Shown here piece after piece: positions 1-64,000 of a DNA stretch of 64,000 nucleotides. The stretch spans positions 1,450,979 to 1,514,978 of the forward strand of contig CP089931.1 of the NCBI GenBank assembly GCA_021307325.1. The letters run 5' to 3'. Source of the DNA: Peptoniphilus sp. GNH (GTDB lineage: Bacteria; Bacillota; Clostridia; Tissierellales; Peptoniphilaceae). Below the pieces are notes generated by a model that did no database searches, was not told where the DNA came from, and worked only from the letters and a program-made list of their open reading frames with translations. Positions within the stretch are counted from its first letter, which is position 1. Each line of letters begins with the position of its first letter. The translations under genes were made by a program, and so were the position numbers.

Positions 1-2
1 GC

Positions 3-3000
3 AAGATCCTCGGTGATGGAGGACTTGTTGCCTTGGGAGGCACAGGTCATAGTGGCGAAGGTGGATATGCAGTTTGTGGAAAAGGAACAATTTCTAGCAA
101 GGTTGCATATTTAAGAGCGGGCAATGGAAGTGATGTTAGTCCGGCAAAAGAAGATGGCGTAAAGATCACCAAAAATGTCATAGGAAAGGTTGAAGATGGC
201 AAAAAGGGCAGTGGCAAAATTGCTGAAGAGTATCCTGAATTCTGGGGACACAGTTCAGTGCCTAAAAAGCTAGATGACAATAAGATTGGAAAAGAGCTCA
301 TAAACCCATCGGGTGAAGAAGGCTTAAAGGGTGAACAAGCACCTGTTTTTGAAGATGCAAAACCGGGTCAAAGAATAAAAAGGGTTGAGTTTAAAACAAA
401 TAGATTCCACCAAAAATCAATTCAAGTAGCAGAAAAAAGTGATGATTCCAAAGATTGGATAAAGAAGCTTGCAAATAAAGAGGGCCTTGTATCCATTGGG
501 TCTGAAAAAATTGAAATGCTAGATCAAGAGGTAGAAGGACAAAAAGGCTACAAGGTTGATAGAAGCTTTTTATACATCTATGGTCTAAATGTAGGTGATA
601 AGGTTGATATAACGGTTGATGGCTATGTGCCGGTAAGTCTAAAGGCAGTTGCAAGCGAAGGTGTAAAAAACAAGTATAGGCTTGAAAAATTTTCTAAAGA
701 ACCGGAAGAAAAGCCTTACATGCCTGAAGAAGAAGTAGACACAACCGATGCCAATGTAGCAAGGGCAAAAGAATATATAAAAAATCTAACCTTTGATGAA
801 AATGCCTTAAAGCAAAACGGAGTTAACACGGACAGAAATTCATCAACTATAAATGAATTGCTTGAAAGCTTGAAAAAGGCAAAAGAACTTGCCTCTAAGG
901 AAAATCTCAGTCAGGATGAAAAGAAGAATTTGGTTTTGATTTATAAAAATAAATTTGAAAACAAGACCAAAAACATTCGTATCGATATGGCCTTGGAAGA
1001 TGCAAAAGTCGTTACCAATAGACACGACAACAAGAGGCTCCATGCCAAAATCAAAAATGGCAAGGTGACTTATTTATCTAAATTGGCATCTATATCCAAG
1101 GATGCCTATCCAAAACTCACAGTTTATAGAATTGACAAGAAGGACTACGAAACAGATGCCGTAACAGGAGTGACTCCTAAATTTGAAAAGAATGAGTTGG
1201 ATGGCCAATACTATGACATCAAAAATGTCAAACCAGAAATTCAAGTAAGAAGTGCTCAAAGTAGCAAGTATGAAATAAGCTTCAAAGAAGCAGAAATAAA
1301 AAGAGACTTTCCAAATACTCAATTGCTAAAAATTGTATTTTCGGTAAAACTAGCAGAAGATATTTTCGTAAAAAGTGAGGACTACGTATTTTTGAGCGAT
1401 GTAAAGGCCGATGAAAAAGAAGATAGCAATGACAATATTGTAAGTGAACAAGATCCGATAAAAGAAAATAATAAAGACCCTAAAGAAAAGAAGGAGCAAA
1501 ATAAAGGCCACTATGAATACAGAAGCACGAGAAAACTTGTACCGGTAAAGGTAAAAAGCTCCCAAAACTCTGTAGCCAAGTCTTATATCGAAGGATATTC
1601 AGACGGGCTTTTTAGACCTAATTTTGCAGTTACAAGAGCAGAAGCTGCTCAAATGATTTTAAAATTGCAAAAGGCATCAGCATCTAAGACCAAGTTAGAC
1701 TTTGATGATGTAAAAGATGCTTGGTATGGCGAGGCTCTTAACTATACCTATTCAAAGGGCATGATTCTTGCAAAAGATGGCAAACTAAGACCGGATGATA
1801 AGATGACAAGAGCAGAATTTGCCAGGATGATTTTCCCACTTCTACCGCAAAAATCGACAGAGCAAACATTCACAGATATAAGAGGCCATGAGTTTGAAGA
1901 AGCCATATTAAGAGCTGCTGCAAATGGCATTGTAAAGGGTTATCCTGACAAGACCTTCAGACCAGATGGCAAAGTTACAAGAGCAGAAGCTGTTGCTATG
2001 CTAAATCGCCTTTATAAAAAGACTTTGACAACAGATGAAATCGAAAAAAATATGTTCAAGCTAAAGACCTTTGAAGACGTAAAAAAATCTCATTGGGCAT
2101 ATAAAGAAATTATGTCTGCCATGAACTATGAGCTTGTAAAATCTGTTAAAGATGATAGCTACACATACGAAATGAGATATGAAGAGGTATGGGACAAGGT
2201 ATGGGTAGAAGATTCTGTAAAAGAAGAAAAGAAACCAGAAGCAAAGAAGGAATTTCTAAATAAAACTTTGACAGATGAAAATGCGAAAATAACTTTAGAA
2301 GGCAAACTGTCCAAGGATGCCAAGCTTGAAATAAAAGATAAGAGTGAAATAAAAGATGGCAATGTGCAAATCACCGTCCCAGAAAGTATTTTAAGAGACT
2401 ACAAGAATTTAAAGGCAAAAGAAGGCAAGACCTATGAAATCATAAAGTCCTATGATGTGAAACTCATAGGAGATTATCAAGGAAAACTTCAAGTAAGTCT
2501 AGCTGTCGGTGATGAATATAATGGCAAAAATGCCCTTATAAAACACCTGTCAAAAGACGGACTAAAGAGCTATACAGATGTAGTAAAAGAAGGCAAAGTA
2601 AAAGTCGAAGTGGATGGCCTATCACCATTTGTTGTCATAATTGAAAAAGACAAGATAGACCAAGAAATGCTTGATTTGAAACTTGCCCTAAATAAAAAGC
2701 TTGAAGATGCAAAGGCAAAAGAGGAGCTCAAGTTTACTAAAAAGTCCTTCGACCTCCTTAAAAAGGAAATTGAAAAAGCTAAAGCTTTGAAAGACTCTAA
2801 AGACAAAGAAGCTATCAAAAAAGAAATAGCAAGCCTTGAAGGAGCAATAAATGGCTTACAAAAACTTGGTGATATAGAAGATTTACAGAAAAAATTAGAT
2901 GCCGCATGGGAAAAGACAAAAGACGAGTCCTATACACAAGAAAGTAGAGAAAACTTAAAAAGCTTCTTGGGAAAATTTGCAAACTATGATTTGGACAATG

Positions 3001-5459
3001 CAACTGAAGAAATTGTCGAAAAAGAATTAAAAGCAATCGCTGATGAAGTTGGAAAGCTTGTAAAAAAACCAGTGGATGTAGAAGTTGAACTTGAAATAGA
3101 CAAGACAAATGGAATAGTCGATCATGCAAAGGCAGTTATAGGAAAAACTTTTAAAGACGCTACAACTCCTTCTGGATCTTATAACTTTAAAGACCCAAGC
3201 ATAAGTGGCAAAACATTCCTAGGCTGGAAAATAAATGGAGAAGGACAAACTTTTACAAGCGAAAATCTAAAGAAGCAGACTCTTACAAAAGAAATGGTAA
3301 AGGAAGGCAAGATAAGATTACTTGCTCAATTTGAAACCATAACTCCACCAGCAGTAGAAAAAAAGGATGTTAAATTTACAAAAGATAAAAAGAATAAGGC
3401 AATAGCCATAGATGGAACTGACGCTGATACTCTTGCTTGGCTTTCAAATTTGAAGAATAAAAATGGTAGTGTCAGCAAGCATCCTAATGGAGAAAAACTG
3501 CCTATGGTTAGCCAAAACTCATATATACTTGGATATTATGTATTTTCTGGAAAATCATTAGGAATAGCGAATGCAAAAGCGGGTGATGTATTTAAGGTAG
3601 AGGTAGAAGGCTATAAGGACATCTTTTTGAAGGCAGAAAAATATAATTCAAGCTACCACTTGGTTCAAATAGATGATCCACAAGTACAAGAAGAATTGCT
3701 TGATTTGAAACGTGACCTAAATGAAAAGCTTGAAAATGCAGAGAAAAAAGATAAGCTCCAGTTCACTAAAAAATCCTTCGACATCCTTGAAAAGGAAATT
3801 GAAAAAGCTAAAGCTTTGAAAGATTCTAAAGACAAAGAAGCTATCAAAAAAGAAATAGCAAGCCTTGAAGGAGCAATAAATGGCTTACAAAAACTTGGCG
3901 ATATAGAAGCTTTACAGAAAAAATTAGAGGCCGCATGGGAAAAGACAAAAGACGAGTCCTATACACAAGAAAGTAGAGAAAACTTAAAAAGCTTCTTGGG
4001 AAAATTTGCAAACTATGATTTGGACAATGCAACTGAAGAAATTGTCGAAAAAGAATTAAAAGCAATCGCTGATGAAGTTGGAAAGCTTGTAAAAAAACCA
4101 GTGGATGTAGAAGTTGCACTTGAAATAGACAAGGCAAATGGAACCATCGATCAAGCAAGGGGAGTTATAGGAAAAACTTTCAAAGACGCTACAACTTCTT
4201 CTGGACAATATAAGTTTGAAGAACCAAGCATAAATGGCAAAAAATTCCTCGGCTGGAAAATAAATGGAGAAGGAGAAACTTTCACAAGCGAAAATCTAAA
4301 GAACCTGACCCTTAAAAAAGAAATGGTGAAGGAAGGCAAGATAAGATTACTTGCTCAATTTGAAAATGTAGCTCCACCAGCAGTAGAAAAAAAGGATGTT
4401 AAATTTACAAAAGATAAAAAGAATAAGGCAATAGCCATAGATGGAAATGACGGTGATACTCGTGCTTGGCTTTTAAAATTGAAGGAAAAAAATGGTAGTG
4501 TCAGCAAGTATCCTAGTGGAGAAAAGCTGGTTAAGGTTAGCCCACAATCATATGACTTAGGATATTATGTATATTCTGGAAGCTCATTAGGAATAGCGAA
4601 TGCAAAAGCGGGTGATGTATTCAAGGTAGAGGTAGAAGGCTATAAGGACATCTTTTTGAAGGTGGAAAAATATAATTCAAGCTACCACTTGGTTCAAATA
4701 GATAATCCACAAGCCCAAAAAGAAAATCCACCCAAACCCCAACTAAAAAAAGTTGTTTTTGAAGACTCGGATAATCGAAAAATAGTCTTAAAAAAAGATC
4801 ACGAAAACAGCGGAATTTGGCTAGATACTCTTAATACTAAGGGTAAGCTTGAAAAGCTACAAGCAAACACTTTTGTAGATTTTCCTAAAAGTAATATTAG
4901 TATTTACAACAAGAGCTCAAAAAAATCCTTGTCTATATTCAATTTGAAGAGCGGGGATATAGTAAAGGTATCTGTCGAAGGCTTTGAAGACGTCTACTTA
5001 CAAGCAGAACAAAACGGAGGCAGTTATAAATTAAAGCAGGTTAAAAATCCACAAGCAAGTGGAAACGAAGAAGACCCAGCTTCACAAGAACCTCAACTAA
5101 ATCAAAAACCTAAAATAGGTACCCCCTTTAATGGACAGCTAAATACTTTAAGCAATGAGTCGCCAGATGAAAATACTATAAAATGGTATAAAAAGCTTTA
5201 TGAAGCAGGCGAAGTTTTATTAAATGGAAATGCCATGAAAAAAATTGCAGAATTTGGATCGGAAACGGGTTACTATCTAAATCCACCAGACAAGGCAATT
5301 AGAATAAAATTCAAAAAACTGAGCAAGGATGATATAATCACACTCAGAGTGCCTGGTTGGGAAGATATTAGATTTAAAGTGGTAAACTTAATCTCTTATT
5401 CAGGTCCTACTGGAGAAAAAGAAGCTTCATTTAAAGAACTAAAACCGGGAGAAAATTAA
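3..5459 (+). CDS. Large SLH-domain surface protein (5' end cut by window edge)
   Basis: The reading frame is open from base 3 to the TAA at 5457-5459, so the TTG at 33 is not the start: the N-terminus, any signal peptide and the promoter lie outside the window. Three SLH motifs, which bind secondary wall polymer, sit in the middle of the visible part at about 1580-2030. They are followed by a degenerate fourth unit with HWAY near 2094 and an EEVW tail near 2180. A module of roughly 100 residues occurs five times (about 370-690, 3345-3680, 4383-4710, 4740-5050, 5095-5390). Each copy has a Trp, a 'GD.V.V.V.GY.D' core and a closing Tyr. It resembles the Clostridial DUF1533/Shr-type haemoglobin-interacting family, which is my inference. 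A 343-residue block (FIVAR-like helices, a Listeria-Bacteroides-type 'FLGWKING' repeat and one such module) is duplicated. It probably acts at the cell surface in host or matrix binding; the ligand is unknown. Confidence 0.85.
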   Translation, partial: KILGDGGLVALGGTGHSGEGGYAVCGKGTISSKVAYLRAGNGSDVSPAKEDGVKITKNVIGKVEDGKKGSGKIAEEYPEFWGHSSVPKKLDDNKIGKELINPSGEEGLKGEQAPVFEDAKPGQRIKRVEFKTNRFHQKSIQVAEKSDDSKDWIKKLANKEGLVSIGSEKIEMLDQEVEGQKGYKVDRSFLYIYGLNVGDKVDITVDGYVPVSLKAVASEGVKNKYRLEKFSKEPEEKPYMPEEEVDTTDANVARAKEYIKNLTFDENALKQNGVNTDRNSSTINELLESLKKAKELASKENLSQDEKKNLVLIYKNKFENKTKNIRIDMALEDAKVVTNRHDNKRLHAKIKNGKVTYLSKLASISKDAYPKLTVYRIDKKDYETDAVTGVTPKFEKNELDGQYYDIKNVKPEIQVRSAQSSKYEISFKEAEIKRDFPNTQLLKIVFSVKLAEDIFVKSEDYVFLSDVKADEKEDSNDNIVSEQDPIKENNKDPKEKKEQNKGHYEYRSTRKLVPVKVKSSQNSVAKSYIEGYSDGLFRPNFAVTRAEAAQMILKLQKASASKTKLDFDDVKDAWYGEALNYTYSKGMILAKDGKLRPDDKMTRAEFARMIFPLLPQKSTEQTFTDIRGHEFEEAILRAAANGIVKGYPDKTFRPDGKVTRAEAVAMLNRLYKKTLTTDEIEKNMFKLKTFEDVKKSHWAYKEIMSAMNYELVKSVKDDSYTYEMRYEEVWDKVWVEDSVKEEKKPEAKKEFLNKTLTDENAKITLEGKLSKDAKLEIKDKSEIKDGNVQITVPESILRDYKNLKAKEGKTYEIIKSYDVKLIGDYQGKLQVSLAVGDEYNGKNALIKHLSKDGLKSYTDVVKEGKVKVEVDGLSPFVVIIEKDKIDQEMLDLKLALNKKLEDAKAKEELKFTKKSFDLLKKEIEKAKALKDSKDKEAIKKEIASLEGAINGLQKLGDIEDLQKKLDAAWEKTKDESYTQESRENLKSFLGKFANYDLDNATEEIVEKELKAIADEVGKLVKKPVDVEVELEIDKTNGIVDHAKAVIGKTFKDATTPSGSYNFKDPSISGKTFLGWKINGEGQTFTSENLKKQTLTKEMVKEGKIRLLAQFETITPPAVEKKDVKFTKDKKNKAIAIDGTDADTLAWLSNLKNKNGSVSKHPNGEKLPMVSQNSYILGYYVFSGKSLGIANAKAGDVFKVEVEGYKDIFLKAEKYNSSYHLVQIDDPQVQEELLDLKRDLNEKLENAEKKDKLQFTKKSFDILEKEIEKAKALKDSKDKEAIKKEIASLEGAINGLQKLGDIEALQKKLEAAWEKTKDESYTQESRENLKSFLGKFANYDLDNATEEIVEKELKAIADEVGKLVKKPVDVEVALEIDKANGTIDQARGVIGKTFKDATTSSGQYKFEEPSINGKKFLGWKINGEGETFTSENLKNLTLKKEMVKEGKIRLLAQFENVAPPAVEKKDVKFTKDKKNKAIAIDGNDGDTRAWLLKLKEKNGSVSKYPSGEKLVKVSPQSYDLGYYVYSGSSLGIANAKAGDVFKVEVEGYKDIFLKVEKYNSSYHLVQIDNPQAQKENPPKPQLKKVVFEDSDNRKIVLKKDHENSGIWLDTLNTKGKLEKLQANTFVDFPKSNISIYNKSSKKSLSIFNLKSGDIVKVSVEGFEDVYLQAEQNGGSYKLKQVKNPQASGNEEDPASQEPQLNQKPKIGTPFNGQLNTLSNESPDENTIKWYKKLYEAGEVLLNGNAMKKIAEFGSETGYYLNPPDKAIRIKFKKLSKDDIITLRVPGWEDIRFKVVNLISYSGPTGEKEASFKELKPGEN
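2662..4719 (+). repeat. Two tandem 1029-bp in-frame repeats
   Basis: Copy one (2662-3690) and copy two (3691-4719) share the same order of segments with an exact 1029-base offset (343 codons); for example the 'cttgatttgaaac' motif lies near 2670 and 3699. Long stretches such as 2818-3090 versus 3847-4119 are nearly identical at DNA level, while the linkers have drifted, so the duplication is older than the repeats at 43572. Confidence 0.9.
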
Positions 5460-5518
5460 AAAAGATAAAATAAAACAGAGCCTAAGAGCTCTTAATGAGG
5501 GAACTATTTTCTTAAAAC

Positions 5519-5557
5519 TCAATCGGCATGAAGGTCTAACCTTTGTGCCGATTTTTA
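5519..5557 (+). terminator. Intrinsic terminator of the SLH protein gene
   Basis: The arms aatcggca and tgccgatt enclose a second paired segment (aaggt/acctt), followed directly by a T-run. It lies 60 bases after the stop codon. Confidence 0.85.
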
Positions 5558-5586
5558 TATGGCAATTTTTTAAAATCTAAATAAAT

Positions 5587-5706
5587 CTAAATAATCTGTT
5601 TCTTTAAAATCTTACTTGGAACTTTTTCTAATTGCTCCACATAAATCTTATTCACAGAAAGTCTTATCATTTCTTCTTTCATATTGACCCAAGCACCAGC
5701 TTGCAT
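5587..5706 (-). pseudogene. Possible relic of a small minus-strand ORF
   Basis: A 39-codon frame starts at ATG 5706 and stops at 5587. An adjoining frame upstream (from about 5761) is also open, ending in a run of plausible codons, as if a longer gene had been frameshifted. There is no Shine-Dalgarno sequence before the ATG, and no family was recognised. It is reported only because the 5557-5783 gap is otherwise featureless A/T-rich sequence. Confidence 0.15.
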
Positions 5707-5783
5707 TTTCTTTTAGAAATACAGGTATATTTTCTAAAATCACATATCTATATTTTTGCATAGAAATTTGAAGAGATAAAATA

Positions 5784-5828
5784 AAAAAAGAGGTTTGGAA
5801 ATACTATTTTACCAAATCTCTTTTTTTT
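5784..5828 (+). terminator. Hairpin with T-run just upstream of thiC promoter
   Basis: The stem agaggtttgg/ccaaatctct has an A-run on its left and eight T on its right, so it could terminate in either direction. Its 3' arm overlaps the probable -35 element of thiC, so it may insulate thiC from upstream transcription. Confidence 0.6.
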
Positions 5829-5836
5829 ATTATAAT
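5808..5836 (+). promoter_or_regulatory. thiC promoter
   Basis: TTTACC at 5808-5813 and TATAAT at 5831-5836 are separated by 17 bases. The predicted transcript starts about 20 bases before the TPP riboswitch. Confidence 0.6.
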
Positions 5837-5856
5837 AGCGATAGTAAATTAAGAAT

Positions 5857-5964
5857 CTATGGGAGCTATGTGCTGAGAGGAAGTTAGACTTCGACCATTT
5901 TTACCTGCAGGATAATGCCTGCGTGGGATGAGGCATGTTATTCTCCTATAAATTTTTTAGGAGG
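5857..5964 (+). ncRNA. TPP (THI-box) riboswitch with expression platform
   Basis: The conserved THI-box elements occur in order: gggagc at 5861, ctgagagg at 5873, acctg at 5903, ggataat at 5910 and the gcgtggga segment at 5921. The aptamer ends near 5935. Downstream, ctccta (5943-5948) can pair with taggag (5958-5963), which hides the Shine-Dalgarno AGGAGG at 5959-5964. Seven T follow, so the same hairpin could also act as a terminator. Thiamine pyrophosphate binding should switch thiC off. No other thi gene is near. Confidence 0.92.
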
Positions 5965-5976
5965 TTTTTTTAATTT

Positions 5977-7293
5977 ATGAAGTATAAGACACAGATGGAA
6001 GCTGCAAAACATGGTTTTGTAACTGAAGAGATGAAGATTGTTGCCAAGAAAGAAAATGTCAGCGAAGAATTTCTTTTAGAGAAGATTGCAAAAGGTGAAA
6101 TTGTAATTCCTAGAAATAGAAATCACAAATCTATCTCTCCGGAAGGAATTGGCGCTGGGCTTAAGACTAAGATCAATGTAAATCTTGGAATCTCTAAGGA
6201 TTTAAACGACCTTGATCTTGAAATGCAAAAGGTGGATATGGCACTTAAGATGGGTGCGGAATCCATAATGGATCTATCTAATTATGGAAAGACTCAAGAA
6301 TTTAGAAAGAGACTTATCGAAAAATCTACTGCAATTGTGGGAACAGTTCCTATGTATGATGCGGTTGGATTCTTGGATAAGGGACTTAGTTTTATAAAGG
6401 CAGAAGAATTCTTAGATGTTGTTAGAAACCATGCAGAAAACGGAGTAGACTTCGTGACTATTCACTGTGGAATAAACAGAGCAAACTCAGAAATTTTCAT
6501 GAGAAATAGAAGGGTTAACGAAATAGTATCCCGCGGTGGATCACTTCTATTTGGTTGGATGAAGATGAACGATAGAGAAAATCCATTCTACGAATACTAC
6601 GATGAACTTTTGGAAATCTTGAGAGAATACGACGTTACACTATCCCTTGGAGATTCACTAAGACCAGGCGGAATTCATGATGCGACAGATCCTTCACAAA
6701 TTGCAGAGCTTATAACTCTGGGTGAACTTACTAAGAGAGCTTGGGAAAAAGATGTACAAGTCATCATCGAAGGACCGGGACACGTGCCAATAGATGATAT
6801 AGAAATGAATATGAGACTCGAAAAGAAACTCTGCCACAACGCACCATTCTATGTGCTTGGGCCACTAGTTACAGACATCGCACCCGGATATGACCACATC
6901 ACCAGTGCCATAGGAGGAGCAATAGCAGCAAGCTACGGAGCAGACTTCTTATGCTATGTAACACCGGCAGAACACTTAAGACTACCAGATGTAAATGACG
7001 TAAAAGAAGGAATAATCGCAGCTAAGATTGCAGCACATGCAGGAGATATTGCAAAACTTAAATCTGCAAGAGAAATCGACCTTGAAATGAGCAAGAGAAG
7101 ACAAAAACTTGACTGGGAAGGCATGTTTGAACTTGCAATAGATCCAGAAAAATGCATAGAATACAGAGTATCATCAACACCAGAAGAAGAAGGCACCTGC
7201 ACCATGTGCGGAAGTATGTGTTCAATGAAAAATATGAATTTAATCCTTGAAGGAAAAGATATAATTATAAACCCTATGGAATCAAACAAATAA
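5977..7293 (+). CDS. thiC: Phosphomethylpyrimidine synthase ThiC
   Basis: 438 residues. ThiC is the radical-SAM enzyme that rearranges aminoimidazole ribotide into hydroxymethylpyrimidine phosphate for thiamine synthesis. The sequence has the ThiC core (GAESIMDLS and VTIHCGIN in the N-terminal half, EGPGHVP and [11 protein letters not shown] in the second) and a C-terminal cysteine motif at Cys408, Cys411 and Cys415. That spacing is CX2CX3C, one residue shorter than the CX2CX4C of E. coli ThiC. The start ATG 5977 lies 12 bases after AGGAGG. It stands alone under the TPP riboswitch, so the remaining thiamine genes must be elsewhere or the cell salvages thiazole. The 3' third uses noticeably more C- and A-ending codons than the 5' part. 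Confidence 0.97.
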
Positions 7294-7314
7294 CAAAAAT
7301 AAAAATCAAGCACA

Positions 7315-7355
7315 GATAGCCTTGCTAAAAATAATTAGCAGGGCTATTCTTTATT
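7315..7355 (+). terminator. thiC terminator
   Basis: A 12-bp stem, atagccttgcta/tagcagggctat with one G-U pair, has an A/T loop and is followed by tctttattt. Confidence 0.85.
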
Positions 7356-7372
7356 TAAAGATATTAACTTAA

Positions 7373-7407
7373 TAAAGGCTGTGGGCATTTTAACTCACAG
7401 CCTTTTT
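7373..7407. terminator. Bidirectional terminator between thiC and the degV-family gene
   Basis: The stem aaaggctgtg/cacagccttt is followed on the plus strand by tttttgtttt; on the minus strand it lies immediately after the degV-family stop codon. It serves two convergent genes. Confidence 0.8.
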
Positions 7408-7410
7408 GTT

Positions 7411-8241
7411 TTAATAAGCAAGTATTATTCCACCGTTGTCGCCATAGGCGGATGCTAAACCCTTGGAATGGATGATGTTTATTTTTTTGAAGCTACAATT
7501 TTCTTCTAATTTAGATTTTAAGAAGTTGGCCTTGTCTAGAGCATCTACATGAACTATGGAAAGTATTTTATCTTTTGTATTTGCGAGTTCTATGTGTTTG
7601 GCTATGGCTACAAGGGCTGACTTGAAGCCTCTTTTCATTTTAAAAAGTTCAATTTCGCCATCGTTGTCGGTCATGGCTGGTTTTATATTTAGCACGTTTA
7701 AGAGAAGACCTGTTGTTTTTTTGATTCTGCCATTTTTTAGAAGATTATCAAGAGATTCCAAAACAAAGAAGGTCTTCATTTCTTCTATATATTTATCAGC
7801 CAAGCGGACAATGCTATCAAAGTCTTTGCCTTCTTGTATTTTTTCGTGTAAAAAATACGCTAGGTTGCTTTCACCGGCTGAGGCGGATTTGGAATCAAAG
7901 ATGTGAATTTTTGCGTTTGGATATTTATCCTTGTATTCTTTGGCGCCTATTATGGCACTTTGATAGGTTCCGGAAAGTTTTTTTGAAATTGTTATACAAA
8001 ATATATCATCGCCCTTACGTGCGTCAAAGGCTTTAAAAAAGTCGTATGGAGATGGACAGGATGTTTTTATGGTTTCATCGCTTGCCTGCATACTATTTAT
8101 AAAGTCGTCAAAATCGAAGTTGTCATCGTCTATAAATTCCTTATCTTTGATGCTTATTTTAAAAGGAACATATTCAATTCCTAAGAGCTTGGCGTCTTCT
8201 TTTGTAAGATCGCAACATGAATCAGCTACTATAGATGGCAT
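7411..8241 (-). CDS. DegV family (FakB-type) fatty-acid-binding protein
   Basis: 276 residues. DegV/FakB proteins bind a fatty acid and present it to the FakA kinase for phosphorylation in Firmicutes. The hallmark N-terminus IVADSCCDLT and the ISKKLSGTYQSA motif near residue 85 are both present, and the length is typical. The ATG at 8241 has a strong aaggaggt 5 bases upstream. No fakA is in the window. It is transcribed in the same direction as the upstream fusion gene, 86 bases away, but a -10 box at 8282-8287 suggests its own promoter. The lipid specificity cannot be read from the sequence. Confidence 0.9.
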   Translation of the reverse strand: MPSIVADSCCDLTKEDAKLLGIEYVPFKISIKDKEFIDDDNFDFDDFINSMQASDETIKTSCPSPYDFFKAFDARKGDDIFCITISKKLSGTYQSAIIGAKEYKDKYPNAKIHIFDSKSASAGESNLAYFLHEKIQEGKDFDSIVRLADKYIEEMKTFFVLESLDNLLKNGRIKKTTGLLLNVLNIKPAMTDNDGEIELFKMKRGFKSALVAIAKHIELANTKDKILSIVHVDALDKANFLKSKLEENCSFKKINIIHSKGLASAYGDNGGIILAY

Positions 8242-8281
8242 AATGACCTCCTTATTACAATAAAATTCTTGTGTTTATAAT

Positions 8282-8287
8282 ATTATA
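8282..8287 (-). promoter_or_regulatory. Probable -10 box of the degV-family gene
   Basis: TATAAT reads on the minus strand 41 bases before the start codon. No good -35 hexamer is visible. Confidence 0.4.
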
Positions 8288-8327
8288 CCCTAAAGATCTG
8301 GTTATTAAAACTAGATAAAATTAAAAG

Positions 8328-10994
8328 TTAAAATTTGGCGGCCTGATTTTCTATCAGATCTTTTAGATTATTTGCAAGATTTTCTAAAATTTTTTGATCT
8401 TGACCTTCGACCATTACTCTGATTAAAGGTTCTGTACCGGAAGGTCTTATGACCAATCTGCCTTCGCCTTTCAAATCTTTTTCAAGTTTTTCTATGGCTG
8501 TTTTTATTTCTTCATCTTCCAAGACCTTGGTCATGTGTTCTTTTTTTACTCTAGCATTTACTAGAGCTTGGGGGTAGGAGGTCATGAGTTTGTTTAAGTC
8601 GGAGAGTTTTTGCTTGGTTTTAGACATGATATTTAATAGATACAGTCCGCTTGCCATTCCATCTCCGGTGGTGTTGTTTTCTAAAAATATTATGTGACCT
8701 GACTGTTCTCCGCCGAGGACATAGTCATTTTTTAGCATGTCTTCAAGCACATATCTATCGCCGACTTTGGATTTTAAAAGCTTAAGCTCCATAGAGTCGA
8801 CAAATTTATCAAGTCCTATATTGGTCATTATTGTGCCTACCAGACCGGAGTTTTTGAGCTTGTTTTCTTCTTTTAAATGCTTGGCAAATATTGCCAAGAG
8901 ATGATCTCCATCGACGGTATCGCCTTTTTCATCTATGGCGATTATCCTATCTGCATCTCCGTCAAAGGCAAATCCGCAGTCCAAATTTTCTTTTAGGACT
9001 AATTCTTTTATTAGGTTGGGATTGGTTGAGCCGCATTTGTCATTTATGTTTAGACCGCTTGGCTTGTCGTTTAAGGGATAGACTTTTGCCCCGAGGTCTT
9101 TTAGGATGTCCTCGCCGATTTTATAGAGGGCGCCGTTGCCGAAATCTAGGCCTATTTTTAGATTGGAAATATCGTGAGTTACGATTGATTTTAGGTAGTC
9201 GGAGTAGTCTTTTATTAAATATTTTCCGTCTGTGCAAGTGCCTATTTGTGCTCCTGTCATCTTTTCTTCTATGCCTTGAAGAATTAAATTTTCTATTTGT
9301 ATTTCATCTTCATCTGAGAGTTTGAATCCAGATGATGAAAATATTTTGATGCCATTGTACTCATAGGGATTGTGGGATGCAGAGATTACTATGCCGGCAG
9401 CGGCCTTTGTCTTTCTAACAAGATAGGCAACGCAAGGAGTGGGGCAGATGCCTAAAAGAACGGGATTAAATCCCATGCTCATAAGACCACTTGCAAGTGA
9501 AGATTCAAGCATATCGCCTGAAAGCCTAGTGTCTTTTCCGATTAGGATTTTTTTGTTTTCTTTTCCAAGAATTTTGCCAAGGGCCCTGCCCAATTTGTAA
9601 GCTAGCTCAGGTGTCAAATCATCTCCTGCCACACCTCTTATGCCGTCAGTTCCGAAAAGTTTTTTCATATATTTCTCCTTTATTATTTTTATGAGCAGAT
9701 TCTTATCATTCAAATCTGGATTATGTAAGACTATATTTTCCATATCTTTTAAGATAAGACTAAAAATTTTGCCGGGTTTGAAACCGAGTTCTATTAAATC
9801 TCTGCCATTTATTTTTAAAAATTTTTTTGAATTTAAAGTTTTTTCCTTCATGAGTTCTTCGACTCTAGCTCTTTTTTCTAAGATGTCATCGAAACCTCTT
9901 CCTTCACTTGAGGATTTTCTATCTGCAAGCAAGAGCTCATAAAGGGCAAGGACGAGGTCTTTGCCAAGTCGTCTTATTTGCCTTCTAAGTCCAGCATCTT
10001 TCATGAGATGGGGAAGGGTCATGTGATTTTCAATTAAAATTTTAGAGTTTTGAATTAATTTTTTTGGAGCTTTCAAGCTCTTTAGATTTTTTTCAAGACA
10101 GATTGCAGAAAGCTCTTCGTGACCGTAGTAGTGGGCGATGCCATCTTTAAAGCTTTGAGATGAAATTTTCCCCGTGTCATGAAAGAGGGCCGCAAATCGC
10201 AAATAATCAATTGGTGGAACTTGGTCTAAGACTGCAAGGCTATGAGAAAAGAGGTCCTTGTCGTGGTGGGGATTTTTTTGGTCAAAGTCCACCATGAGAT
10301 AGATGTCTTTTAAAATCACTTCCAAAATTTTTAAATCTTTCATTAGAATAAAGGCCCGAGAAGGCTTGTCAGCTAAAATCATTTTGTAAATTTCAGAAAA
10401 GATTCTCTCAGAAGAGAGTTTTTGCAGATTCCATCGATTTTTTATGATGGCATCAGCCAAGGTTTTTTCTATTTTAAAATCGTATTTAGCAGAAAAACGC
10501 ACTGCTCTTAAAATTCTTAAAAGATCTTCTTCGATTCTCTCATAAGGGTTGCCAACAGCTCTTATTATTTTATTCTTTAAATCTTCTCTGCCCAAATAGG
10601 GATCGAAAAGGTTTCCGTTAAGGTCTAGTGCCATAGCATTTATTGTGAAGTCTCGGCGAGCCAAATCATCTTCGAGCTTGGTAGATAGGATTACAGATGA
10701 GGGTCTTCGCATATCCTTATATGCCAAATCTTTTCTAAAGCTTGTGAGCTCTATTGTTTCAGAATTTTTTTTAAGAGTCAAGCTTCCGTAGCAGATGCCA
10801 TGGTCATAAATCTTTATGTTTTTAAATATTTTCTTGACTTCTAAAGGACTTGCTGAGGATGCGAGGTCTATGTCTGATGAGGGCCTTTTTAAAATCAAAT
10901 CTCTCACATAGCCGCCCACATAATAGGCTTCGAATCCATTAGCCTTCAAAGTTTTTATTATGTATTTTGAAAATTCACTGCCTAAGTCTTTCAT
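8328..10994 (-). CDS. CCA-adding enzyme fused in frame to phosphoglucosamine mutase GlmM
   Basis: One uninterrupted frame encodes two complete enzymes. Residues 1-442 are a CCA tRNA nucleotidyltransferase, which adds or repairs the tRNA 3' CCA. It shows YVGGYVRD, the DxD metal site in SSDIDLA, RRDFTINAMA, ERIEEDLLRILRAVRF and a C-terminal HD domain with HDTGK. Residues 443-888 are GlmM, which converts glucosamine-6-P to glucosamine-1-P for peptidoglycan. It shows KKLFGTDGIRG, the phosphoserine loop SASHNP, DGDADR, GEQSGH and RPSGTEP. Each half has its full usual length and there is no linker: the CCA part simply lacks a stop codon. GlmM's own ATG (9668) and Shine-Dalgarno are preserved, so free GlmM may also be made. 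I chose ATG 10994; a TTG at 11012 is in frame but overlaps the -10 box. Confidence 0.9.
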   Translation of the reverse strand: MKDLGSEFSKYIIKTLKANGFEAYYVGGYVRDLILKRPSSDIDLASSASPLEVKKIFKNIKIYDHGICYGSLTLKKNSETIELTSFRKDLAYKDMRRPSSVILSTKLEDDLARRDFTINAMALDLNGNLFDPYLGREDLKNKIIRAVGNPYERIEEDLLRILRAVRFSAKYDFKIEKTLADAIIKNRWNLQKLSSERIFSEIYKMILADKPSRAFILMKDLKILEVILKDIYLMVDFDQKNPHHDKDLFSHSLAVLDQVPPIDYLRFAALFHDTGKISSQSFKDGIAHYYGHEELSAICLEKNLKSLKAPKKLIQNSKILIENHMTLPHLMKDAGLRRQIRRLGKDLVLALYELLLADRKSSSEGRGFDDILEKRARVEELMKEKTLNSKKFLKINGRDLIELGFKPGKIFSLILKDMENIVLHNPDLNDKNLLIKIIKEKYMKKLFGTDGIRGVAGDDLTPELAYKLGRALGKILGKENKKILIGKDTRLSGDMLESSLASGLMSMGFNPVLLGICPTPCVAYLVRKTKAAAGIVISASHNPYEYNGIKIFSSSGFKLSDEDEIQIENLILQGIEEKMTGAQIGTCTDGKYLIKDYSDYLKSIVTHDISNLKIGLDFGNGALYKIGEDILKDLGAKVYPLNDKPSGLNINDKCGSTNPNLIKELVLKENLDCGFAFDGDADRIIAIDEKGDTVDGDHLLAIFAKHLKEENKLKNSGLVGTIMTNIGLDKFVDSMELKLLKSKVGDRYVLEDMLKNDYVLGGEQSGHIIFLENNTTGDGMASGLYLLNIMSKTKQKLSDLNKLMTSYPQALVNARVKKEHMTKVLEDEEIKTAIEKLEKDLKGEGRLVIRPSGTEPLIRVMVEGQDQKILENLANNLKDLIENQAAKF
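9666..9680 (-). promoter_or_regulatory. glmM: Internal Shine-Dalgarno and start codon for GlmM
   Basis: On the minus strand AAGGAG (9680-9675) precedes ATG (9668-9666) by six bases. Initiation here would give a normal 446-residue GlmM from within the fused frame. Confidence 0.65.
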
Positions 10995-11000
10995 AGCTAA

Positions 11001-11009
11001 ATTATAACA
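11001..11009 (-). promoter_or_regulatory. Extended -10 promoter of the CCA-GlmM gene
   Basis: TGTTATAAT on the minus strand is an extended -10. The expected start of transcription falls at or beside the A of the ATG at 10994, which would make the mRNA leaderless. Confidence 0.5.
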
Positions 11010-11041
11010 CAAGTCTAAATCTTAAATATAGGCTTGGTATG

Positions 11042-11050
11042 TGTTATAAT
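11042..11050 (+). promoter_or_regulatory. Extended -10 promoter of the lipoprotein gene
   Basis: TGTTATAAT lies 22 bases before the start codon; the Shine-Dalgarno TGGAGGT follows. It is divergent from an identical element at 11001-11009. Confidence 0.55.
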
Positions 11051-11072
11051 CAAAAGAAAATGGAGGTAATTT

Positions 11073-11648
11073 ATGAATAGAAAATTCGGCATACTTGTCT
11101 TAATTTGTTTATTGGTCCTTGTGGGCTGCAAGAAGAAAAATGATATAAAGACTCCCGACACAGCAGATAAGGCGGGTCAAACAGATCTTGCCAATGGAGG
11201 CGAAACAAAAGAAGAATCGGGTGATGGCAAAAATACAAATGCTAAAACTGATAATCAAGCAGAGGCAGAAGAGCCAGCAGAAAATGAAGAAACTGCTCCC
11301 CAAACAGAAGAGCCAAAGACGCCAAAAGAAACTTTAAAGGCCATGATGGATGCGTCTGATTATATATCAAGACTAAGAGTAAACCAAGAAAGTGATGGAA
11401 GTCTTACTCCGATTTTTATAGAAGACTACAAGGGCGACTTATCTTTAATTGAGTATACTTTGCCAAAGACTTTGGTTCCAAATCAAGAGTATCTGGTATT
11501 TTTAAAAGATGGTCAAGACGGAAAACTTGAGCCGACTGATCCAGTAAATTCTTATACGCAAATTGCCCAAGAGTCAGACTCGAGTGTCAAAATGGTGGAA
11601 GCTGCATTTAATAACTCTCAAAAGACTTCAAAAAGGATTAGTGACTAG
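11073..11648 (+). CDS. Small secreted lipoprotein of unknown function
   Basis: 191 residues. A positively charged start and hydrophobic stretch run into the lipobox L16-V17-G18-C19, so it should be lipid-anchored on the outer face of the membrane. Residues 20-90 are a low-complexity Glu/Ala/Lys/Thr linker. The folded part (about 90-191) contains one tryptophan-free, acidic domain that I do not recognise. It is followed 8 bases later by a secreted stalk-domain protein and probably shares its transcript. Confidence 0.8.
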   Translation: MNRKFGILVLICLLVLVGCKKKNDIKTPDTADKAGQTDLANGGETKEESGDGKNTNAKTDNQAEAEEPAENEETAPQTEEPKTPKETLKAMMDASDYISRLRVNQESDGSLTPIFIEDYKGDLSLIEYTLPKTLVPNQEYLVFLKDGQDGKLEPTDPVNSYTQIAQESDSSVKMVEAAFNNSQKTSKRISD

Positions 11649-11656
11649 GAGGAAAT

Positions 11657-12613
11657 ATGAAAAGAATTGCCAAATTTCTCGGTCTAGGATTTTTGATGCT
11701 TGCGATTTTTACATCAAGTCCCAAGGCGGAAGAAAAAATCAAAATAGATTTAGATGGAAAACTTATTAAAAGTGATGTGGAACCCTTTATAGAAAGGGGC
11801 AGGACTCTGGTTCCTTTAAGAGTTATATCTGAAAGATTAGGCTATGAAGTGAAGTGGAATCAAGAAGAAAAAAGCGCAGAAATTTCCAACAATAAGGATA
11901 AATTGTCAGTAAAAATAGGAAGCGACAAGGCCCTTTTAAATGACAAGGAAGTGAGCCTAGATGTAGCCGCTTGCTTAAAAGATTCTAGAACATTTTTGCC
12001 TTTGAGATTTGTAGGAGAGTCTTTGGGTCTTAATGTGTCATGGGATCAAGAAAGCAAGACTGTATTTTTAAAGACAAGGGATAAGACTCAAGAGTTTGAT
12101 ACTTCTAAATTGACTTTAGACGAAAAAGAATATCTTGAAAAGATTATGGACTTTAGAGCTGATTTGACGCAAAATTTCAACAAGGCCAAAGAAGCGCTTT
12201 TTGAAAAGGCTGACGGACTTTCTAAAGAAGATTTGATAAAAACTTGTGATGGAATAATAAGTAATTTGGAAAAAAATATACAAGAAAAAATGAACATGGC
12301 AAATGTTCCAGAAAAGTTTAAGGCATCTCATAAGAAATTTTTGGAAAATGCGCAAGAGATAGCCAAAATTTTAAAAGAAATGAAAGATTCTTTTATGGAA
12401 AATAGAAGTGATGAAGCCTTCAAAGCTTTTTCGAGATTGACAAACTTTTCCATCAAGATGAGAGATGCCTATGACAGGCTTAAAGCTGAGGTTCAAGGTC
12501 TGCCCTACAAGGCCAAAGAGGGTATAGAGATTTACGAAAAAAGCAAGGAAAACTTATCAAATGATAAGATTATTGACAATCTACTAAAAAAAATACAAGA
12601 TAATAATAAATAA
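11657..12613 (+). CDS. Secreted protein with copper amine oxidase N-terminal-type (stalk) domain
   Basis: 318 residues with a signal peptide (about 1-24). Residues 25-140 form the Cu_amine_oxidN1-type wall-associated domain common in Clostridia, shown by the paired motifs RTLVPLRVISERLG with VKW and RTFLPLRFVGESLG with VSW. The rest is a mostly helical, charged segment (about 155-318) with no recognised catalytic motif. The name of the domain does not imply oxidase activity. Shine-Dalgarno aggagg precedes ATG 11657, directly after the lipoprotein stop, so the two are likely co-transcribed and may act together at the surface. Confidence 0.85.
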   Translation: MKRIAKFLGLGFLMLAIFTSSPKAEEKIKIDLDGKLIKSDVEPFIERGRTLVPLRVISERLGYEVKWNQEEKSAEISNNKDKLSVKIGSDKALLNDKEVSLDVAACLKDSRTFLPLRFVGESLGLNVSWDQESKTVFLKTRDKTQEFDTSKLTLDEKEYLEKIMDFRADLTQNFNKAKEALFEKADGLSKEDLIKTCDGIISNLEKNIQEKMNMANVPEKFKASHKKFLENAQEIAKILKEMKDSFMENRSDEAFKAFSRLTNFSIKMRDAYDRLKAEVQGLPYKAKEGIEIYEKSKENLSNDKIIDNLLKKIQDNNK

Positions 12614-12620
12614 AATTTCC

Positions 12621-12643
12621 AAAGACCCCTAAGGGGGTTTTTG
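12621..12643 (+). terminator. Terminator between the stalk-domain gene and prfB
   Basis: The arms acccc and gggggt have a 3-base loop and are followed by a T-run. It ends only 17 bases before the prfB ATG, leaving no room for a separate prfB promoter, so prfB may depend on read-through or on a promoter inside the upstream gene. Confidence 0.75.
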
Positions 12644-12660
12644 AATAAAGGAGTGATTAA

Positions 12661-13774
12661 ATGGAGATAAATATTTATCTCGACAAGGAGCGTCTCGACG
12701 AAGCGAAATCCTTAGTAAAAAGTCTAGGTGAATCTCTTTGACCTCGCTGGTAAAAGAGATAAGGTAAAAGAATTAGAAAAGCTGCAAACGGCTGAAGACT
12801 TTTGGAGCGATGGACAAAATGCTCAAAAGATTATAAGAGAAACCAATATCCACAAGTCTAAAATTTTAAAATATGATGAGCTCATAAAACTTATTGAGGA
12901 TTCCGAAGCTTTAATAGCAATGATGGAGGAAGAAGAGGATTTTTCCTTTTATGACAGTTTAAAAGAAGACTTAAAGGAAATCGAAAAAAAGGCTCAAGAT
13001 TTTAAAATAGAAACACTTTTAAACGAAGAGTATGACGATTCAAATGCCATTTTGGCAATCCACGCTGGCACGGGTGGAACGGAAGCTCAAGACTGGGCAT
13101 CTATGCTTCTTAGAATGTACACAAGATACGCTGAAAAGAAGGGCTACACAGTAAAGACTCTGGACCTTCAAAAAGAAGAAGAAGCGGGAATCAAGTCTGT
13201 GACTTTGGAAATAGATGGTGAAAATGCCTATGGCTATCTCAAGGCGGAAAAGGGAGTCCATAGACTTGTGAGAATTTCTCCATTTGACTCCAATAAGAGA
13301 AGACATACATCTTTTGCATCTGTGGATGTGTATCCCGTTTTAGAAGATGATGTAGAAATTGAAATTAGGGATGAAGATTTAAAGATAGACACTTACAGAT
13401 CTGGCGGAGCTGGAGGTCAACATGTAAACACGACTGACTCGGCAGTAAGAATCACTCACCTTCCAACTGGAATTGTAGTGCAATGCCAAAATGAAAGATC
13501 TCAAATTCAAAACAGAGAAACTGCCATGCACATGTTGAAGGCAAAATTGCTCACACTTGCCATGGAAGAAAAAAAGGAAAAGATAGAAGATCTTTCGGGC
13601 AACTATTCTCAAATAACTTGGGGATCGCAAATAAGATCTTATGTCTTCCAACCCTACACCATGGTAAAAGACCACAGGACAAATGAGGAAGTCGGAGATG
13701 TGAGTAGAGTTATGGATGGAGATTTGGATGAATTTATAAATGCCTATCTTCAAGCAAAAAAGGGAAAAGAATGA
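12661..13774 (+). CDS. prfB: Peptide chain release factor 2, with programmed +1 frameshift
   Basis: RF2 releases finished proteins at UGA and UAA. Translation starts at ATG 12661 and reads 26 codons to a CTT followed by TGA (12739-12741). A +1 slip at CTT-TGA-C continues from 12740, giving 370 residues, close to the usual 365. The AGGTGA stimulator (12726-12731) lies four bases before the CTT. This is the conserved autoregulatory frameshift: scarce RF2 favours slippage. The RF2 discriminator SPF (in RISPFDSNKRR) and the catalytic GGQ (in GGAGGQHVN) are visible. A GTG at 12728 also opens the second frame but would lose the RF2 N-terminus. The stop overlaps the tex start by 4 bases. Confidence 0.97.
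12726..12742 (+). promoter_or_regulatory. prfB: prfB +1 frameshift site
   Basis: AGGTGA, a 4-base spacer, then CTT TGA C. The arrangement matches the E. coli site AGGGGG-tat-CTTTGAC. Confidence 0.95.
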
Positions 13775-15855
13775 ACATTTTAGAAATAATTGCAAAAGAG
13801 TTAGAACTAAATATTAAAAATGTAGAAGGTGCGGTCAAGCTTTTGGATGAAGGTGCGACCGTACCTTTTATTGCCAGATACAGAAAAGAAGCAACAGGCG
13901 CTATGACAGATGAGGTGCTTAGAAAACTCGATGAGAGACTTAAGTATTTGAGAAATCTCTTCCAAAGGAAGGAAGAAGTCATAAGACTAATAGAAGAACA
14001 GGACAAGATGACAGAAGAACTCAGAGAAAAAATCTTATCTGCAGAGAGCTTGGCAAGGGTTGAAGACCTTTATAGACCCTATGTAAAGAAGAAGGGCACA
14101 AGAGCATCTAAGGCCATAGAAAATGGCTTTGAACCTCTTGCAAGGGCGATATGGGAGCAGGAAGATTTGGCTCTTGTGGAAAAAACTTTGGAAGAGTTAA
14201 AGTCCCAGCTAGATTTTTCAAAAGAAGAAATTTTACAAGGGGCAAAAGACATAGTCGCAGAGTACATATCTGACGATGCCGATATAAGACAGGTGCTTTT
14301 AAAATATATAAGGTTTACAGGAATTTTGCAGGCGGAAAAGGGCTCTGAAGAAAATGACATCTATCAAGATTATTTTGAATATAAAGAGAGTCTTAGAACT
14401 GTTTTAAATCATAGGATTTTGGCTCTTAATAGAGGGGAGGAGCAAAAAGCCTTAAAAATTTCCATCCAAGTGTCTGAAGATGGGGCCATGGAAATAGTCT
14501 TATCCAAAATTGTAAAGAATGAAAGCTTTAGAGAACTTTTAAATGAAATTGGAAGAGATGCCTACAAGAGATTAATTTTCCCTTCGCTGGAAAGAGAAGT
14601 GAGAAGAGATTTGACAGAAAGGGCTCAGGAAGATGCCATAGGACTTTTTGCCAAAAATTTAGAGGCTCTTATAATGCAAAGACCCTTAAAAGGCAAGAGA
14701 ATTTTGGCGCTTGACCCCGGTGTGAGGACGGGCTCAAAAATTTCTATCTTAGATGAGTTTGGAAAATATCTGGCAAATGATTTGGTCTATATTGCAGGCT
14801 TTGAAAATAGACATAAAGAAAGCGAAAAGAAACTTTTAGATCTCATAAGCAAGTACAAAATTGATGTGGTAGCAATAGGTAATGGAACAGCATCAAGAGA
14901 TAATGAAAAATTTGTTGCAGACCTTATAAAAAAACATGGCTTGAAAATATCCTACACAATTGTAAGTGAGGCGGGAGCCTCTATCTACTCGGCATCAAAA
15001 GAAGGTATAGAGGAGTTTCCGGATTTAGATGTCACAGTAAGAGGGGCAATCTCGATAGGAAGAAGGCTGCAAGATCCGCTCTCAGAACTTGTAAAAATTA
15101 GTCCGAGACATCTTGGTGTGGGTCAATATCAGCACGATTTAAATGAAAAAAGATTGGACCAAGCCTTGGACTATGTGGTGGAATCTTGCGTAAATAGAGT
15201 GGGCGTCAATATAAATACGGCATCAATATCTCTTTTAAAACACGTATCCGGCTTGAGCTTGTCTGTTGCCAAAAACATATTGGAATACAGAGACAAAGAG
15301 GGATACTTTAAAAATAGAAAAGAATTAAAAGAGATAAAGGGACTGGGACCCAAGACCTATGAAATGTGCGCCGGATTTTTGAGAATTATAGACGGAGAAG
15401 AGTTCTTAGACTCCACAGCAGTCCATCCAGAATCCTACAAGGCTGCCAAGGCCCTTTTAGCTCTAGACTACAAGACGAAGTCCTTAAAAGAACTAGAAGA
15501 GGCAACTGGTCTAGGCTCTTTTACCTTAAAGGATGTAATAGAAGAACTCGAAAAGCCTGGCAGGGATATAAGAGATAGCCTTGATGAGGTCTTTTTGAAA
15601 GAGGGCATTGTAGATATAAAGGATTTAAAAATAGGCATGGAACTAAAGGGGACAGTTAGAAATATTGTAGACTTTGGCGCTTTTGTAGATGTGGGTTTAC
15701 ATTCTGACGGTTTGATTCATGTTTCCAAGTTGTCTAAAAAGTTTATCAAGCACCCACTTGAAGTTGTAAAACTTGGAGACAAGGTAGATGTAGAAGTTAT
15801 TGGAATAGATTTAAAAAGGGATAGGATTTCCCTAAAAATGAAAGGCGTAGACTGA
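13771..15855 (+). CDS. tex: Tex family RNA-binding transcription accessory protein
   Basis: 694 residues, near the usual 720. Tex binds nucleic acids and associates with transcription. The order is: N-terminal helical Tex domain (1-190), a YqgF/RNase H-like domain beginning near residue 311 (ILALDPGVRTG), a helix-hairpin-helix pair at about 480-545 (INTASISLL; KGLGPKTYE) and a C-terminal S1 domain at 620-694 (GTVRNIVDFGAFVDVG). It starts inside the prfB stop region (ATGA overlap), implying translational coupling. Confidence 0.95.
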   Translation: MNILEIIAKELELNIKNVEGAVKLLDEGATVPFIARYRKEATGAMTDEVLRKLDERLKYLRNLFQRKEEVIRLIEEQDKMTEELREKILSAESLARVEDLYRPYVKKKGTRASKAIENGFEPLARAIWEQEDLALVEKTLEELKSQLDFSKEEILQGAKDIVAEYISDDADIRQVLLKYIRFTGILQAEKGSEENDIYQDYFEYKESLRTVLNHRILALNRGEEQKALKISIQVSEDGAMEIVLSKIVKNESFRELLNEIGRDAYKRLIFPSLEREVRRDLTERAQEDAIGLFAKNLEALIMQRPLKGKRILALDPGVRTGSKISILDEFGKYLANDLVYIAGFENRHKESEKKLLDLISKYKIDVVAIGNGTASRDNEKFVADLIKKHGLKISYTIVSEAGASIYSASKEGIEEFPDLDVTVRGAISIGRRLQDPLSELVKISPRHLGVGQYQHDLNEKRLDQALDYVVESCVNRVGVNINTASISLLKHVSGLSLSVAKNILEYRDKEGYFKNRKELKEIKGLGPKTYEMCAGFLRIIDGEEFLDSTAVHPESYKAAKALLALDYKTKSLKELEEATGLGSFTLKDVIEELEKPGRDIRDSLDEVFLKEGIVDIKDLKIGMELKGTVRNIVDFGAFVDVGLHSDGLIHVSKLSKKFIKHPLEVVKLGDKVDVEVIGIDLKRDRISLKMKGVD

Positions 15856-15856
15856 T

Positions 15857-17128
15857 ATGGAATTAAAAATTTCTTATGATGAGCTTGGCTTTGGCAATTC
15901 AAAGGAAAAAGGCGCACAAAGAGATATAAATTTTAATACAGAACTTTTAAAAAATATTTCATTTAGAGAATACGAAAGGGTAAAGCTATTTGTAGATGGC
16001 AGAGAGTTTTTTGCAAATGTAAGACTAAAAGAATATAAAAATTCAGAAAAAAAATACTATATGTGCAATAGGCTCAAGGAGGAGATAGAAGACTCGGGGA
16101 TTGAATTTAGCGATAAATCCGAGATAAGAATTGAAAAAATTTGTGGTGAGGATGAAAACTTCTTCAAAGTAAAACCTATAAAGGCTGAGCAGCTACTTTC
16201 AAAAAATGTAAAAATATCTAAAAAATTTTTAAGAAAATGCCAAGATGCTTCTGATTTTGCAGGAATCTTGTTTGTCAACGAATTTTCCGGTCATAAGATT
16301 TTTATTGAAAAGGAAAAACTTATAGCAAGACAAGAGGAAGATAAGGAAAATATAATCAACCTCTCTCAAAGATACCGCCTTTTGCTCGAATCAGACTTGC
16401 CATCGTTTATATGCCAATACTATTTAGATAAATTTCCAGAACTAAAGGACATATATAGTGATGCCGAATACAATTTGGAGTATAAATGTTCTTATTTTGA
16501 GAAGAAGAACGAATTTAAAAAACTTTTAGATAGTGCGGAGAAATCTAGAGGGCCAGCAAAAAACATAAGAGCTTATTCAATTTATGGTGACAAGGAAGAA
16601 GATAGTATGAGGGACAAGATTTTAAAAGGGCTTATAGGTTCAAGGACTAATAAATTTATAGCGATAAGACCGATTTCAGGTGATGAGGGAGAAGATATAA
16701 TAAGACTTTCCAAGTCATCTATGGAGATTTTGGGTCTGGAAGAGTCAGATCTTGCCAAGATAACTTATATAGACAAGTCTTACAGAGCCCGTGTATTTGA
16801 ATTTTGTGATTTGGATGAGGTAGATTACAACAACCGAACTTCTATAAAAAATATAGGAATAGTAAGTGCCATTCCTTCGCACATAAGGCATGAATTGGGT
16901 TTGGATTTCTTGGGCACTTCCGTGTCAATAAAAAGAGATGAGTATTTTCTTTTAAAGAAAAATATGAACAATCTGGCTCTTTCCATCTTTGGTTTTTTGA
17001 TTTCCATTCCTGCCATTTTTCAAATAGACTCCATTGTCTTGAGAGTATTGGCATTTGTAGTCTTGGCGCTCATTCTATTTTATATATCTCTATCTGAAGT
17101 AAGATCTAAGGTGTTTAACAATGAATAA
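15857..17128 (+). CDS. Uncharacterised membrane protein with double-psi beta-barrel-like region
   Basis: 423 residues; no full-length family recognised. Residues about 282-355 read like a CDC48-N/AbrB-type double-psi barrel: 'IRLSKSSMEILGLEESD', then 'RARVFEF', then 'SAIPSHIRHELGLDF' and a closing 'SVSIKRD'. Two hydrophobic helices follow at about 371-411, leaving a short charged tail. There is no signal peptide, so the large N-terminal part is probably cytoplasmic. That part (1-280) is Lys/Glu-rich with no motif I can name. It starts one base after the tex stop and overlaps the next gene by 8 bases, so it is co-translated with the amide-chemistry genes that follow. The domain call is by pattern only. 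Confidence 0.7.
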   Translation: MELKISYDELGFGNSKEKGAQRDINFNTELLKNISFREYERVKLFVDGREFFANVRLKEYKNSEKKYYMCNRLKEEIEDSGIEFSDKSEIRIEKICGEDENFFKVKPIKAEQLLSKNVKISKKFLRKCQDASDFAGILFVNEFSGHKIFIEKEKLIARQEEDKENIINLSQRYRLLLESDLPSFICQYYLDKFPELKDIYSDAEYNLEYKCSYFEKKNEFKKLLDSAEKSRGPAKNIRAYSIYGDKEEDSMRDKILKGLIGSRTNKFIAIRPISGDEGEDIIRLSKSSMEILGLEESDLAKITYIDKSYRARVFEFCDLDEVDYNNRTSIKNIGIVSAIPSHIRHELGLDFLGTSVSIKRDEYFLLKKNMNNLALSIFGFLISIPAIFQIDSIVLRVLAFVVLALILFYISLSEVRSKVFNNE

Positions 17129-17756
17129 GGAAAAAATTGAAGAATTAGAAAAATATTATATAGACGAAAAATCAAAGGCCAAAGAGGGCTTTGAACTTGT
17201 AAAAAAGAAATCTGACATCATGCTTTCAGCCCCTCATGCCATCAGACAGTTTAGAAATGACAAAATTAAGGCTGCAGAATTTAGGACTGGACCCATGGTA
17301 AAAATTCTTGGAGAGGATTTGGGTCTTTCCTATATAACTAGAACTGGATACAGAAATGATGATCCGAATTTTGACGAGATAAACCCTTATAGGACAGCTA
17401 TAAAAGACTACTATAAGGAAAATCCCTTCAAGCTGCTTTTAGATTTTCATATAGCAAGTTCGGATAGGGATTTTGATATTGATTTGGGCACAGGAGATGG
17501 GGCCAACCTCTGTTCGAGATTAGATTTGGGAGATTTCGTTTTGAATTTTTTAAATAAAAGAGGAATTGATGCCAAATTAAATCATGTTTTTTCTGCAAGC
17601 AGTCATCATACGGTGTCGGGTGATATATCGTCTTTTCTAAAAGTGCCAGCCATACAAATGGAGTTCAATTGGGGACTTATAGAAGATAGCGAAAATTGTC
17701 TTAGAATAATTGAGATTTTAAAAGATATGATTTTAAACTTGGAGGAAATTTTGTGA
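17121..17756 (+). CDS. N-formylglutamate amidohydrolase-like hydrolase
   Basis: 211 residues. The pattern resembles the FGase/M14-like zinc hydrolases: 'LSAPHAIRQFRNDKIK' early, 'LLLDFHIASSDRDFDIDLG' in the middle and 'PAIQMEFN' late, placing His and Asp/Glu residues where that superfamily binds zinc. Such enzymes cut amide bonds next to acidic amino acids. The usual HG and DLHG forms appear as HA and DFH, so substrate and even activity are uncertain. It overlaps the previous gene by 8 bases and the RimK-type ligase by 4, which suggests that the ligase product or a related peptide is its substrate. Confidence 0.65.
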   Translation: MNKEKIEELEKYYIDEKSKAKEGFELVKKKSDIMLSAPHAIRQFRNDKIKAAEFRTGPMVKILGEDLGLSYITRTGYRNDDPNFDEINPYRTAIKDYYKENPFKLLLDFHIASSDRDFDIDLGTGDGANLCSRLDLGDFVLNFLNKRGIDAKLNHVFSASSHHTVSGDISSFLKVPAIQMEFNWGLIEDSENCLRIIEILKDMILNLEEIL

Positions 17757-18610
17757 AAGGGCTTGTAGTTTATAATTCTTTTCTGGGCAAGCAAAATAAA
17801 TTTTTTAGCTTGGTCCAAGACCTTAAAAAAGAGGGCCATGCCCTGGGAATAGATTTAGAACTAAGGGGCAATGGCGAAATTTTAAATACTTCATCTATCA
17901 AACTAGACTATGATTTTGTAATCTTTTGGGACAAGGACATAGCCTTGGCGAGAAATCTTGAGCTCCAAGGGTTACCCGTCTACAATTGTTCTGAAGCAAT
18001 AAGGATTTGCGATAGCAAAATTGAAACATTTTTAAAATTAAAGGATAAGCTTCCCATGCCAAAGACTGTGGTGGGTCCCTTTTCCTATTTTGACAGGTCT
18101 TTTGAGGATGCCTACCTTGATGAGGTCATAGACTATCTCGGCGAAAAAATTGTCATTAAAGAAGAAAAAGGCTCTTTTGGCATGCAAGTTTACTTGGCAC
18201 TTGGCAAAGAAGATTTGAAAGATACCCTGCAGGGCCTTGGCAATAAAAATTTTATAATGCAGGAATTTGTAGAGGAATCATCGGGTAGAGATCTGCGAAT
18301 CAATATAGTTGGAGATCGGGTTATAGGCGCCATGGAAAGGACTAATAAAAATGACTTCAGAGCCAATATATCTAGCGGAGGAAAGGGATGTTTTGTAGAG
18401 CCAAGTCAAGCTGAAAAGGACTTGGCCCTTGCAGCACAAAAAATTATGGGCCTTAGTTTTTCCGGAGTGGATATTCTCTATGGAAAAGATGGCCCTCTAT
18501 TTTGCGAAATAAATTCAAACGTGAACTATTTGTCCTTTAATCATATTTCTGGACTGTCAATGGGCAGGGAAATCTTGACCTATATAAGGAGGATAAATGA
18601 AAGAGATTAG
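17753..18610 (+). CDS. RimK-type ATP-grasp ligase
   Basis: 285 residues. ATP-grasp ligases of this type form amide bonds, typically joining an amino acid (often Glu) to a carboxylate through an acyl phosphate. The sequence shows the ATP-grasp order: 'VIKEEKGSFGMQVYL' with the glycine loop near 140-143, 'IMQEFVEESSGRDLRI' near 175-190 and the metal ligands in 'LFCEINSNVNY' near 245. The start is GTG at 17753, supported by ggagg 7 bases upstream and a 4-base overlap with the preceding gene. The substrate is not visible. Close pairing with a hydrolase and a peptidase points to a peptide or poly-amino-acid metabolite. Confidence 0.85.
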   Translation: MKGLVVYNSFLGKQNKFFSLVQDLKKEGHALGIDLELRGNGEILNTSSIKLDYDFVIFWDKDIALARNLELQGLPVYNCSEAIRICDSKIETFLKLKDKLPMPKTVVGPFSYFDRSFEDAYLDEVIDYLGEKIVIKEEKGSFGMQVYLALGKEDLKDTLQGLGNKNFIMQEFVEESSGRDLRINIVGDRVIGAMERTNKNDFRANISSGGKGCFVEPSQAEKDLALAAQKIMGLSFSGVDILYGKDGPLFCEINSNVNYLSFNHISGLSMGREILTYIRRINERD

Positions 18611-19550
18611 AATTACACAAATAGAAGGCTTTAAGATAGGCCACTATACCGACAAGATAAATGGAACTGGTCTAAGTGTAGTGCTAGCAGAAGAAGGAGC
18701 TATTTGCGGAGTAAATGTTAGAGGTGGTGGACCTGCCACTAGAGAAACAGATGCCCTTAAAAGTCAAAATATTGTTGAACTAGTTCATGGGATTTTTATA
18801 GCTGGCGGCTCAGCCTTTGGATTAAATGCGGCGGCTGGTATAATGCAATACTTAGAAGAAAAAAACATAGGATTTGATGTTGGCATTGGAAAAGTACCCA
18901 TAGTTTCTGGAGCATCTATATTCGACTTGGCATTTGGAAAAAATGTAAGACCCGGGGCAGAGGAAGGCTATAAGGCTTGTTTAAATGCGCAAAAAAATGA
19001 AGACTTAGAAGGCAATATCGGAGCTGGAACAGGAGCTAGCATAGGAAAGTTTTGGGGAGCGGAATGCTGTATGAAATCGGGACTTGGTTCTTATGCAGTG
19101 GAGGTAGGAAATTTAAAGCTGGGGGCCTTGACCGTTGTAAACGCCTTGGGCGATGTTTTTGATGGAGAACACATGATCGGAGGTCTTTTAAATAAAGAGA
19201 AAACTGCCCTGGGCTCGACCTTTGATGCCATGCTTGAAAGCCTCAATAGAGAGGACAATCTCTTCAAGGGAAACACTAGCATATCTATCATACTAACAAA
19301 TGCCGAGCTTACGAAAGTACAGGTAAATAGATTGGCAGAGCTTGGCCACAACGGATTTGCAAGAGCCATTTATCCAGTGCATACATCAGTAGACGGAGAC
19401 AGTGTCTTTGCCATGACTCAAAATAAGGTCAAGGTAAATTTTGATATCTTATCGAGCTTGGCAGTAGAAGTCATAAGAAAATCCATAGTAAATGCAGTAA
19501 AAAAAGCCAAGGCTAGCCAGGGATTAAAAGCTTACGAAGACTTCATTTAA
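18597..19550 (+). CDS. P1 family (DmpA/BapA-like) N-terminal-nucleophile peptidase
   Basis: 317 residues. P1 peptidases self-cleave and remove N-terminal residues or split beta-peptides. The diagnostic parts are the early 'TDKINGTGLSVVLAEEGA', 'ATRETDAL', the glycine-rich 'FIAGGSAFGLNAAAG' and 'GNIGAGTGASIGK', and the likely self-cleavage segment near residues 225-228 (GNTSISIILTNA), where a Thr/Ser would become the nucleophile. It has a strong Shine-Dalgarno (aaggagg) and overlaps the ligase gene by 14 bases. It is the last gene of the prfB-led run. Confidence 0.9.
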   Translation: MKEIRITQIEGFKIGHYTDKINGTGLSVVLAEEGAICGVNVRGGGPATRETDALKSQNIVELVHGIFIAGGSAFGLNAAAGIMQYLEEKNIGFDVGIGKVPIVSGASIFDLAFGKNVRPGAEEGYKACLNAQKNEDLEGNIGAGTGASIGKFWGAECCMKSGLGSYAVEVGNLKLGALTVVNALGDVFDGEHMIGGLLNKEKTALGSTFDAMLESLNREDNLFKGNTSISIILTNAELTKVQVNRLAELGHNGFARAIYPVHTSVDGDSVFAMTQNKVKVNFDILSSLAVEVIRKSIVNAVKKAKASQGLKAYEDFI

Positions 19551-19568
19551 AGGGGCTTTACACGTCTG

Positions 19569-19577
19569 TGATATAAT
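19569..19577 (+). promoter_or_regulatory. Extended -10 promoter of the thioesterase-pncB pair
   Basis: TGATATAAT lies 16 bases before ATG 19594, with aaaggtgat as ribosome binding site between them. Confidence 0.5.
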
Positions 19578-19593
19578 AATAAAAGGTGATCGG

Positions 19594-20310
19594 ATGGACT
19601 ACAAAAAAACATATGAGATATTCAAATTCATGTGTGATGAAAATTTAAATATGAGAGTAGAAAACATTTTAAACATCTTTACAGAAACGGCTATGCTCGA
19701 GGATAGGGAATTTATATTTCAACATGATAATTTGATGTGGGTCTTGTACGGATGGGATCTTGAAATTTTCGATTATCCACTTTGTGGAGATAGAGTTGAA
19801 GTGAGTACACAATACTTGGGAGCTGAAAAATTTTTTGCTTATAGAAATTTTTATTTAAATGGCAAATCGGGCAAATTGGCAAGGGCCAAGAGCCTTTGGC
19901 TAGTAATAGATAAGGACAAGGGCGAACTTTTAAGGATTCCAAAGAAAAGTTGCGATAATGACCTCGCTAAATGCAAAGGCGACTTATTCGACAGAAAAAA
20001 GAAAATAGCGGGTGGAACTTATGCCTCCAAATCTTCTTTTAGAGTTTTAAAAAGAGATTTGGACTTCAACCAACACATGAATAACGCCAACACTCTTTCC
20101 TATATAATGGATGCCTTAGATTTCAAGGCAAAAAGAATTGAAATAGTCTACAAAAAACAAATCTTTCTTTATGAAAAGTTTTCTCTTGCCATTTCAGAAA
20201 ATGACAAGTGGGCTGATTTTAAAATTTTGGGATCAAGCCCGGATGATATAAGAAGCTTTGGAAGGATTTATAAATGGGAGGAAAAAGATGATATTTCACA
20301 ACAAAAATAA
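19594..20310 (+). CDS. Acyl-ACP thioesterase
   Basis: 238 residues, the usual size of the bacterial double-hotdog thioesterases (FatA/FatB-like) that release fatty acids from acyl carrier protein. 'RDLDFNQHMNNANTLSYIMD' in the second half is the hallmark DxNxHxNN catalytic loop. The N-terminal half carries 'ENILNIFTETAMLED' and 'YGWDLEIFDYPLCGDRVEV'. It overlaps pncB by 23 bases. It could supply free fatty acids for lipid recycling through the DegV/FakB protein elsewhere in the window; that link is speculative. Confidence 0.88.
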   Translation: MDYKKTYEIFKFMCDENLNMRVENILNIFTETAMLEDREFIFQHDNLMWVLYGWDLEIFDYPLCGDRVEVSTQYLGAEKFFAYRNFYLNGKSGKLARAKSLWLVIDKDKGELLRIPKKSCDNDLAKCKGDLFDRKKKIAGGTYASKSSFRVLKRDLDFNQHMNNANTLSYIMDALDFKAKRIEIVYKKQIFLYEKFSLAISENDKWADFKILGSSPDDIRSFGRIYKWEEKDDISQQK

Positions 20311-21745
20311 CCTTTCTCTATTAGCAGATTTTTATGAATTTACTATGGGCAATGGATATTTTGAAGCGGGCAAAAAAGACGAGATTACATATTTTGACAT
20401 GTTCTTTAGATCTGCTCCTGATGAGGCAACCTATGCAATAATAGCGGGGCTAGAACAGGTCATAGAATATTTTGAAAACTTAAAATTTGATGAAGAAGAT
20501 ATAGAATTTTTGAGGAGCAAAAAAATATTTTCGGAAGGCTTCTTGGACTATCTCAAAAATTTTAAATTTGAATGTGATGTCTGGGCTATGAAAGAAGGCA
20601 CAGTTGCATTTCCGGGAGAGCCTCTTATGGTCGTAAGAGGGCCTGCAATTCAAGCACAAATGCTAGAAACTATGATTTTATTAACTATAAATCATCAGTC
20701 TCTTATAGCGACAAAGGCAAACAGAATAGTGACTGCCGCAAAGGGAAGGGCGGTATCTGAATTTGGATCTAGAAGGGCCCAAGGCTATTCAGGAGCAAAT
20801 GAAGGAGCAAGGGCAGCTTATATAGGAGGCTGCATAGGAACAGCCAACACCTTAGCTGAAAAGACTTATGGAGTGCCAGCTCTTGGCACTATGGCCCATT
20901 CATGGGTACAGATGTTCCCATCAGAAATTGATGCCTTTAGAGCCTATGCGAGAACTTATCCTCACGCCTCAACCTTTTTAGTTGACACCTATGATGTTTT
21001 AAAAGAGGGAATCCCAAATGCCATCAAAGTATTTAATGAAGAAGTTTTGCCAAGAGGATATAGACCTATTGCCATAAGAATAGACTCAGGAGACATAGCC
21101 TATCTTTCCAAAAAGGCAAGACAAATGCTAGATGAAGCAGGCTTTGAAGATGTGAAAATCATGGCTTCAAATTCTCTTGATGAATTTACAATTGAAAATC
21201 TTTTTATGCAAGGAGCAAAAATTGACCTCTTCGGAGTCGGAGAAAGACTTATAACATCAAAATCATCTCCAGTTTTTGGAGGAGTTTATAAACTTACGGC
21301 AGTCGAAGAAGAAGGCAAGATAATATCCAAGATAAAAATTTCGGAAAATGTGTCTAAAATCACCAATCCAGGTTTCAAAAAAGTATATAGATTCTATGAC
21401 AAAAAAAGCAAGAAGGCCTTGGCAGACCTTGTGACCTTGTATGATGAAGAGTTGAGCGACGACTCAATCGAAATTTTCCATCCAGTCTACACTTGGAAGA
21501 GAAAAATTATAGAAAACTTTGAAAAAGAAGAACTTCTTGTGAGAATTTATGACAAGGGGAAATTGGTCTACAAAATTCCAAGTCTAGAAGAAATTAGAAA
21601 GAGGGCAAAAGATCAACTAGAAAGCCTTTGGGAAGAAATGAAGAGACTTGAAAATCCACAAGAATACATCGTAGACCTTTCAGAAAATCTTTGGAAATTG
21701 AAAAATGACTTGCTGGCAAAACATGGTAAGTCTTATAAGGGTTAA
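20288..21745 (+). CDS. pncB: Nicotinate phosphoribosyltransferase
   Basis: 485 residues. It makes nicotinate mononucleotide in NAD salvage. Family motifs include 'LLADFYEFTMGNGYF' at the N-terminus, 'SEFGSRRAQGYSGANEGARAA', 'GTMAHSWVQMF' and 'IRIDSGDIAYLSKKAR'. I place the start at ATG 20288 because GGGAGG lies 6 bases upstream and the canonical N-terminus begins there; an in-frame ATG at 20258 would add ten unrelated residues. Its start lies inside the thioesterase gene, so the two are translationally coupled. Confidence 0.95.
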   Translation: MIFHNKNNLSLLADFYEFTMGNGYFEAGKKDEITYFDMFFRSAPDEATYAIIAGLEQVIEYFENLKFDEEDIEFLRSKKIFSEGFLDYLKNFKFECDVWAMKEGTVAFPGEPLMVVRGPAIQAQMLETMILLTINHQSLIATKANRIVTAAKGRAVSEFGSRRAQGYSGANEGARAAYIGGCIGTANTLAEKTYGVPALGTMAHSWVQMFPSEIDAFRAYARTYPHASTFLVDTYDVLKEGIPNAIKVFNEEVLPRGYRPIAIRIDSGDIAYLSKKARQMLDEAGFEDVKIMASNSLDEFTIENLFMQGAKIDLFGVGERLITSKSSPVFGGVYKLTAVEEEGKIISKIKISENVSKITNPGFKKVYRFYDKKSKKALADLVTLYDEELSDDSIEIFHPVYTWKRKIIENFEKEELLVRIYDKGKLVYKIPSLEEIRKRAKDQLESLWEEMKRLENPQEYIVDLSENLWKLKNDLLAKHGKSYKG

Positions 21746-21760
21746 ATTTTAATACATTAT

Positions 21761-21797
21761 AAAAATAGAGGGACTTCAAATAGCCCCTCTATTTTTG
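21761..21797. terminator. Bidirectional terminator after pncB
   Basis: The stem aaaaatagaggg/cccctctattttt is symmetric, with an A-run on one side and a T-run on the other. It serves pncB and the convergent TIM-barrel gene. The rest of the gap to 21960 is A/T-rich, with one small palindrome (aagtca-tct-tgactt, 21804-21818) of unknown meaning. Confidence 0.85.
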
Positions 21798-21960
21798 TGT
21801 GATAAGTCATCTTGACTTGTAAATCTTATTTTTAGTAAGCAACTTTAAATAAAAAAGTCCTTTTAATGTTATTTGTATTATTTAGTAAAAAGATAGTTTT
21901 AATGAAAGTCATTTCATTTTTTATATGCTTTTATATTTTATTTATCTGCCTATAAAATAG

Positions 21961-22659
21961 TTACATATCTTCTTTTGATTTTCTATATTCATCCATGACA
22001 TCAGAAAAAATTTCTGAACTCGATTTGGGAGTATAGGTTATGGCATTTGCTCCAGCTTGTATAGTTTCTAAGATATGCTCATCTGTGTGACCACCAGTTG
22101 CTATTATTGGGAATTCATCTCCCAAGATTTTTCGACATTCTCTTACTAGTTCTGGGGTCTTTTTGCCGCCTGCAACATTTAGTATGCGAGCACCAGCCTT
22201 GACTTTTCCTATGATGTCATCTTTTTTGGAGATGACTGTTGCTATTACAGGTACATCTAAGATTTCTTTTAGATCTGTTATAGTTTCGTTTATCATGGGC
22301 GCATTTACAACGACCCCATGGGCGCCGAGTAGTTCCGCTTGCATGGCTATATTTAGAGTTCTGGCACCTGTTGTCGTACCGCCGCCTACTCCTGGAAAGA
22401 CTGGTACGCTTGCCACATCTAGAATGGATTTTATTATTGAAAGCTGGGGCGTGAAGGGATAGACGCACATGATGGCATGGGCATTGCTGTTGCAAATTAT
22501 GGAGACGTCATTTGTAAATAAAAATGATTTGATTCTCTTATCCATTATTTGAATACCACTCGCCTTGTATATGACTTCTGGTATCTTTACCAATCTTTTT
22601 TTGAGCTCTGTATCTATTCGGGGAACAAATTTATTTTTTTCTGCTTTTACATCTTTCAT
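21961..22659 (-). CDS. TIM-barrel protein of unknown function
   Basis: 232 residues. Repeating strand-loop patterns ('SIICNSNAHAIMCVYP', 'VPVFPGVGGGTTTG', 'GAHGVVVNAPM', 'VPVIATVIS', 'ARILNVAGGKKT', 'FPIIATGGHTDEHI', 'GANAITYTP') are typical of a beta/alpha barrel with a C-terminal phosphate-binding site, as in ThiG, IMPDH or indole-3-glycerol phosphate synthase. I cannot assign the reaction. The start ATG 22659 has ggaggt 6 bases upstream. It is divergent from cggR, so both promoters share the 22660-22824 gap. Confidence 0.7.
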   Translation of the reverse strand: MKDVKAEKNKFVPRIDTELKKRLVKIPEVIYKASGIQIMDKRIKSFLFTNDVSIICNSNAHAIMCVYPFTPQLSIIKSILDVASVPVFPGVGGGTTTGARTLNIAMQAELLGAHGVVVNAPMINETITDLKEILDVPVIATVISKKDDIIGKVKAGARILNVAGGKKTPELVRECRKILGDEFPIIATGGHTDEHILETIQAGANAITYTPKSSSEIFSDVMDEYRKSKEDM

Positions 22660-22745
22660 CTCGTGACCTCCAAGAAATTTTTATATTTATATTGGCGAAA
22701 AACTTCTTTCTCTAAAAATTCTACCATATAAAAACAAGCTTTGTA

Positions 22746-22773
22746 TTGAAGAAAATTCAGTATATGGTATATT
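22746..22773 (+). promoter_or_regulatory. Promoter of the cggR-glycolysis operon
   Basis: TTGAAG (22746-22751), 16-base spacer, TATATT (22768-22773). The operator-like direct repeats begin 7 bases downstream. Confidence 0.55.
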
Positions 22774-22779
22774 ATTTGT

Positions 22780-22806
22780 GGGAACGAAATTAAACAAAGG
22801 GAACGA
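22780..22806 (+). promoter_or_regulatory. Probable CggR operator
   Basis: GGGAACGA occurs twice (22780-22787 and 22799-22806), 19 bases apart. CggR of B. subtilis binds two direct CGGGAC-type repeats of similar spacing downstream of its promoter. The position, over the predicted transcription start, fits repression of the operon. Confidence 0.7.
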
Positions 22807-22824
22807 TTATGTACCGGAGGTTAT

Positions 22825-23844
22825 ATGGAAGACTTGTTTGACTTTATACCAGAGGCGAGAGAAATTTTCACAAGACGTTTTGAGATTTTGGAGTTTATAA
22901 TCCAGCAGGACTTAGCTGGCAGAAGGAGAATTTCTTCAAGACTTGGCCTTAGCGAGAGGGTCGTCAGAGATGAAATTGAATTTTTGAGATTTAACGACTT
23001 GGTCTTGGTTGAGGCGGCAGGTGTGAAGCCGACTAAAAAAGCTCTTATGACATATAAGGAGCTAAGACCCGTCTATGAAGAGGCGGCAAGTTTAAAACTC
23101 ATATCTTCTAAGCTGTGTGATTTGTTAAAAATCGATAGGGCTATTGTCGTAAGGGGCAATGTGGAAGAGGATGAGGACATATTTATAAATTTAGGAGATG
23201 CGTGTGTAGATTTCGTAAAGGATCTCGTAAAAAAAGGCGATATCATTGGCGTGACTGGAGGCAGAAGCCTTAGAGAGGTTGCCAATAGGGCCAAGGATCT
23301 CAAGGTGGACGATCTTATGGTGGTGCCAGCTAGAGGATCTCTTGGCAAGATACCCATGTATCAGGCAAATACAGTTGCAGCTATTATGGCTGAAGGATTT
23401 AGGGCTTCTTATAATATCTTGGCTGTGCCTGATATGGTTGATGAAAAAACGCTAAATATGCTCCTAAAGAATGAGGAGGTTAAAGAGGTGTATGACCTCG
23501 TAAGAAATATAGACATCTTGATTTTCGGTCTGGGAAGGGCTGATGTCATGGGTCAAAAAAGAGGTCTAGATCAAAAAACGAGAAATGAGATTTTAAAAAG
23601 AGGGGCTGTCGGAGAGGCCTTTGGTCATTATTTTGATCTTGACGGTCAAGAAATATATTCTCAAGAGAGTTTTGGAATAAGCAAGGAAGAATTTTTAAAG
23701 ATTAAAAAGGTAGTTGCTGTTGCTGGTGGAGCTAAAAAGGCACAAGCGCTTGTGAGCATAGCTAAGATGAGGCCGTCTATGAGTCTTGTGACCGATGAGG
23801 GACTTGCCAGAGAAGTTTTAAGAGAATTTGGAGGAGAAAAATGA
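22825..23844 (+). CDS. cggR: Central glycolytic genes regulator CggR (SorC/DeoR family)
   Basis: 339 residues. An N-terminal winged-helix part ('RISSRLGLSERVVRDEIEFLR', about 35-60) is followed by a SorC-type sugar-phosphate-binding domain with 'IIGVTGGRSLREVA', 'VPARGSLGK' and 'VVAVAGGAKKAQAL'. In Bacillus, CggR represses the gap operon and is released by fructose-1,6-bisphosphate. ggagg precedes ATG 22825. Its stop overlaps the gap start by 4 bases, so the repressor is co-expressed with its targets. Confidence 0.95.
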   Translation: MEDLFDFIPEAREIFTRRFEILEFIIQQDLAGRRRISSRLGLSERVVRDEIEFLRFNDLVLVEAAGVKPTKKALMTYKELRPVYEEAASLKLISSKLCDLLKIDRAIVVRGNVEEDEDIFINLGDACVDFVKDLVKKGDIIGVTGGRSLREVANRAKDLKVDDLMVVPARGSLGKIPMYQANTVAAIMAEGFRASYNILAVPDMVDEKTLNMLLKNEEVKEVYDLVRNIDILIFGLGRADVMGQKRGLDQKTRNEILKRGAVGEAFGHYFDLDGQEIYSQESFGISKEEFLKIKKVVAVAGGAKKAQALVSIAKMRPSMSLVTDEGLAREVLREFGGEK

Positions 23845-24860
23845 TTAAAGTAGGTTTGATGGGCTTTGGTAGGATTGGAAGAGATTTCGTGAGGTCTTAT
23901 TTTTTGAGAAAGAGAAAGGAAGATCTCGGATTTAAACTGGTAAATATCAACGCCTCGACAGCACCAGAAGTCATGGCTAAGCTCTTGAAAAGAGATAGCA
24001 TATATAGACTTTTTGATGGTGAAATTTCTTACGGACAAGACTATTTGGAAGTAGACGGAGAAAAAGTCTATATAACAGCCGAAAGAGATCCTAAAAAAGC
24101 ACCTTGGAAGGATTTGGGTTTAGATATAATCGTAGATTCTACTGGCGCTTTTAAGGAGAGAGAAAAAGCAAATTGGCATTTGCAATCAGGTGCTAAAAAA
24201 GTCATACTTACAAGCCCTGGCAAGGACGAAGACATAACAATTGTCATGGGAGTAAATGACTGCTTGTATGACAAGGACAAGCACAATATAATTTCTAATG
24301 CTTCATGTACTACAAATTGTTTGGCTCCTATAGCCAAAGTTATCCTTGATAAATTTGGCATTGAGAAGGCCTTTATGACAACTATCCATGCATATACAGG
24401 AGATCAAAATATTTTAGATAATCGCCATAAAAAAGGCGATATGAGAAGGGCAAGAGCTGGAGCTGAAAACATCGTGCCTACTTCAACTGGCGCAGCTAAG
24501 GCTGTCGGTTTGGTAATACCAGAACTAAAGGGCAAATTTCATGGCATCTCTATGAGAGTGCCTATACCCGTTGGCTCTTTGGTAGATGCGACCTTTATTT
24601 TGCCAAAAGAAGTGACTAAAGACGAGGTCAACCAAGCTGTAAAAGAAGCGGCAGAGGGTCCTATGAAGGGAATTCTTGAATATTCAGAGGAGGAATTAGT
24701 TTCATCGGATATAATAGGCAATCCTCACGCCTCTATATTTGATTCTCTACTGACAACTGTGGACAAAAATGTTATCAAGTTGGTGTCATGGTATGACAAT
24801 GAATGGGGATATACTCAAAGAGTTGTGGACTTGACATCAAAAATCGCTAAGGAGATTTGA
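23841..24860 (+). CDS. gap: Glyceraldehyde-3-phosphate dehydrogenase
   Basis: 339 residues. It oxidises glyceraldehyde-3-P to 1,3-bisphosphoglycerate. The Rossmann motif GFGRIGR (8-14), catalytic Cys156 in NASCTTNCLAP, 'TTIHAYTGDQ' and 'SWYDNEWGY' are intact. The NAD-selecting Asp that normally follows 'IN' at the end of the second strand is replaced by Ala38 ('VNINAST'), as in NADP-tolerant GapB-like enzymes, so the cofactor preference may be relaxed. Genomic position, directly after cggR and before pgk, points to the glycolytic direction. Confidence 0.97.
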   Translation: MIKVGLMGFGRIGRDFVRSYFLRKRKEDLGFKLVNINASTAPEVMAKLLKRDSIYRLFDGEISYGQDYLEVDGEKVYITAERDPKKAPWKDLGLDIIVDSTGAFKEREKANWHLQSGAKKVILTSPGKDEDITIVMGVNDCLYDKDKHNIISNASCTTNCLAPIAKVILDKFGIEKAFMTTIHAYTGDQNILDNRHKKGDMRRARAGAENIVPTSTGAAKAVGLVIPELKGKFHGISMRVPIPVGSLVDATFILPKEVTKDEVNQAVKEAAEGPMKGILEYSEEELVSSDIIGNPHASIFDSLLTTVDKNVIKLVSWYDNEWGYTQRVVDLTSKIAKEI

Positions 24861-24863
24861 TAT

Positions 24864-26051
24864 ATGTATAGAAGTATAGAAAATGTAGATTACAAAGACA
24901 AGACAGTCCTTGTAAGAGTAGATTTTAATGTGCCAATAAAAGATGGCAAGGTCACAGACAACAAAAGGATAGTCGCAGCCCTGCCAACTATAAAATATCT
25001 TTTAAAAACTTGTAAGAATGTCGTTTTGATGTCACATCTGGGAAGACCCAAGGGTCAATACAACAAAGAGTTTTCCTTGCAAGCAGTGGCTGAGGAATTG
25101 CAAAAACACCTAGACAATAAGGTTGTATTTTTGCCTGATGAAAATGTGGTATCAGACAAGGTCATAGAAGGAGTTAAGAATTTAAAAAAGGGAGAAGTTG
25201 CCCTTATAGAAAATACTCGCTTTGTAAAAGGCGAAGAAAAAAATGACCAAGAATTTGCAAAAAAACTTGCAAGTCTTGGAGATGCCTTTGTAAATGATGC
25301 CTATGGTACAAGCCATAGGGCTCATGCGTCAAATGTTGGCGTTTCAAAATTTTTGGATATGGCCCTGGGCTATTTGGTGGAAAAAGAAGTAAAGTCTATG
25401 GATATGGTTTTAAAAAATCCTAAAAGACCTTTTTATGCAATTTTAGGAGGGGCAAAAGTATCTGATAAAATCGGAGTGATAGAAAATCTACTTGGCAAGG
25501 TGGATGGAATAATAATTGTCGGCGCCATGGCATTTACTTTTTTGAAGGCCCTTGGAAAACCAGTCGGCAAGAGCCTTGTCGAAGAAGATAAGCTCGATTT
25601 GGCGAAGGACATCTTAAAAAGAGCCAAGGAAAAGTCGGTTGAAATTATTTTGCCGGTGGATTTTGTGGTGGCATCGGAATTTTCAGAACTGGGAGAAGTA
25701 AAAGAAGTCAAAGAGATCCCGGATGGCTTTATGGGACTTGATATAGGTAGAGAAAGTCTAAGGCTCATAGAGGACAAACTAAAAGATGCCAAGTCTGTAA
25801 TATGGAATGGACCTTGTGGAGTTTTTGAAATGGAAAAATTCTCAAAGGGAACTTTTGAACTTGCAAGAATTTTGGCAAATCTTGATGCCATAACCATAGT
25901 AGGAGGAGGGGACTCTGCTTCAGCTGTAAAAAAATCTGGCTATGAAGACAAATTCACCCATGTATCAACTGGTGGCGGGGCATCTTTGGAATATTTAGAA
26001 GGCAAAATTTTGCCGGGCATCGAACCTGCCATGATAGGTGATGCAAAATGA
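24864..26051 (+). CDS. pgk: Phosphoglycerate kinase
   Basis: 395 residues, standard length. It transfers phosphate from 1,3-bisphosphoglycerate to ADP. Visible motifs are 'VLVRVDFNVPIKDGKV' at the N-terminus, 'LMSHLGRPKG', 'NDAYGTSHRAHAS', 'AILGGAKVSDKI' and the ATP-site 'VSTGGGASLEYLEGK' near the C-terminus. Shine-Dalgarno aaggag lies across the gap stop; the stop overlaps the tpiA start by 4 bases. Confidence 0.98.
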   Translation: MYRSIENVDYKDKTVLVRVDFNVPIKDGKVTDNKRIVAALPTIKYLLKTCKNVVLMSHLGRPKGQYNKEFSLQAVAEELQKHLDNKVVFLPDENVVSDKVIEGVKNLKKGEVALIENTRFVKGEEKNDQEFAKKLASLGDAFVNDAYGTSHRAHASNVGVSKFLDMALGYLVEKEVKSMDMVLKNPKRPFYAILGGAKVSDKIGVIENLLGKVDGIIIVGAMAFTFLKALGKPVGKSLVEEDKLDLAKDILKRAKEKSVEIILPVDFVVASEFSELGEVKEVKEIPDGFMGLDIGRESLRLIEDKLKDAKSVIWNGPCGVFEMEKFSKGTFELARILANLDAITIVGGGDSASAVKKSGYEDKFTHVSTGGGASLEYLEGKILPGIEPAMIGDAK

Positions 26052-26799
26052 GAAGAAAATTGATTGCTGGCAATTGGAAAATGAATCTGGACATAGAAAG
26101 AAGTAAAGCACTTCTTGAAAAAATTTTAAGTAGACCCTTATCTACTGGAGTTGATATTTTGATATGCCCAAGCTTTATGTCAATTCCTCTTGCAAGTAAA
26201 ATGTTGGAAGGAAGCAAAATTCATCTAGGAGCGCAAAATATGTCTTCACATGAAGAAGGTGCCTATACAGGCGAAGTGTCTGGGGCATTTTTAAAGCCTT
26301 TTGGCGTATCGCACGTCATCTTGGGTCATTCAGAAAGAAGAAAATATTTTTCAGAAAGTGACGACTTTATAAATCAAAAAGTAAAAAAAGCTTTGGAATT
26401 TGGACTAAACCCCATACTTTGTTTGGGAGAAAGTCTAGATGAAAGAGAGGCCGGTCTTCACAAGAAAAAAATCAAAAAACAAATTGAAGACGGTCTAAAA
26501 GATATAGATAAGACCTGGGCAGAGGATATCATAATAGCCTATGAACCAATTTGGGCAATAGGAAGTGGAAAGACAGCCTCGGCAGAACAAGCACAAGAAA
26601 TGTGCAAGTATATAAGGGAAGTTTTAGAAGGACTCTATTCAGAAACCGCTCAAAAGATGAGAATCCTATACGGGGGAAGTGTGAATCCATCAAATATAAA
26701 AGATTTGATGTCCGAAGAAGATATAGACGGAGCCTTGATAGGAGGAGCCTCTTTAAAGGCAGAAGATTTTGTAAACCTTGTAAATTTTGGTGAAGAAAA

Positions 26800-26803
<4 letters not shown>
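26048..26803 (+). CDS. tpiA: Triosephosphate isomerase
   Basis: 251 residues, the family norm. It interconverts dihydroxyacetone-P and glyceraldehyde-3-P. The active-site Lys is in AGNWKMN (residue 12 region), His in ILGHSERR, the catalytic Glu in AYEPIWAIGSGK, and the phosphate loop in ILYGGSVNPSN. It overlaps pgk and gpmI by 4 bases on each side. Confidence 0.98.
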
Positions 26804-30003
<3,200 letters not shown>

Positions 30004-30005
30004 AA

Positions 30006-30038
30006 AAATGCCGAGCGGGCGAGAACCCGGTCGGCATT
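30006..30038. terminator. Bidirectional terminator of the glycolytic operon and murI
   Basis: A G/C-rich stem, atgccga...tcggcat with inner cggg/cccg pairing, has an A-run before it and tatttattt after it. It overlaps the murI stop codon on the opposite strand. Confidence 0.85.
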
Positions 30039-30789
30039 ATTTATTTAAAAGTTTTTCAGATTTGCTTATAAATTCATTTAAATCAGCTGTCGAGTAGAAA
30101 TGCAACTCGCCCTTAGACGATTTCATGCCACTTTTTTTAATATAGTTTTCGATTTCGATGGCAAGACCGTCTGCTGGATCGATTAAAATTGGAGCCAAAT
30201 TTTTCTTTTTAAAAATATTTTCGAAGACATCTCTTACAAGGGGATAGTGAGTGCATGCCAAAATGGCAACATCTGTATCGGCATCAATCTTTTCGCTAGC
30301 CTTAAAAATTAAATCTTCAATCAAGGGATAATCTTGTGCATCTATGGCATCGGCAAGACCCGGACAGGCTATGCCGTAAGATTTTATTTGAGGATAGAAC
30401 TTGGCAATCTCTTCTTGGTATTTGCAAGAAGCTATCGTGGCCTTGGTGGCGAGGATGGCGACCTTTTTCTTTCCTAAAAGTCTTTTGTCCTTGGCACCGG
30501 CTTGAATGACTCCAAAAATTGGAAAATCAAAATTTGCCTCAAGATAGGGCTTGGCACAAGCTGTGGCAGTATTACACGCCAGAACTGCCAGCTTCACATC
30601 AAGTTTTTTAAAATAGTCGAAAGCCTTTTTGCTCAAATTTTGAATTTCTTCGGGGCTTTTATCCCCGTAGGGAAGATTTATTTCATCGGCAAAATAATAA
30701 TATTTTTCTTGCGGCAAGACCTTCAACAGTCTTTTTAAGACGGAAATTCCGCCAATGCCAGAATCAAAAACGCCAATTGGACGCTCCAT
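30037..30789 (-). CDS. murI: Glutamate racemase
   Basis: 250 residues. It makes D-glutamate for peptidoglycan. The signature N-terminus 'IGVFDSGIGGISVLKRL', the first catalytic Cys in 'VLACNTATA' and the second in 'ILACTHYPLV' are present, as is 'LPYGDKS' in the substrate loop. ATG 30789 follows ggaggtg. It is divergent from the MBL hydrolase gene. Confidence 0.96.
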   Translation of the reverse strand: MERPIGVFDSGIGGISVLKRLLKVLPQEKYYYFADEINLPYGDKSPEEIQNLSKKAFDYFKKLDVKLAVLACNTATACAKPYLEANFDFPIFGVIQAGAKDKRLLGKKKVAILATKATIASCKYQEEIAKFYPQIKSYGIACPGLADAIDAQDYPLIEDLIFKASEKIDADTDVAILACTHYPLVRDVFENIFKKKNLAPILIDPADGLAIEIENYIKKSGMKSSKGELHFYSTADLNEFISKSEKLLNK

Positions 30790-30814
30790 ACTCTCACCTC
30801 CATTTCATAAATAC

Positions 30815-30823
30815 ATTTTACCA
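30815..30823 (-). promoter_or_regulatory. Extended -10 promoter of murI
   Basis: TGGTAAAAT reads on the minus strand 26 bases upstream of the start codon. No clear -35. Confidence 0.45.
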
Positions 30824-30880
30824 TCTTTTTATAAATTCACATAGGCTCTTAATTTTTAAAACTAATAAGTAAAAGACTTG

Positions 30881-30889
30881 TGTTATAAT
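30881..30889 (+). promoter_or_regulatory. Extended -10 promoter of the MBL hydrolase-surE pair
   Basis: TGTTATAAT, preceded by the same cttg seen before the element at 11001-11009, lies 20 bases before ATG 30909. Confidence 0.55.
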
Positions 30890-30908
30890 TTAAGTTTGGA
30901 GGAATATT

Positions 30909-31700
30909 ATGAAATTTTGCTCACTCGCTTCAGGCTCTTCTGGCAACTGCGAGTTCATAGAATATAAATCAACCAAAATTTTAATAGATGCCGGTCTTTC
31001 AGGAAAGAAAATTGAAGGGCTCCTAGAATCAATTAAAAGAGCTCCGGAGTCCATAGATGCAATCTTTGTGACTCACGAACACACAGACCACATACAGGGG
31101 CTTGGTGTTTTGGCGAAACGCTATGGCTATAAAATCTTTACTAACAAATCGACTCTTATGGGGATTATTGGCAAATTAAAAAATTTTCCCTTGGAGAATG
31201 TATTTGTCTTTGAAAATGGCCTGCCTTTTAAATTTAAAGATATAGACGTGATTCCCATGAGGACTTTTCACGACTGCATGGAAGGCACTAGCTTTGTTTT
31301 CAAAGGCGGTAAGAAAAAAATTTCCATTTTGACGGACACCGGCTATGTAAATCCAGATATGCTTGCTGGTATGGAAGGCTCCGACTTATTTTTTATAGAG
31401 GCCAACCACAACGAAAATATGCTCTTAGAGGGAAGCTATCCTTGGGCGACTAAGCAGAGGATTCTATCTAACAAGGGGCATCTATCTAATGAAATGTGTG
31501 CAGATGTTCTCTCTAAGCTTTTGAAAAAGAAAAATGAAAAAGTAATCCTAGCCCATCTTTCAAAAGACAACAATAAACCTGACTTGGCAGAAGACGAAGT
31601 GGTTACAAATCTTATGGGCAAATCCTTTATAAAAGACATAGACTACAAGATAGAGGTGGCAAAAAGAGAAGTGGCCTCCTTGATACATGAGGTGAGATGA
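30909..31700 (+). CDS. MBL-fold metallo-hydrolase (WalJ/YycJ-like)
   Basis: 263 residues. The start 'MKFCSLASGSSGNCEFIE' and the metal motif THEHTDH (residues about 57-63) match the YycJ/WalJ branch of the metallo-beta-lactamase fold, linked in Firmicutes to the WalKR wall-stress system and possibly to DNA end processing. Additional ligands are in 'RTFHDC', 'LTDTGY' and 'EANHNE'. No walK or walR is here. It is followed one base later by surE. Confidence 0.88.
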   Translation: MKFCSLASGSSGNCEFIEYKSTKILIDAGLSGKKIEGLLESIKRAPESIDAIFVTHEHTDHIQGLGVLAKRYGYKIFTNKSTLMGIIGKLKNFPLENVFVFENGLPFKFKDIDVIPMRTFHDCMEGTSFVFKGGKKKISILTDTGYVNPDMLAGMEGSDLFFIEANHNENMLLEGSYPWATKQRILSNKGHLSNEMCADVLSKLLKKKNEKVILAHLSKDNNKPDLAEDEVVTNLMGKSFIKDIDYKIEVAKREVASLIHEVR

Positions 31701-31701
31701 G

Positions 31702-32445
31702 ATGAAAATTTTAGTTACAAATGATGATGGAGTATTTGCTCCGGGGATTGCCTACTTGTCAAAGGCTCTGGAAGAAGCAGGCTATGAGGTAGTGGTGTTT
31801 GCACCACATATTGAAAACTCTGGCAAGAGCCACGCCATAACCCTTAGAGAACCCATGCTCATAAAAGAAGAAAAGATAGAAGGCCTAAGAGCCAAGGTCT
31901 ACTCTGTGACGGGTACGCCTGTAGACTGCGTAAGGATAGCCCACCAAGTTTGCAAGGATAAAATAGACTTGGTATTTTCTGGTTGCAATTTGGGTTATAA
32001 TGCTGGCATGGACATTCTCTATTCGGGGACTGTTTCAGCAGCCATTGAGGCAAATCTTTTTGGAGTATCTGGCCTTGCTCTTTCGGCAAAAAGCGTAAAT
32101 GCCAAGGCCTATTTTGAAACGGCTGTCAAATTTGGGCTCGAAGTCTTAAAAGAGGAAGAGGATTTTTTAAAAAACAATGTTTCTGTTTTAAATATAAATG
32201 TGCCTTTTTTGCCTACAAGTGAAATCAAGGGGAAAAAATATTGCAAGGTGGCAAAAGATGCTCTTGATGATTATGAGATGATCCAAAAGGACAATTGCAT
32301 CAGTCTTGAATTAAAGGGCAGGGCAAAAAAAGACTTAGAAGAAGACACGGATAGAGCTTATTTGGAAAAGGGTTATGTGACAATAACGCCACTAATCCAT
32401 GACTTGACCAATAAAAAACTCATAAAAGAATTGCAGGACAAATAA
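31702..32445 (+). CDS. surE: 5'/3'-nucleotidase SurE
   Basis: 247 residues. SurE is a metal-dependent nucleoside monophosphatase. The N-terminal metal site 'ILVTNDDGVFAPGI', 'HIENSGKSHAITL', 'VTGTPVDCVR' and 'GCNLGYNAGMDILYSGTVSAA' are all typical. It is co-transcribed with the upstream hydrolase (start one base after its stop region). The manganese riboswitch promoter follows directly. Confidence 0.95.
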   Translation: MKILVTNDDGVFAPGIAYLSKALEEAGYEVVVFAPHIENSGKSHAITLREPMLIKEEKIEGLRAKVYSVTGTPVDCVRIAHQVCKDKIDLVFSGCNLGYNAGMDILYSGTVSAAIEANLFGVSGLALSAKSVNAKAYFETAVKFGLEVLKEEEDFLKNNVSVLNINVPFLPTSEIKGKKYCKVAKDALDDYEMIQKDNCISLELKGRAKKDLEEDTDRAYLEKGYVTITPLIHDLTNKKLIKELQDK

Positions 32446-32475
32446 AAGGCGAATCCGGAGAAGAGAGAAATTATC

Positions 32476-32505
32476 TTGCAAAAATCAAGACCTTTAAGCT
32501 ATAAT
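32476..32505 (+). promoter_or_regulatory. Promoter of the manganese riboswitch-ATPase unit
   Basis: TTGCAA (32476-32481), 18-base spacer, TATAAT (32500-32505). The transcript would begin just before the aptamer. Confidence 0.6.
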
Positions 32506-32513
32506 TAGTAAAA

Positions 32514-32612
32514 AAGGGGAGTAGCTTTAAATTTTCAATCGTCAATACGGCAAAGGCCCGGTTGAAAGTCTGCCTAGGTAGCAAGACCTTGTTGAGGCAA
32601 GGTCTTTTTTTA
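32514..32612 (+). ncRNA. yybP-ykoY manganese riboswitch
   Basis: The family signature ggggagtagc (32517-32526), the middle segment caatacgg...cccgg and the 3' segment cctaggtagcaagacc are present in order. The expression platform is an intrinsic terminator, aagacctt/aaggtctt followed by seven T (32583-32612). In known examples Mn2+ stabilises the aptamer and prevents termination, turning on export genes. Confidence 0.88.
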
Positions 32613-32638
32613 TTGCCGGGATTTACAGAGGAGGATAT

Positions 32639-35359
32639 ATGGATTTTTATAAAGAAAAAATTGAGGATGCTTTTAAAAATTTAAAATCATCATCAAATGG
32701 TCTGGACGAAAATGAAGTGCAGAAAAGACTCAAAGACTATGGAAAGAATGAATTAAAAGAAGAGAGCAAGAAGCCTTTTATAAAAAAATTGGCAGATCAA
32801 TTTTTAGATCCTATGATTTTAATTTTAATTGCAGCTGCCATAGTTTCAATAATAAATGGAGAAAGGCTGGACTCCATAATAATAATTGCAATCGTAGTAG
32901 TAAATGCACTCTTGTCGCTCTATCAAGAAGGAAAGGCAGAGGAAGCCTTGGCATCATTAAAAAAGATGTCATCACCAACAGCCAAGGTAATTAGGGCTGG
33001 CAAAAAAGTGGAAGTCGACTCTGCAAGTCTGGTGCCGGGAGATGTGGTCATCTTGGATACTGGTGACATAGTGCCAGCAGATTTGAGACTTATAAAATCA
33101 TCGAACTTGAAAATTGACGAGGCTTCCCTCACAGGGGAATCAGTTTCAGAAGAAAAGCACGCTTATGAAGTCTATAAAGATGATTTGACCCTTGGCGATA
33201 GAAAAAATATGGCATATTCCTCTACAATAGTTTCTTATGGAAGGGGCGAGGGTCTAGTCGTAAGTACGGGCGAACAAACTGAAATAGGAAAGATAGCCGG
33301 AGGACTAAAGGGCCTTGAAGATGAGATGACCCCCCTTCAAAAAAAATTGGCGGGGCTGTCCAAGTTGCTTGGCATTTTGGTTCTTGTGGTTTGTGGACTT
33401 GTACTTGCTGTTGGCTTGGCCTTCAAACATGAATTTACAGTCATGTTTATGACGGCAATTTCTCTTGCAGTAGCAGCCATACCAGAAGGCCTTCCCGCCA
33501 TAGTTACCATAGTGCTTTCGCTAGGCATGAAAAAAATGGCTGGCAAAAATGCCATAGTAAAAAAACTTTTGGCGGTGGAAACTCTGGGCACTACAACTGT
33601 AATATGCTCGGATAAGACGGGGACTTTGACTCAAAATGAGATGACAGTAAAAAAAGTTTTGGTCTCAGATAAGATATTTGACTTAGAAGGAAGTGGATAT
33701 GATCCGAAAGGTAAAATCTTGCTTTCTGATGAAGAAGTCGAGGCGAAAGAATACGAAGATCTGTTCTTATTAGGCCAAATAGGAAGCTTGGCAAATGATG
33801 CTGAGCTCACATCAGATGATGGAACTTGGAACATAATAGGAGATCCCACTGAGGGAGCCCTCTTGACTTTTGCAGAAAAATTGGGCATTGACCAAAAAGA
33901 ACTAAGAACTAGGGTCAACAGAGAAAAGGAGATTCCTTTTGACTCTGAAAGAAAAATGATGACGACCTTCCACGATGATTTTGAAGCTGGAAAAGTTTAC
34001 GGATTTACCAAGGGAGCTCCAGATTTAGTCTTGGAAAGATGCGACCGAATACTAATAGATGGCAAGGTTGAAGAGCTGACAGCCGACAAGAGAAAAGAAA
34101 TTTTAAAAACAAACGAAGACTTTGCAAAAGAAGCCTTGAGAGTCTTGGCTTTCTCCTTCAAAGACCACGAAAATATCCCTAAAGAGCCAAACAGCGCCGA
34201 GCATGAAAGAGAAATGATTTTCACTGGCATGGTAGGCATGATAGACCCCGCAAGGCCAGAAGCCAAGATAGCCATAAAAGAATGTAAGGAAGCTGGCATA
34301 ATCCCAGTAATGATCACAGGAGATCACAAGATAACCGCCCTTGCAATAGCAAAAGAACTTGGCATAGCCGAAGAAGAATCACAAGCCATAACTGGCAAAG
34401 AGCTAGATGCTTACTCAAAAGAAGAACTAAGAGAACTCGTAAAGACCAAGAGAGTTTTCTCAAGAGTATCTCCGGAAAACAAAGTTCAGATAGTAAACGC
34501 CTTCAAAGAAAATGGCCATATAGTTGCCATGACAGGCGATGGAGTAAACGATGCACCAGCCATCAAAAAGGCTGACATAGGAATAGCCATGGGAATAACA
34601 GGCACAGATGTTGCCAAAAACACAGCGGAACTAATCTTGATGGACGACAATTTTGCGACAATAGTCCATGCAGTAGAAGAAGGCAGAATCATATATTCCA
34701 ACATAAAAAAATTCGTTGCCTACCTTTTATCCTGCAACATAGCAGAAGTTTTAATTGTCCTAATAGCAATTTTGATAAATGTTCCAGTGCCTCTGGAGCC
34801 AATTCAATTGTTGTGGTTAAATCTAGTGACAGATTCATTCCCAGCCTTGGCACTTGGAGTTGAGCCGGGAGATCCCGACATAATGAAAGAAAAGCCGAGA
34901 GACCCAAGAGAAGCTATTATGGATAAAAAAATCTCCATAACAGTAGCGGTACAATCGATCGCCATCACCTGCGCAACTCTTTTCGTATATTTATGGGGCC
35001 TAAAGACCTACTCAGACAGTGGAGAAGGTCTACAAATGGCAAGGACTATGGCATTTTCAACTCTCATAATAGCAGAGCTTTTGAGATCTTTTTCAGCAAG
35101 ATCTGTGGGCCACACCATTTTCAAACTCGGATTCTTTACCAACAAGACCCTTATAAAGGGAGTGGGCTTATCCTTTATTTTGCTTTTGCTTGTAATGTAT
35201 GTGCCATTTTTTGAAAAAATCTTTGATTTGGTAGATCTGGGCAGCAAAAATACAATCATAGTAATCGTAGCATCTCTTGTCCCCTTGCTACTTGGCGAAG
35301 TTCAAAAATTGATTCGCTTTGGCACAGATGGCAAAGAAGGATGGGACGAATTCAAATAA
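32639..35359 (+). CDS. P-type cation ATPase, probably Mn2+/Ca2+ export
   Basis: 906 residues, P2A (Ca2+-ATPase-like) type. Visible parts are the actuator 'LTGES' near 163, M4 'AAIPEGLPAIVTI', the phosphorylated Asp325 in SDKTGTLT, the hinge 'TGDGVNDAPAIKKADIG' near 632 and M6 'NLVTDSFPALALG' near 727. The PEGLP and NxxTD pairs are the classic ion-binding residues of this type. The upstream manganese riboswitch argues for manganese efflux, as for the riboswitch-controlled MgtA/YoaB-type pumps of streptococci and lactococci. Calcium may also be carried. From about 34200 to the end the third codon positions are more C/A-rich than in the first half. Confidence 0.92.
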   Translation: MDFYKEKIEDAFKNLKSSSNGLDENEVQKRLKDYGKNELKEESKKPFIKKLADQFLDPMILILIAAAIVSIINGERLDSIIIIAIVVVNALLSLYQEGKAEEALASLKKMSSPTAKVIRAGKKVEVDSASLVPGDVVILDTGDIVPADLRLIKSSNLKIDEASLTGESVSEEKHAYEVYKDDLTLGDRKNMAYSSTIVSYGRGEGLVVSTGEQTEIGKIAGGLKGLEDEMTPLQKKLAGLSKLLGILVLVVCGLVLAVGLAFKHEFTVMFMTAISLAVAAIPEGLPAIVTIVLSLGMKKMAGKNAIVKKLLAVETLGTTTVICSDKTGTLTQNEMTVKKVLVSDKIFDLEGSGYDPKGKILLSDEEVEAKEYEDLFLLGQIGSLANDAELTSDDGTWNIIGDPTEGALLTFAEKLGIDQKELRTRVNREKEIPFDSERKMMTTFHDDFEAGKVYGFTKGAPDLVLERCDRILIDGKVEELTADKRKEILKTNEDFAKEALRVLAFSFKDHENIPKEPNSAEHEREMIFTGMVGMIDPARPEAKIAIKECKEAGIIPVMITGDHKITALAIAKELGIAEEESQAITGKELDAYSKEELRELVKTKRVFSRVSPENKVQIVNAFKENGHIVAMTGDGVNDAPAIKKADIGIAMGITGTDVAKNTAELILMDDNFATIVHAVEEGRIIYSNIKKFVAYLLSCNIAEVLIVLIAILINVPVPLEPIQLLWLNLVTDSFPALALGVEPGDPDIMKEKPRDPREAIMDKKISITVAVQSIAITCATLFVYLWGLKTYSDSGEGLQMARTMAFSTLIIAELLRSFSARSVGHTIFKLGFFTNKTLIKGVGLSFILLLLVMYVPFFEKIFDLVDLGSKNTIIVIVASLVPLLLGEVQKLIRFGTDGKEGWDEFK

Positions 35360-35370
35360 AAACAATAGAG

Positions 35371-35402
35371 AAATTCGAGCTTGCCATGGCTCGAATTTTT
35401 AT
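35371..35402 (+). terminator. ATPase gene terminator
   Basis: The stem aaattcgagc/gctcgaattt with a ttgccatg loop runs into a T-rich tail 12 bases after the stop codon. Confidence 0.85.
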
Positions 35403-35420
35403 TATGCCCACAAAAAAATA

Positions 35421-35429
35421 TGGTAAAAT
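35421..35429 (+). promoter_or_regulatory. Extended -10 promoter of the D,D-carboxypeptidase gene
   Basis: TGGTAAAAT lies 19 bases before ATG 35448; the ribosome binding site cgaggtg is between them. Confidence 0.45.
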
Positions 35430-35447
35430 TAGAGAACGAGGTGAACG

Positions 35448-36800
35448 ATGAAAAAAAGACTTATAATTTTAGCCCTAATACTAATTTTAATAATACCTCA
35501 AACAAATCTTGCAGCTAGCAAATCCAAGCAAGAAGATAATTTTGAAGTTGAATTAAGAGAAGGTCCCATAAGAGATCAAAACATCTTTGTACCCACCAAA
35601 AATGGAGTACAAAGAGCGACCTATGAGGAGGCCCTTACAATTGAAGAACTAGAAAAAAAGAGCCTAGACCAGCTCACCAGCGCCTATCTTTTGGGAGACT
35701 ATGACACAGGCACCATCCTAGAAGCAAAAGACATAGACACAGTAAGAGCCATGGCATCCACATCCAAACTCGTATCTATCTATTTGGTTTTTGATGCAAT
35801 AAAGGCTGGCAAAATTTCTCTTGAAGACAAGGTGACAATGGATGCCGCATCGGCTGCTATCAAAGGCTCCAATTTTGATGCAAAAGCTGGAGAAGTCTAT
35901 ACTGTAAAAGAATTAATAGAAGCCGCCCTCGTTGTATCCGCAAATGATGCAATAAATGCTCTAGCCATCCATGTCGCAGGAAATGTCGACAACTTTGTAC
36001 AGATGATGAATGAAAAGTGCCAAGCCCTCGGACTAAAAAATGCCATCATGATAAATCCTCATGGACTCACCAAATACGCAGGCGAAGAAGAAGCCCTCTA
36101 CAACAGGATGAGTGCCAGAGAAATGTTTGAACTTGCAAGGCATTTGATAAAGGACTATCCACAGATACTAGACTACACATCCATGGCATGTATAAATAGG
36201 CCGGATAGAGATTATATAGGCTATTCAACAAACCCTGCCTTGGGAATCATAGAAGGAGTAGACGGACTTAAAACTGGATACACAAACGCAGCCGGCAGAT
36301 GTATGATAGCAACAGGCATCAACAAAAATTCTAAAAGTCCCATGCGCATCATAGGAATAACACTGGGCTGCAAAAATGACTGGGCAAGGTATGTAGCAGT
36401 CAAAAAAATAGTAGAAAAGGGCTTCAAGGAATATGTTTTAGAGGATATGGCAGATCCCAAAAAAGCTCTAAAAGAAATAGAAATTCCCGATGGCAGACCT
36501 CAAAAAATAGGAGCCTATCCAGATCGGGCAGTAAAAATAATAAAAAGAGCTGATGACAAAGTTGAAGTCTCTTACAAAATTGATGAAAATTTGACCTACC
36601 CAATAAAAAGAGGACAAAGCCTTGGAAAGGCAATCTATTATAAAAATGGAAAAGAGATACAAGTAGTCGATTTGATAGCAAAAGAAGAAGTAAAAGAACC
36701 CTTCTTGCTCCAAAAAATTCAAATATTAATAAGAAATATATTTAGAGATATAAAAAATGACAAAAAAGAAACTCAAGAAAAAGAAGTCTTAGAAAAATAA
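35448..36800 (+). CDS. D-alanyl-D-alanine carboxypeptidase (PBP5-like)
   Basis: 450 residues with a signal peptide (about 1-23). It trims the terminal D-Ala of peptidoglycan stem peptides outside the membrane. The three serine-penicilloyl motifs are S104-T-S-K107, S164-A-N166 and K275-T-G277. The family's C-terminal beta domain follows (about 340-410). The last 30 residues ('LLQKIQILIRNIFRDIKND') can form an amphipathic membrane-binding helix, as in DacA. The terminator begins inside the last codons. Confidence 0.95.
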   Translation: MKKRLIILALILILIIPQTNLAASKSKQEDNFEVELREGPIRDQNIFVPTKNGVQRATYEEALTIEELEKKSLDQLTSAYLLGDYDTGTILEAKDIDTVRAMASTSKLVSIYLVFDAIKAGKISLEDKVTMDAASAAIKGSNFDAKAGEVYTVKELIEAALVVSANDAINALAIHVAGNVDNFVQMMNEKCQALGLKNAIMINPHGLTKYAGEEEALYNRMSAREMFELARHLIKDYPQILDYTSMACINRPDRDYIGYSTNPALGIIEGVDGLKTGYTNAAGRCMIATGINKNSKSPMRIIGITLGCKNDWARYVAVKKIVEKGFKEYVLEDMADPKKALKEIEIPDGRPQKIGAYPDRAVKIIKRADDKVEVSYKIDENLTYPIKRGQSLGKAIYYKNGKEIQVVDLIAKEEVKEPFLLQKIQILIRNIFRDIKNDKKETQEKEVLEK

Positions 36801-36818
36801 AACTAAGACTTCTTTTTT
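36779..36818 (+). terminator. Terminator of the carboxypeptidase gene
   Basis: The stem aagaagtcttag/ctaagacttctt spans the stop codon and is followed by seven T. Confidence 0.88.
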
Positions 36819-36932
36819 TGATTACAATTGAAACAAAAATGTAATAAACTATAAAAATTTAAATAAAAGGTGAATTTTTAAACAAATTTAATGAATAAAG
36901 ACAAAAGCACTTCTAAAAATTATGATAAAAAA

Positions 36933-36957
36933 ACAATTTGTAAAATAATGAAATTGT
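36933..36957 (+). repeat. Small inverted repeat upstream of the 1673-residue surface protein
   Basis: acaattt and aaattgt (7 bp, perfect) flank an 11-base loop, about 50 bases before the -10 box. It could be an operator or chance in this A/T-rich stretch. Confidence 0.3.
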
Positions 36958-37008
36958 GCGAATAAAGCCAATCCAAGCGCATAGATACATAAATACATAC
37001 AATTGGTG

Positions 37009-37014
37009 TATAAT
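37009..37014 (+). promoter_or_regulatory. Probable -10 box of the giant surface-protein operon
   Basis: TATAAT preceded directly by GTG; 118 bases before the start codon. No convincing -35. The long leader that follows contains alternative hairpins. Confidence 0.45.
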
Positions 37015-37025
37015 AGGAAAATAAG

Positions 37026-37119
37026 ACCATTATGCCAATAATACAAATAAAGACGGGCATAAAATGGTAAAAGAAAAAACAAAAATCTGCGACAAAAATT
37101 TTATGCCGACAGAAAGTCG
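37026..37119 (+). promoter_or_regulatory. Leader with mutually exclusive hairpins (candidate attenuator)
   Basis: Segment 1 (accattatgcc, 37026-37036) can pair with segment 2 (gggcataaaatggt, 37055-37068; 11 pairs, 2-base bulge). Segment 2 can instead pair with segment 3 (attttatgcc, 37098-37107; 10 perfect pairs with ggcataaaat, 37056-37065). A small cgac/gtcg hairpin (37107-37119) lies against the ribosome binding site aaggag (37121-37126). Confidence 0.45.
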
Positions 37120-37131
37120 AAAGGAGAAGTA

Positions 37132-40100
37132 ATGAAGGAAAAAATACAAAAAGTAATTAGTTTGTGTTTGGTACTATTGATGCTAGTAGGGCTAATTCCC
37201 TCAAAGGCTTTTGCAGCTATAAAACCAGCTGACTGGAACTACCAAACAGTAGAGAACAAATCAGATGCTTGGCCCTTGGGAGCCTATAACATATTAAGAA
37301 GGGTGGCAAATGCAGAAGGAGTAAAAACACCCTCCATATCTTATGTGGGCTACTACAAGAATGCCGAAGGAAGAGATGTGCTTAGGATAAGCTTTAATAT
37401 GTTTCAAAACTTGGCAACTGCTGTTTGGAAAAAGCTTATAATAAAACTTCCTGAAAACTTTGCCACAAAAGTTGACTGGTCAAAATCAGGCATGTACAAG
37501 TTGGCATTTGACGGACAAGCTCATGACTTCAACAATGACACAAGAGGCATATCACCATTTGCTAAAATTTCAAGAATTGAAACAGGTGCAGATTACACCT
37601 ATGTGCAAAGCTTGGCAAATAATGGCAACTTGGTTGGAGGATCTGCACGTCTTTCAACTCCTATCGACTTCGTACTAAATGAAGGAGTTAGGGTAACAGA
37701 TTTTACCGAACAAGTTTTGGTGCAAGCGAGACTTGTAGATGACAATCATGAACTCGTCTACACCAGAGCCTCAGAAAAAAACCCTGTCGCTTCCTACAAT
37801 TCTTATACTTTGACAACAGTTTTGCCACTTACCAATACTGACTATGACAAGGAGCTAAATCCAAGCCTTATAGGAGAAACACCAGAGCCTTTTTATAATA
37901 CGACATCATATATAACTTATGATTTGGATGGAGGCTATATAGACGTCATATACAAGCAGGCAAAACTTGCAACAGGAAACACAATAGGTACAACAAGAAA
38001 TCAAAAAAACCCCTTGGCTGTAAGACAAGTCTTTGATAAGTCTTTTATGGACGTGTTGGAAGAAAGAGCCAATGGCACAGTTGCTGAGGTTAGGATTTGG
38101 GATGCTTATGATAACGAATATCCTGCAAATCCGGTAATTTCATTGAAAAAGGATGACTTTACAACCAAAAACGGTCTGTCATATTTACAACTTGCTGGCA
38201 ACAACTGGGACGACCAATATGAAGGTGCAGACAGCATAAAAACAAAAAAAATAGGCGACAATCCACAAGATTCCATCTTGAATGGAACCACAACCGAGCT
38301 TAACTCTGGAGTTGCGACAAGATTTAGATACTATGTAAATAAGGAGACCCTTGCAAATATAATAAAGGGATCAGGACTAAAATCATTTTCTTTTTATTCC
38401 ACAGTCATAAGTGGAGATGCTCAAGGAACGCTTGACTTCACTACAAAATCCACAAGCGACATAAAACTTTCAAAAGGCGATAAGATAAGTCTAGAATATA
38501 ATGAGCCTCAAGGCTATATAGGTGGTGCTGCCATAATCTATGACACTAACAAGATGATAACTATTGGCAATGATGACTTCTCTATGGACTACTATGGAAG
38601 TATTAGCATGGTACCTCTTAGAAATGCAAAAATATATACTTGGACAGTGCCATATGACATGATCATACCAAAAGATGCGAACATCAGCGTAAAGGGTGTA
38701 TATAATCTCAAAAAAGCTGACAAGCAAACTCTTGTCATGAAAAAAGGAAATACTGAACTCTTTAAATTTTCTAAACCAATAGTAGAACACAGGCCTAGGA
38801 TTGTAAAATGGTCACCAACTATTACAGGGGGTGCCATGGTCAGCACAATTTATAAGCCTTATGTTGATGAAATATTTACAGACGATAAAAAAATCACTGG
38901 AGCATCAAACTACGACAGAGCTGAGATGACACTAGCTATACCAGAAGGTGAAACTCTTAGAAAGGATCAAAAATTCTCGGCAGCGAAAGATGAAACTGAA
39001 ACAGTATTAAGAACCAGCCTTAAAAAGGACCAAGGTGGAATTGAAGTAGCAGAAGATAAGTATGTGACATACAAGGGCCACAAATTTGATACAAGTAATC
39101 CAAACGCAGCTGGAGATGATCAACTAAAAAAATATCAAGCCATAATAATACCAACTGATATTAAAAAAGACACACCAGTATATGTTTCAAACAGGGCTAT
39201 AATGTCGGCTTCACTTGACGGATCGGATGTTATAGAACAGGTTCAAGCGAAAGTCACATTTAAACCGGGAGGACCCCTTGGAGATGATGTATCTTACAAA
39301 AAGATAGCTCCCTTAAACAAAAATTATCTATATAGTTACGATGAAGACACTAAAAAATTTATAAAAAATGAAAGCTATAAAGCAAATGGATTTGGGGAAT
39401 TAAACGACAAGGGCGAGATCATAGAAGGCACACTAGATGATATAAGAGTCGACACAACAAAGGTAGTCGAAGTTGATGGCAAAAAGATGATAAACTACCT
39501 CGACCACAACGATAGACCTTATGATATAAATGCTAGTGACACAAGCATAGCAAATCAACAAAAACAAGCCTTATTACAAAGACAATGGCCAGAAGTAGTG
39601 GATAAAGATGGAAACAAGCTTATAGATGGCAAGCTCCTGATAGGCTGGACAAGCAAAAAACTTGAAGACGATGTCGCTCCTGTTCCAGAAGGAGAAAGAC
39701 TTACAGCAGCCCAAAAATATTTCAAACTGATAGAAGAAAATAAGGTTATAAAAGAATTAAAAGACTGGGAAGAGGCAAAGAAAAACGCCTATGTATATAA
39801 TTCCAAATCACCCATGGACGAAGCTATAGAAGTTTACGGAGTTTGGGCAGAGCCTACGATTAGACTTCACTCGAACTTTGATAAGGATGATTCTAAAGAA
39901 GGCATGCAAGAATATGTTGACAAACAAGTGCTTGAAAAATCTGTCATAGAAAAGCTTAAGGCAAAAGATGCAGATCCAAGCAAAATTGATGCAAATTTAA
40001 AATCGGTTTATGAAAAAGCTGAATTCACCCGCAAAGGCTACTCATTGGTAGGATTTTCTAGAAATAAAAATGCTGAAGAACCGGATATCAACATAAAAGG

Positions 40101-42153
40101 GGAAGGTTTAACTAAGGACCTATACCTAAGAGATGGAGATACTTTTAAACTTGCTGCGAAAGGTACGACAAAGACAAGAAATGGTGAGGAAAACTACGAT
40201 TATACATTCGATGTCGTAAAAGGACTAGACCTATATGCAGTTTGGAAAAAAGACTTTACAGTAAAGGCTAGCAAAACTTGGCATGACAAGTCTGGCAAAC
40301 AAATAAGTGAAGATCCTAATTTAATAAAAGATTTAAAATTTGCCCTTATAGGACGTCCTGCGGTTGGAACTTTTGGATACGAAGTTGTGGTTAAAGGGGC
40401 GACATACTATCCGATAAAAGGCACTATAAAAGAATATAAGCCGGGTGGAGTTATTTGGGAAAATCTAAAAGGATACGACGCTAAAGGCCGTAGAATGTCA
40501 TATATAGTAGTCGAACTAAAAACGCCAGAACAAATAAATGCCTTTAATGGTGGTTCGACAACTTGGTCAGACTACAACTTAAAGATTGAAGAAATGCAAA
40601 AAAATCCAGACGGCTCAGTAAAACACTATGGTAGAAAAACTCAGTATATAGAACTTGGAAACAAACCAGACGTAGACGCTTTTTCAGCAGCAACTATAAG
40701 AAAACACACATCAAAAGACCACCCAGAAGGGGTCATACCACATGCACCAGGTGCAAACTTAGGCTACTTTGACTCAACTGGATATATAATCGATGTAAAG
40801 AATACAATCTTTGATCTTATACCACCTACAATTAACCAAGCATATGAAGCTATCAAAGAAGAACCGGATGAAAAAGATGACATGGTATATATAAGGCCGC
40901 CAAAAAGACAGCTTGATGAAATAGAAGTCAAAATGCCGGGGAACAAAAAAATAACTCTAACAAGGCCTCCTAGGATAGATCCAAACAAATCTTATGCTCA
41001 ATATGTTTTAGACCAAGATCCAGCAAAATCAGATGCAGGAATCAAAGTTAAACAAGATGAAGAAGGAATGATAATCTTGGGCAAACTGACACCAGCTCTT
41101 AAAGCAGGCGACAAATTTGTAGCTGTAGGAGTCATAAATGCTGGTGAAAGGATAACCACAAGAGAAGATGAGATGATAGTTAAAGAAAGGCTAAAATCAA
41201 ATAAAGTCACTGATATCAGCCAAGAAAAATATACAGTCGATAAAAATAATGAAGAAATTGTCCCCATAAGATTTGTGGTACCAGAGCCAAAAGTAACGGA
41301 CAAGCCGATAGCTGGCACTGTATACACCCTACTTGTTGAAAAAGATGATGGAACATTTGAAGATACAAGTTATAAATATACAATTCCAGTCGAAGGTGCC
41401 GAAACTACACCGGGAAAATCAAAAACCTTTAATGTCCCAAAAACTGAACTTACTAAGGCTGATGGCACACCGAGAAAAATAAAAATCAAAGCCAAGGAGC
41501 CAAACAAGAGATTGGTAGATTCAGAAATCGTTACATTAGACTTTAAAGCTCCAGTTGTGACATCGCAAGATTTAAGACAAGAGCGCTGGAGAAGGTGGAC
41601 TAATATATACATCCAATTAGACGAAACACCAGAAGGACAAGTAACACTCTTGTATAAGGAAAATGGACAAGAAAAACAAAAAGATTTCAACTCCAAAAGC
41701 GAGCTTGCATATGAAATCGAAAGGCTAAAGCTTAAAGATGACATCACGGACATGAGGATAAAGGCAGCCGACAAGTATGGAAATGAAAATAATACAGACA
41801 CCAGCTACGCGCCAGTAGAACAAACTGTAATCCGCATCCAAAGGCCTCTTAGAAATAGAAACTATGTATATGTGACAACAACAGAACCGAACACAAGAGT
41901 GACTATCACGGTATATAAAGAAGGCACCTGTTTAGATAATTATAAGCAAGATAAATATTTTAATTATGAAGGAATAGATGCCCAAATAAAATTCAAGCAA
42001 GAAGTGGACTTTGCAACAGCATCTAGACAAAAAATCATTTTGAATGATTATAAATTTTCAAAGGGAGATGTTGTAGACATAGTAGGAAGAATTGGTACTC
42101 AAGGCCAAAATGGATTTAAGATAACAAATCCATACACTTGGATAATAAAATAA
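37132..42153 (+). CDS. Giant secreted surface protein, function unknown
   Basis: 1673 residues with a clear signal peptide (about 1-28, ending AFA). Not recognised as a whole. Near 39660-39860 and 40020-40250 there are Listeria-Bacteroides-type repeats ('YGVWAEPTIRLH', 'GYSLVGFSRNKN...LYAVWKK'). A Cna-B/Ig-like segment follows ('KASKTWHDKSGK...VIWENLKGYD', about 40260-40510), and two further Ig-like stretches lie in the C-terminal 400 residues. There is no LPXTG sorting signal, SLH motif or C-terminal membrane anchor, so it is either released or held by a partner. It is 50 bases upstream of a 2506-residue SLH protein, probably in the same transcript, and the pair may form one surface structure. 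Adhesin-like by architecture only. Confidence 0.85.
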   Translation: MKEKIQKVISLCLVLLMLVGLIPSKAFAAIKPADWNYQTVENKSDAWPLGAYNILRRVANAEGVKTPSISYVGYYKNAEGRDVLRISFNMFQNLATAVWKKLIIKLPENFATKVDWSKSGMYKLAFDGQAHDFNNDTRGISPFAKISRIETGADYTYVQSLANNGNLVGGSARLSTPIDFVLNEGVRVTDFTEQVLVQARLVDDNHELVYTRASEKNPVASYNSYTLTTVLPLTNTDYDKELNPSLIGETPEPFYNTTSYITYDLDGGYIDVIYKQAKLATGNTIGTTRNQKNPLAVRQVFDKSFMDVLEERANGTVAEVRIWDAYDNEYPANPVISLKKDDFTTKNGLSYLQLAGNNWDDQYEGADSIKTKKIGDNPQDSILNGTTTELNSGVATRFRYYVNKETLANIIKGSGLKSFSFYSTVISGDAQGTLDFTTKSTSDIKLSKGDKISLEYNEPQGYIGGAAIIYDTNKMITIGNDDFSMDYYGSISMVPLRNAKIYTWTVPYDMIIPKDANISVKGVYNLKKADKQTLVMKKGNTELFKFSKPIVEHRPRIVKWSPTITGGAMVSTIYKPYVDEIFTDDKKITGASNYDRAEMTLAIPEGETLRKDQKFSAAKDETETVLRTSLKKDQGGIEVAEDKYVTYKGHKFDTSNPNAAGDDQLKKYQAIIIPTDIKKDTPVYVSNRAIMSASLDGSDVIEQVQAKVTFKPGGPLGDDVSYKKIAPLNKNYLYSYDEDTKKFIKNESYKANGFGELNDKGEIIEGTLDDIRVDTTKVVEVDGKKMINYLDHNDRPYDINASDTSIANQQKQALLQRQWPEVVDKDGNKLIDGKLLIGWTSKKLEDDVAPVPEGERLTAAQKYFKLIEENKVIKELKDWEEAKKNAYVYNSKSPMDEAIEVYGVWAEPTIRLHSNFDKDDSKEGMQEYVDKQVLEKSVIEKLKAKDADPSKIDANLKSVYEKAEFTRKGYSLVGFSRNKNAEEPDINIKGEGLTKDLYLRDGDTFKLAAKGTTKTRNGEENYDYTFDVVKGLDLYAVWKKDFTVKASKTWHDKSGKQISEDPNLIKDLKFALIGRPAVGTFGYEVVVKGATYYPIKGTIKEYKPGGVIWENLKGYDAKGRRMSYIVVELKTPEQINAFNGGSTTWSDYNLKIEEMQKNPDGSVKHYGRKTQYIELGNKPDVDAFSAATIRKHTSKDHPEGVIPHAPGANLGYFDSTGYIIDVKNTIFDLIPPTINQAYEAIKEEPDEKDDMVYIRPPKRQLDEIEVKMPGNKKITLTRPPRIDPNKSYAQYVLDQDPAKSDAGIKVKQDEEGMIILGKLTPALKAGDKFVAVGVINAGERITTREDEMIVKERLKSNKVTDISQEKYTVDKNNEEIVPIRFVVPEPKVTDKPIAGTVYTLLVEKDDGTFEDTSYKYTIPVEGAETTPGKSKTFNVPKTELTKADGTPRKIKIKAKEPNKRLVDSEIVTLDFKAPVVTSQDLRQERWRRWTNIYIQLDETPEGQVTLLYKENGQEKQKDFNSKSELAYEIERLKLKDDITDMRIKAADKYGNENNTDTSYAPVEQTVIRIQRPLRNRNYVYVTTTEPNTRVTITVYKEGTCLDNYKQDKYFNYEGIDAQIKFKQEVDFATASRQKIILNDYKFSKGDVVDIVGRIGTQGQNGFKITNPYTWIIK

Positions 42154-42157
42154 AAAA

Positions 42158-42186
42158 ATGTTTGGGGGTCTAATCCCCCTAAACAT
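42158..42186 (+). other. Stem-loop between the two giant surface-protein genes
   Basis: atgtttggggg pairs with ccccctaaacat (one bulged T). On the plus strand it is followed by A, not T, so it does not look like a terminator for these genes. It could protect or process the mRNA, or stop antisense transcription. Confidence 0.6.
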
Positions 42187-42203
42187 AAAAAAGAAGGAGA
42201 ACT

Positions 42204-45200
42204 ATGACCAACAATAAAAGAGTTGTTTCATTTATATTGGCACTATTGATGATATTAACAGCACTACCCTTAACAGTATTTGCCAATACAAACGAAAACA
42301 ATCAAAAAGACAAAAATGTGGTTAACGGGACTTTAAAAGGCGACAAATTAGTATTTAAAGTTTTGGAAACAAAAAGCACAAGCCCTAAAAAACCAAAAGA
42401 CGAAGCAAAAAAATTTCAAATTAGATCCATGGCATTTGATGACTTAGAACTTGGAGACGAAATAATTAACTCGGCAGTAAGATCATCGGGTCAAACAATT
42501 AATCAAAAAATAGCGGTTAGCTTAATAACATTAGGTTTAAATGGCGAAGAAAATAGTATGAGTCCAGACCTTTTGACAAGTGGGCTAGAAATAAAACTTT
42601 TCTTCAAAATGACAGGCCAAGGCGAGGATTCTCCAGTAGCATCAAAAGAAATTACTGTACAAAAAAATGAAACTTTAAACACAGAATTAGAAATCCCAGC
42701 AGAAATAGGAGCGGGAGTGCTTTATGCAGAAATTCAAAATCCGAACTCTAATGTAAACATTAGACTAGTAAAGGGAGCAGACTCTACCACTGATACAAGA
42801 CAAGTAGATGAAAACTCAACTTGGGACTTTGAATTTGAAGTAATGGAGATTGTTCACCCACTAGTTAAACTCGTCGCAAAAGACCCCTATGGACAAGACG
42901 TACAAGTAGGAAACTTAAAAGTTAAGTTTAATAATAAAGACTTAGAAGTGCCATTTGAATTAAGCACAATGAACCCTGAATATAATCTTAAAAATAATGA
43001 AATGTTTGATCCAGAAACTGGTGCTGGCGATATAAATGAGTTAAACGTTTATGATTCATCAAATCCACCCAAATTAGAAGTAGAAGGTGAAACGGGAGAT
43101 GAAACTAGCAGTTATAAAGTAACACTTGATGGAGTTGAGTACAAAGTAAAGAAGGAGTATGACTATACCAAGGGCGGCACAATAACATTAACAAGCCAAC
43201 CAGACGCAATAGTCCCACCAACAAAGCCAGGCTCAAAAGATCCGGTAGGATTAGCAGACGATTACATTCGTTTGACATTCGATGCGAACGAAAAAGCAAA
43301 ACAAGGCGATAATGGCATAAAAGGTACACATACACAAGGCATATACGCAGGGCAAGAAAAAGCATATATCGACGTTAAGGAAAACACCGATTATAGCAAT
43401 CAAACATTAAAAAAACTAATAGGCGAACTTAAAGTCGAAGGAAAAAAAGACCAAAAAACTTATACACAAGACAAAAATAAACCATGGGATCCAGCTGTAG
43501 ACAAAAGTGGTACTGTTGCAAGCGCAAAAACATATAATGCAGTATATGAGAAATCTATCGCAGATAAGATAGAAGAAGCAGGTGGACTAAAAGGAAAAGA
43601 CCTAGCCGCATGGGTAGGAGACACACTAGACTCAGACTTCTGGAAAGATGGAGTAGAGCTAAAAAATCCAGAAAAAGACACAAACAAAAAATTAGCAGAA
43701 GAGTTACAAAAAGCAACAATAACAGACAAATCAAACAGAACAACAGCAGACGAAGTATTAAATCCAGCAGACGGAAAACTAGAAGTTAAATTTAAAGACA
43801 ACTCAATCCTAGAAGTAACCCAAAAGCTATATGTATACAAAAACGGATCAGAAAAACCGAACGTACCAAACCCACCGACAGCAAAAGACTCCGTAGAAGT
43901 AACCTACAAAAAAGGAACAGGAGTAAAACCCTTCGACGACAAAGTTGTATTTGTAAAGAAAAACACTAAAGAAAAAGAATTACCAGGAAAGCCAAACGCA
44001 ACAGTCGACACAAAAAACGGCTACAAAGGAGAAGTAATCTGGACCGCAGAACCAGCAATAGATGAAACCAACGGAATCCAAAAAAATACAACAGTAACAG
44101 CAACAGCAGAAAAGAAAACGACAAAAGAAATAATAGAAGAAGCAGGTGGACTAAAAGGAAAAGACCTAGCCGCATGGGTAGGAGACACACTAGACTCAGA
44201 CTTCTGGAAAGATGGAGTAGAGCTAAAAAATCCAGAAAAAGACACAAACAAAAAATTAGCAGAAGAGTTACAAAAAGCAACAATAACAGACAAATCAAAC
44301 AGAACAACAGCAGACGAAGTATTAAATCCAGCAGACGGAAAACTAGAAGTTAAATTTAAAGACAACTCAATCCTAGAAGTAACCCAAAAGCTATATGTAT
44401 ACAAAAACGGATCAGAAAAACCGAACGTACCAAACCCACCGACAGCAAAAGACTCCGTAGAAGTAACCTACAAAAAAGGAACAGGAGTAAAACCCTTCGA
44501 CGACAAAGTTGTATTTGTAAAGAAAAACACTAAAGAAAAAGAATTACCAGGAAAGCCAAACGCAACAGTCGACACAAAAAACGGCTACAAAGGAGAAGTA
44601 ATCTGGACCGCAGAACCAGCAATAGATGAAACCAACGGAATCCAAAAAAATACAACAGTAACAGCAACAGCAGAAAAGAAAACGACAAAAGAAATAATAG
44701 AAGAAGCAGGTGGACTAAAAGGAAAAGACCTAGCCGCATGGGTAGGAGACACACTAGACTCAGACTTCTGGAAAGATGGAGTAGAACTAAAAAATCCAGA
44801 AAAAGACACAAACAAAAAATTAGCAGAAGAGTTACAAAAAGCAACAATAACAGACAAATCAAACAGAACAACAGCAGACGAAGTATTAAATCCAGCAGAC
44901 GGAAAACTAGAAGTTAAATTTAAAGACAACTCAATCCTAGAAGTAACCCAAAAGCTATATGTATACAAAAACGGATCAGAAAAACCGAACGTACCAAACC
45001 CACCGACAGCAAAAGACTCCGTAGAAGTAACCTACAAAAAAGGAACAGGAGTAAAACCCTTCGACGACAAAGTTGTATTTGTAAAGAAAAACACTAAAGA
45101 AAAAGAATTACCAGGAAAGCCAAACGCAACAGTCGACACAAAAAACGGCTACAAAGGAGAAGTAATCTGGACCGCAGAACCAGCAATAGATGAAACCAAC

Positions 45201-48200
45201 GGAATCCAAAAAAATACAACAGTAACAGCAACAGCAGAAAAGAAAACGACAAAAGAAATAATAGAAGAAGCAGGTGGACTAAAAGGAAAAGACCTAGCCG
45301 CATGGGTAGGAGACACACTAGACTCAGACTTCTGGAAAGATGGAGTAGAACTAAAAAATCCAGAAAAAGACACAAACAAAAAATTAGCAGAAGAGTTACA
45401 AAAAGCAACAATAACAGACAAATCAAACAGAACAACAGCAGACGAAGTATTAAATCCAGCAGACGGAAAACTAGAAGTTAAATTTAAAGACAACTCAATC
45501 CTAGAAGTAACCCAAAAGCTATATGTATACAAAAACGGATCAGAAAAACCGAACGTACCAAACCCACCGACAGCAAAAGACTCCGTAGAAGTAACCTACA
45601 AAAAAGGAACAGGAGTAAAACCCTTCGACGACAAAGTTGTATTTGTAAAGAAAAACACTAAAGAAAAAGAATTACCAGGAAAGCCAAACGCAACAGTCGA
45701 CACAAAAAACGGCTACAAAGGAGAAGTAATCTGGACCGCAGAACCAGCAATAGATGAAACCAACGGAATCCAAAAAAATACAACAGTAACAGCAACAGCA
45801 GAAAAGAAAACGACAAAAGAAATAATAGAAGAAGCAGGTGGACTAAAAGGAAAAGACCTAGCCGCATGGGTAGGAGACACACTAGACTCAGACTTCTGGA
45901 AAGATGGAGTAGAACTAAAAAATCCAGAAAAAGACACAAACAAAAAATTAGCAGAAGAGTTACAAAAAGCAACAATAACAGACAAATCAAACAGAACAAC
46001 AGCAGACGAAGTATTAAATCCAGCAGACGGAAAACTAGAAGTTAAATTTAAAGACAACTCAATCCTAGAAGTAACCCAAAAGCTATATGTATACAAAAAC
46101 GGATCAGAAAAACCGAACGTACCAAACCCACCGACAGCAAAAGACTCCGTAGAAGTAACCTACAAAAAAGGAACAGGAGTAAAACCCTTCGACGACAAAG
46201 TTGTATTTGTAAAGAAAAACACTAAAGAAAAAGAATTACCAGGAAAGCCAAACGCAACAGTCGACACAAAAAACGGCTACAAAGGAGAAGTAATCTGGAC
46301 CGCAGAACCAGCAATAGATGAAACCAACGGAATCCAAAAAAATACAACAGTAACAGCAACAGCAGAAAAGAAAACGACAAAAGAAATAATAGAAGAAGCA
46401 GGTGGACTAAAAGGAAAAGACCTAGCCGCATGGGTAGGAGACACACTAGACTCAGACTTCTGGAAAGATGGAGTAGAGCTAAAAAATCCAGAAAAAGACA
46501 CAAACAAAAAATTAGCAGAAGAGTTACAAAAAGCAACAATAACAGACAAATCAAACAGAACAACAGCAGACGAAGTATTAAATCCAGCAGACGGAAAACT
46601 AGAAGTTAAATTTAAAGACAACTCAATCCTAGAAGTAACCCAAAAGCTATATGTATACAAAAACGGATCAGAAAAACCGAACGTACCAAACCCACCGACA
46701 GCAAAAGACTCCGTAGAAGTAACCTACAAAAAAGGAACAGGAGTAAAACCCTTCGACGACAAAGTTGTATTTGTAAAGAAAAACACTAAAGAAAAAGAAT
46801 TACCAGGAAAGCCAAACGCAACAGTCGACACAAAAAACGGCTACAAAGGAGAAGTAATCTGGACCGCAGAACCAGCAATAGATGAAACCAACGGAATCCA
46901 AAAAAATACAACAGTAACAGCAACAGCAGAAAAGAAAACGACAAAAGAAATAATAGAAGAAGCAGGTGGACTAAAAGGAAAAGACCTAGCCGCATGGGTA
47001 GGAGACACACTAGACTCAGACTTCTGGAAAGATGGAGTAGAACTAAAAAATCCAGAAAAAGACACAAACAAAAAATTAGCAGAAGAGTTACAAAAAGCAA
47101 CAATAACAGACAAATCAAACAGAACAACAGCAGACGAAGTATTAAATCCAGCAGACGGAAAACTAGAAGTTAAATTTAAAGACAACTCAATCCTAGAAGT
47201 AACCCAAAAGCTATATGTATACAAAAACGGATCAGAAAAACCGAACGTACCAAACCCACCGACAGCAAAAGACTCCGTAGAAGTAACCTACAAAAAAGGA
47301 ACAGGAGTAAAACCCTTCGACGACAAAGTTGTATTTGTAAAGAAAAACACTAAAGAAAAAGAATTACCAGGAAAGCCAAACGCAACAGTCGACACAAAAA
47401 ACGGCTACAAAGGAGAAGTAATCTGGACCGCAGAACCAGCAATAGATGAAACCAACGGAATCCAAAAAAATACAACAGTAACAGCAACAGCAGAAAAGAA
47501 AACGACAAAAGAAATAATAGAAGAAGCAGGTGGACTAAAAGGAAAAGACCTAGCCGCATGGGTAGGAGACACACTAGACTCAGACTTCTGGAAAGATGGA
47601 GTAGAACTAAAAAATCCAGAAAAAGACACAAACAAAAAATTAGCAGAAGAGTTACAAAAAGCAACAATAACAGACAAATCAAACAGAACAACAGCAGACG
47701 AAGTATTAAATCCAGCAGACGGAAAACTAGAAGTTAAATTTAAAGACAACTCAATCCTAGAAGTAACCCAAAAGCTATATGTATACAAAAACGGATCAGA
47801 AAAACCGAACGTACCAAACCCACCGACAGCAAAAGACTCCGTAGAAGTAACCTACAAAAAAGGAACAGGAGTAAAACCCTTCGACGACAAAGTTGTATTT
47901 GTAAAGAAAAACACTAAAGAAAAAGAATTACCAGGAAAGCCAAACGCAACAGTCGACACAAAAAACGGCTACAAAGGAGAAGTAATCTGGACCGCAGAAC
48001 CAGCAATAGATGAAACCAACGGAATCCAAAAAAATACAACAGTAACAGCAACAGCAGAAAAGAAAACGACAAAAGAAATAATAGAAGAAGCAGGTGGACT
48101 AAAAGGAAAAGACCTAGCCGCATGGGTAGGAGACACACTAGACTCAAACTTCTGGAAAGACGGAGTAAAACTAAAAGACACAGTAACAGACAAAACATTA

Positions 48201-49724
48201 AAAGACGAATTCAATAAGGCAAAAGTAACAGACCTAGGAGAAGGCGGAACAATAGAAGCACCAAAAGCAGAAAGAAAAACAGAAAAAGCAGGTGACTTCA
48301 AAGGAAACCTAAAAGTAGAATTCAGTGACGGCTCAAGCATACTAGTAAAAGACCAAACCTTACATGTAAAAGATCATGTATTGCCAGGCGGCGATACTAA
48401 TGCGCCAAGCGATGCTATAAAAGTCAAATTTATGCTTGGAGAAGGTGTCAAGGTTGAAAAGAAAGATGCAAACTCTGGACGAGTTATTGATGTAAAAAAA
48501 GGCGATAAAGCTCATCCACTTGAGTATGCAACTTATCTAATAAAACCAAATACTAATCTTGGAAAATATATTCATCCGACACTTCATGATACAATTTTCA
48601 ATTTGATAGATGCAAAAGCTATTGGGGGATATGAAAATGTAAAATGGAAACCAGATGATAAGGTTGTTACTAATAGCAATAAAGTTTTCACAGCAAGTGC
48701 TGTAAAAGAAGGTAGTCCGATTGTTTCTTATGCACCTATTGTAATTAATAAGGGTGAGAGCAAGACTGCAAGACCAATTGCAAAAAATGTTCCTTCTAAT
48801 ACAAGCTATCATATACTTGATAGCTTCCAAGCTCCTCATGGAATAAATGTTACAATTGATCCTAGCACAGGTGTCATAACTGTTTTTGCAAGTGAAGATG
48901 CTCTAAAACAAGATATAAGGGTGCCGGTTGAACTAAGAGATTCTACAACTCTTCAAGCTCTTGTGATGGATAAACCTTTCTTAGACATTTCTATTTTGGA
49001 TAAGAGTCCAGGAAGTGATAATCAAGCAGACAAAGGCTTTGGAGTGATTTCTTTTGGAGCTGTGCCAAGCCGTGGTGATGGCGCTAAGTTAGAAGAGGGT
49101 TATAGCAAGGCTTATATTTTTGGATATCCTGATAAAACTGTGCGTGCCGATGGAAATGTATCAAGGGCAGAGGCTGTGCTTATGGTTTCAAGACTTCAAG
49201 AGTATGATTTGAGTGATACTAGCAAGCCTGTATTTGCAGATACTAAGGCTAATACTTGGTATGCAGGTGCTTTGAATGCAGCTTATAAGGCTGGTATTTT
49301 GGAGGAAAAAGCGGGCGAAAGATTTAGACCTAATGACAAGATGACTAGAGCTGAGCTGGCTAAGTTGATTTCATATATTGACAAGAAAAATGATGCTATT
49401 GCTCCTTTTGAAGATGTGAAGGGTCACAAGTTTGAAGCGGCAATCAATCAATGCTATGGCAATAATAGAATCAAGGGTTATCCTGATGGAACTTTTAGAC
49501 CTGATTCTATGATTAGAAGAGGAGAAATAACTAGCATACTAAATAGCCTTTATAACAGAAAAGTCAGAGCTGAAGGTCTAAAGGGAGTTACGATAACTAA
49601 TTTTATCGACATTAGTCCTAGACATTGGGCTTACTATGAAATTATAGAGGCAAGCCATAATCATTATTATCGCAGGATGAGACCAAATGATATTGAGGAG
49701 ATTTGGTTAAGGGTCGATAAGTGA
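42204..49724 (+). CDS. Giant SLH surface protein with eight near-identical 188-residue repeats
   Basis: 2506 residues. A signal peptide (about 1-28, ending VFA) is followed by a unique region to residue about 456, then eight 188-residue repeats (43572-48083), a diverged ninth unit (from 48084) and a further unique region. Three SLH motifs (about 49095-49560) and a tail with 'HWAYYEII' and 'EEIWL' close the protein. The SLH module should bind wall polymer, so the repeats would work as a stalk whose length can change by recombination. Each repeat has a helical start ('EEAGGLKGKDLAAWVGDTLD') and beta-rich halves ('KLEVKFKDNSILEVTQ', 'GYKGEVIWTAEP'), like the stalk repeats of other Gram-positive adhesins. 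Codon use changes sharply near 48370, from A/C-ending to T-ending codons. Shine-Dalgarno aaggaga precedes ATG 42204. Confidence 0.93.
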   Translation: MTNNKRVVSFILALLMILTALPLTVFANTNENNQKDKNVVNGTLKGDKLVFKVLETKSTSPKKPKDEAKKFQIRSMAFDDLELGDEIINSAVRSSGQTINQKIAVSLITLGLNGEENSMSPDLLTSGLEIKLFFKMTGQGEDSPVASKEITVQKNETLNTELEIPAEIGAGVLYAEIQNPNSNVNIRLVKGADSTTDTRQVDENSTWDFEFEVMEIVHPLVKLVAKDPYGQDVQVGNLKVKFNNKDLEVPFELSTMNPEYNLKNNEMFDPETGAGDINELNVYDSSNPPKLEVEGETGDETSSYKVTLDGVEYKVKKEYDYTKGGTITLTSQPDAIVPPTKPGSKDPVGLADDYIRLTFDANEKAKQGDNGIKGTHTQGIYAGQEKAYIDVKENTDYSNQTLKKLIGELKVEGKKDQKTYTQDKNKPWDPAVDKSGTVASAKTYNAVYEKSIADKIEEAGGLKGKDLAAWVGDTLDSDFWKDGVELKNPEKDTNKKLAEELQKATITDKSNRTTADEVLNPADGKLEVKFKDNSILEVTQKLYVYKNGSEKPNVPNPPTAKDSVEVTYKKGTGVKPFDDKVVFVKKNTKEKELPGKPNATVDTKNGYKGEVIWTAEPAIDETNGIQKNTTVTATAEKKTTKEIIEEAGGLKGKDLAAWVGDTLDSDFWKDGVELKNPEKDTNKKLAEELQKATITDKSNRTTADEVLNPADGKLEVKFKDNSILEVTQKLYVYKNGSEKPNVPNPPTAKDSVEVTYKKGTGVKPFDDKVVFVKKNTKEKELPGKPNATVDTKNGYKGEVIWTAEPAIDETNGIQKNTTVTATAEKKTTKEIIEEAGGLKGKDLAAWVGDTLDSDFWKDGVELKNPEKDTNKKLAEELQKATITDKSNRTTADEVLNPADGKLEVKFKDNSILEVTQKLYVYKNGSEKPNVPNPPTAKDSVEVTYKKGTGVKPFDDKVVFVKKNTKEKELPGKPNATVDTKNGYKGEVIWTAEPAIDETNGIQKNTTVTATAEKKTTKEIIEEAGGLKGKDLAAWVGDTLDSDFWKDGVELKNPEKDTNKKLAEELQKATITDKSNRTTADEVLNPADGKLEVKFKDNSILEVTQKLYVYKNGSEKPNVPNPPTAKDSVEVTYKKGTGVKPFDDKVVFVKKNTKEKELPGKPNATVDTKNGYKGEVIWTAEPAIDETNGIQKNTTVTATAEKKTTKEIIEEAGGLKGKDLAAWVGDTLDSDFWKDGVELKNPEKDTNKKLAEELQKATITDKSNRTTADEVLNPADGKLEVKFKDNSILEVTQKLYVYKNGSEKPNVPNPPTAKDSVEVTYKKGTGVKPFDDKVVFVKKNTKEKELPGKPNATVDTKNGYKGEVIWTAEPAIDETNGIQKNTTVTATAEKKTTKEIIEEAGGLKGKDLAAWVGDTLDSDFWKDGVELKNPEKDTNKKLAEELQKATITDKSNRTTADEVLNPADGKLEVKFKDNSILEVTQKLYVYKNGSEKPNVPNPPTAKDSVEVTYKKGTGVKPFDDKVVFVKKNTKEKELPGKPNATVDTKNGYKGEVIWTAEPAIDETNGIQKNTTVTATAEKKTTKEIIEEAGGLKGKDLAAWVGDTLDSDFWKDGVELKNPEKDTNKKLAEELQKATITDKSNRTTADEVLNPADGKLEVKFKDNSILEVTQKLYVYKNGSEKPNVPNPPTAKDSVEVTYKKGTGVKPFDDKVVFVKKNTKEKELPGKPNATVDTKNGYKGEVIWTAEPAIDETNGIQKNTTVTATAEKKTTKEIIEEAGGLKGKDLAAWVGDTLDSDFWKDGVELKNPEKDTNKKLAEELQKATITDKSNRTTADEVLNPADGKLEVKFKDNSILEVTQKLYVYKNGSEKPNVPNPPTAKDSVEVTYKKGTGVKPFDDKVVFVKKNTKEKELPGKPNATVDTKNGYKGEVIWTAEPAIDETNGIQKNTTVTATAEKKTTKEIIEEAGGLKGKDLAAWVGDTLDSNFWKDGVKLKDTVTDKTLKDEFNKAKVTDLGEGGTIEAPKAERKTEKAGDFKGNLKVEFSDGSSILVKDQTLHVKDHVLPGGDTNAPSDAIKVKFMLGEGVKVEKKDANSGRVIDVKKGDKAHPLEYATYLIKPNTNLGKYIHPTLHDTIFNLIDAKAIGGYENVKWKPDDKVVTNSNKVFTASAVKEGSPIVSYAPIVINKGESKTARPIAKNVPSNTSYHILDSFQAPHGINVTIDPSTGVITVFASEDALKQDIRVPVELRDSTTLQALVMDKPFLDISILDKSPGSDNQADKGFGVISFGAVPSRGDGAKLEEGYSKAYIFGYPDKTVRADGNVSRAEAVLMVSRLQEYDLSDTSKPVFADTKANTWYAGALNAAYKAGILEEKAGERFRPNDKMTRAELAKLISYIDKKNDAIAPFEDVKGHKFEAAINQCYGNNRIKGYPDGTFRPDSMIRRGEITSILNSLYNRKVRAEGLKGVTITNFIDISPRHWAYYEIIEASHNHYYRRMRPNDIEEIWLRVDK
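43572..48083 (+). repeat. Eight tandem 564-bp repeats
   Basis: Units start at 43572, 44136, 44700, 45264, 45828, 46392, 46956 and 47520, all exactly 564 bases apart and in frame. The only difference noticed between them is one silent site, gtagaGcta in units 1, 2 and 6 versus gtagaActa in units 3, 4, 5, 7 and 8. A ninth unit at 48084 matches for about 60 bases, then diverges. Confidence 0.97.
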
Positions 49725-49781
49725 TTAGATTTTTGACTTTATAATTGAAATTACAATTTAATATTTGCCTTTATGAAGGCT

Positions 49782-49818
49782 TAAAAAGTATGGGCAAGAT
49801 TTTGCTCATACTTTTTTA
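49782..49818 (+). terminator. Terminator of the giant surface-protein operon
   Basis: aaaagtatgggca pairs with tgctcatactttt and runs into a T-run. Confidence 0.85.
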
Positions 49819-49951
49819 TTTGCATTTTTATATATGAAAATGTTTTGATTTTAGTGTTTCCTTTTTTATTTTCTTTGTTTTGAATAAATTTTTTGCAAGA
49901 GAAAACTTGATTTTACTAGTTTTCTTGGGATATAGATAATATTTGGCGACT

Positions 49952-49969
49952 ATGTGATTTACATCACAT
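49952..49969 (+). promoter_or_regulatory. CRP-type operator upstream of pflB
   Basis: ATGTGA-TTTACA-TCACAT is a perfect dyad matching the CRP consensus TGTGA-N6-TCACA. Its centre (49960.5) lies 41.5 bases before the predicted transcription start, the standard class II activator position. The regulator encoded at 53137 has a matching recognition helix. The rest of the 49818-50054 gap is A/T-rich without other features. Confidence 0.75.
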
Positions 49970-49989
49970 ACAATTCCGTGAAAACCTTT

Positions 49990-49995
49990 TACAAT
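49990..49995 (+). promoter_or_regulatory. Probable -10 box of pflB
   Basis: TACAAT at 49990-49995 predicts a start near 50002. There is no good -35, as expected for an activator-dependent promoter. An alternative pair (TTTACA 49988, TATACA 50013, 19-base spacer) cannot be excluded. Confidence 0.45.
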
Positions 49996-50054
49996 GTATT
50001 TGAAGTAAAAACTATACACACATATATACTATATACAATACTATGGAGGGGAAT

Positions 50055-52304
50055 ATGAAAGCATATGAAGGTTTTAAAGGAAACCAATGGAAAGAGAAGA
50101 TTGATGTAAGAAACTTTATCCAAGAAAACTATGTTCCCTATGAGGGAGATGATTCCTTCTTAGAGGGCAAGTCTAAGAAGACTGAAGCGCTTTGGGCTGA
50201 AGTTGAGGCTTTGATTAATAAGGAAATCAAAGAAAATTATAGAAAGGCGGACACTACAAGATTTTCATCTATTGATGGATATGATGCTGGATATATAGAT
50301 AAGGATAATGAAGTCATCGTAGGTTTGCAAACTGATGAGGTTTTAAAGAGAATTGTAAATCCTTATGGTGGATACAGAATGGTTGAGCAATCTCTTGAGG
50401 CTTATGGGCAAAAGATGGATGAAACTCTCGATAGAACCTTCAAGGAATTTAGAAAGACTCACAATGAGGGAGTTTTTGATGCTTATACTGAAGACATGAG
50501 AACTGCTAGAACTGTTGGTCTTATCACTGGACTTCCTGATGCTTATGGTAGAGGAAGAATTATAGGCGATTATAGAAGAGTTGCTCTTTATGGAATTGAC
50601 AGGCTTATAGAAGAAAAGAAGAAGGATTTGAAGGCTGTTTCTATTGATGAGTCCAATCTTGAAGCTACTATAAGACTTAGAGAAGAAATTTCTGAACAAA
50701 TTAGAGCTTTGAAAAAGATGAAGACCATGGCTGAAAAGTATGGTTTGGATATTTCTAAGCCTGCAGAAAATGCTCATGAGGCTGTTCAACATCTATATAT
50801 GGGTTATCTAGCTGCTGTCAAGGAAAACAATGGTGCGGCTATGAGTTTTGGAAGGAATACATCTTTTATTGATATCTATATAAAGAGGGATATGGATAGG
50901 GGTATTCTGGATGAGCTTGGAGCTCAAGAGCTTATAGATCAACTTGTTATAAAATTAAGACTTGTGCGTCACTTGCGTACTCCTGATTATGATGAGGTGT
51001 TTGGAGGAGACCCGACTTGGGTTACCGAGTCAATAGGAGGTATGGGTCTAGATGGTAGGACTCTTGTTACTAAGACTGCTTTTAGATTCTTGCATACTCT
51101 TATAAATTTGGGATCGGCACCTGAACCAAATATGACTATACTTTGGGCTGACGCTCTTCCTGAAAGTTGGAAGAAGTTCTGTTCTAAGATTTCAATCTTG
51201 ACAGACTCCATTCAATATGAAAATGATGATTTGATGAGAAATATGTATGGTGATGATTATGCTATTGCTTGCTGCGTATCTGCTATGGAAGTTGGCAAGG
51301 AAATGCAATTTTTCGGAGCTAGAGCAAATCTTGCCAAGTCTTTATTGTACTCAATAAATGGTGGAGTGGATGAAAAGAAGAAAAATAAGGATAACAGTCC
51401 TATAAGAGTTTTCAAAGACATAAAGAGGATTGACTCTGAGTATCTTGATTATGAAGAAGTTGTTGCTTCTTACAAGAAGGTTCTATCAGAAGTTGCAGGA
51501 CTTTATGTAAATGCTCTTAATGTAATCCACTTCATGCATGACAAGTATGCTTATGAGGCTGGACAAATGGCTCTACATGATAGCAAAGTAAAGATCAACT
51601 TGGCTTGTGGTGTGGCAGGACTTTCTATCGCCGCAGACTCTCTTTCTGCTATCAAGTATGCCAAAGTAAAGCCGATAAGAGATGAAAATGGAATAGCGGT
51701 TGATTTTGAAACCGAAGGAGATTTCCCGAAATATGGAAATGATGATGACAGGGTTGACCAAATTGCAGTAGAACTTTTGACTTACTTCAGCAATGAATTA
51801 AAGAAACACGCAACCTATAAGCATGCTAAGATTACCTTGTCTGCTCTTACTATCACATCTAATGTAATGTATGGCAAAAAGACGGGTACAACTCCTGATG
51901 GCAGAAAGGCTGGAGAACCTTTTGCGCCTGGTGCCAATCCGATGCATGGAAGGGATGAAAATGGAGCCTTGGCATCTTTGAACTCGGTTGCTAAATTGCC
52001 ATATGAGTGTGTATGCGAAGATGGTATTTCAAATACCTTTACAATTGTTCCAGATGCTCTAGGAAAGAGTCATGAACAAAGAGTAGATAACCTTGTAAAT
52101 ATCATGGATGGATATTTTGGACAAAAAGCTTTCCACTTGAATGTAAATGTTCTTCAAAGAGAAAAATTATTGGATGCTTATAAAAATCCTGACAAGTATC
52201 CGAACCTCACTATAAGAGTTTCGGGCTATGCCGTTCACTTCAACAGACTTACTGATGAACAAAAGAGAGAAGTTCTTCAAAGAACCTTCCACCAAATGGC
52301 ATAA
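50055..52304 (+). CDS. pflB: Formate C-acetyltransferase (pyruvate formate-lyase)
   Basis: 749 residues. It converts pyruvate and CoA to acetyl-CoA and formate without oxygen. The catalytic cysteine pair is Cys406-Cys407 ([12 protein letters not shown]) and the glycyl-radical site is Gly724 (RVSGYAV). I place the start at ATG 50055, which has ggagggg 5 bases upstream; an in-frame ATG at 50043 would remove that site from the leader. It is followed by its activase and by a Crp/Fnr regulator. Codons here end in T much more often than in the surface-protein genes upstream. Confidence 0.98.
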
Positions 52305-52325
52305 AAGTGTAAAATAAATAGTAGT

Positions 52326-52362
52326 TAAAAGAGCCATCCGGATTTTCTAGATGGCTCTTAAA
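52326..52362 (+). terminator. Hairpin after pflB
   Basis: aagagccatc pairs with gatggctctt, followed by a weak T tail (taaattt). It may give partial termination, so that less pflA than pflB mRNA is made. Confidence 0.6.
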
Positions 52363-52399
52363 TTTACAAGATTTAAAGAAATTGATTAGAGGTGTTCGT

Positions 52400-53119
52400 A
52401 TGGCAAATTTACATTCTATTGAAACTATGGGTCTTTTGGATGGACCAGGGATAAGAACTGTGTTTTTTCTTTCTGGTTGTCCCTTGAGATGCTTATTTTG
52501 TCATAATCCGGATACTCAAAACCCATCTTGTGGTCATCCTATTTCAACAGAGCAGATAGTCAAAAGGGCTATTAGAATGAAACCCTATTTTAAAAATGGT
52601 GGCGGGGTTACTCTTTCCGGGGGTGAGCCTATGGCAAATGGGAAGTTTCTTTTGGAAACTATACTTGCCCTTAAAAAGGAGGGCATACATGTGGCTGTTG
52701 ACACATCTGGTATTGGGGATGGGCGCTATTATGAGGATATTGTAAATGAGGCCGATTTAATACTTTTGGATATAAAGCATTATGACCCAATAAAATTTGA
52801 AGAGATAACAGGAGCAAAGCAAGACCTTTTATTGGAGTTTATCACTTGTATAAAAAATTCTGATGTGAGAGTTTGGATTAGGCATGTCATGATGCCTGGC
52901 TATACGGATTCGAAAGAGGATATGCAAAAGCTTGTGGATTTTGTAAGACCCATTAAAAAAAATATAGATAAATTGGAGATCCTTCCTTATCATACTTTGG
53001 GAGTTGAAAAGTATGAGGAGCTTGGCATAGACTACAAGCTAAAGGGGATGAGTCCCATGGATAAAAAAATAGCGAAAAATCTTGAAAATTATGCAAATTC
53101 TGTGCTAAACTCGGATTGA
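52400..53119 (+). CDS. pflA: Pyruvate formate-lyase activating enzyme
   Basis: 239 residues. This radical-SAM enzyme creates the glycyl radical on PflB. The N-terminus 'SIETMGLLDGPGIRTVFFLSGC' and the cluster motif CX3CX2C (CPLRCLFC) are present, with 'GGVTLSGGEP' following. ATG 52400 is preferred over the TTG at 52382 because agaggtg lies just before it. It is followed 17 bases later by the regulator gene. Confidence 0.97.
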   Translation: MANLHSIETMGLLDGPGIRTVFFLSGCPLRCLFCHNPDTQNPSCGHPISTEQIVKRAIRMKPYFKNGGGVTLSGGEPMANGKFLLETILALKKEGIHVAVDTSGIGDGRYYEDIVNEADLILLDIKHYDPIKFEEITGAKQDLLLEFITCIKNSDVRVWIRHVMMPGYTDSKEDMQKLVDFVRPIKKNIDKLEILPYHTLGVEKYEELGIDYKLKGMSPMDKKIAKNLENYANSVLNSD

Positions 53120-53136
53120 GAAAAGAGGTTGATAGA

Positions 53137-53814
53137 ATGGAAGACAGATTTTCAAAAGCACCACTCTTGGAATACATGACAGATGATGAGTTGAAAAATC
53201 TAGAACATCAACCCGTCATAAAAGACTTTAAAAAGGGAGAGGAAGTTTTCAGACCGGGCAGTGAACCGATTTATATGTATGTCATTGTTTCGGGGTTTAT
53301 GAAAATTTCCATGGATCTCTCTGATGGCAGGGAGCAGATTCTCTACATATATGGCGGCGGGGATTTTGTCGGAGGACACAATCTCTTGACCGAGGAAAAA
53401 TATATTTATAGAGGAACTTGTTTAAAAAGTTCCAGGATAATTTTAATACATAAGGACGATTTTAATAGAGTCCTAAAGAAGAACAACAAGGTTTTGCTAA
53501 AGGTCTTGGATCAATCCTTCAAGAGAATCAGAAGAAGTGAAGAGCTTATAGATAGGCTCTCTGTAATCAATGCCGATATGAAGGTTGCTAAACTCATAAT
53601 AGATATGATTCCTAGCTATGGAGTAAAGGAAGGGAAAAATATTTTGATAAGGTCTAATATGAATAGGGAGGAGCTGGGGTCTTACTCGGGTATCACGAGG
53701 GAGACACTTTCTCGCAAACTTTCGTATTTCGAAGACTTGGGCCTTATACGTTTGCTTTCAAGGGGAGAGATTTTAGTCTTAGATATGAAGGGCTTGGGAG
53801 AATTTACAATTTAA
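53137..53814 (+). CDS. Crp/Fnr family transcriptional regulator
   Basis: 225 residues. An N-terminal cyclic-nucleotide-binding-like barrel (about 10-120) is followed by a long dimer helix and a C-terminal winged helix. The recognition helix reads R188-E-T-L-S-R193, with the same Arg-Glu-x3-Arg spacing as the residues of E. coli CRP that read TGTGA. There is no N-terminal cysteine cluster (one Cys in total), so it is not an iron-sulphur FNR; the effector is unknown. ATG 53137 follows agaggttg; a TTG at 53116 is possible but lacks that site. It is co-oriented with pflBA, and a perfect TGTGA-N6-TCACA site lies before pflB, so pfl control is likely. Confidence 0.9.
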   Translation: MEDRFSKAPLLEYMTDDELKNLEHQPVIKDFKKGEEVFRPGSEPIYMYVIVSGFMKISMDLSDGREQILYIYGGGDFVGGHNLLTEEKYIYRGTCLKSSRIILIHKDDFNRVLKKNNKVLLKVLDQSFKRIRRSEELIDRLSVINADMKVAKLIIDMIPSYGVKEGKNILIRSNMNREELGSYSGITRETLSRKLSYFEDLGLIRLLSRGEILVLDMKGLGEFTI

Positions 53815-53818
53815 AATA

Positions 53819-53855
53819 AAAAAGAGATGAGTTCAATGAAGCTCATCTCTTTTAT
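53819..53855. terminator. Bidirectional terminator between the Crp/Fnr and LysR genes
   Basis: aaagagatgag pairs with ctcatctcttt, with A-run and T-run on opposite sides. It spans the LysR stop codon. Confidence 0.85.
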
Positions 53856-54729
53856 TTTCTTCTAAAATCTTGAAAAAGGCTATGGTGGCTGGAGTCAAAT
53901 AGCGATTTTTAATATAGACATACTGCAATTTTCTGGATAGGCGGATATCTTTTAAATAAAGAGTCTTGATGATTTTGTGCTCTACTTCTCTTTCGACAGC
54001 TATTTCAGACATGATGGATATGCCTATGTTATTGATGACAGCCTCTTTAATTGCAGATTGTGTTGAGATTACTATGCGATTTTTGAAGGGGATTTCATGG
54101 AATTTATTTTTTAAAAATTGAAAAAAGGAGGAATCCTCTTTTTTAGTTATGAATTTGTCTTTTTTGATTTGCTCTAAGCTGATTTCATTTTTCTTGAAAA
54201 AGGGATGCTTGTTGCCGACTATAATTTTTAGTTCATCTTGCAAGTAGTCGTGGGTGGAGAAGATATCATCTTCTTTTTCTATGTAGTCTGAAAGAAAGGC
54301 AAATTCGATTTCGTTTTTGTTTAGAAGCTCCAAGATATTTTTGGACGAATCTATCTGCATATTTATTTTAATCTTGGGATATTTTTCTTGGAATTTGGCA
54401 ATGATTTTTGGCAGAATATAGACTCCTATGAAATGGGTAGTGCCAAAATGCAGCTCGCCTTCTTCTAAATTTTCAAATTGACGAATATATTTTTTGGCGC
54501 CATTCCAAGTGGATAAGAGTTCTTCTGCATATTTAATAAAGGCTTGACCTTGGCTTGTTAAATAGGTCTGGGAGCCTACTTGATAAAAAAGTGAAGCTCC
54601 TAATTCTTCTTCTATGGAGCGGATTCTCTTGCTAAGAGCAGGCTGAGATATGTAAAGACGATTGGCTGCATTTGTAAAATGTTGGTACTTGGCAAGAATG
54701 AGAAAAGACTCGAGTTTTGTGAAATCCAT
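53833..54729 (-). CDS. LysR family transcriptional regulator
   Basis: 298 residues, standard length. The N-terminal winged helix (1-60) has 'FTNAANRLYISQPALSKRIRSIEEELGASLF'; the effector domain occupies about 90-298. It is divergent from the anion transporter and mutase genes, the usual arrangement in which a LysR protein controls its neighbours in response to their substrate. aaaggagg precedes ATG 54729. A T-N11-A dyad at 54753-54769 is a candidate binding site. Confidence 0.93.
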   Translation of the reverse strand: MDFTKLESFLILAKYQHFTNAANRLYISQPALSKRIRSIEEELGASLFYQVGSQTYLTSQGQAFIKYAEELLSTWNGAKKYIRQFENLEEGELHFGTTHFIGVYILPKIIAKFQEKYPKIKINMQIDSSKNILELLNKNEIEFAFLSDYIEKEDDIFSTHDYLQDELKIIVGNKHPFFKKNEISLEQIKKDKFITKKEDSSFFQFLKNKFHEIPFKNRIVISTQSAIKEAVINNIGISIMSEIAVEREVEHKIIKTLYLKDIRLSRKLQYVYIKNRYLTPATIAFFKILEENKRDELH

Positions 54730-54752
54730 GATGACCTCCTTTGTTTTTTTAT

Positions 54753-54769
54753 TATAACAAAAGGTTATT
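54753..54769. promoter_or_regulatory. Candidate LysR box
   Basis: ATAAC-aaaag-GTTAT is a dyad containing T-N11-A. It lies 25-40 bases before the lysR start and upstream of the transporter -35. Confidence 0.5.
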
Positions 54770-54789
54770 ATATGTCAAACTAAAAGAAA

Positions 54790-54818
54790 TTGTCTTAATT
54801 GCAACGATTACCTATAAT
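54790..54818 (+). promoter_or_regulatory. Promoter of the transporter-mutase pair
   Basis: TTGTCT (54790-54795), 17-base spacer, TATAAT (54813-54818). Confidence 0.65.
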
Positions 54819-54857
54819 TAAACTAGCTTAAGCTAAATTTAATACTAGGAGTTAATT

Positions 54858-56297
54858 ATGTCAAAGAAAAAAGATTCCGCTTGGAAAGTTTGGGGATACA
54901 TAATATTTGCAGTAATTGCTTTTTTGGCTTTATATTTGATGCCAACTCCAGAAGGACTGGAGCCGGCAGCACAAACTAGCATGGCGCTTTTTGTGTTTGC
55001 TCTAATTCTGTGGATAGCAAGACCAATCCCGATTTATCAAACATCTATAATATTAGTTTTACTATTACCTCTTTTGGGAGCTGTTGAAAAGCAAAAGGAT
55101 GCCTTTGGAGCCTTGGGCTTTGATATCATCTGGCTTATGGTGGCTGCTTTTGTTATAACATCTGCCATGTCAGCAACTAATCTTGGAAAGAGAATAGCCT
55201 TGGTGCTAACTACTAAATTTGCAAAGACACCGACTAAGCTACTTGTTGTATTTGTAGTTGTAAATTATATCTTGGCATTTTTCGTGCCATCTACAACTGC
55301 TCGTGCTTCACTTTTAGTTCCAATAGCTCTTATAGTTTTGGAAATTTATCAAGAGTACCCAGGAGAAAGTAAGTTCGGAAAGCTCATGATGCTTCAAGGA
55401 GTCCAAAACAATGCTCTTGCAACATCAGTTGTCTTGACAGCGACAAGTGCGCAAGTATTGGCAATAGGATTTATTAAAGAACAAACAGGAGTTCAAATTG
55501 GTTATTTGGATTGGCTTTTAGGATCCTTGCCTCAAGCAATTTTAACAACAATTATTGCCTTTTTCATCGGGCTAAAATTATATCAAAACAAGAAGACTGA
55601 TAAGGAAAAACTGGAAAAAGCAACTGCTGTTTTGAAAGAAAAATTAAATGAGATGGGACCAATTTCTAACAAGGAAAAAAGAGCCCTGGTAATCTTCTTG
55701 CTTACTCTTGTCCTTTGGGCGACAGGAGATTATCAAGAAGCCCTTGTAGGATTTAAGATTACCACTGAACAGACTGCAGTTTTGAGTATGCTTTTGTGTC
55801 TCTTGCCGGGTATTGGTGTAATAACTTGGAAAGAAGCCAACATAAAATGGGACTTGATGATATTTTCAGCTGGAGCCTATGCAGTAGGTAAGGCGGTTGA
55901 CAAGACGGGAGCTGCAAGCTGGGCTGTGTCTCAATTTGTAGGTGCGATAGGTCTAGATAAAATAAATCCATCACTTGTAGCTGTTGTACTCATTTTCATA
56001 ACTGTGTTTAGTCATTTGATTTTTACTTCAAAGACTGTGAGAACTACAATTTTGATTCCAGCTATTATAAGCCTTGCTCAACAACTTGGCATAGACCCAG
56101 TACCTCTTGCTCTTACTTGTTCTTTCGGGATTGCAATGACAATTTGTCTGCCACCTCACTCAAAGGTAAATACTCTCTACTTTGGAACTGATTATTTTAC
56201 AGTTAAGGATGAGTTGGTATTTGGACTTATAACTTGTCTAATATCATCTATATCTTTGTCCATTGTATATTTCACATGGATCCGTTTAATTGTTTAA
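54858..56297 (+). CDS. DASS/SLC13 family sodium-dependent anion transporter
   Basis: 479 residues with about a dozen hydrophobic segments. The start 'TPEGLEPAAQTSMALFVFALILWIARPIP' and the hairpin motif 'VPSTTARASLLVPI' are typical of the divalent anion:Na+ symporters that import di- and tricarboxylates. A second such hairpin ('SHLIFTSKTVRTTILIPAI') is present in the C-terminal half. The substrate cannot be read. The neighbouring LysR gene and the phosphate-ester enzyme suggest an inducible organic or phospho-organic anion. It is followed 15 bases later by the mutase gene. Confidence 0.93.
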   Translation: MSKKKDSAWKVWGYIIFAVIAFLALYLMPTPEGLEPAAQTSMALFVFALILWIARPIPIYQTSIILVLLLPLLGAVEKQKDAFGALGFDIIWLMVAAFVITSAMSATNLGKRIALVLTTKFAKTPTKLLVVFVVVNYILAFFVPSTTARASLLVPIALIVLEIYQEYPGESKFGKLMMLQGVQNNALATSVVLTATSAQVLAIGFIKEQTGVQIGYLDWLLGSLPQAILTTIIAFFIGLKLYQNKKTDKEKLEKATAVLKEKLNEMGPISNKEKRALVIFLLTLVLWATGDYQEALVGFKITTEQTAVLSMLLCLLPGIGVITWKEANIKWDLMIFSAGAYAVGKAVDKTGAASWAVSQFVGAIGLDKINPSLVAVVLIFITVFSHLIFTSKTVRTTILIPAIISLAQQLGIDPVPLALTCSFGIAMTICLPPHSKVNTLYFGTDYFTVKDELVFGLITCLISSISLSIVYFTWIRLIV

Positions 56298-56312
56298 TAG
56301 AAAGGTGAAATA

Positions 56313-57551
56313 ATGAATCGTAAAATACTCTTGGCTATAGCTGACGGACTCGGCGATTGGCCTTGTAAAGAACTTGGCGGCAAAACGCCTCTTGAATATG
56401 CAAACAAACCAAATCTAGATGCTCTTGCAAAAGAAGGATGCACAGGTATCATGGATGTTTATTCTGCAGGAGTACCTGTGGGAACAGATCTTGGACATCT
56501 TATCTTATTTGGATATGGAATAAAGGACTATCCAGGAAGGGGTCCTATCGAAGCTGCGGGTGTAGGCATAGATTTGGAAGAGGGCGATGTCGCTTTTAGA
56601 TGTAATTTTGCCACCATAGATCAAGACGGAAAAATAATTGATCGCAGGGCAGGCAGGATTCGAGAAGGTGCACAAGAGCTTGCTCAAGCGCTTGATGGCA
56701 TGGTAGTTGATGATGTGAGAGTCATCTTTAAGGCTGCAACAGAACACAGGGCTGTTATGGTGCTTAGAGGGGATAGTCTTTCAGATAAGGTTGGAGATAC
56801 TGACCCCAAAGATATCAACATGAAGATTAAGGCGGCTTGTCCCAAAGATGATAGCCTAAAGGCTGAAAGGACTTGCCATGTTTTAAATAAGATTCTACTT
56901 AGAGCTCAAGACATCTTGGCAGAGCATGAGATAAACAAAGAAAGAAGAGCCAAGGGACTTTTTGAAGCCAACTGCATCCTCACAAGAGGAGCAGGCCAGC
57001 TTGTGAAGCTCAATAAGAGAAAAGAACTTGCAAGCATGAAGACTATGTGCGTGGCATCTGAAAAGACCGTCCTTGGAGTGGCTAGATTATTAGGCTATCA
57101 AACTCTAACTGATGATGAATTTACAGGAAACATTGATACAAATATTGAAAAGAAGGCTAAGTTTGCCTTGCAAGCTTTGGATGATAACGACTTTGTAATA
57201 CTCCATTATAAGGCCACAGACCTCATGGGTCATGATGGCAATCCAGAGGGCAAGGTAGATGCCATAGAAGTATATGACAAACTATTGGGTTTGGTTACAA
57301 AAGGACTTGAAGAAAAGTCCTATGACACAGTTTTGGCTCTTGCAGCTGACCATTCTACTCCTTGTTATAGAAAGGAACACAGCGGAGATCCAGTACCCGT
57401 ACTGATGAAGGGGGCTGTGGTAAGAAAAGATGCAGTGAAATCCTACGATGAAATTTCTTGCGCAGAGGGAGGACTCGGAAGGATTCAAGGCTCACAATTT
57501 GCTAACCTACTCTTCGATTTTATAGAAAAAACTAAAAAACAAGGAAATTAA
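56313..57551 (+). CDS. Archaeal-type (ApgM) phosphoglycerate mutase-like enzyme
   Basis: 412 residues, alkaline-phosphatase fold of the ApgM branch. Visible are the first metal ligand in 'AIADGLGDWP', 'GGKTPLEYANKPNLDALAKEG', 'GYGIKDYPGRGPIEAAG', 'AFRCNFAT', 'HYKATDLMGHDG' and 'LAADHSTPC'. The nucleophile position reads V-G-T58-D, Thr instead of the usual Ser. Since gpmI already serves glycolysis here, this paralogue, coupled to an anion transporter and LysR regulator, may act on another phosphorylated or sulphonated acid. It ends with no strong terminator. Confidence 0.88.
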   Translation: MNRKILLAIADGLGDWPCKELGGKTPLEYANKPNLDALAKEGCTGIMDVYSAGVPVGTDLGHLILFGYGIKDYPGRGPIEAAGVGIDLEEGDVAFRCNFATIDQDGKIIDRRAGRIREGAQELAQALDGMVVDDVRVIFKAATEHRAVMVLRGDSLSDKVGDTDPKDINMKIKAACPKDDSLKAERTCHVLNKILLRAQDILAEHEINKERRAKGLFEANCILTRGAGQLVKLNKRKELASMKTMCVASEKTVLGVARLLGYQTLTDDEFTGNIDTNIEKKAKFALQALDDNDFVILHYKATDLMGHDGNPEGKVDAIEVYDKLLGLVTKGLEEKSYDTVLALAADHSTPCYRKEHSGDPVPVLMKGAVVRKDAVKSYDEISCAEGGLGRIQGSQFANLLFDFIEKTKKQGN

Positions 57552-57556
57552 ACACA

Positions 57557-57665
57557 AATAAAACCTTATTTATTTTCACTAGCTATGCAAAACGGTCAAG
57601 GATTTCGTTCCCTTATTTTTTCCATGAACTGATTCGCACTTCTGAAATTTGAATAAGGTTTTATT
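57557..57665 (+). repeat. 109-bp element bounded by a perfect 14-bp inverted repeat
   Basis: aataaaaccttatt (57557-57570) and aataaggttttatt (57652-57665) are exact complements. The interior holds a small aagg/cctt hairpin followed by a T-run (57598-57620). It may be a structured 3' UTR with terminator, a small RNA or a miniature mobile-element remnant. No flanking target duplication was recognised. Confidence 0.5.
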
Positions 57666-57747
57666 GATTTAGGTCTTGTAAAATTTACAAGTTTATAAAT
57701 ATTTGTTTACCCAATTAAAGCTTGTATTCCAACTTTTTTATATTTAT

Positions 57748-57756
57748 TGATATAAT
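57748..57756 (+). promoter_or_regulatory. Extended -10 promoter of dnaE
   Basis: TGATATAAT lies 27 bases before the TTG start; no clear -35. Confidence 0.5.
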
Positions 57757-57783
57757 TATACTAGAAAAGTTTGGAGTGATTTT

Positions 57784-60700
57784 TTGAAAGATTTTGTTCA
57801 TCTACACCTACACACAGAGTATTCTCTTTTAGACGGTTCAACCAGGATAAAAGACCTTCCAAAGAGGGTCAAGGAACTTGGAATGGATGCTGTTGCCATA
57901 ACCGATCATGGGAATATGTATGGGGTCATAGATTTTTATAAAAATTGCAAAGAAGAAGGCATAAAGCCTATAATCGGATGTGAAATTTACATTGCAGAAG
58001 GATCACATCTTGAAAGAGATTCTAGCAAAAGACGCTTTCATTTGATTTTGCTTGCAGAAAATAATGAAGGCTTCAAAAATCTGATGAAGATTGTTTCTGA
58101 AGGATTTGTAAATGGATTCTACTATAAACCCAGGGTGGATTATGAAGTCTTAAAAAAGTATTCTAAGGGAATTATAGCTACATCTGCTTGTCTTGGCGGA
58201 GAGGTGCAGCAATACCTTTTGGAAAATGATTTTGAGAAAGCCAGACTAGCTGCTAGAAGGTATGTAGAGATTTTTGGCAAGGATAATTTTTTCTTGGAAC
58301 TTCAAAACCACAAGATGGAAGAGCAAATTAGAGTCAATAGACTCTTGGAGGCTCTTTCAAAAGAGGAGAATATCGATCTTATAGCAAGCAATGATGTGCA
58401 TTATTTAAAAAAGGAAGATGCCAAATCACATGACTTGCTCCTTTGCATCCAAACTGGAAAGACTGAAATGGAAAAGGACAGGATGAGGTTTCCAAGCGAT
58501 GAGTTCTATTTGAAATCGCCTGAAGAGATGAAAGAGGTAATAGATAATAAAGAGGCTCTTTTAAATACTGTAAAGATTGCGAACAGATGCCAAGTAGATA
58601 TAGAGTTTCACAAGCTCCACTTGCCCCACTTCGACCTGCCAGAAGGATATAGCAATGTAGAATATCTTGAAAAGCTCACCTATGAAGGACTTCATGAGAG
58701 ATTTGGACAAATAAATGATGAAATAAAAAAAAGAATAGATTATGAACTCGATACAATAAATTCGATGGGATTTACTGACTACTTTTTAATAGTCTGGGAT
58801 TTCATTCGTTATTCAAAGGCTCACAAGATTGAGGTTGGTCCAGGTAGAGGCTCTGCTGCAGGCTCTTTGGTCTCTTATGCCTTGAGAATCACAGATGTAA
58901 ATCCTTTGGAATTTAATTTGATTTTTGAAAGATTTTTAAATCCCGAAAGAGTAACCATGCCAGATATAGATATTGACTTTTGCTACGAAAGAAGAGAAGA
59001 AGTCATAGATTATGTAATAGAAAAATATGGCAAGGACCACGTTGCTCAAATAGCAACCTTTGGCACTATGGCAGCAAGAGGAGCCATAAGAGATGTGGGA
59101 AGGGCTTTGGATATAGCTTACTCTAGGGTGGACTACATAGCAAAGCTAGTCCCCCAAGAACTCAAGATGACAATAAGAAAAGCCCTTGATGTAAATAGTG
59201 CTTTAAAAGAGGAGTACGAAAAAGATTCTAAGATCAAAAGACTCATTGATACTGCCATAAGCTTGGAAGGCTTGCCAAGGCACACTTCCACTCATGCGGC
59301 TGGAGTTGTAATATCAAAAGATAAAATCACAGAATATGTGCCACTTACAAGAAATCAAGATATAATAGCAACTCAATTTAACATGATTCAGCTTGAAGAG
59401 CTGGGACTTTTGAAGATGGACTTTTTAGGGCTTAGGACTCTTACTGTAATAAGAGATGCTCTTAGGATGATTAAAAAAAATTATGGAGTAGTAGTTGATT
59501 TTGACAAGTTGAGTCTTGACGATAAAGATGTCTTAGAGATGTTTGCCAAGGCTGAAACTCTTGGAGTTTTTCAATTTGAATCTCAAGGCATGAGAAACTT
59601 CTTAAAGGAGCTAAAACCAGATGCTTTTGAGGATTTGGTAGCTGCAAATTCACTATTTAGACCGGGTCCTATGTCTCAGATTCCAAAATTCTGTGAATCC
59701 AAGCACGACAAGTCGAAAATTTCCTATATACATCCCAAGCTTGAAGAAATCTTGGCTCCGACTTATGGCTGTATAGTCTATCAAGAGCAGGTTATGCAAA
59801 TTGTTCAAAAAATAGGCGGCTATTCTCTCGGAAGGGCGGACTTGGTTCGCAGGGCCATGAGCAAGAAGAAGATGGATGTCATGGAAGAGGAGAGGAAGAA
59901 CTTCATCTTTGGAACGACAGAGGGCGGCAAGGAAGTAAGGGGAGCAATCAAAAATGGAGTGGACGAAAAATCTGCCAACGAAATTTTTGATCTCATGATT
60001 GACTTTGCCAACTATGCTTTTAACAAATCCCACTCTGTTGCCTATGCCATAGTTGCTTATAGAACGGCATATCTAAAATACTATTATCCAAAAGAATTTA
60101 TGGCGGCACAAATTTCTACTTATTCACAAGATGCAAGCCAAATAAACCTCTATATAGAGGAGTGCAAAAGGCTAGGCATAAATGTTTTGCCGCCAGATGT
60201 GAACAAATCTTTTTCTGAATTTTCCGTCGAAAAAGGCGGGGTGAGATTTGGACTAAGGGCTGTAAAAAATGTTGGAGAAAGTTTTATAGATTGTCTTGTA
60301 AAAGCAAGAGGAGATAAGGATTTTAAATCTCTAAAGGACATGCTTGAGAGGATGCAAAAAGAAAATTCTCAAGCCATGAATAAGAGGGCAGTTGAAGCTC
60401 TTATAAAGTCTGGCGCGACAGATTGTCTAGGAGGAAATAGACCCCAGCATATGGCTGTGTATGAAAGTTTACTTTCAAATATTTCAGCAAAAATCAAAAA
60501 CAACGTCAAGGGACAATTTTCCATGTTTGATAAGGTTAAAGAGGAAGAAGACTTGCCAAGACTCAAGGATTATTCCCAAAAAATGAAATTGGAAATGGAA
60601 AAAGATTATCTTGGCATATATGTATCGGGTCATCCCTTGGACCCTTATAGGGCTCTTATAGAATCAAATAGCAAGGACAATACTGCAAAGATTTTCTCAG

Positions 60701-61218
60701 CCTATAACGAATCGGGACTAGGAGAGGGCAGAGTCAAAATTGGTGGACTCTTGTCCAAAAAAAGAAATCTTATTACTAAAAACAATAAAATCATGGCATT
60801 TGCAAGCCTTGAAGATTTTTATGGAAGTATTGAACTTGTAATTTTTCCAAATGTTTTCGATAGATACAGAGATTTGATAGAAGAGGGCAAGGTGATTTTG
60901 GTGGGCGGCTCTATTTCTGGCTCAGATGTAGAGGAGCCTAAAATCTTAGTTGACAAGATTTACGATGTGGAAAAGCTTTCAAGCAAAAAATTGTTTGTGA
61001 AATTAAAAAGTGAAGATGATTTAGATTCATTTGCAAAAGCCAAGAGCATTTTTAAAAAGTACTCAGGCAAGACTCCGGTATTTATATATTTTTCTCAAAG
61101 CCAAAAGACCATAAGGGCAGAGGAAGCATTTTATATAGACGAGAATAGTTATGAGCTTATAAGAGGAGAGCTTGTAAAAAATCTGGGACTTTCTTATGAA
61201 TCTGTAATAATGAGGTAA
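57784..61218 (+). CDS. dnaE: DNA polymerase III alpha subunit (DnaE)
   Basis: 1144 residues, DnaE1-like length. An N-terminal PHP domain ('FVHLHLHTEYSLLDG', 'AITDHGNMYG') is followed by the polymerase core with catalytic Asp397 and Asp399 in 'MPDIDIDF' and 'GPGRGSAAGSLVSYAL'. The finger and tandem HhH parts follow, with an OB-fold near 980-1050 ('IGGLLSKKRNLITKNNK'). I accept the TTG at 57784 as start: ggag lies 8 bases upstream, the canonical N-terminus begins there, and the stop-rich leader excludes an earlier codon. The order dnaE-pfkA-pyk is conserved in Firmicutes, here without accA/accD between. Confidence 0.97.
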   Translation: MKDFVHLHLHTEYSLLDGSTRIKDLPKRVKELGMDAVAITDHGNMYGVIDFYKNCKEEGIKPIIGCEIYIAEGSHLERDSSKRRFHLILLAENNEGFKNLMKIVSEGFVNGFYYKPRVDYEVLKKYSKGIIATSACLGGEVQQYLLENDFEKARLAARRYVEIFGKDNFFLELQNHKMEEQIRVNRLLEALSKEENIDLIASNDVHYLKKEDAKSHDLLLCIQTGKTEMEKDRMRFPSDEFYLKSPEEMKEVIDNKEALLNTVKIANRCQVDIEFHKLHLPHFDLPEGYSNVEYLEKLTYEGLHERFGQINDEIKKRIDYELDTINSMGFTDYFLIVWDFIRYSKAHKIEVGPGRGSAAGSLVSYALRITDVNPLEFNLIFERFLNPERVTMPDIDIDFCYERREEVIDYVIEKYGKDHVAQIATFGTMAARGAIRDVGRALDIAYSRVDYIAKLVPQELKMTIRKALDVNSALKEEYEKDSKIKRLIDTAISLEGLPRHTSTHAAGVVISKDKITEYVPLTRNQDIIATQFNMIQLEELGLLKMDFLGLRTLTVIRDALRMIKKNYGVVVDFDKLSLDDKDVLEMFAKAETLGVFQFESQGMRNFLKELKPDAFEDLVAANSLFRPGPMSQIPKFCESKHDKSKISYIHPKLEEILAPTYGCIVYQEQVMQIVQKIGGYSLGRADLVRRAMSKKKMDVMEEERKNFIFGTTEGGKEVRGAIKNGVDEKSANEIFDLMIDFANYAFNKSHSVAYAIVAYRTAYLKYYYPKEFMAAQISTYSQDASQINLYIEECKRLGINVLPPDVNKSFSEFSVEKGGVRFGLRAVKNVGESFIDCLVKARGDKDFKSLKDMLERMQKENSQAMNKRAVEALIKSGATDCLGGNRPQHMAVYESLLSNISAKIKNNVKGQFSMFDKVKEEEDLPRLKDYSQKMKLEMEKDYLGIYVSGHPLDPYRALIESNSKDNTAKIFSAYNESGLGEGRVKIGGLLSKKRNLITKNNKIMAFASLEDFYGSIELVIFPNVFDRYRDLIEEGKVILVGGSISGSDVEEPKILVDKIYDVEKLSSKKLFVKLKSEDDLDSFAKAKSIFKKYSGKTPVFIYFSQSQKTIRAEEAFYIDENSYELIRGELVKNLGLSYESVIMR

Positions 61219-61220
61219 AC

Positions 61221-62180
61221 ATGAAGAGAATAGGTATATTGACAAGCGGGGGAGATGCCCCGGGCATGAATGCAGCCATAAGAAGTATAATAAGATGCTG
61301 CATATATAAAAAATTAGAAGTATATGGAATAAAAAATGGGTTTGAGGGACTTATAAAGGCAGATATAGAGGAGATGGACATATCTTCTGTTGCTGATATA
61401 ATCCACAGAGGCGGCACCATCTTGGGGACTTCTCGTTCGGATGAATTTAGGACGGCTGAAGGTTTGAAGAAGGCTCTTGCCGTAATAGAAATTTTCAAAC
61501 TAGATTATATTATAATTTTAGGAGGAGAAGGCACCTTCAAGGGAGCTCTTTCTCTTGCAGAAAAAGGGGTCAAGGTCTTGACCATACCTTGCACCATAGA
61601 CAATGACCTCGGCTATACGGACTACACAATAGGATTTTTCACAGCACTTACAACAGTAATAGATGCCATAGGCAAGATTAGAGACACTTCAGAGGCTCAT
61701 GGAAGAGCGAATGTGGTAGAAGTAATGGGTAGACATTGCGGAGATATAGCTCTTTATGCAGGGCTTGCAGGAGGGGCTGAGAATATAATCATACCCGAAG
61801 TGGACTGCCCTCTAGAAGGCATAGCTGAAAAAATCATAAAGGGTAAAAACAGGGGCAAAAGGCACCATATAATAGTCTTGGCAGAAGGGACAAGTGGCCC
61901 CTATGAGCTTGCAAAAAATTTGCAGGAGATGACAGGAGTAGAAACGAGAGTAACTGTTTTGGGTTATCTTCAAAGAGGAGGAGAACCCAATGTTGTAGAT
62001 AGAATTTTGGCTACATCCATGGGTAAAAAAGCTGTGGACTTGGTCTTGGAAGAAAAGTCGTCCAGGGCCTTGGGAATAATAAATAATGAAATTAGAGATT
62101 TAGACTTGAAAGAAGCAATAAATGCAGAAAACAAGTTCAATTTTGAACTTTATGAAATTTTAAAGATGGTATCTATATGA
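61221..62180 (+). CDS. pfkA: ATP-dependent 6-phosphofructokinase
   Basis: 319 residues, the E. coli PFK-1 length, and the numbering matches it. 'ILTSGGDAPGMNAAIR' binds ATP; the catalytic 'TIDND' is at 125-129 (base Asp127); 'VEVMGRHCGD' and 'GYLQRGGEP' bind substrate. Gly104 indicates ATP rather than pyrophosphate. The normally invariant Asp103 of the GGDG motif, which helps hold Mg-ATP, is Glu here (GGEGT). It starts two bases after the dnaE stop. Confidence 0.96.
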   Translation: MKRIGILTSGGDAPGMNAAIRSIIRCCIYKKLEVYGIKNGFEGLIKADIEEMDISSVADIIHRGGTILGTSRSDEFRTAEGLKKALAVIEIFKLDYIIILGGEGTFKGALSLAEKGVKVLTIPCTIDNDLGYTDYTIGFFTALTTVIDAIGKIRDTSEAHGRANVVEVMGRHCGDIALYAGLAGGAENIIIPEVDCPLEGIAEKIIKGKNRGKRHHIIVLAEGTSGPYELAKNLQEMTGVETRVTVLGYLQRGGEPNVVDRILATSMGKKAVDLVLEEKSSRALGIINNEIRDLDLKEAINAENKFNFELYEILKMVSI

Positions 62181-62188
62181 GGAGTAAT

Positions 62189-63934
62189 ATGAGAAAGACA
62201 AAAATAGTATGTACAATCGGACCGTCAAGTGAAAAAGAAGAAGTTTTAAGACAACTTATGTTAGAAGGGATGAGCGTGGCGAGATTAAACTTTTCGCATG
62301 GCTCAATAGCAGAGCATAAGGTCAAGGTGGACAGGATAAAAAAACTTAGAGAAGAGTTGGATCTTCCCATATCCATAATGTTTGACACAAAGGGTCCAGA
62401 AATAAGACTTGGAAAATTAAAAGATGATATGGAACCCTATCTAAATGTTTCAGATCAATATATTCTGACAACAGATGACATAGAAGGGGATGAAAAAATG
62501 GCCTCTATATCATATTCACATCTGCCAGAAGATATAAAAATTGGAGACAGAATCCTAATAGACGATGGACTTGTGGAATTAAAAGTCACAAGCGTTGAAG
62601 GAAATAAAATTTTCACGAGGGTTGCAAATGGGGGATTTATAAAATCCAACAAGGGTGTCAACGTGCCTGATGTAAAACTAAGGCTGCCATCTCTTACTGA
62701 GAAGGATATAAAAGATTTAAAATTCGGAGTTCAAGAGGACATAGAATTCATAGCGGCATCTTTTATAAGAAGCAAGGACGATGTATTAAAGATAAGATCA
62801 GTGCTTGAAGAAGAAGGAAACTTCGACATAAAAATAATATCTAAGATTGAGAGCAAGGAAGGGCTTGATAATATAGATGAGATAATAGAAGTTTCAGACG
62901 GCATAATGGTAGCCAGAGGAGATCTCGGAGTAGAAATCCCGACAGAAGAAGTGCCACTTGCTCAAAAGAGGATTATAAAAAAATGTAATCTGCTCGGCAA
63001 ACCTGTAATCACAGCGACTCAAATGCTAGATTCCATGATTCGCAATCCACGACCTACAAGAGCAGAGGCAAATGACGTGGCAAATGCCGTCCTTGATGGC
63101 ACAGATGCTATAATGCTTTCTGGCGAAACAGCTTCTGGAGCCTATCCACTTGAGGCTGTGAGAACTATGGCAAAGATTGCCAAAAAAACAGAAGAATCAA
63201 TTGACTATAAGGAGCTTTTAAGAAATAAAATTTCCAGCCAAGAAAACACCGTCACAAACTCCATTGGAAAATCAACTTGTACAATAGCATCGGATATCTC
63301 TGCCAAGGCAATCATAACAGCGACAACAAGCGGCACAACTTCAAGAGCCATATCCAAATTCAGACCAGAAAATCCGATTGTAGCTGTCACAACTGATAAG
63401 AAAGTCAGAAGACAATTGGAACTTTCTTGGGGTATAGTAAGTCTTATAGCACCAAGTGCAAACTCAACAGATGAGGTAATAGATATGGCGGTGGAAGTCT
63501 CTAAGCAAAATGATTTAGTTAAAAATGGAGACCTTGTAGTAATCACAGCTGGTGTTCCGGTAGGATTTTCAGGCTCTACAAATCTTATAAAGGTTCAAAA
63601 AATTGGAGAACTTGTTATAAGAGGAACGGGAATCGGAGAAAAAACTTATGCAGGAAGATGCCTTGTTTTAAAAGACCAAGATGACTACAAAGATTTTATC
63701 GAAGGAGACATAATAGTAACTGTATCTTCTGATAAGGAAACAGTTTCTTATCTGGAAAAGGCCGGGGGTCTTATAACAGAAGAATCAGGCTTTACATCTC
63801 ATGGAGCAATTGTAGGAGTTGAGCTAGGACTTCCGACAATAGTTGGAGCCAAGGACATCACCAAGGCTTTAAAGACAGGAGAAAGAATTATCATAAATGC
63901 CAAAGATGGCACAATACAAAAATGTGAAGATTGA
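62189..63934 (+). CDS. pyk: Pyruvate kinase with C-terminal PEP-utiliser domain
   Basis: 581 residues. It makes pyruvate and ATP from phosphoenolpyruvate. The core has 'TKIVCTIGPSS', 'MFDTKGPEIRLG', 'ISKIESKEGL', 'VARGDLGVEIP' and 'TATQMLDSMI'. After the allosteric domain, the last 100 residues form the extra phosphohistidine-like domain of Bacillus-type enzymes ('TEESGFTSHGAIVGVELGLP'). I prefer ATG 62189, five bases after aggag; an ATG at 62177 overlaps the pfkA stop and would add MRSN. No complete terminator is visible before the window ends. Confidence 0.96.
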   Translation: MRKTKIVCTIGPSSEKEEVLRQLMLEGMSVARLNFSHGSIAEHKVKVDRIKKLREELDLPISIMFDTKGPEIRLGKLKDDMEPYLNVSDQYILTTDDIEGDEKMASISYSHLPEDIKIGDRILIDDGLVELKVTSVEGNKIFTRVANGGFIKSNKGVNVPDVKLRLPSLTEKDIKDLKFGVQEDIEFIAASFIRSKDDVLKIRSVLEEEGNFDIKIISKIESKEGLDNIDEIIEVSDGIMVARGDLGVEIPTEEVPLAQKRIIKKCNLLGKPVITATQMLDSMIRNPRPTRAEANDVANAVLDGTDAIMLSGETASGAYPLEAVRTMAKIAKKTEESIDYKELLRNKISSQENTVTNSIGKSTCTIASDISAKAIITATTSGTTSRAISKFRPENPIVAVTTDKKVRRQLELSWGIVSLIAPSANSTDEVIDMAVEVSKQNDLVKNGDLVVITAGVPVGFSGSTNLIKVQKIGELVIRGTGIGEKTYAGRCLVLKDQDDYKDFIEGDIIVTVSSDKETVSYLEKAGGLITEESGFTSHGAIVGVELGLPTIVGAKDITKALKTGERIIINAKDGTIQKCED

Positions 63935-64000
63935 CAATAAGTTTAGTAAATTTGGACTTTTTAAAAATTTATAAGCAAATAAAAAAGTTTTGCAGGGCTT

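Follow-up and report, generated by a model that had tools for sequence, protein, structure and literature searches.

The genes for a CCA-adding enzyme and for the phosphoglucosamine mutase GlmM are joined into one open reading frame in Peptoniphilus sp. GNH (Table 1). As judged from sequence comparison, this fusion is real and rare, has evolved twice, and unites enzymes of unrelated pathways. Read from the sequence and its ORF, the frame comprises 888 codons plus a stop and runs uninterrupted from its ATG through two intact genes. There is no linker, residue 442 of the CCA part being followed by residue 443 of the GlmM part in the junction peptide LLIKIIKEKYMKKLFGTDG. The original prediction had described such a joining without stop or linker, and it is borne out: both sets of domains are intact, and a search of related genomes found similar fusions in three genomes of genus g5. 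The fused frame is the sole cca match and the sole glmM-grade match in the genome (a single contig of 1,859,441 bases), the other match being a phosphohexomutase of 557 amino acids with 31% identity. The prediction had also known of no earlier account of such a fusion, and none was found in the literature searched.

Table 1. Features at and around the cca-glmM fusion. Positions refer to the window, i.e. the whole 64-kb stretch of DNA analysed.
Feature	Position	Strand	Remarks
CCA-adding enzyme fused to GlmM, single ORF	8328..10994	-	no stop at the junction
Class II CCA-adding enzyme, aa 1-442	9669..10994	-	PF01743, PF12627, PF13735; motifs; structure model
GlmM phosphoglucosamine mutase, aa 443-888	8328..9668	-	own ATG at 9668; PF02878, PF02879, PF02880, PF00408; TIGR01455
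Internal Shine-Dalgarno AAGGAG within the CCA frame (Lys-Glu)	9675..9680	-	6 nt before GlmM ATG; dG -8.8
Extended -10 TGTTATAAT	11001..11009	-	ends 6 nt before CCA ATG, no Shine-Dalgarno; probable leaderless start
DegV-like gene (name presumed), downstream of and outside the fusion	7411..8241	-	own Shine-Dalgarno, TATAAT upstream

The CCA part matches CCA-enzyme models of Pfam and NCBIfam over residues 10-436, and its PolyA_pol head, RNA-binding domain and HD motif point to a class II tRNA nucleotidyltransferase. It carries the motifs GG..VRD...DxD, RRDFT.N, EDxLR..R..RF, ERxxxE and HD, and resembles the solved CCA enzymes 6ibp and 1miv. Its score of 274.6 bits lies under the PRK13299 equivalog cut-off of 290, and specificity (for C, C and A, or for A or CC only) can vary among relatives. 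Multidomain tRNA nucleotidyltransferases such as the A-adding enzyme of NCBIfam NF041569 (880 positions) likewise embed their nucleotidyltransferase core in a longer chain, but the match to that model is confined to the nucleotidyltransferase part, and what the fusion adds is GlmM. The 3′ CCA is encoded in all 29 distinct tRNA genes examined in the same genome (loci L182-L211). In bacteria with an encoded CCA, the CCA enzyme mainly repairs tRNA ends; this is therefore probably its main role here too, which weakens any link of the fusion to tRNA maturation.

The GlmM part, matched by Pfam and NCBIfam over residues 447-882, scores 539.6 bits against the cut-off of 447.6 for the GlmM equivalog TIGR01455 and bears the motifs ISASHNP, DGDADR, GEQSGH and RPSGTE. 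Its four-domain equivalog match, active-site serine, and metal, sugar and phosphate loops predict a complete GlmM. A structure model of the whole chain, made from 64 aligned sequences, has a mean pLDDT of 93 and a pTM of 0.61; each half is modelled confidently, their relative placement is not, and the combination of confident domains with this pTM suggests that the halves are independent of each other. The last CCA helix of the model stops at Tyr442, and GlmM starts immediately.

Searches with the fused protein covered 130 family genomes and, at the level of the order, 249 genomes with the family counted in; at well over 100 loci the DNA itself was read. In the family, 59 genomes representing 21 genera have the two genes side by side in the same order, as do 49 genomes from five further families. 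The usual state in the family is an unfused pair on the same strand, with a gap of at most 10 nt or a short overlap (49 of the 59; 25 of these 49 overlap), whereas the five further families usually show >50 nt between the genes. A true single frame is confined to four genomes, namely Peptoniphilus sp. GNH and three of the six species of genus g5 (G046, G047 and G048). Of the three unfused g5 species, two have an ATGA overlap and one has its stop one base ahead of the ATG; with either ending, a shift in the CCA frame brings the ATG into frame. No further fusion was seen among the order genomes whose loci were read as DNA, nor in wider samples of the class and phylum, where fusions that are distant or have long linkers could escape the thresholds used; the named genome collection that was searched contained no fused relative. 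Merged frames of about 918-966 amino acids around GlmM in many order genomes are not fusions, a stop following cca in those read as DNA.

Two independent fusions are needed to account for these four genomes. A tree of the concatenated CCA and GlmM sequences groups the three g5 fusions in one clade (SH-aLRT 96) and places Peptoniphilus sp. GNH far from it. A single origin, with all four genomes in one clade, was rejected (AU test, p = 3e-8, obtained by a quick method and with a long GNH branch). The CCA tails and junctions differ between the two origins. Since G046 and G048 share 56% identity, the g5 fusion is old.

GlmM has kept its own start signals inside the fused frame, the ATG and the AAGGAG that the original prediction had pointed out, with a spacer of 6 nt. 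Among the ORFs of the window, on which these statistics are based, only four of 361 internal in-frame ATGs, GlmM's included, have upstream anti-Shine-Dalgarno pairing this strong, and the codon choice AAG GAG is made in 14 of 220 Lys-Glu pairs. A strong Shine-Dalgarno and ATG for GlmM are retained in all four fusions and thus in both origins (dG -8.8 to -10.2). The g5 version, GGAGG, is common to both branches of that genus and, with the ATG, has been kept across 56% protein identity, though the flanking CCA tail has changed. Unfused pairs already carry such a Shine-Dalgarno, so that no new event is required for it in g5.

At its other end, the CCA(-GlmM) message is probably leaderless, as the position of the extended -10 element would place the transcript start at about the CCA ATG. 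A similar layout precedes cca in several genera of the family, both in the g5 fusions and in unfused orthologues (for example those of g2 and g33). The window has 8 cases of TATAAT near an ATG where 5.9 are expected, so this alone is not unusual; by pattern counts, however, the extended -10 form numbers 22 in the genome against 10 for a reversed control, and it is this excess, together with the recurrence in orthologues, that supports the leaderless reading. A TATAAT is also present on the opposite strand near this promoter (11045-11062, +), ahead of a small lipoprotein-like gene (11073-11648, +), so that two divergent promoters lie within about 50 bases.

We consider it likely that the fusion arose by near-neutral loss of the stop between two old neighbours and that the locus makes both a fused protein and free GlmM. 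On this account, an old gene pair, cca followed by glmM, would have lost its intervening stop codon; comparison with relatives suggests that in the GNH lineage the stop disappeared along with the old intergenic ribosome-binding site, leaving the last CCA codon abutting the GlmM ATG, which the AAGGAG just upstream, within the CCA tail, would now serve. Ribosomes starting at the CCA ATG would run through to give the 888-residue CCA-GlmM, both domains of which would fold and work independently, and others would begin at the internal start to give an ordinary 446-residue GlmM. These two products from one mRNA are, as originally predicted, the most likely output, given the start signals kept in every fusion. 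Because the CCA start lacks a Shine-Dalgarno and the GlmM start is led by one, free GlmM would be expected to form the larger pool. The join itself would be nearly neutral, with no selection for a link between the pathways.

This account can be set against one in which only the 888-residue bifunctional enzyme is made and the internal Shine-Dalgarno and ATG are unused relics, a reading we regard as unlikely but worth some weight. Internal starts can go unused even with a Shine-Dalgarno, the g5 junctions can fold over theirs (-8 to -12 kcal/mol in a 60-nt window), and termination-reinitiation, an aid to overlapping downstream genes (PMC10666635), is impossible once the stop is lost. The long retention of the g5 fusion, over a large divergence, also fits this reading and may mean that the joining is useful. 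Such relics would nevertheless have to include a Shine-Dalgarno among the strongest at internal ATGs and a GGAGG that outlived changes in its surrounding tail, and the amounts needed of the two enzymes probably differ. The original prediction went further in tying tRNA maturation to wall synthesis. Tethering might couple tRNA repair to synthesis of the UDP-GlcNAc precursor, through co-localisation or common regulation for example, and two origins and persistence in one genus could be cited in its favour. That proposal is not upheld and seems to us quite improbable: only four of the 59 adjacent pairs in the family are fused, junction and linker are unlike between the origins, the tRNA genes already encode CCA, and we know of no substrate or partner shared by the two enzymes. 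Two origins are, moreover, unsurprising where dozens of lineages have the pair a few bases apart. Slightly less probable still is a bifunctional protein under selection, linking the supply of UDP-GlcNAc to tRNA-end repair and thereby to the capacity for translation, with the same message also yielding free GlmM.

Two further readings concern the junction itself. An assembly or sequencing error might have removed the stop in the GNH genome, the one genome of its genus compared. In relatives of genus g4, cca ends in AAAGAAAAATATAGGAGTTAATATG (...KEKYRS*) before the GlmM ATG; at the same site GNH has AAGGAGAAATATATG, in which ...KEKY is directly followed by M and continues as MKKLFGTDG. The CCA tail is thus homologous to that of relatives and in frame as far as the last residue before the GlmM ATG, which makes a hidden frameshift unlikely. 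A single homopolymer slip cannot yield this junction; next to a correct GlmM N-terminus, the error would have to be a precise multi-base deletion, and with an analogous fusion in three other genomes the join is not the peculiarity of one assembly. We therefore hold an error to be highly improbable. Separate proteins might also arise by another route, if ribosomes stall or the chain is cleaved where the two parts meet; no point in support of this was found, a linker and a recognised cleavage site are absent, and in the model GlmM follows straight on from the CCA helix, so that this appears the least probable reading of all. Near-neutral stop loss with two products remains the reading that we prefer, although its deletion step in GNH is reconstructed by comparison with relatives that share only 55-59% identity in GlmM.

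The CCA-GlmM fusion is a new pair for a known type of event, the stop-loss fusion of adjacent genes. In Helicobacter and Wolinella, rpoB and rpoC are fused (Zakharova et al. 1998, 1999, as cited in PMC9696931). As far as the citing article conveys, these too are neighbouring housekeeping genes in one frame, and the 1999 paper refers in its title to both fused and overlapping forms among related bacteria, a parallel to cca-glmM. RpoB and RpoC are, however, subunits of one complex, whereas the pathways of the CCA enzyme and GlmM are unrelated, and the retained GlmM start signal sets CCA-GlmM further apart from what is cited there. Overlapping gene pairs coupled by termination-reinitiation (PMC10666635) resemble the unfused cca-glmM pairs of relatives, most of which overlap or lie at most 10 nt apart, the state from which the fusion arises; in the fusion itself this coupling cannot occur, as there is no stop. 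A stop between enzymes of unrelated pathways can thus vanish while the downstream start survives, by which a free copy of one partner may persist. The fused and unfused sister species of genus g5 offer a natural comparison of whether internal initiation replaces termination-reinitiation after fusion. For annotation, a single gene name given to such a frame would mask either a cell-wall or a tRNA enzyme.

The gene that follows the fusion is one that we take, from its sequence, to be DegV-like, and a similar gene start lies downstream of the g5 fusions. In other Gram-positive bacteria, glmM is found in the setting cdaA-cdaR-glmM. Peptoniphilus sp. GNH shares with these the GlmM equivalog and also has cdaA together with a YbbR/CdaR-like gene (at 484 kb, locus L181), but glmM does not adjoin them and is joined to cca instead. 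An interaction of DacA with GlmM has been described in Staphylococcus (PMC6368335). Elsewhere in the window, a protein of 1808 amino acids (33-5459, +) contains two long, near-identical internal segments (about 2815-3129 and 3844-4158). The protein also has what appear to be SLH repeats.
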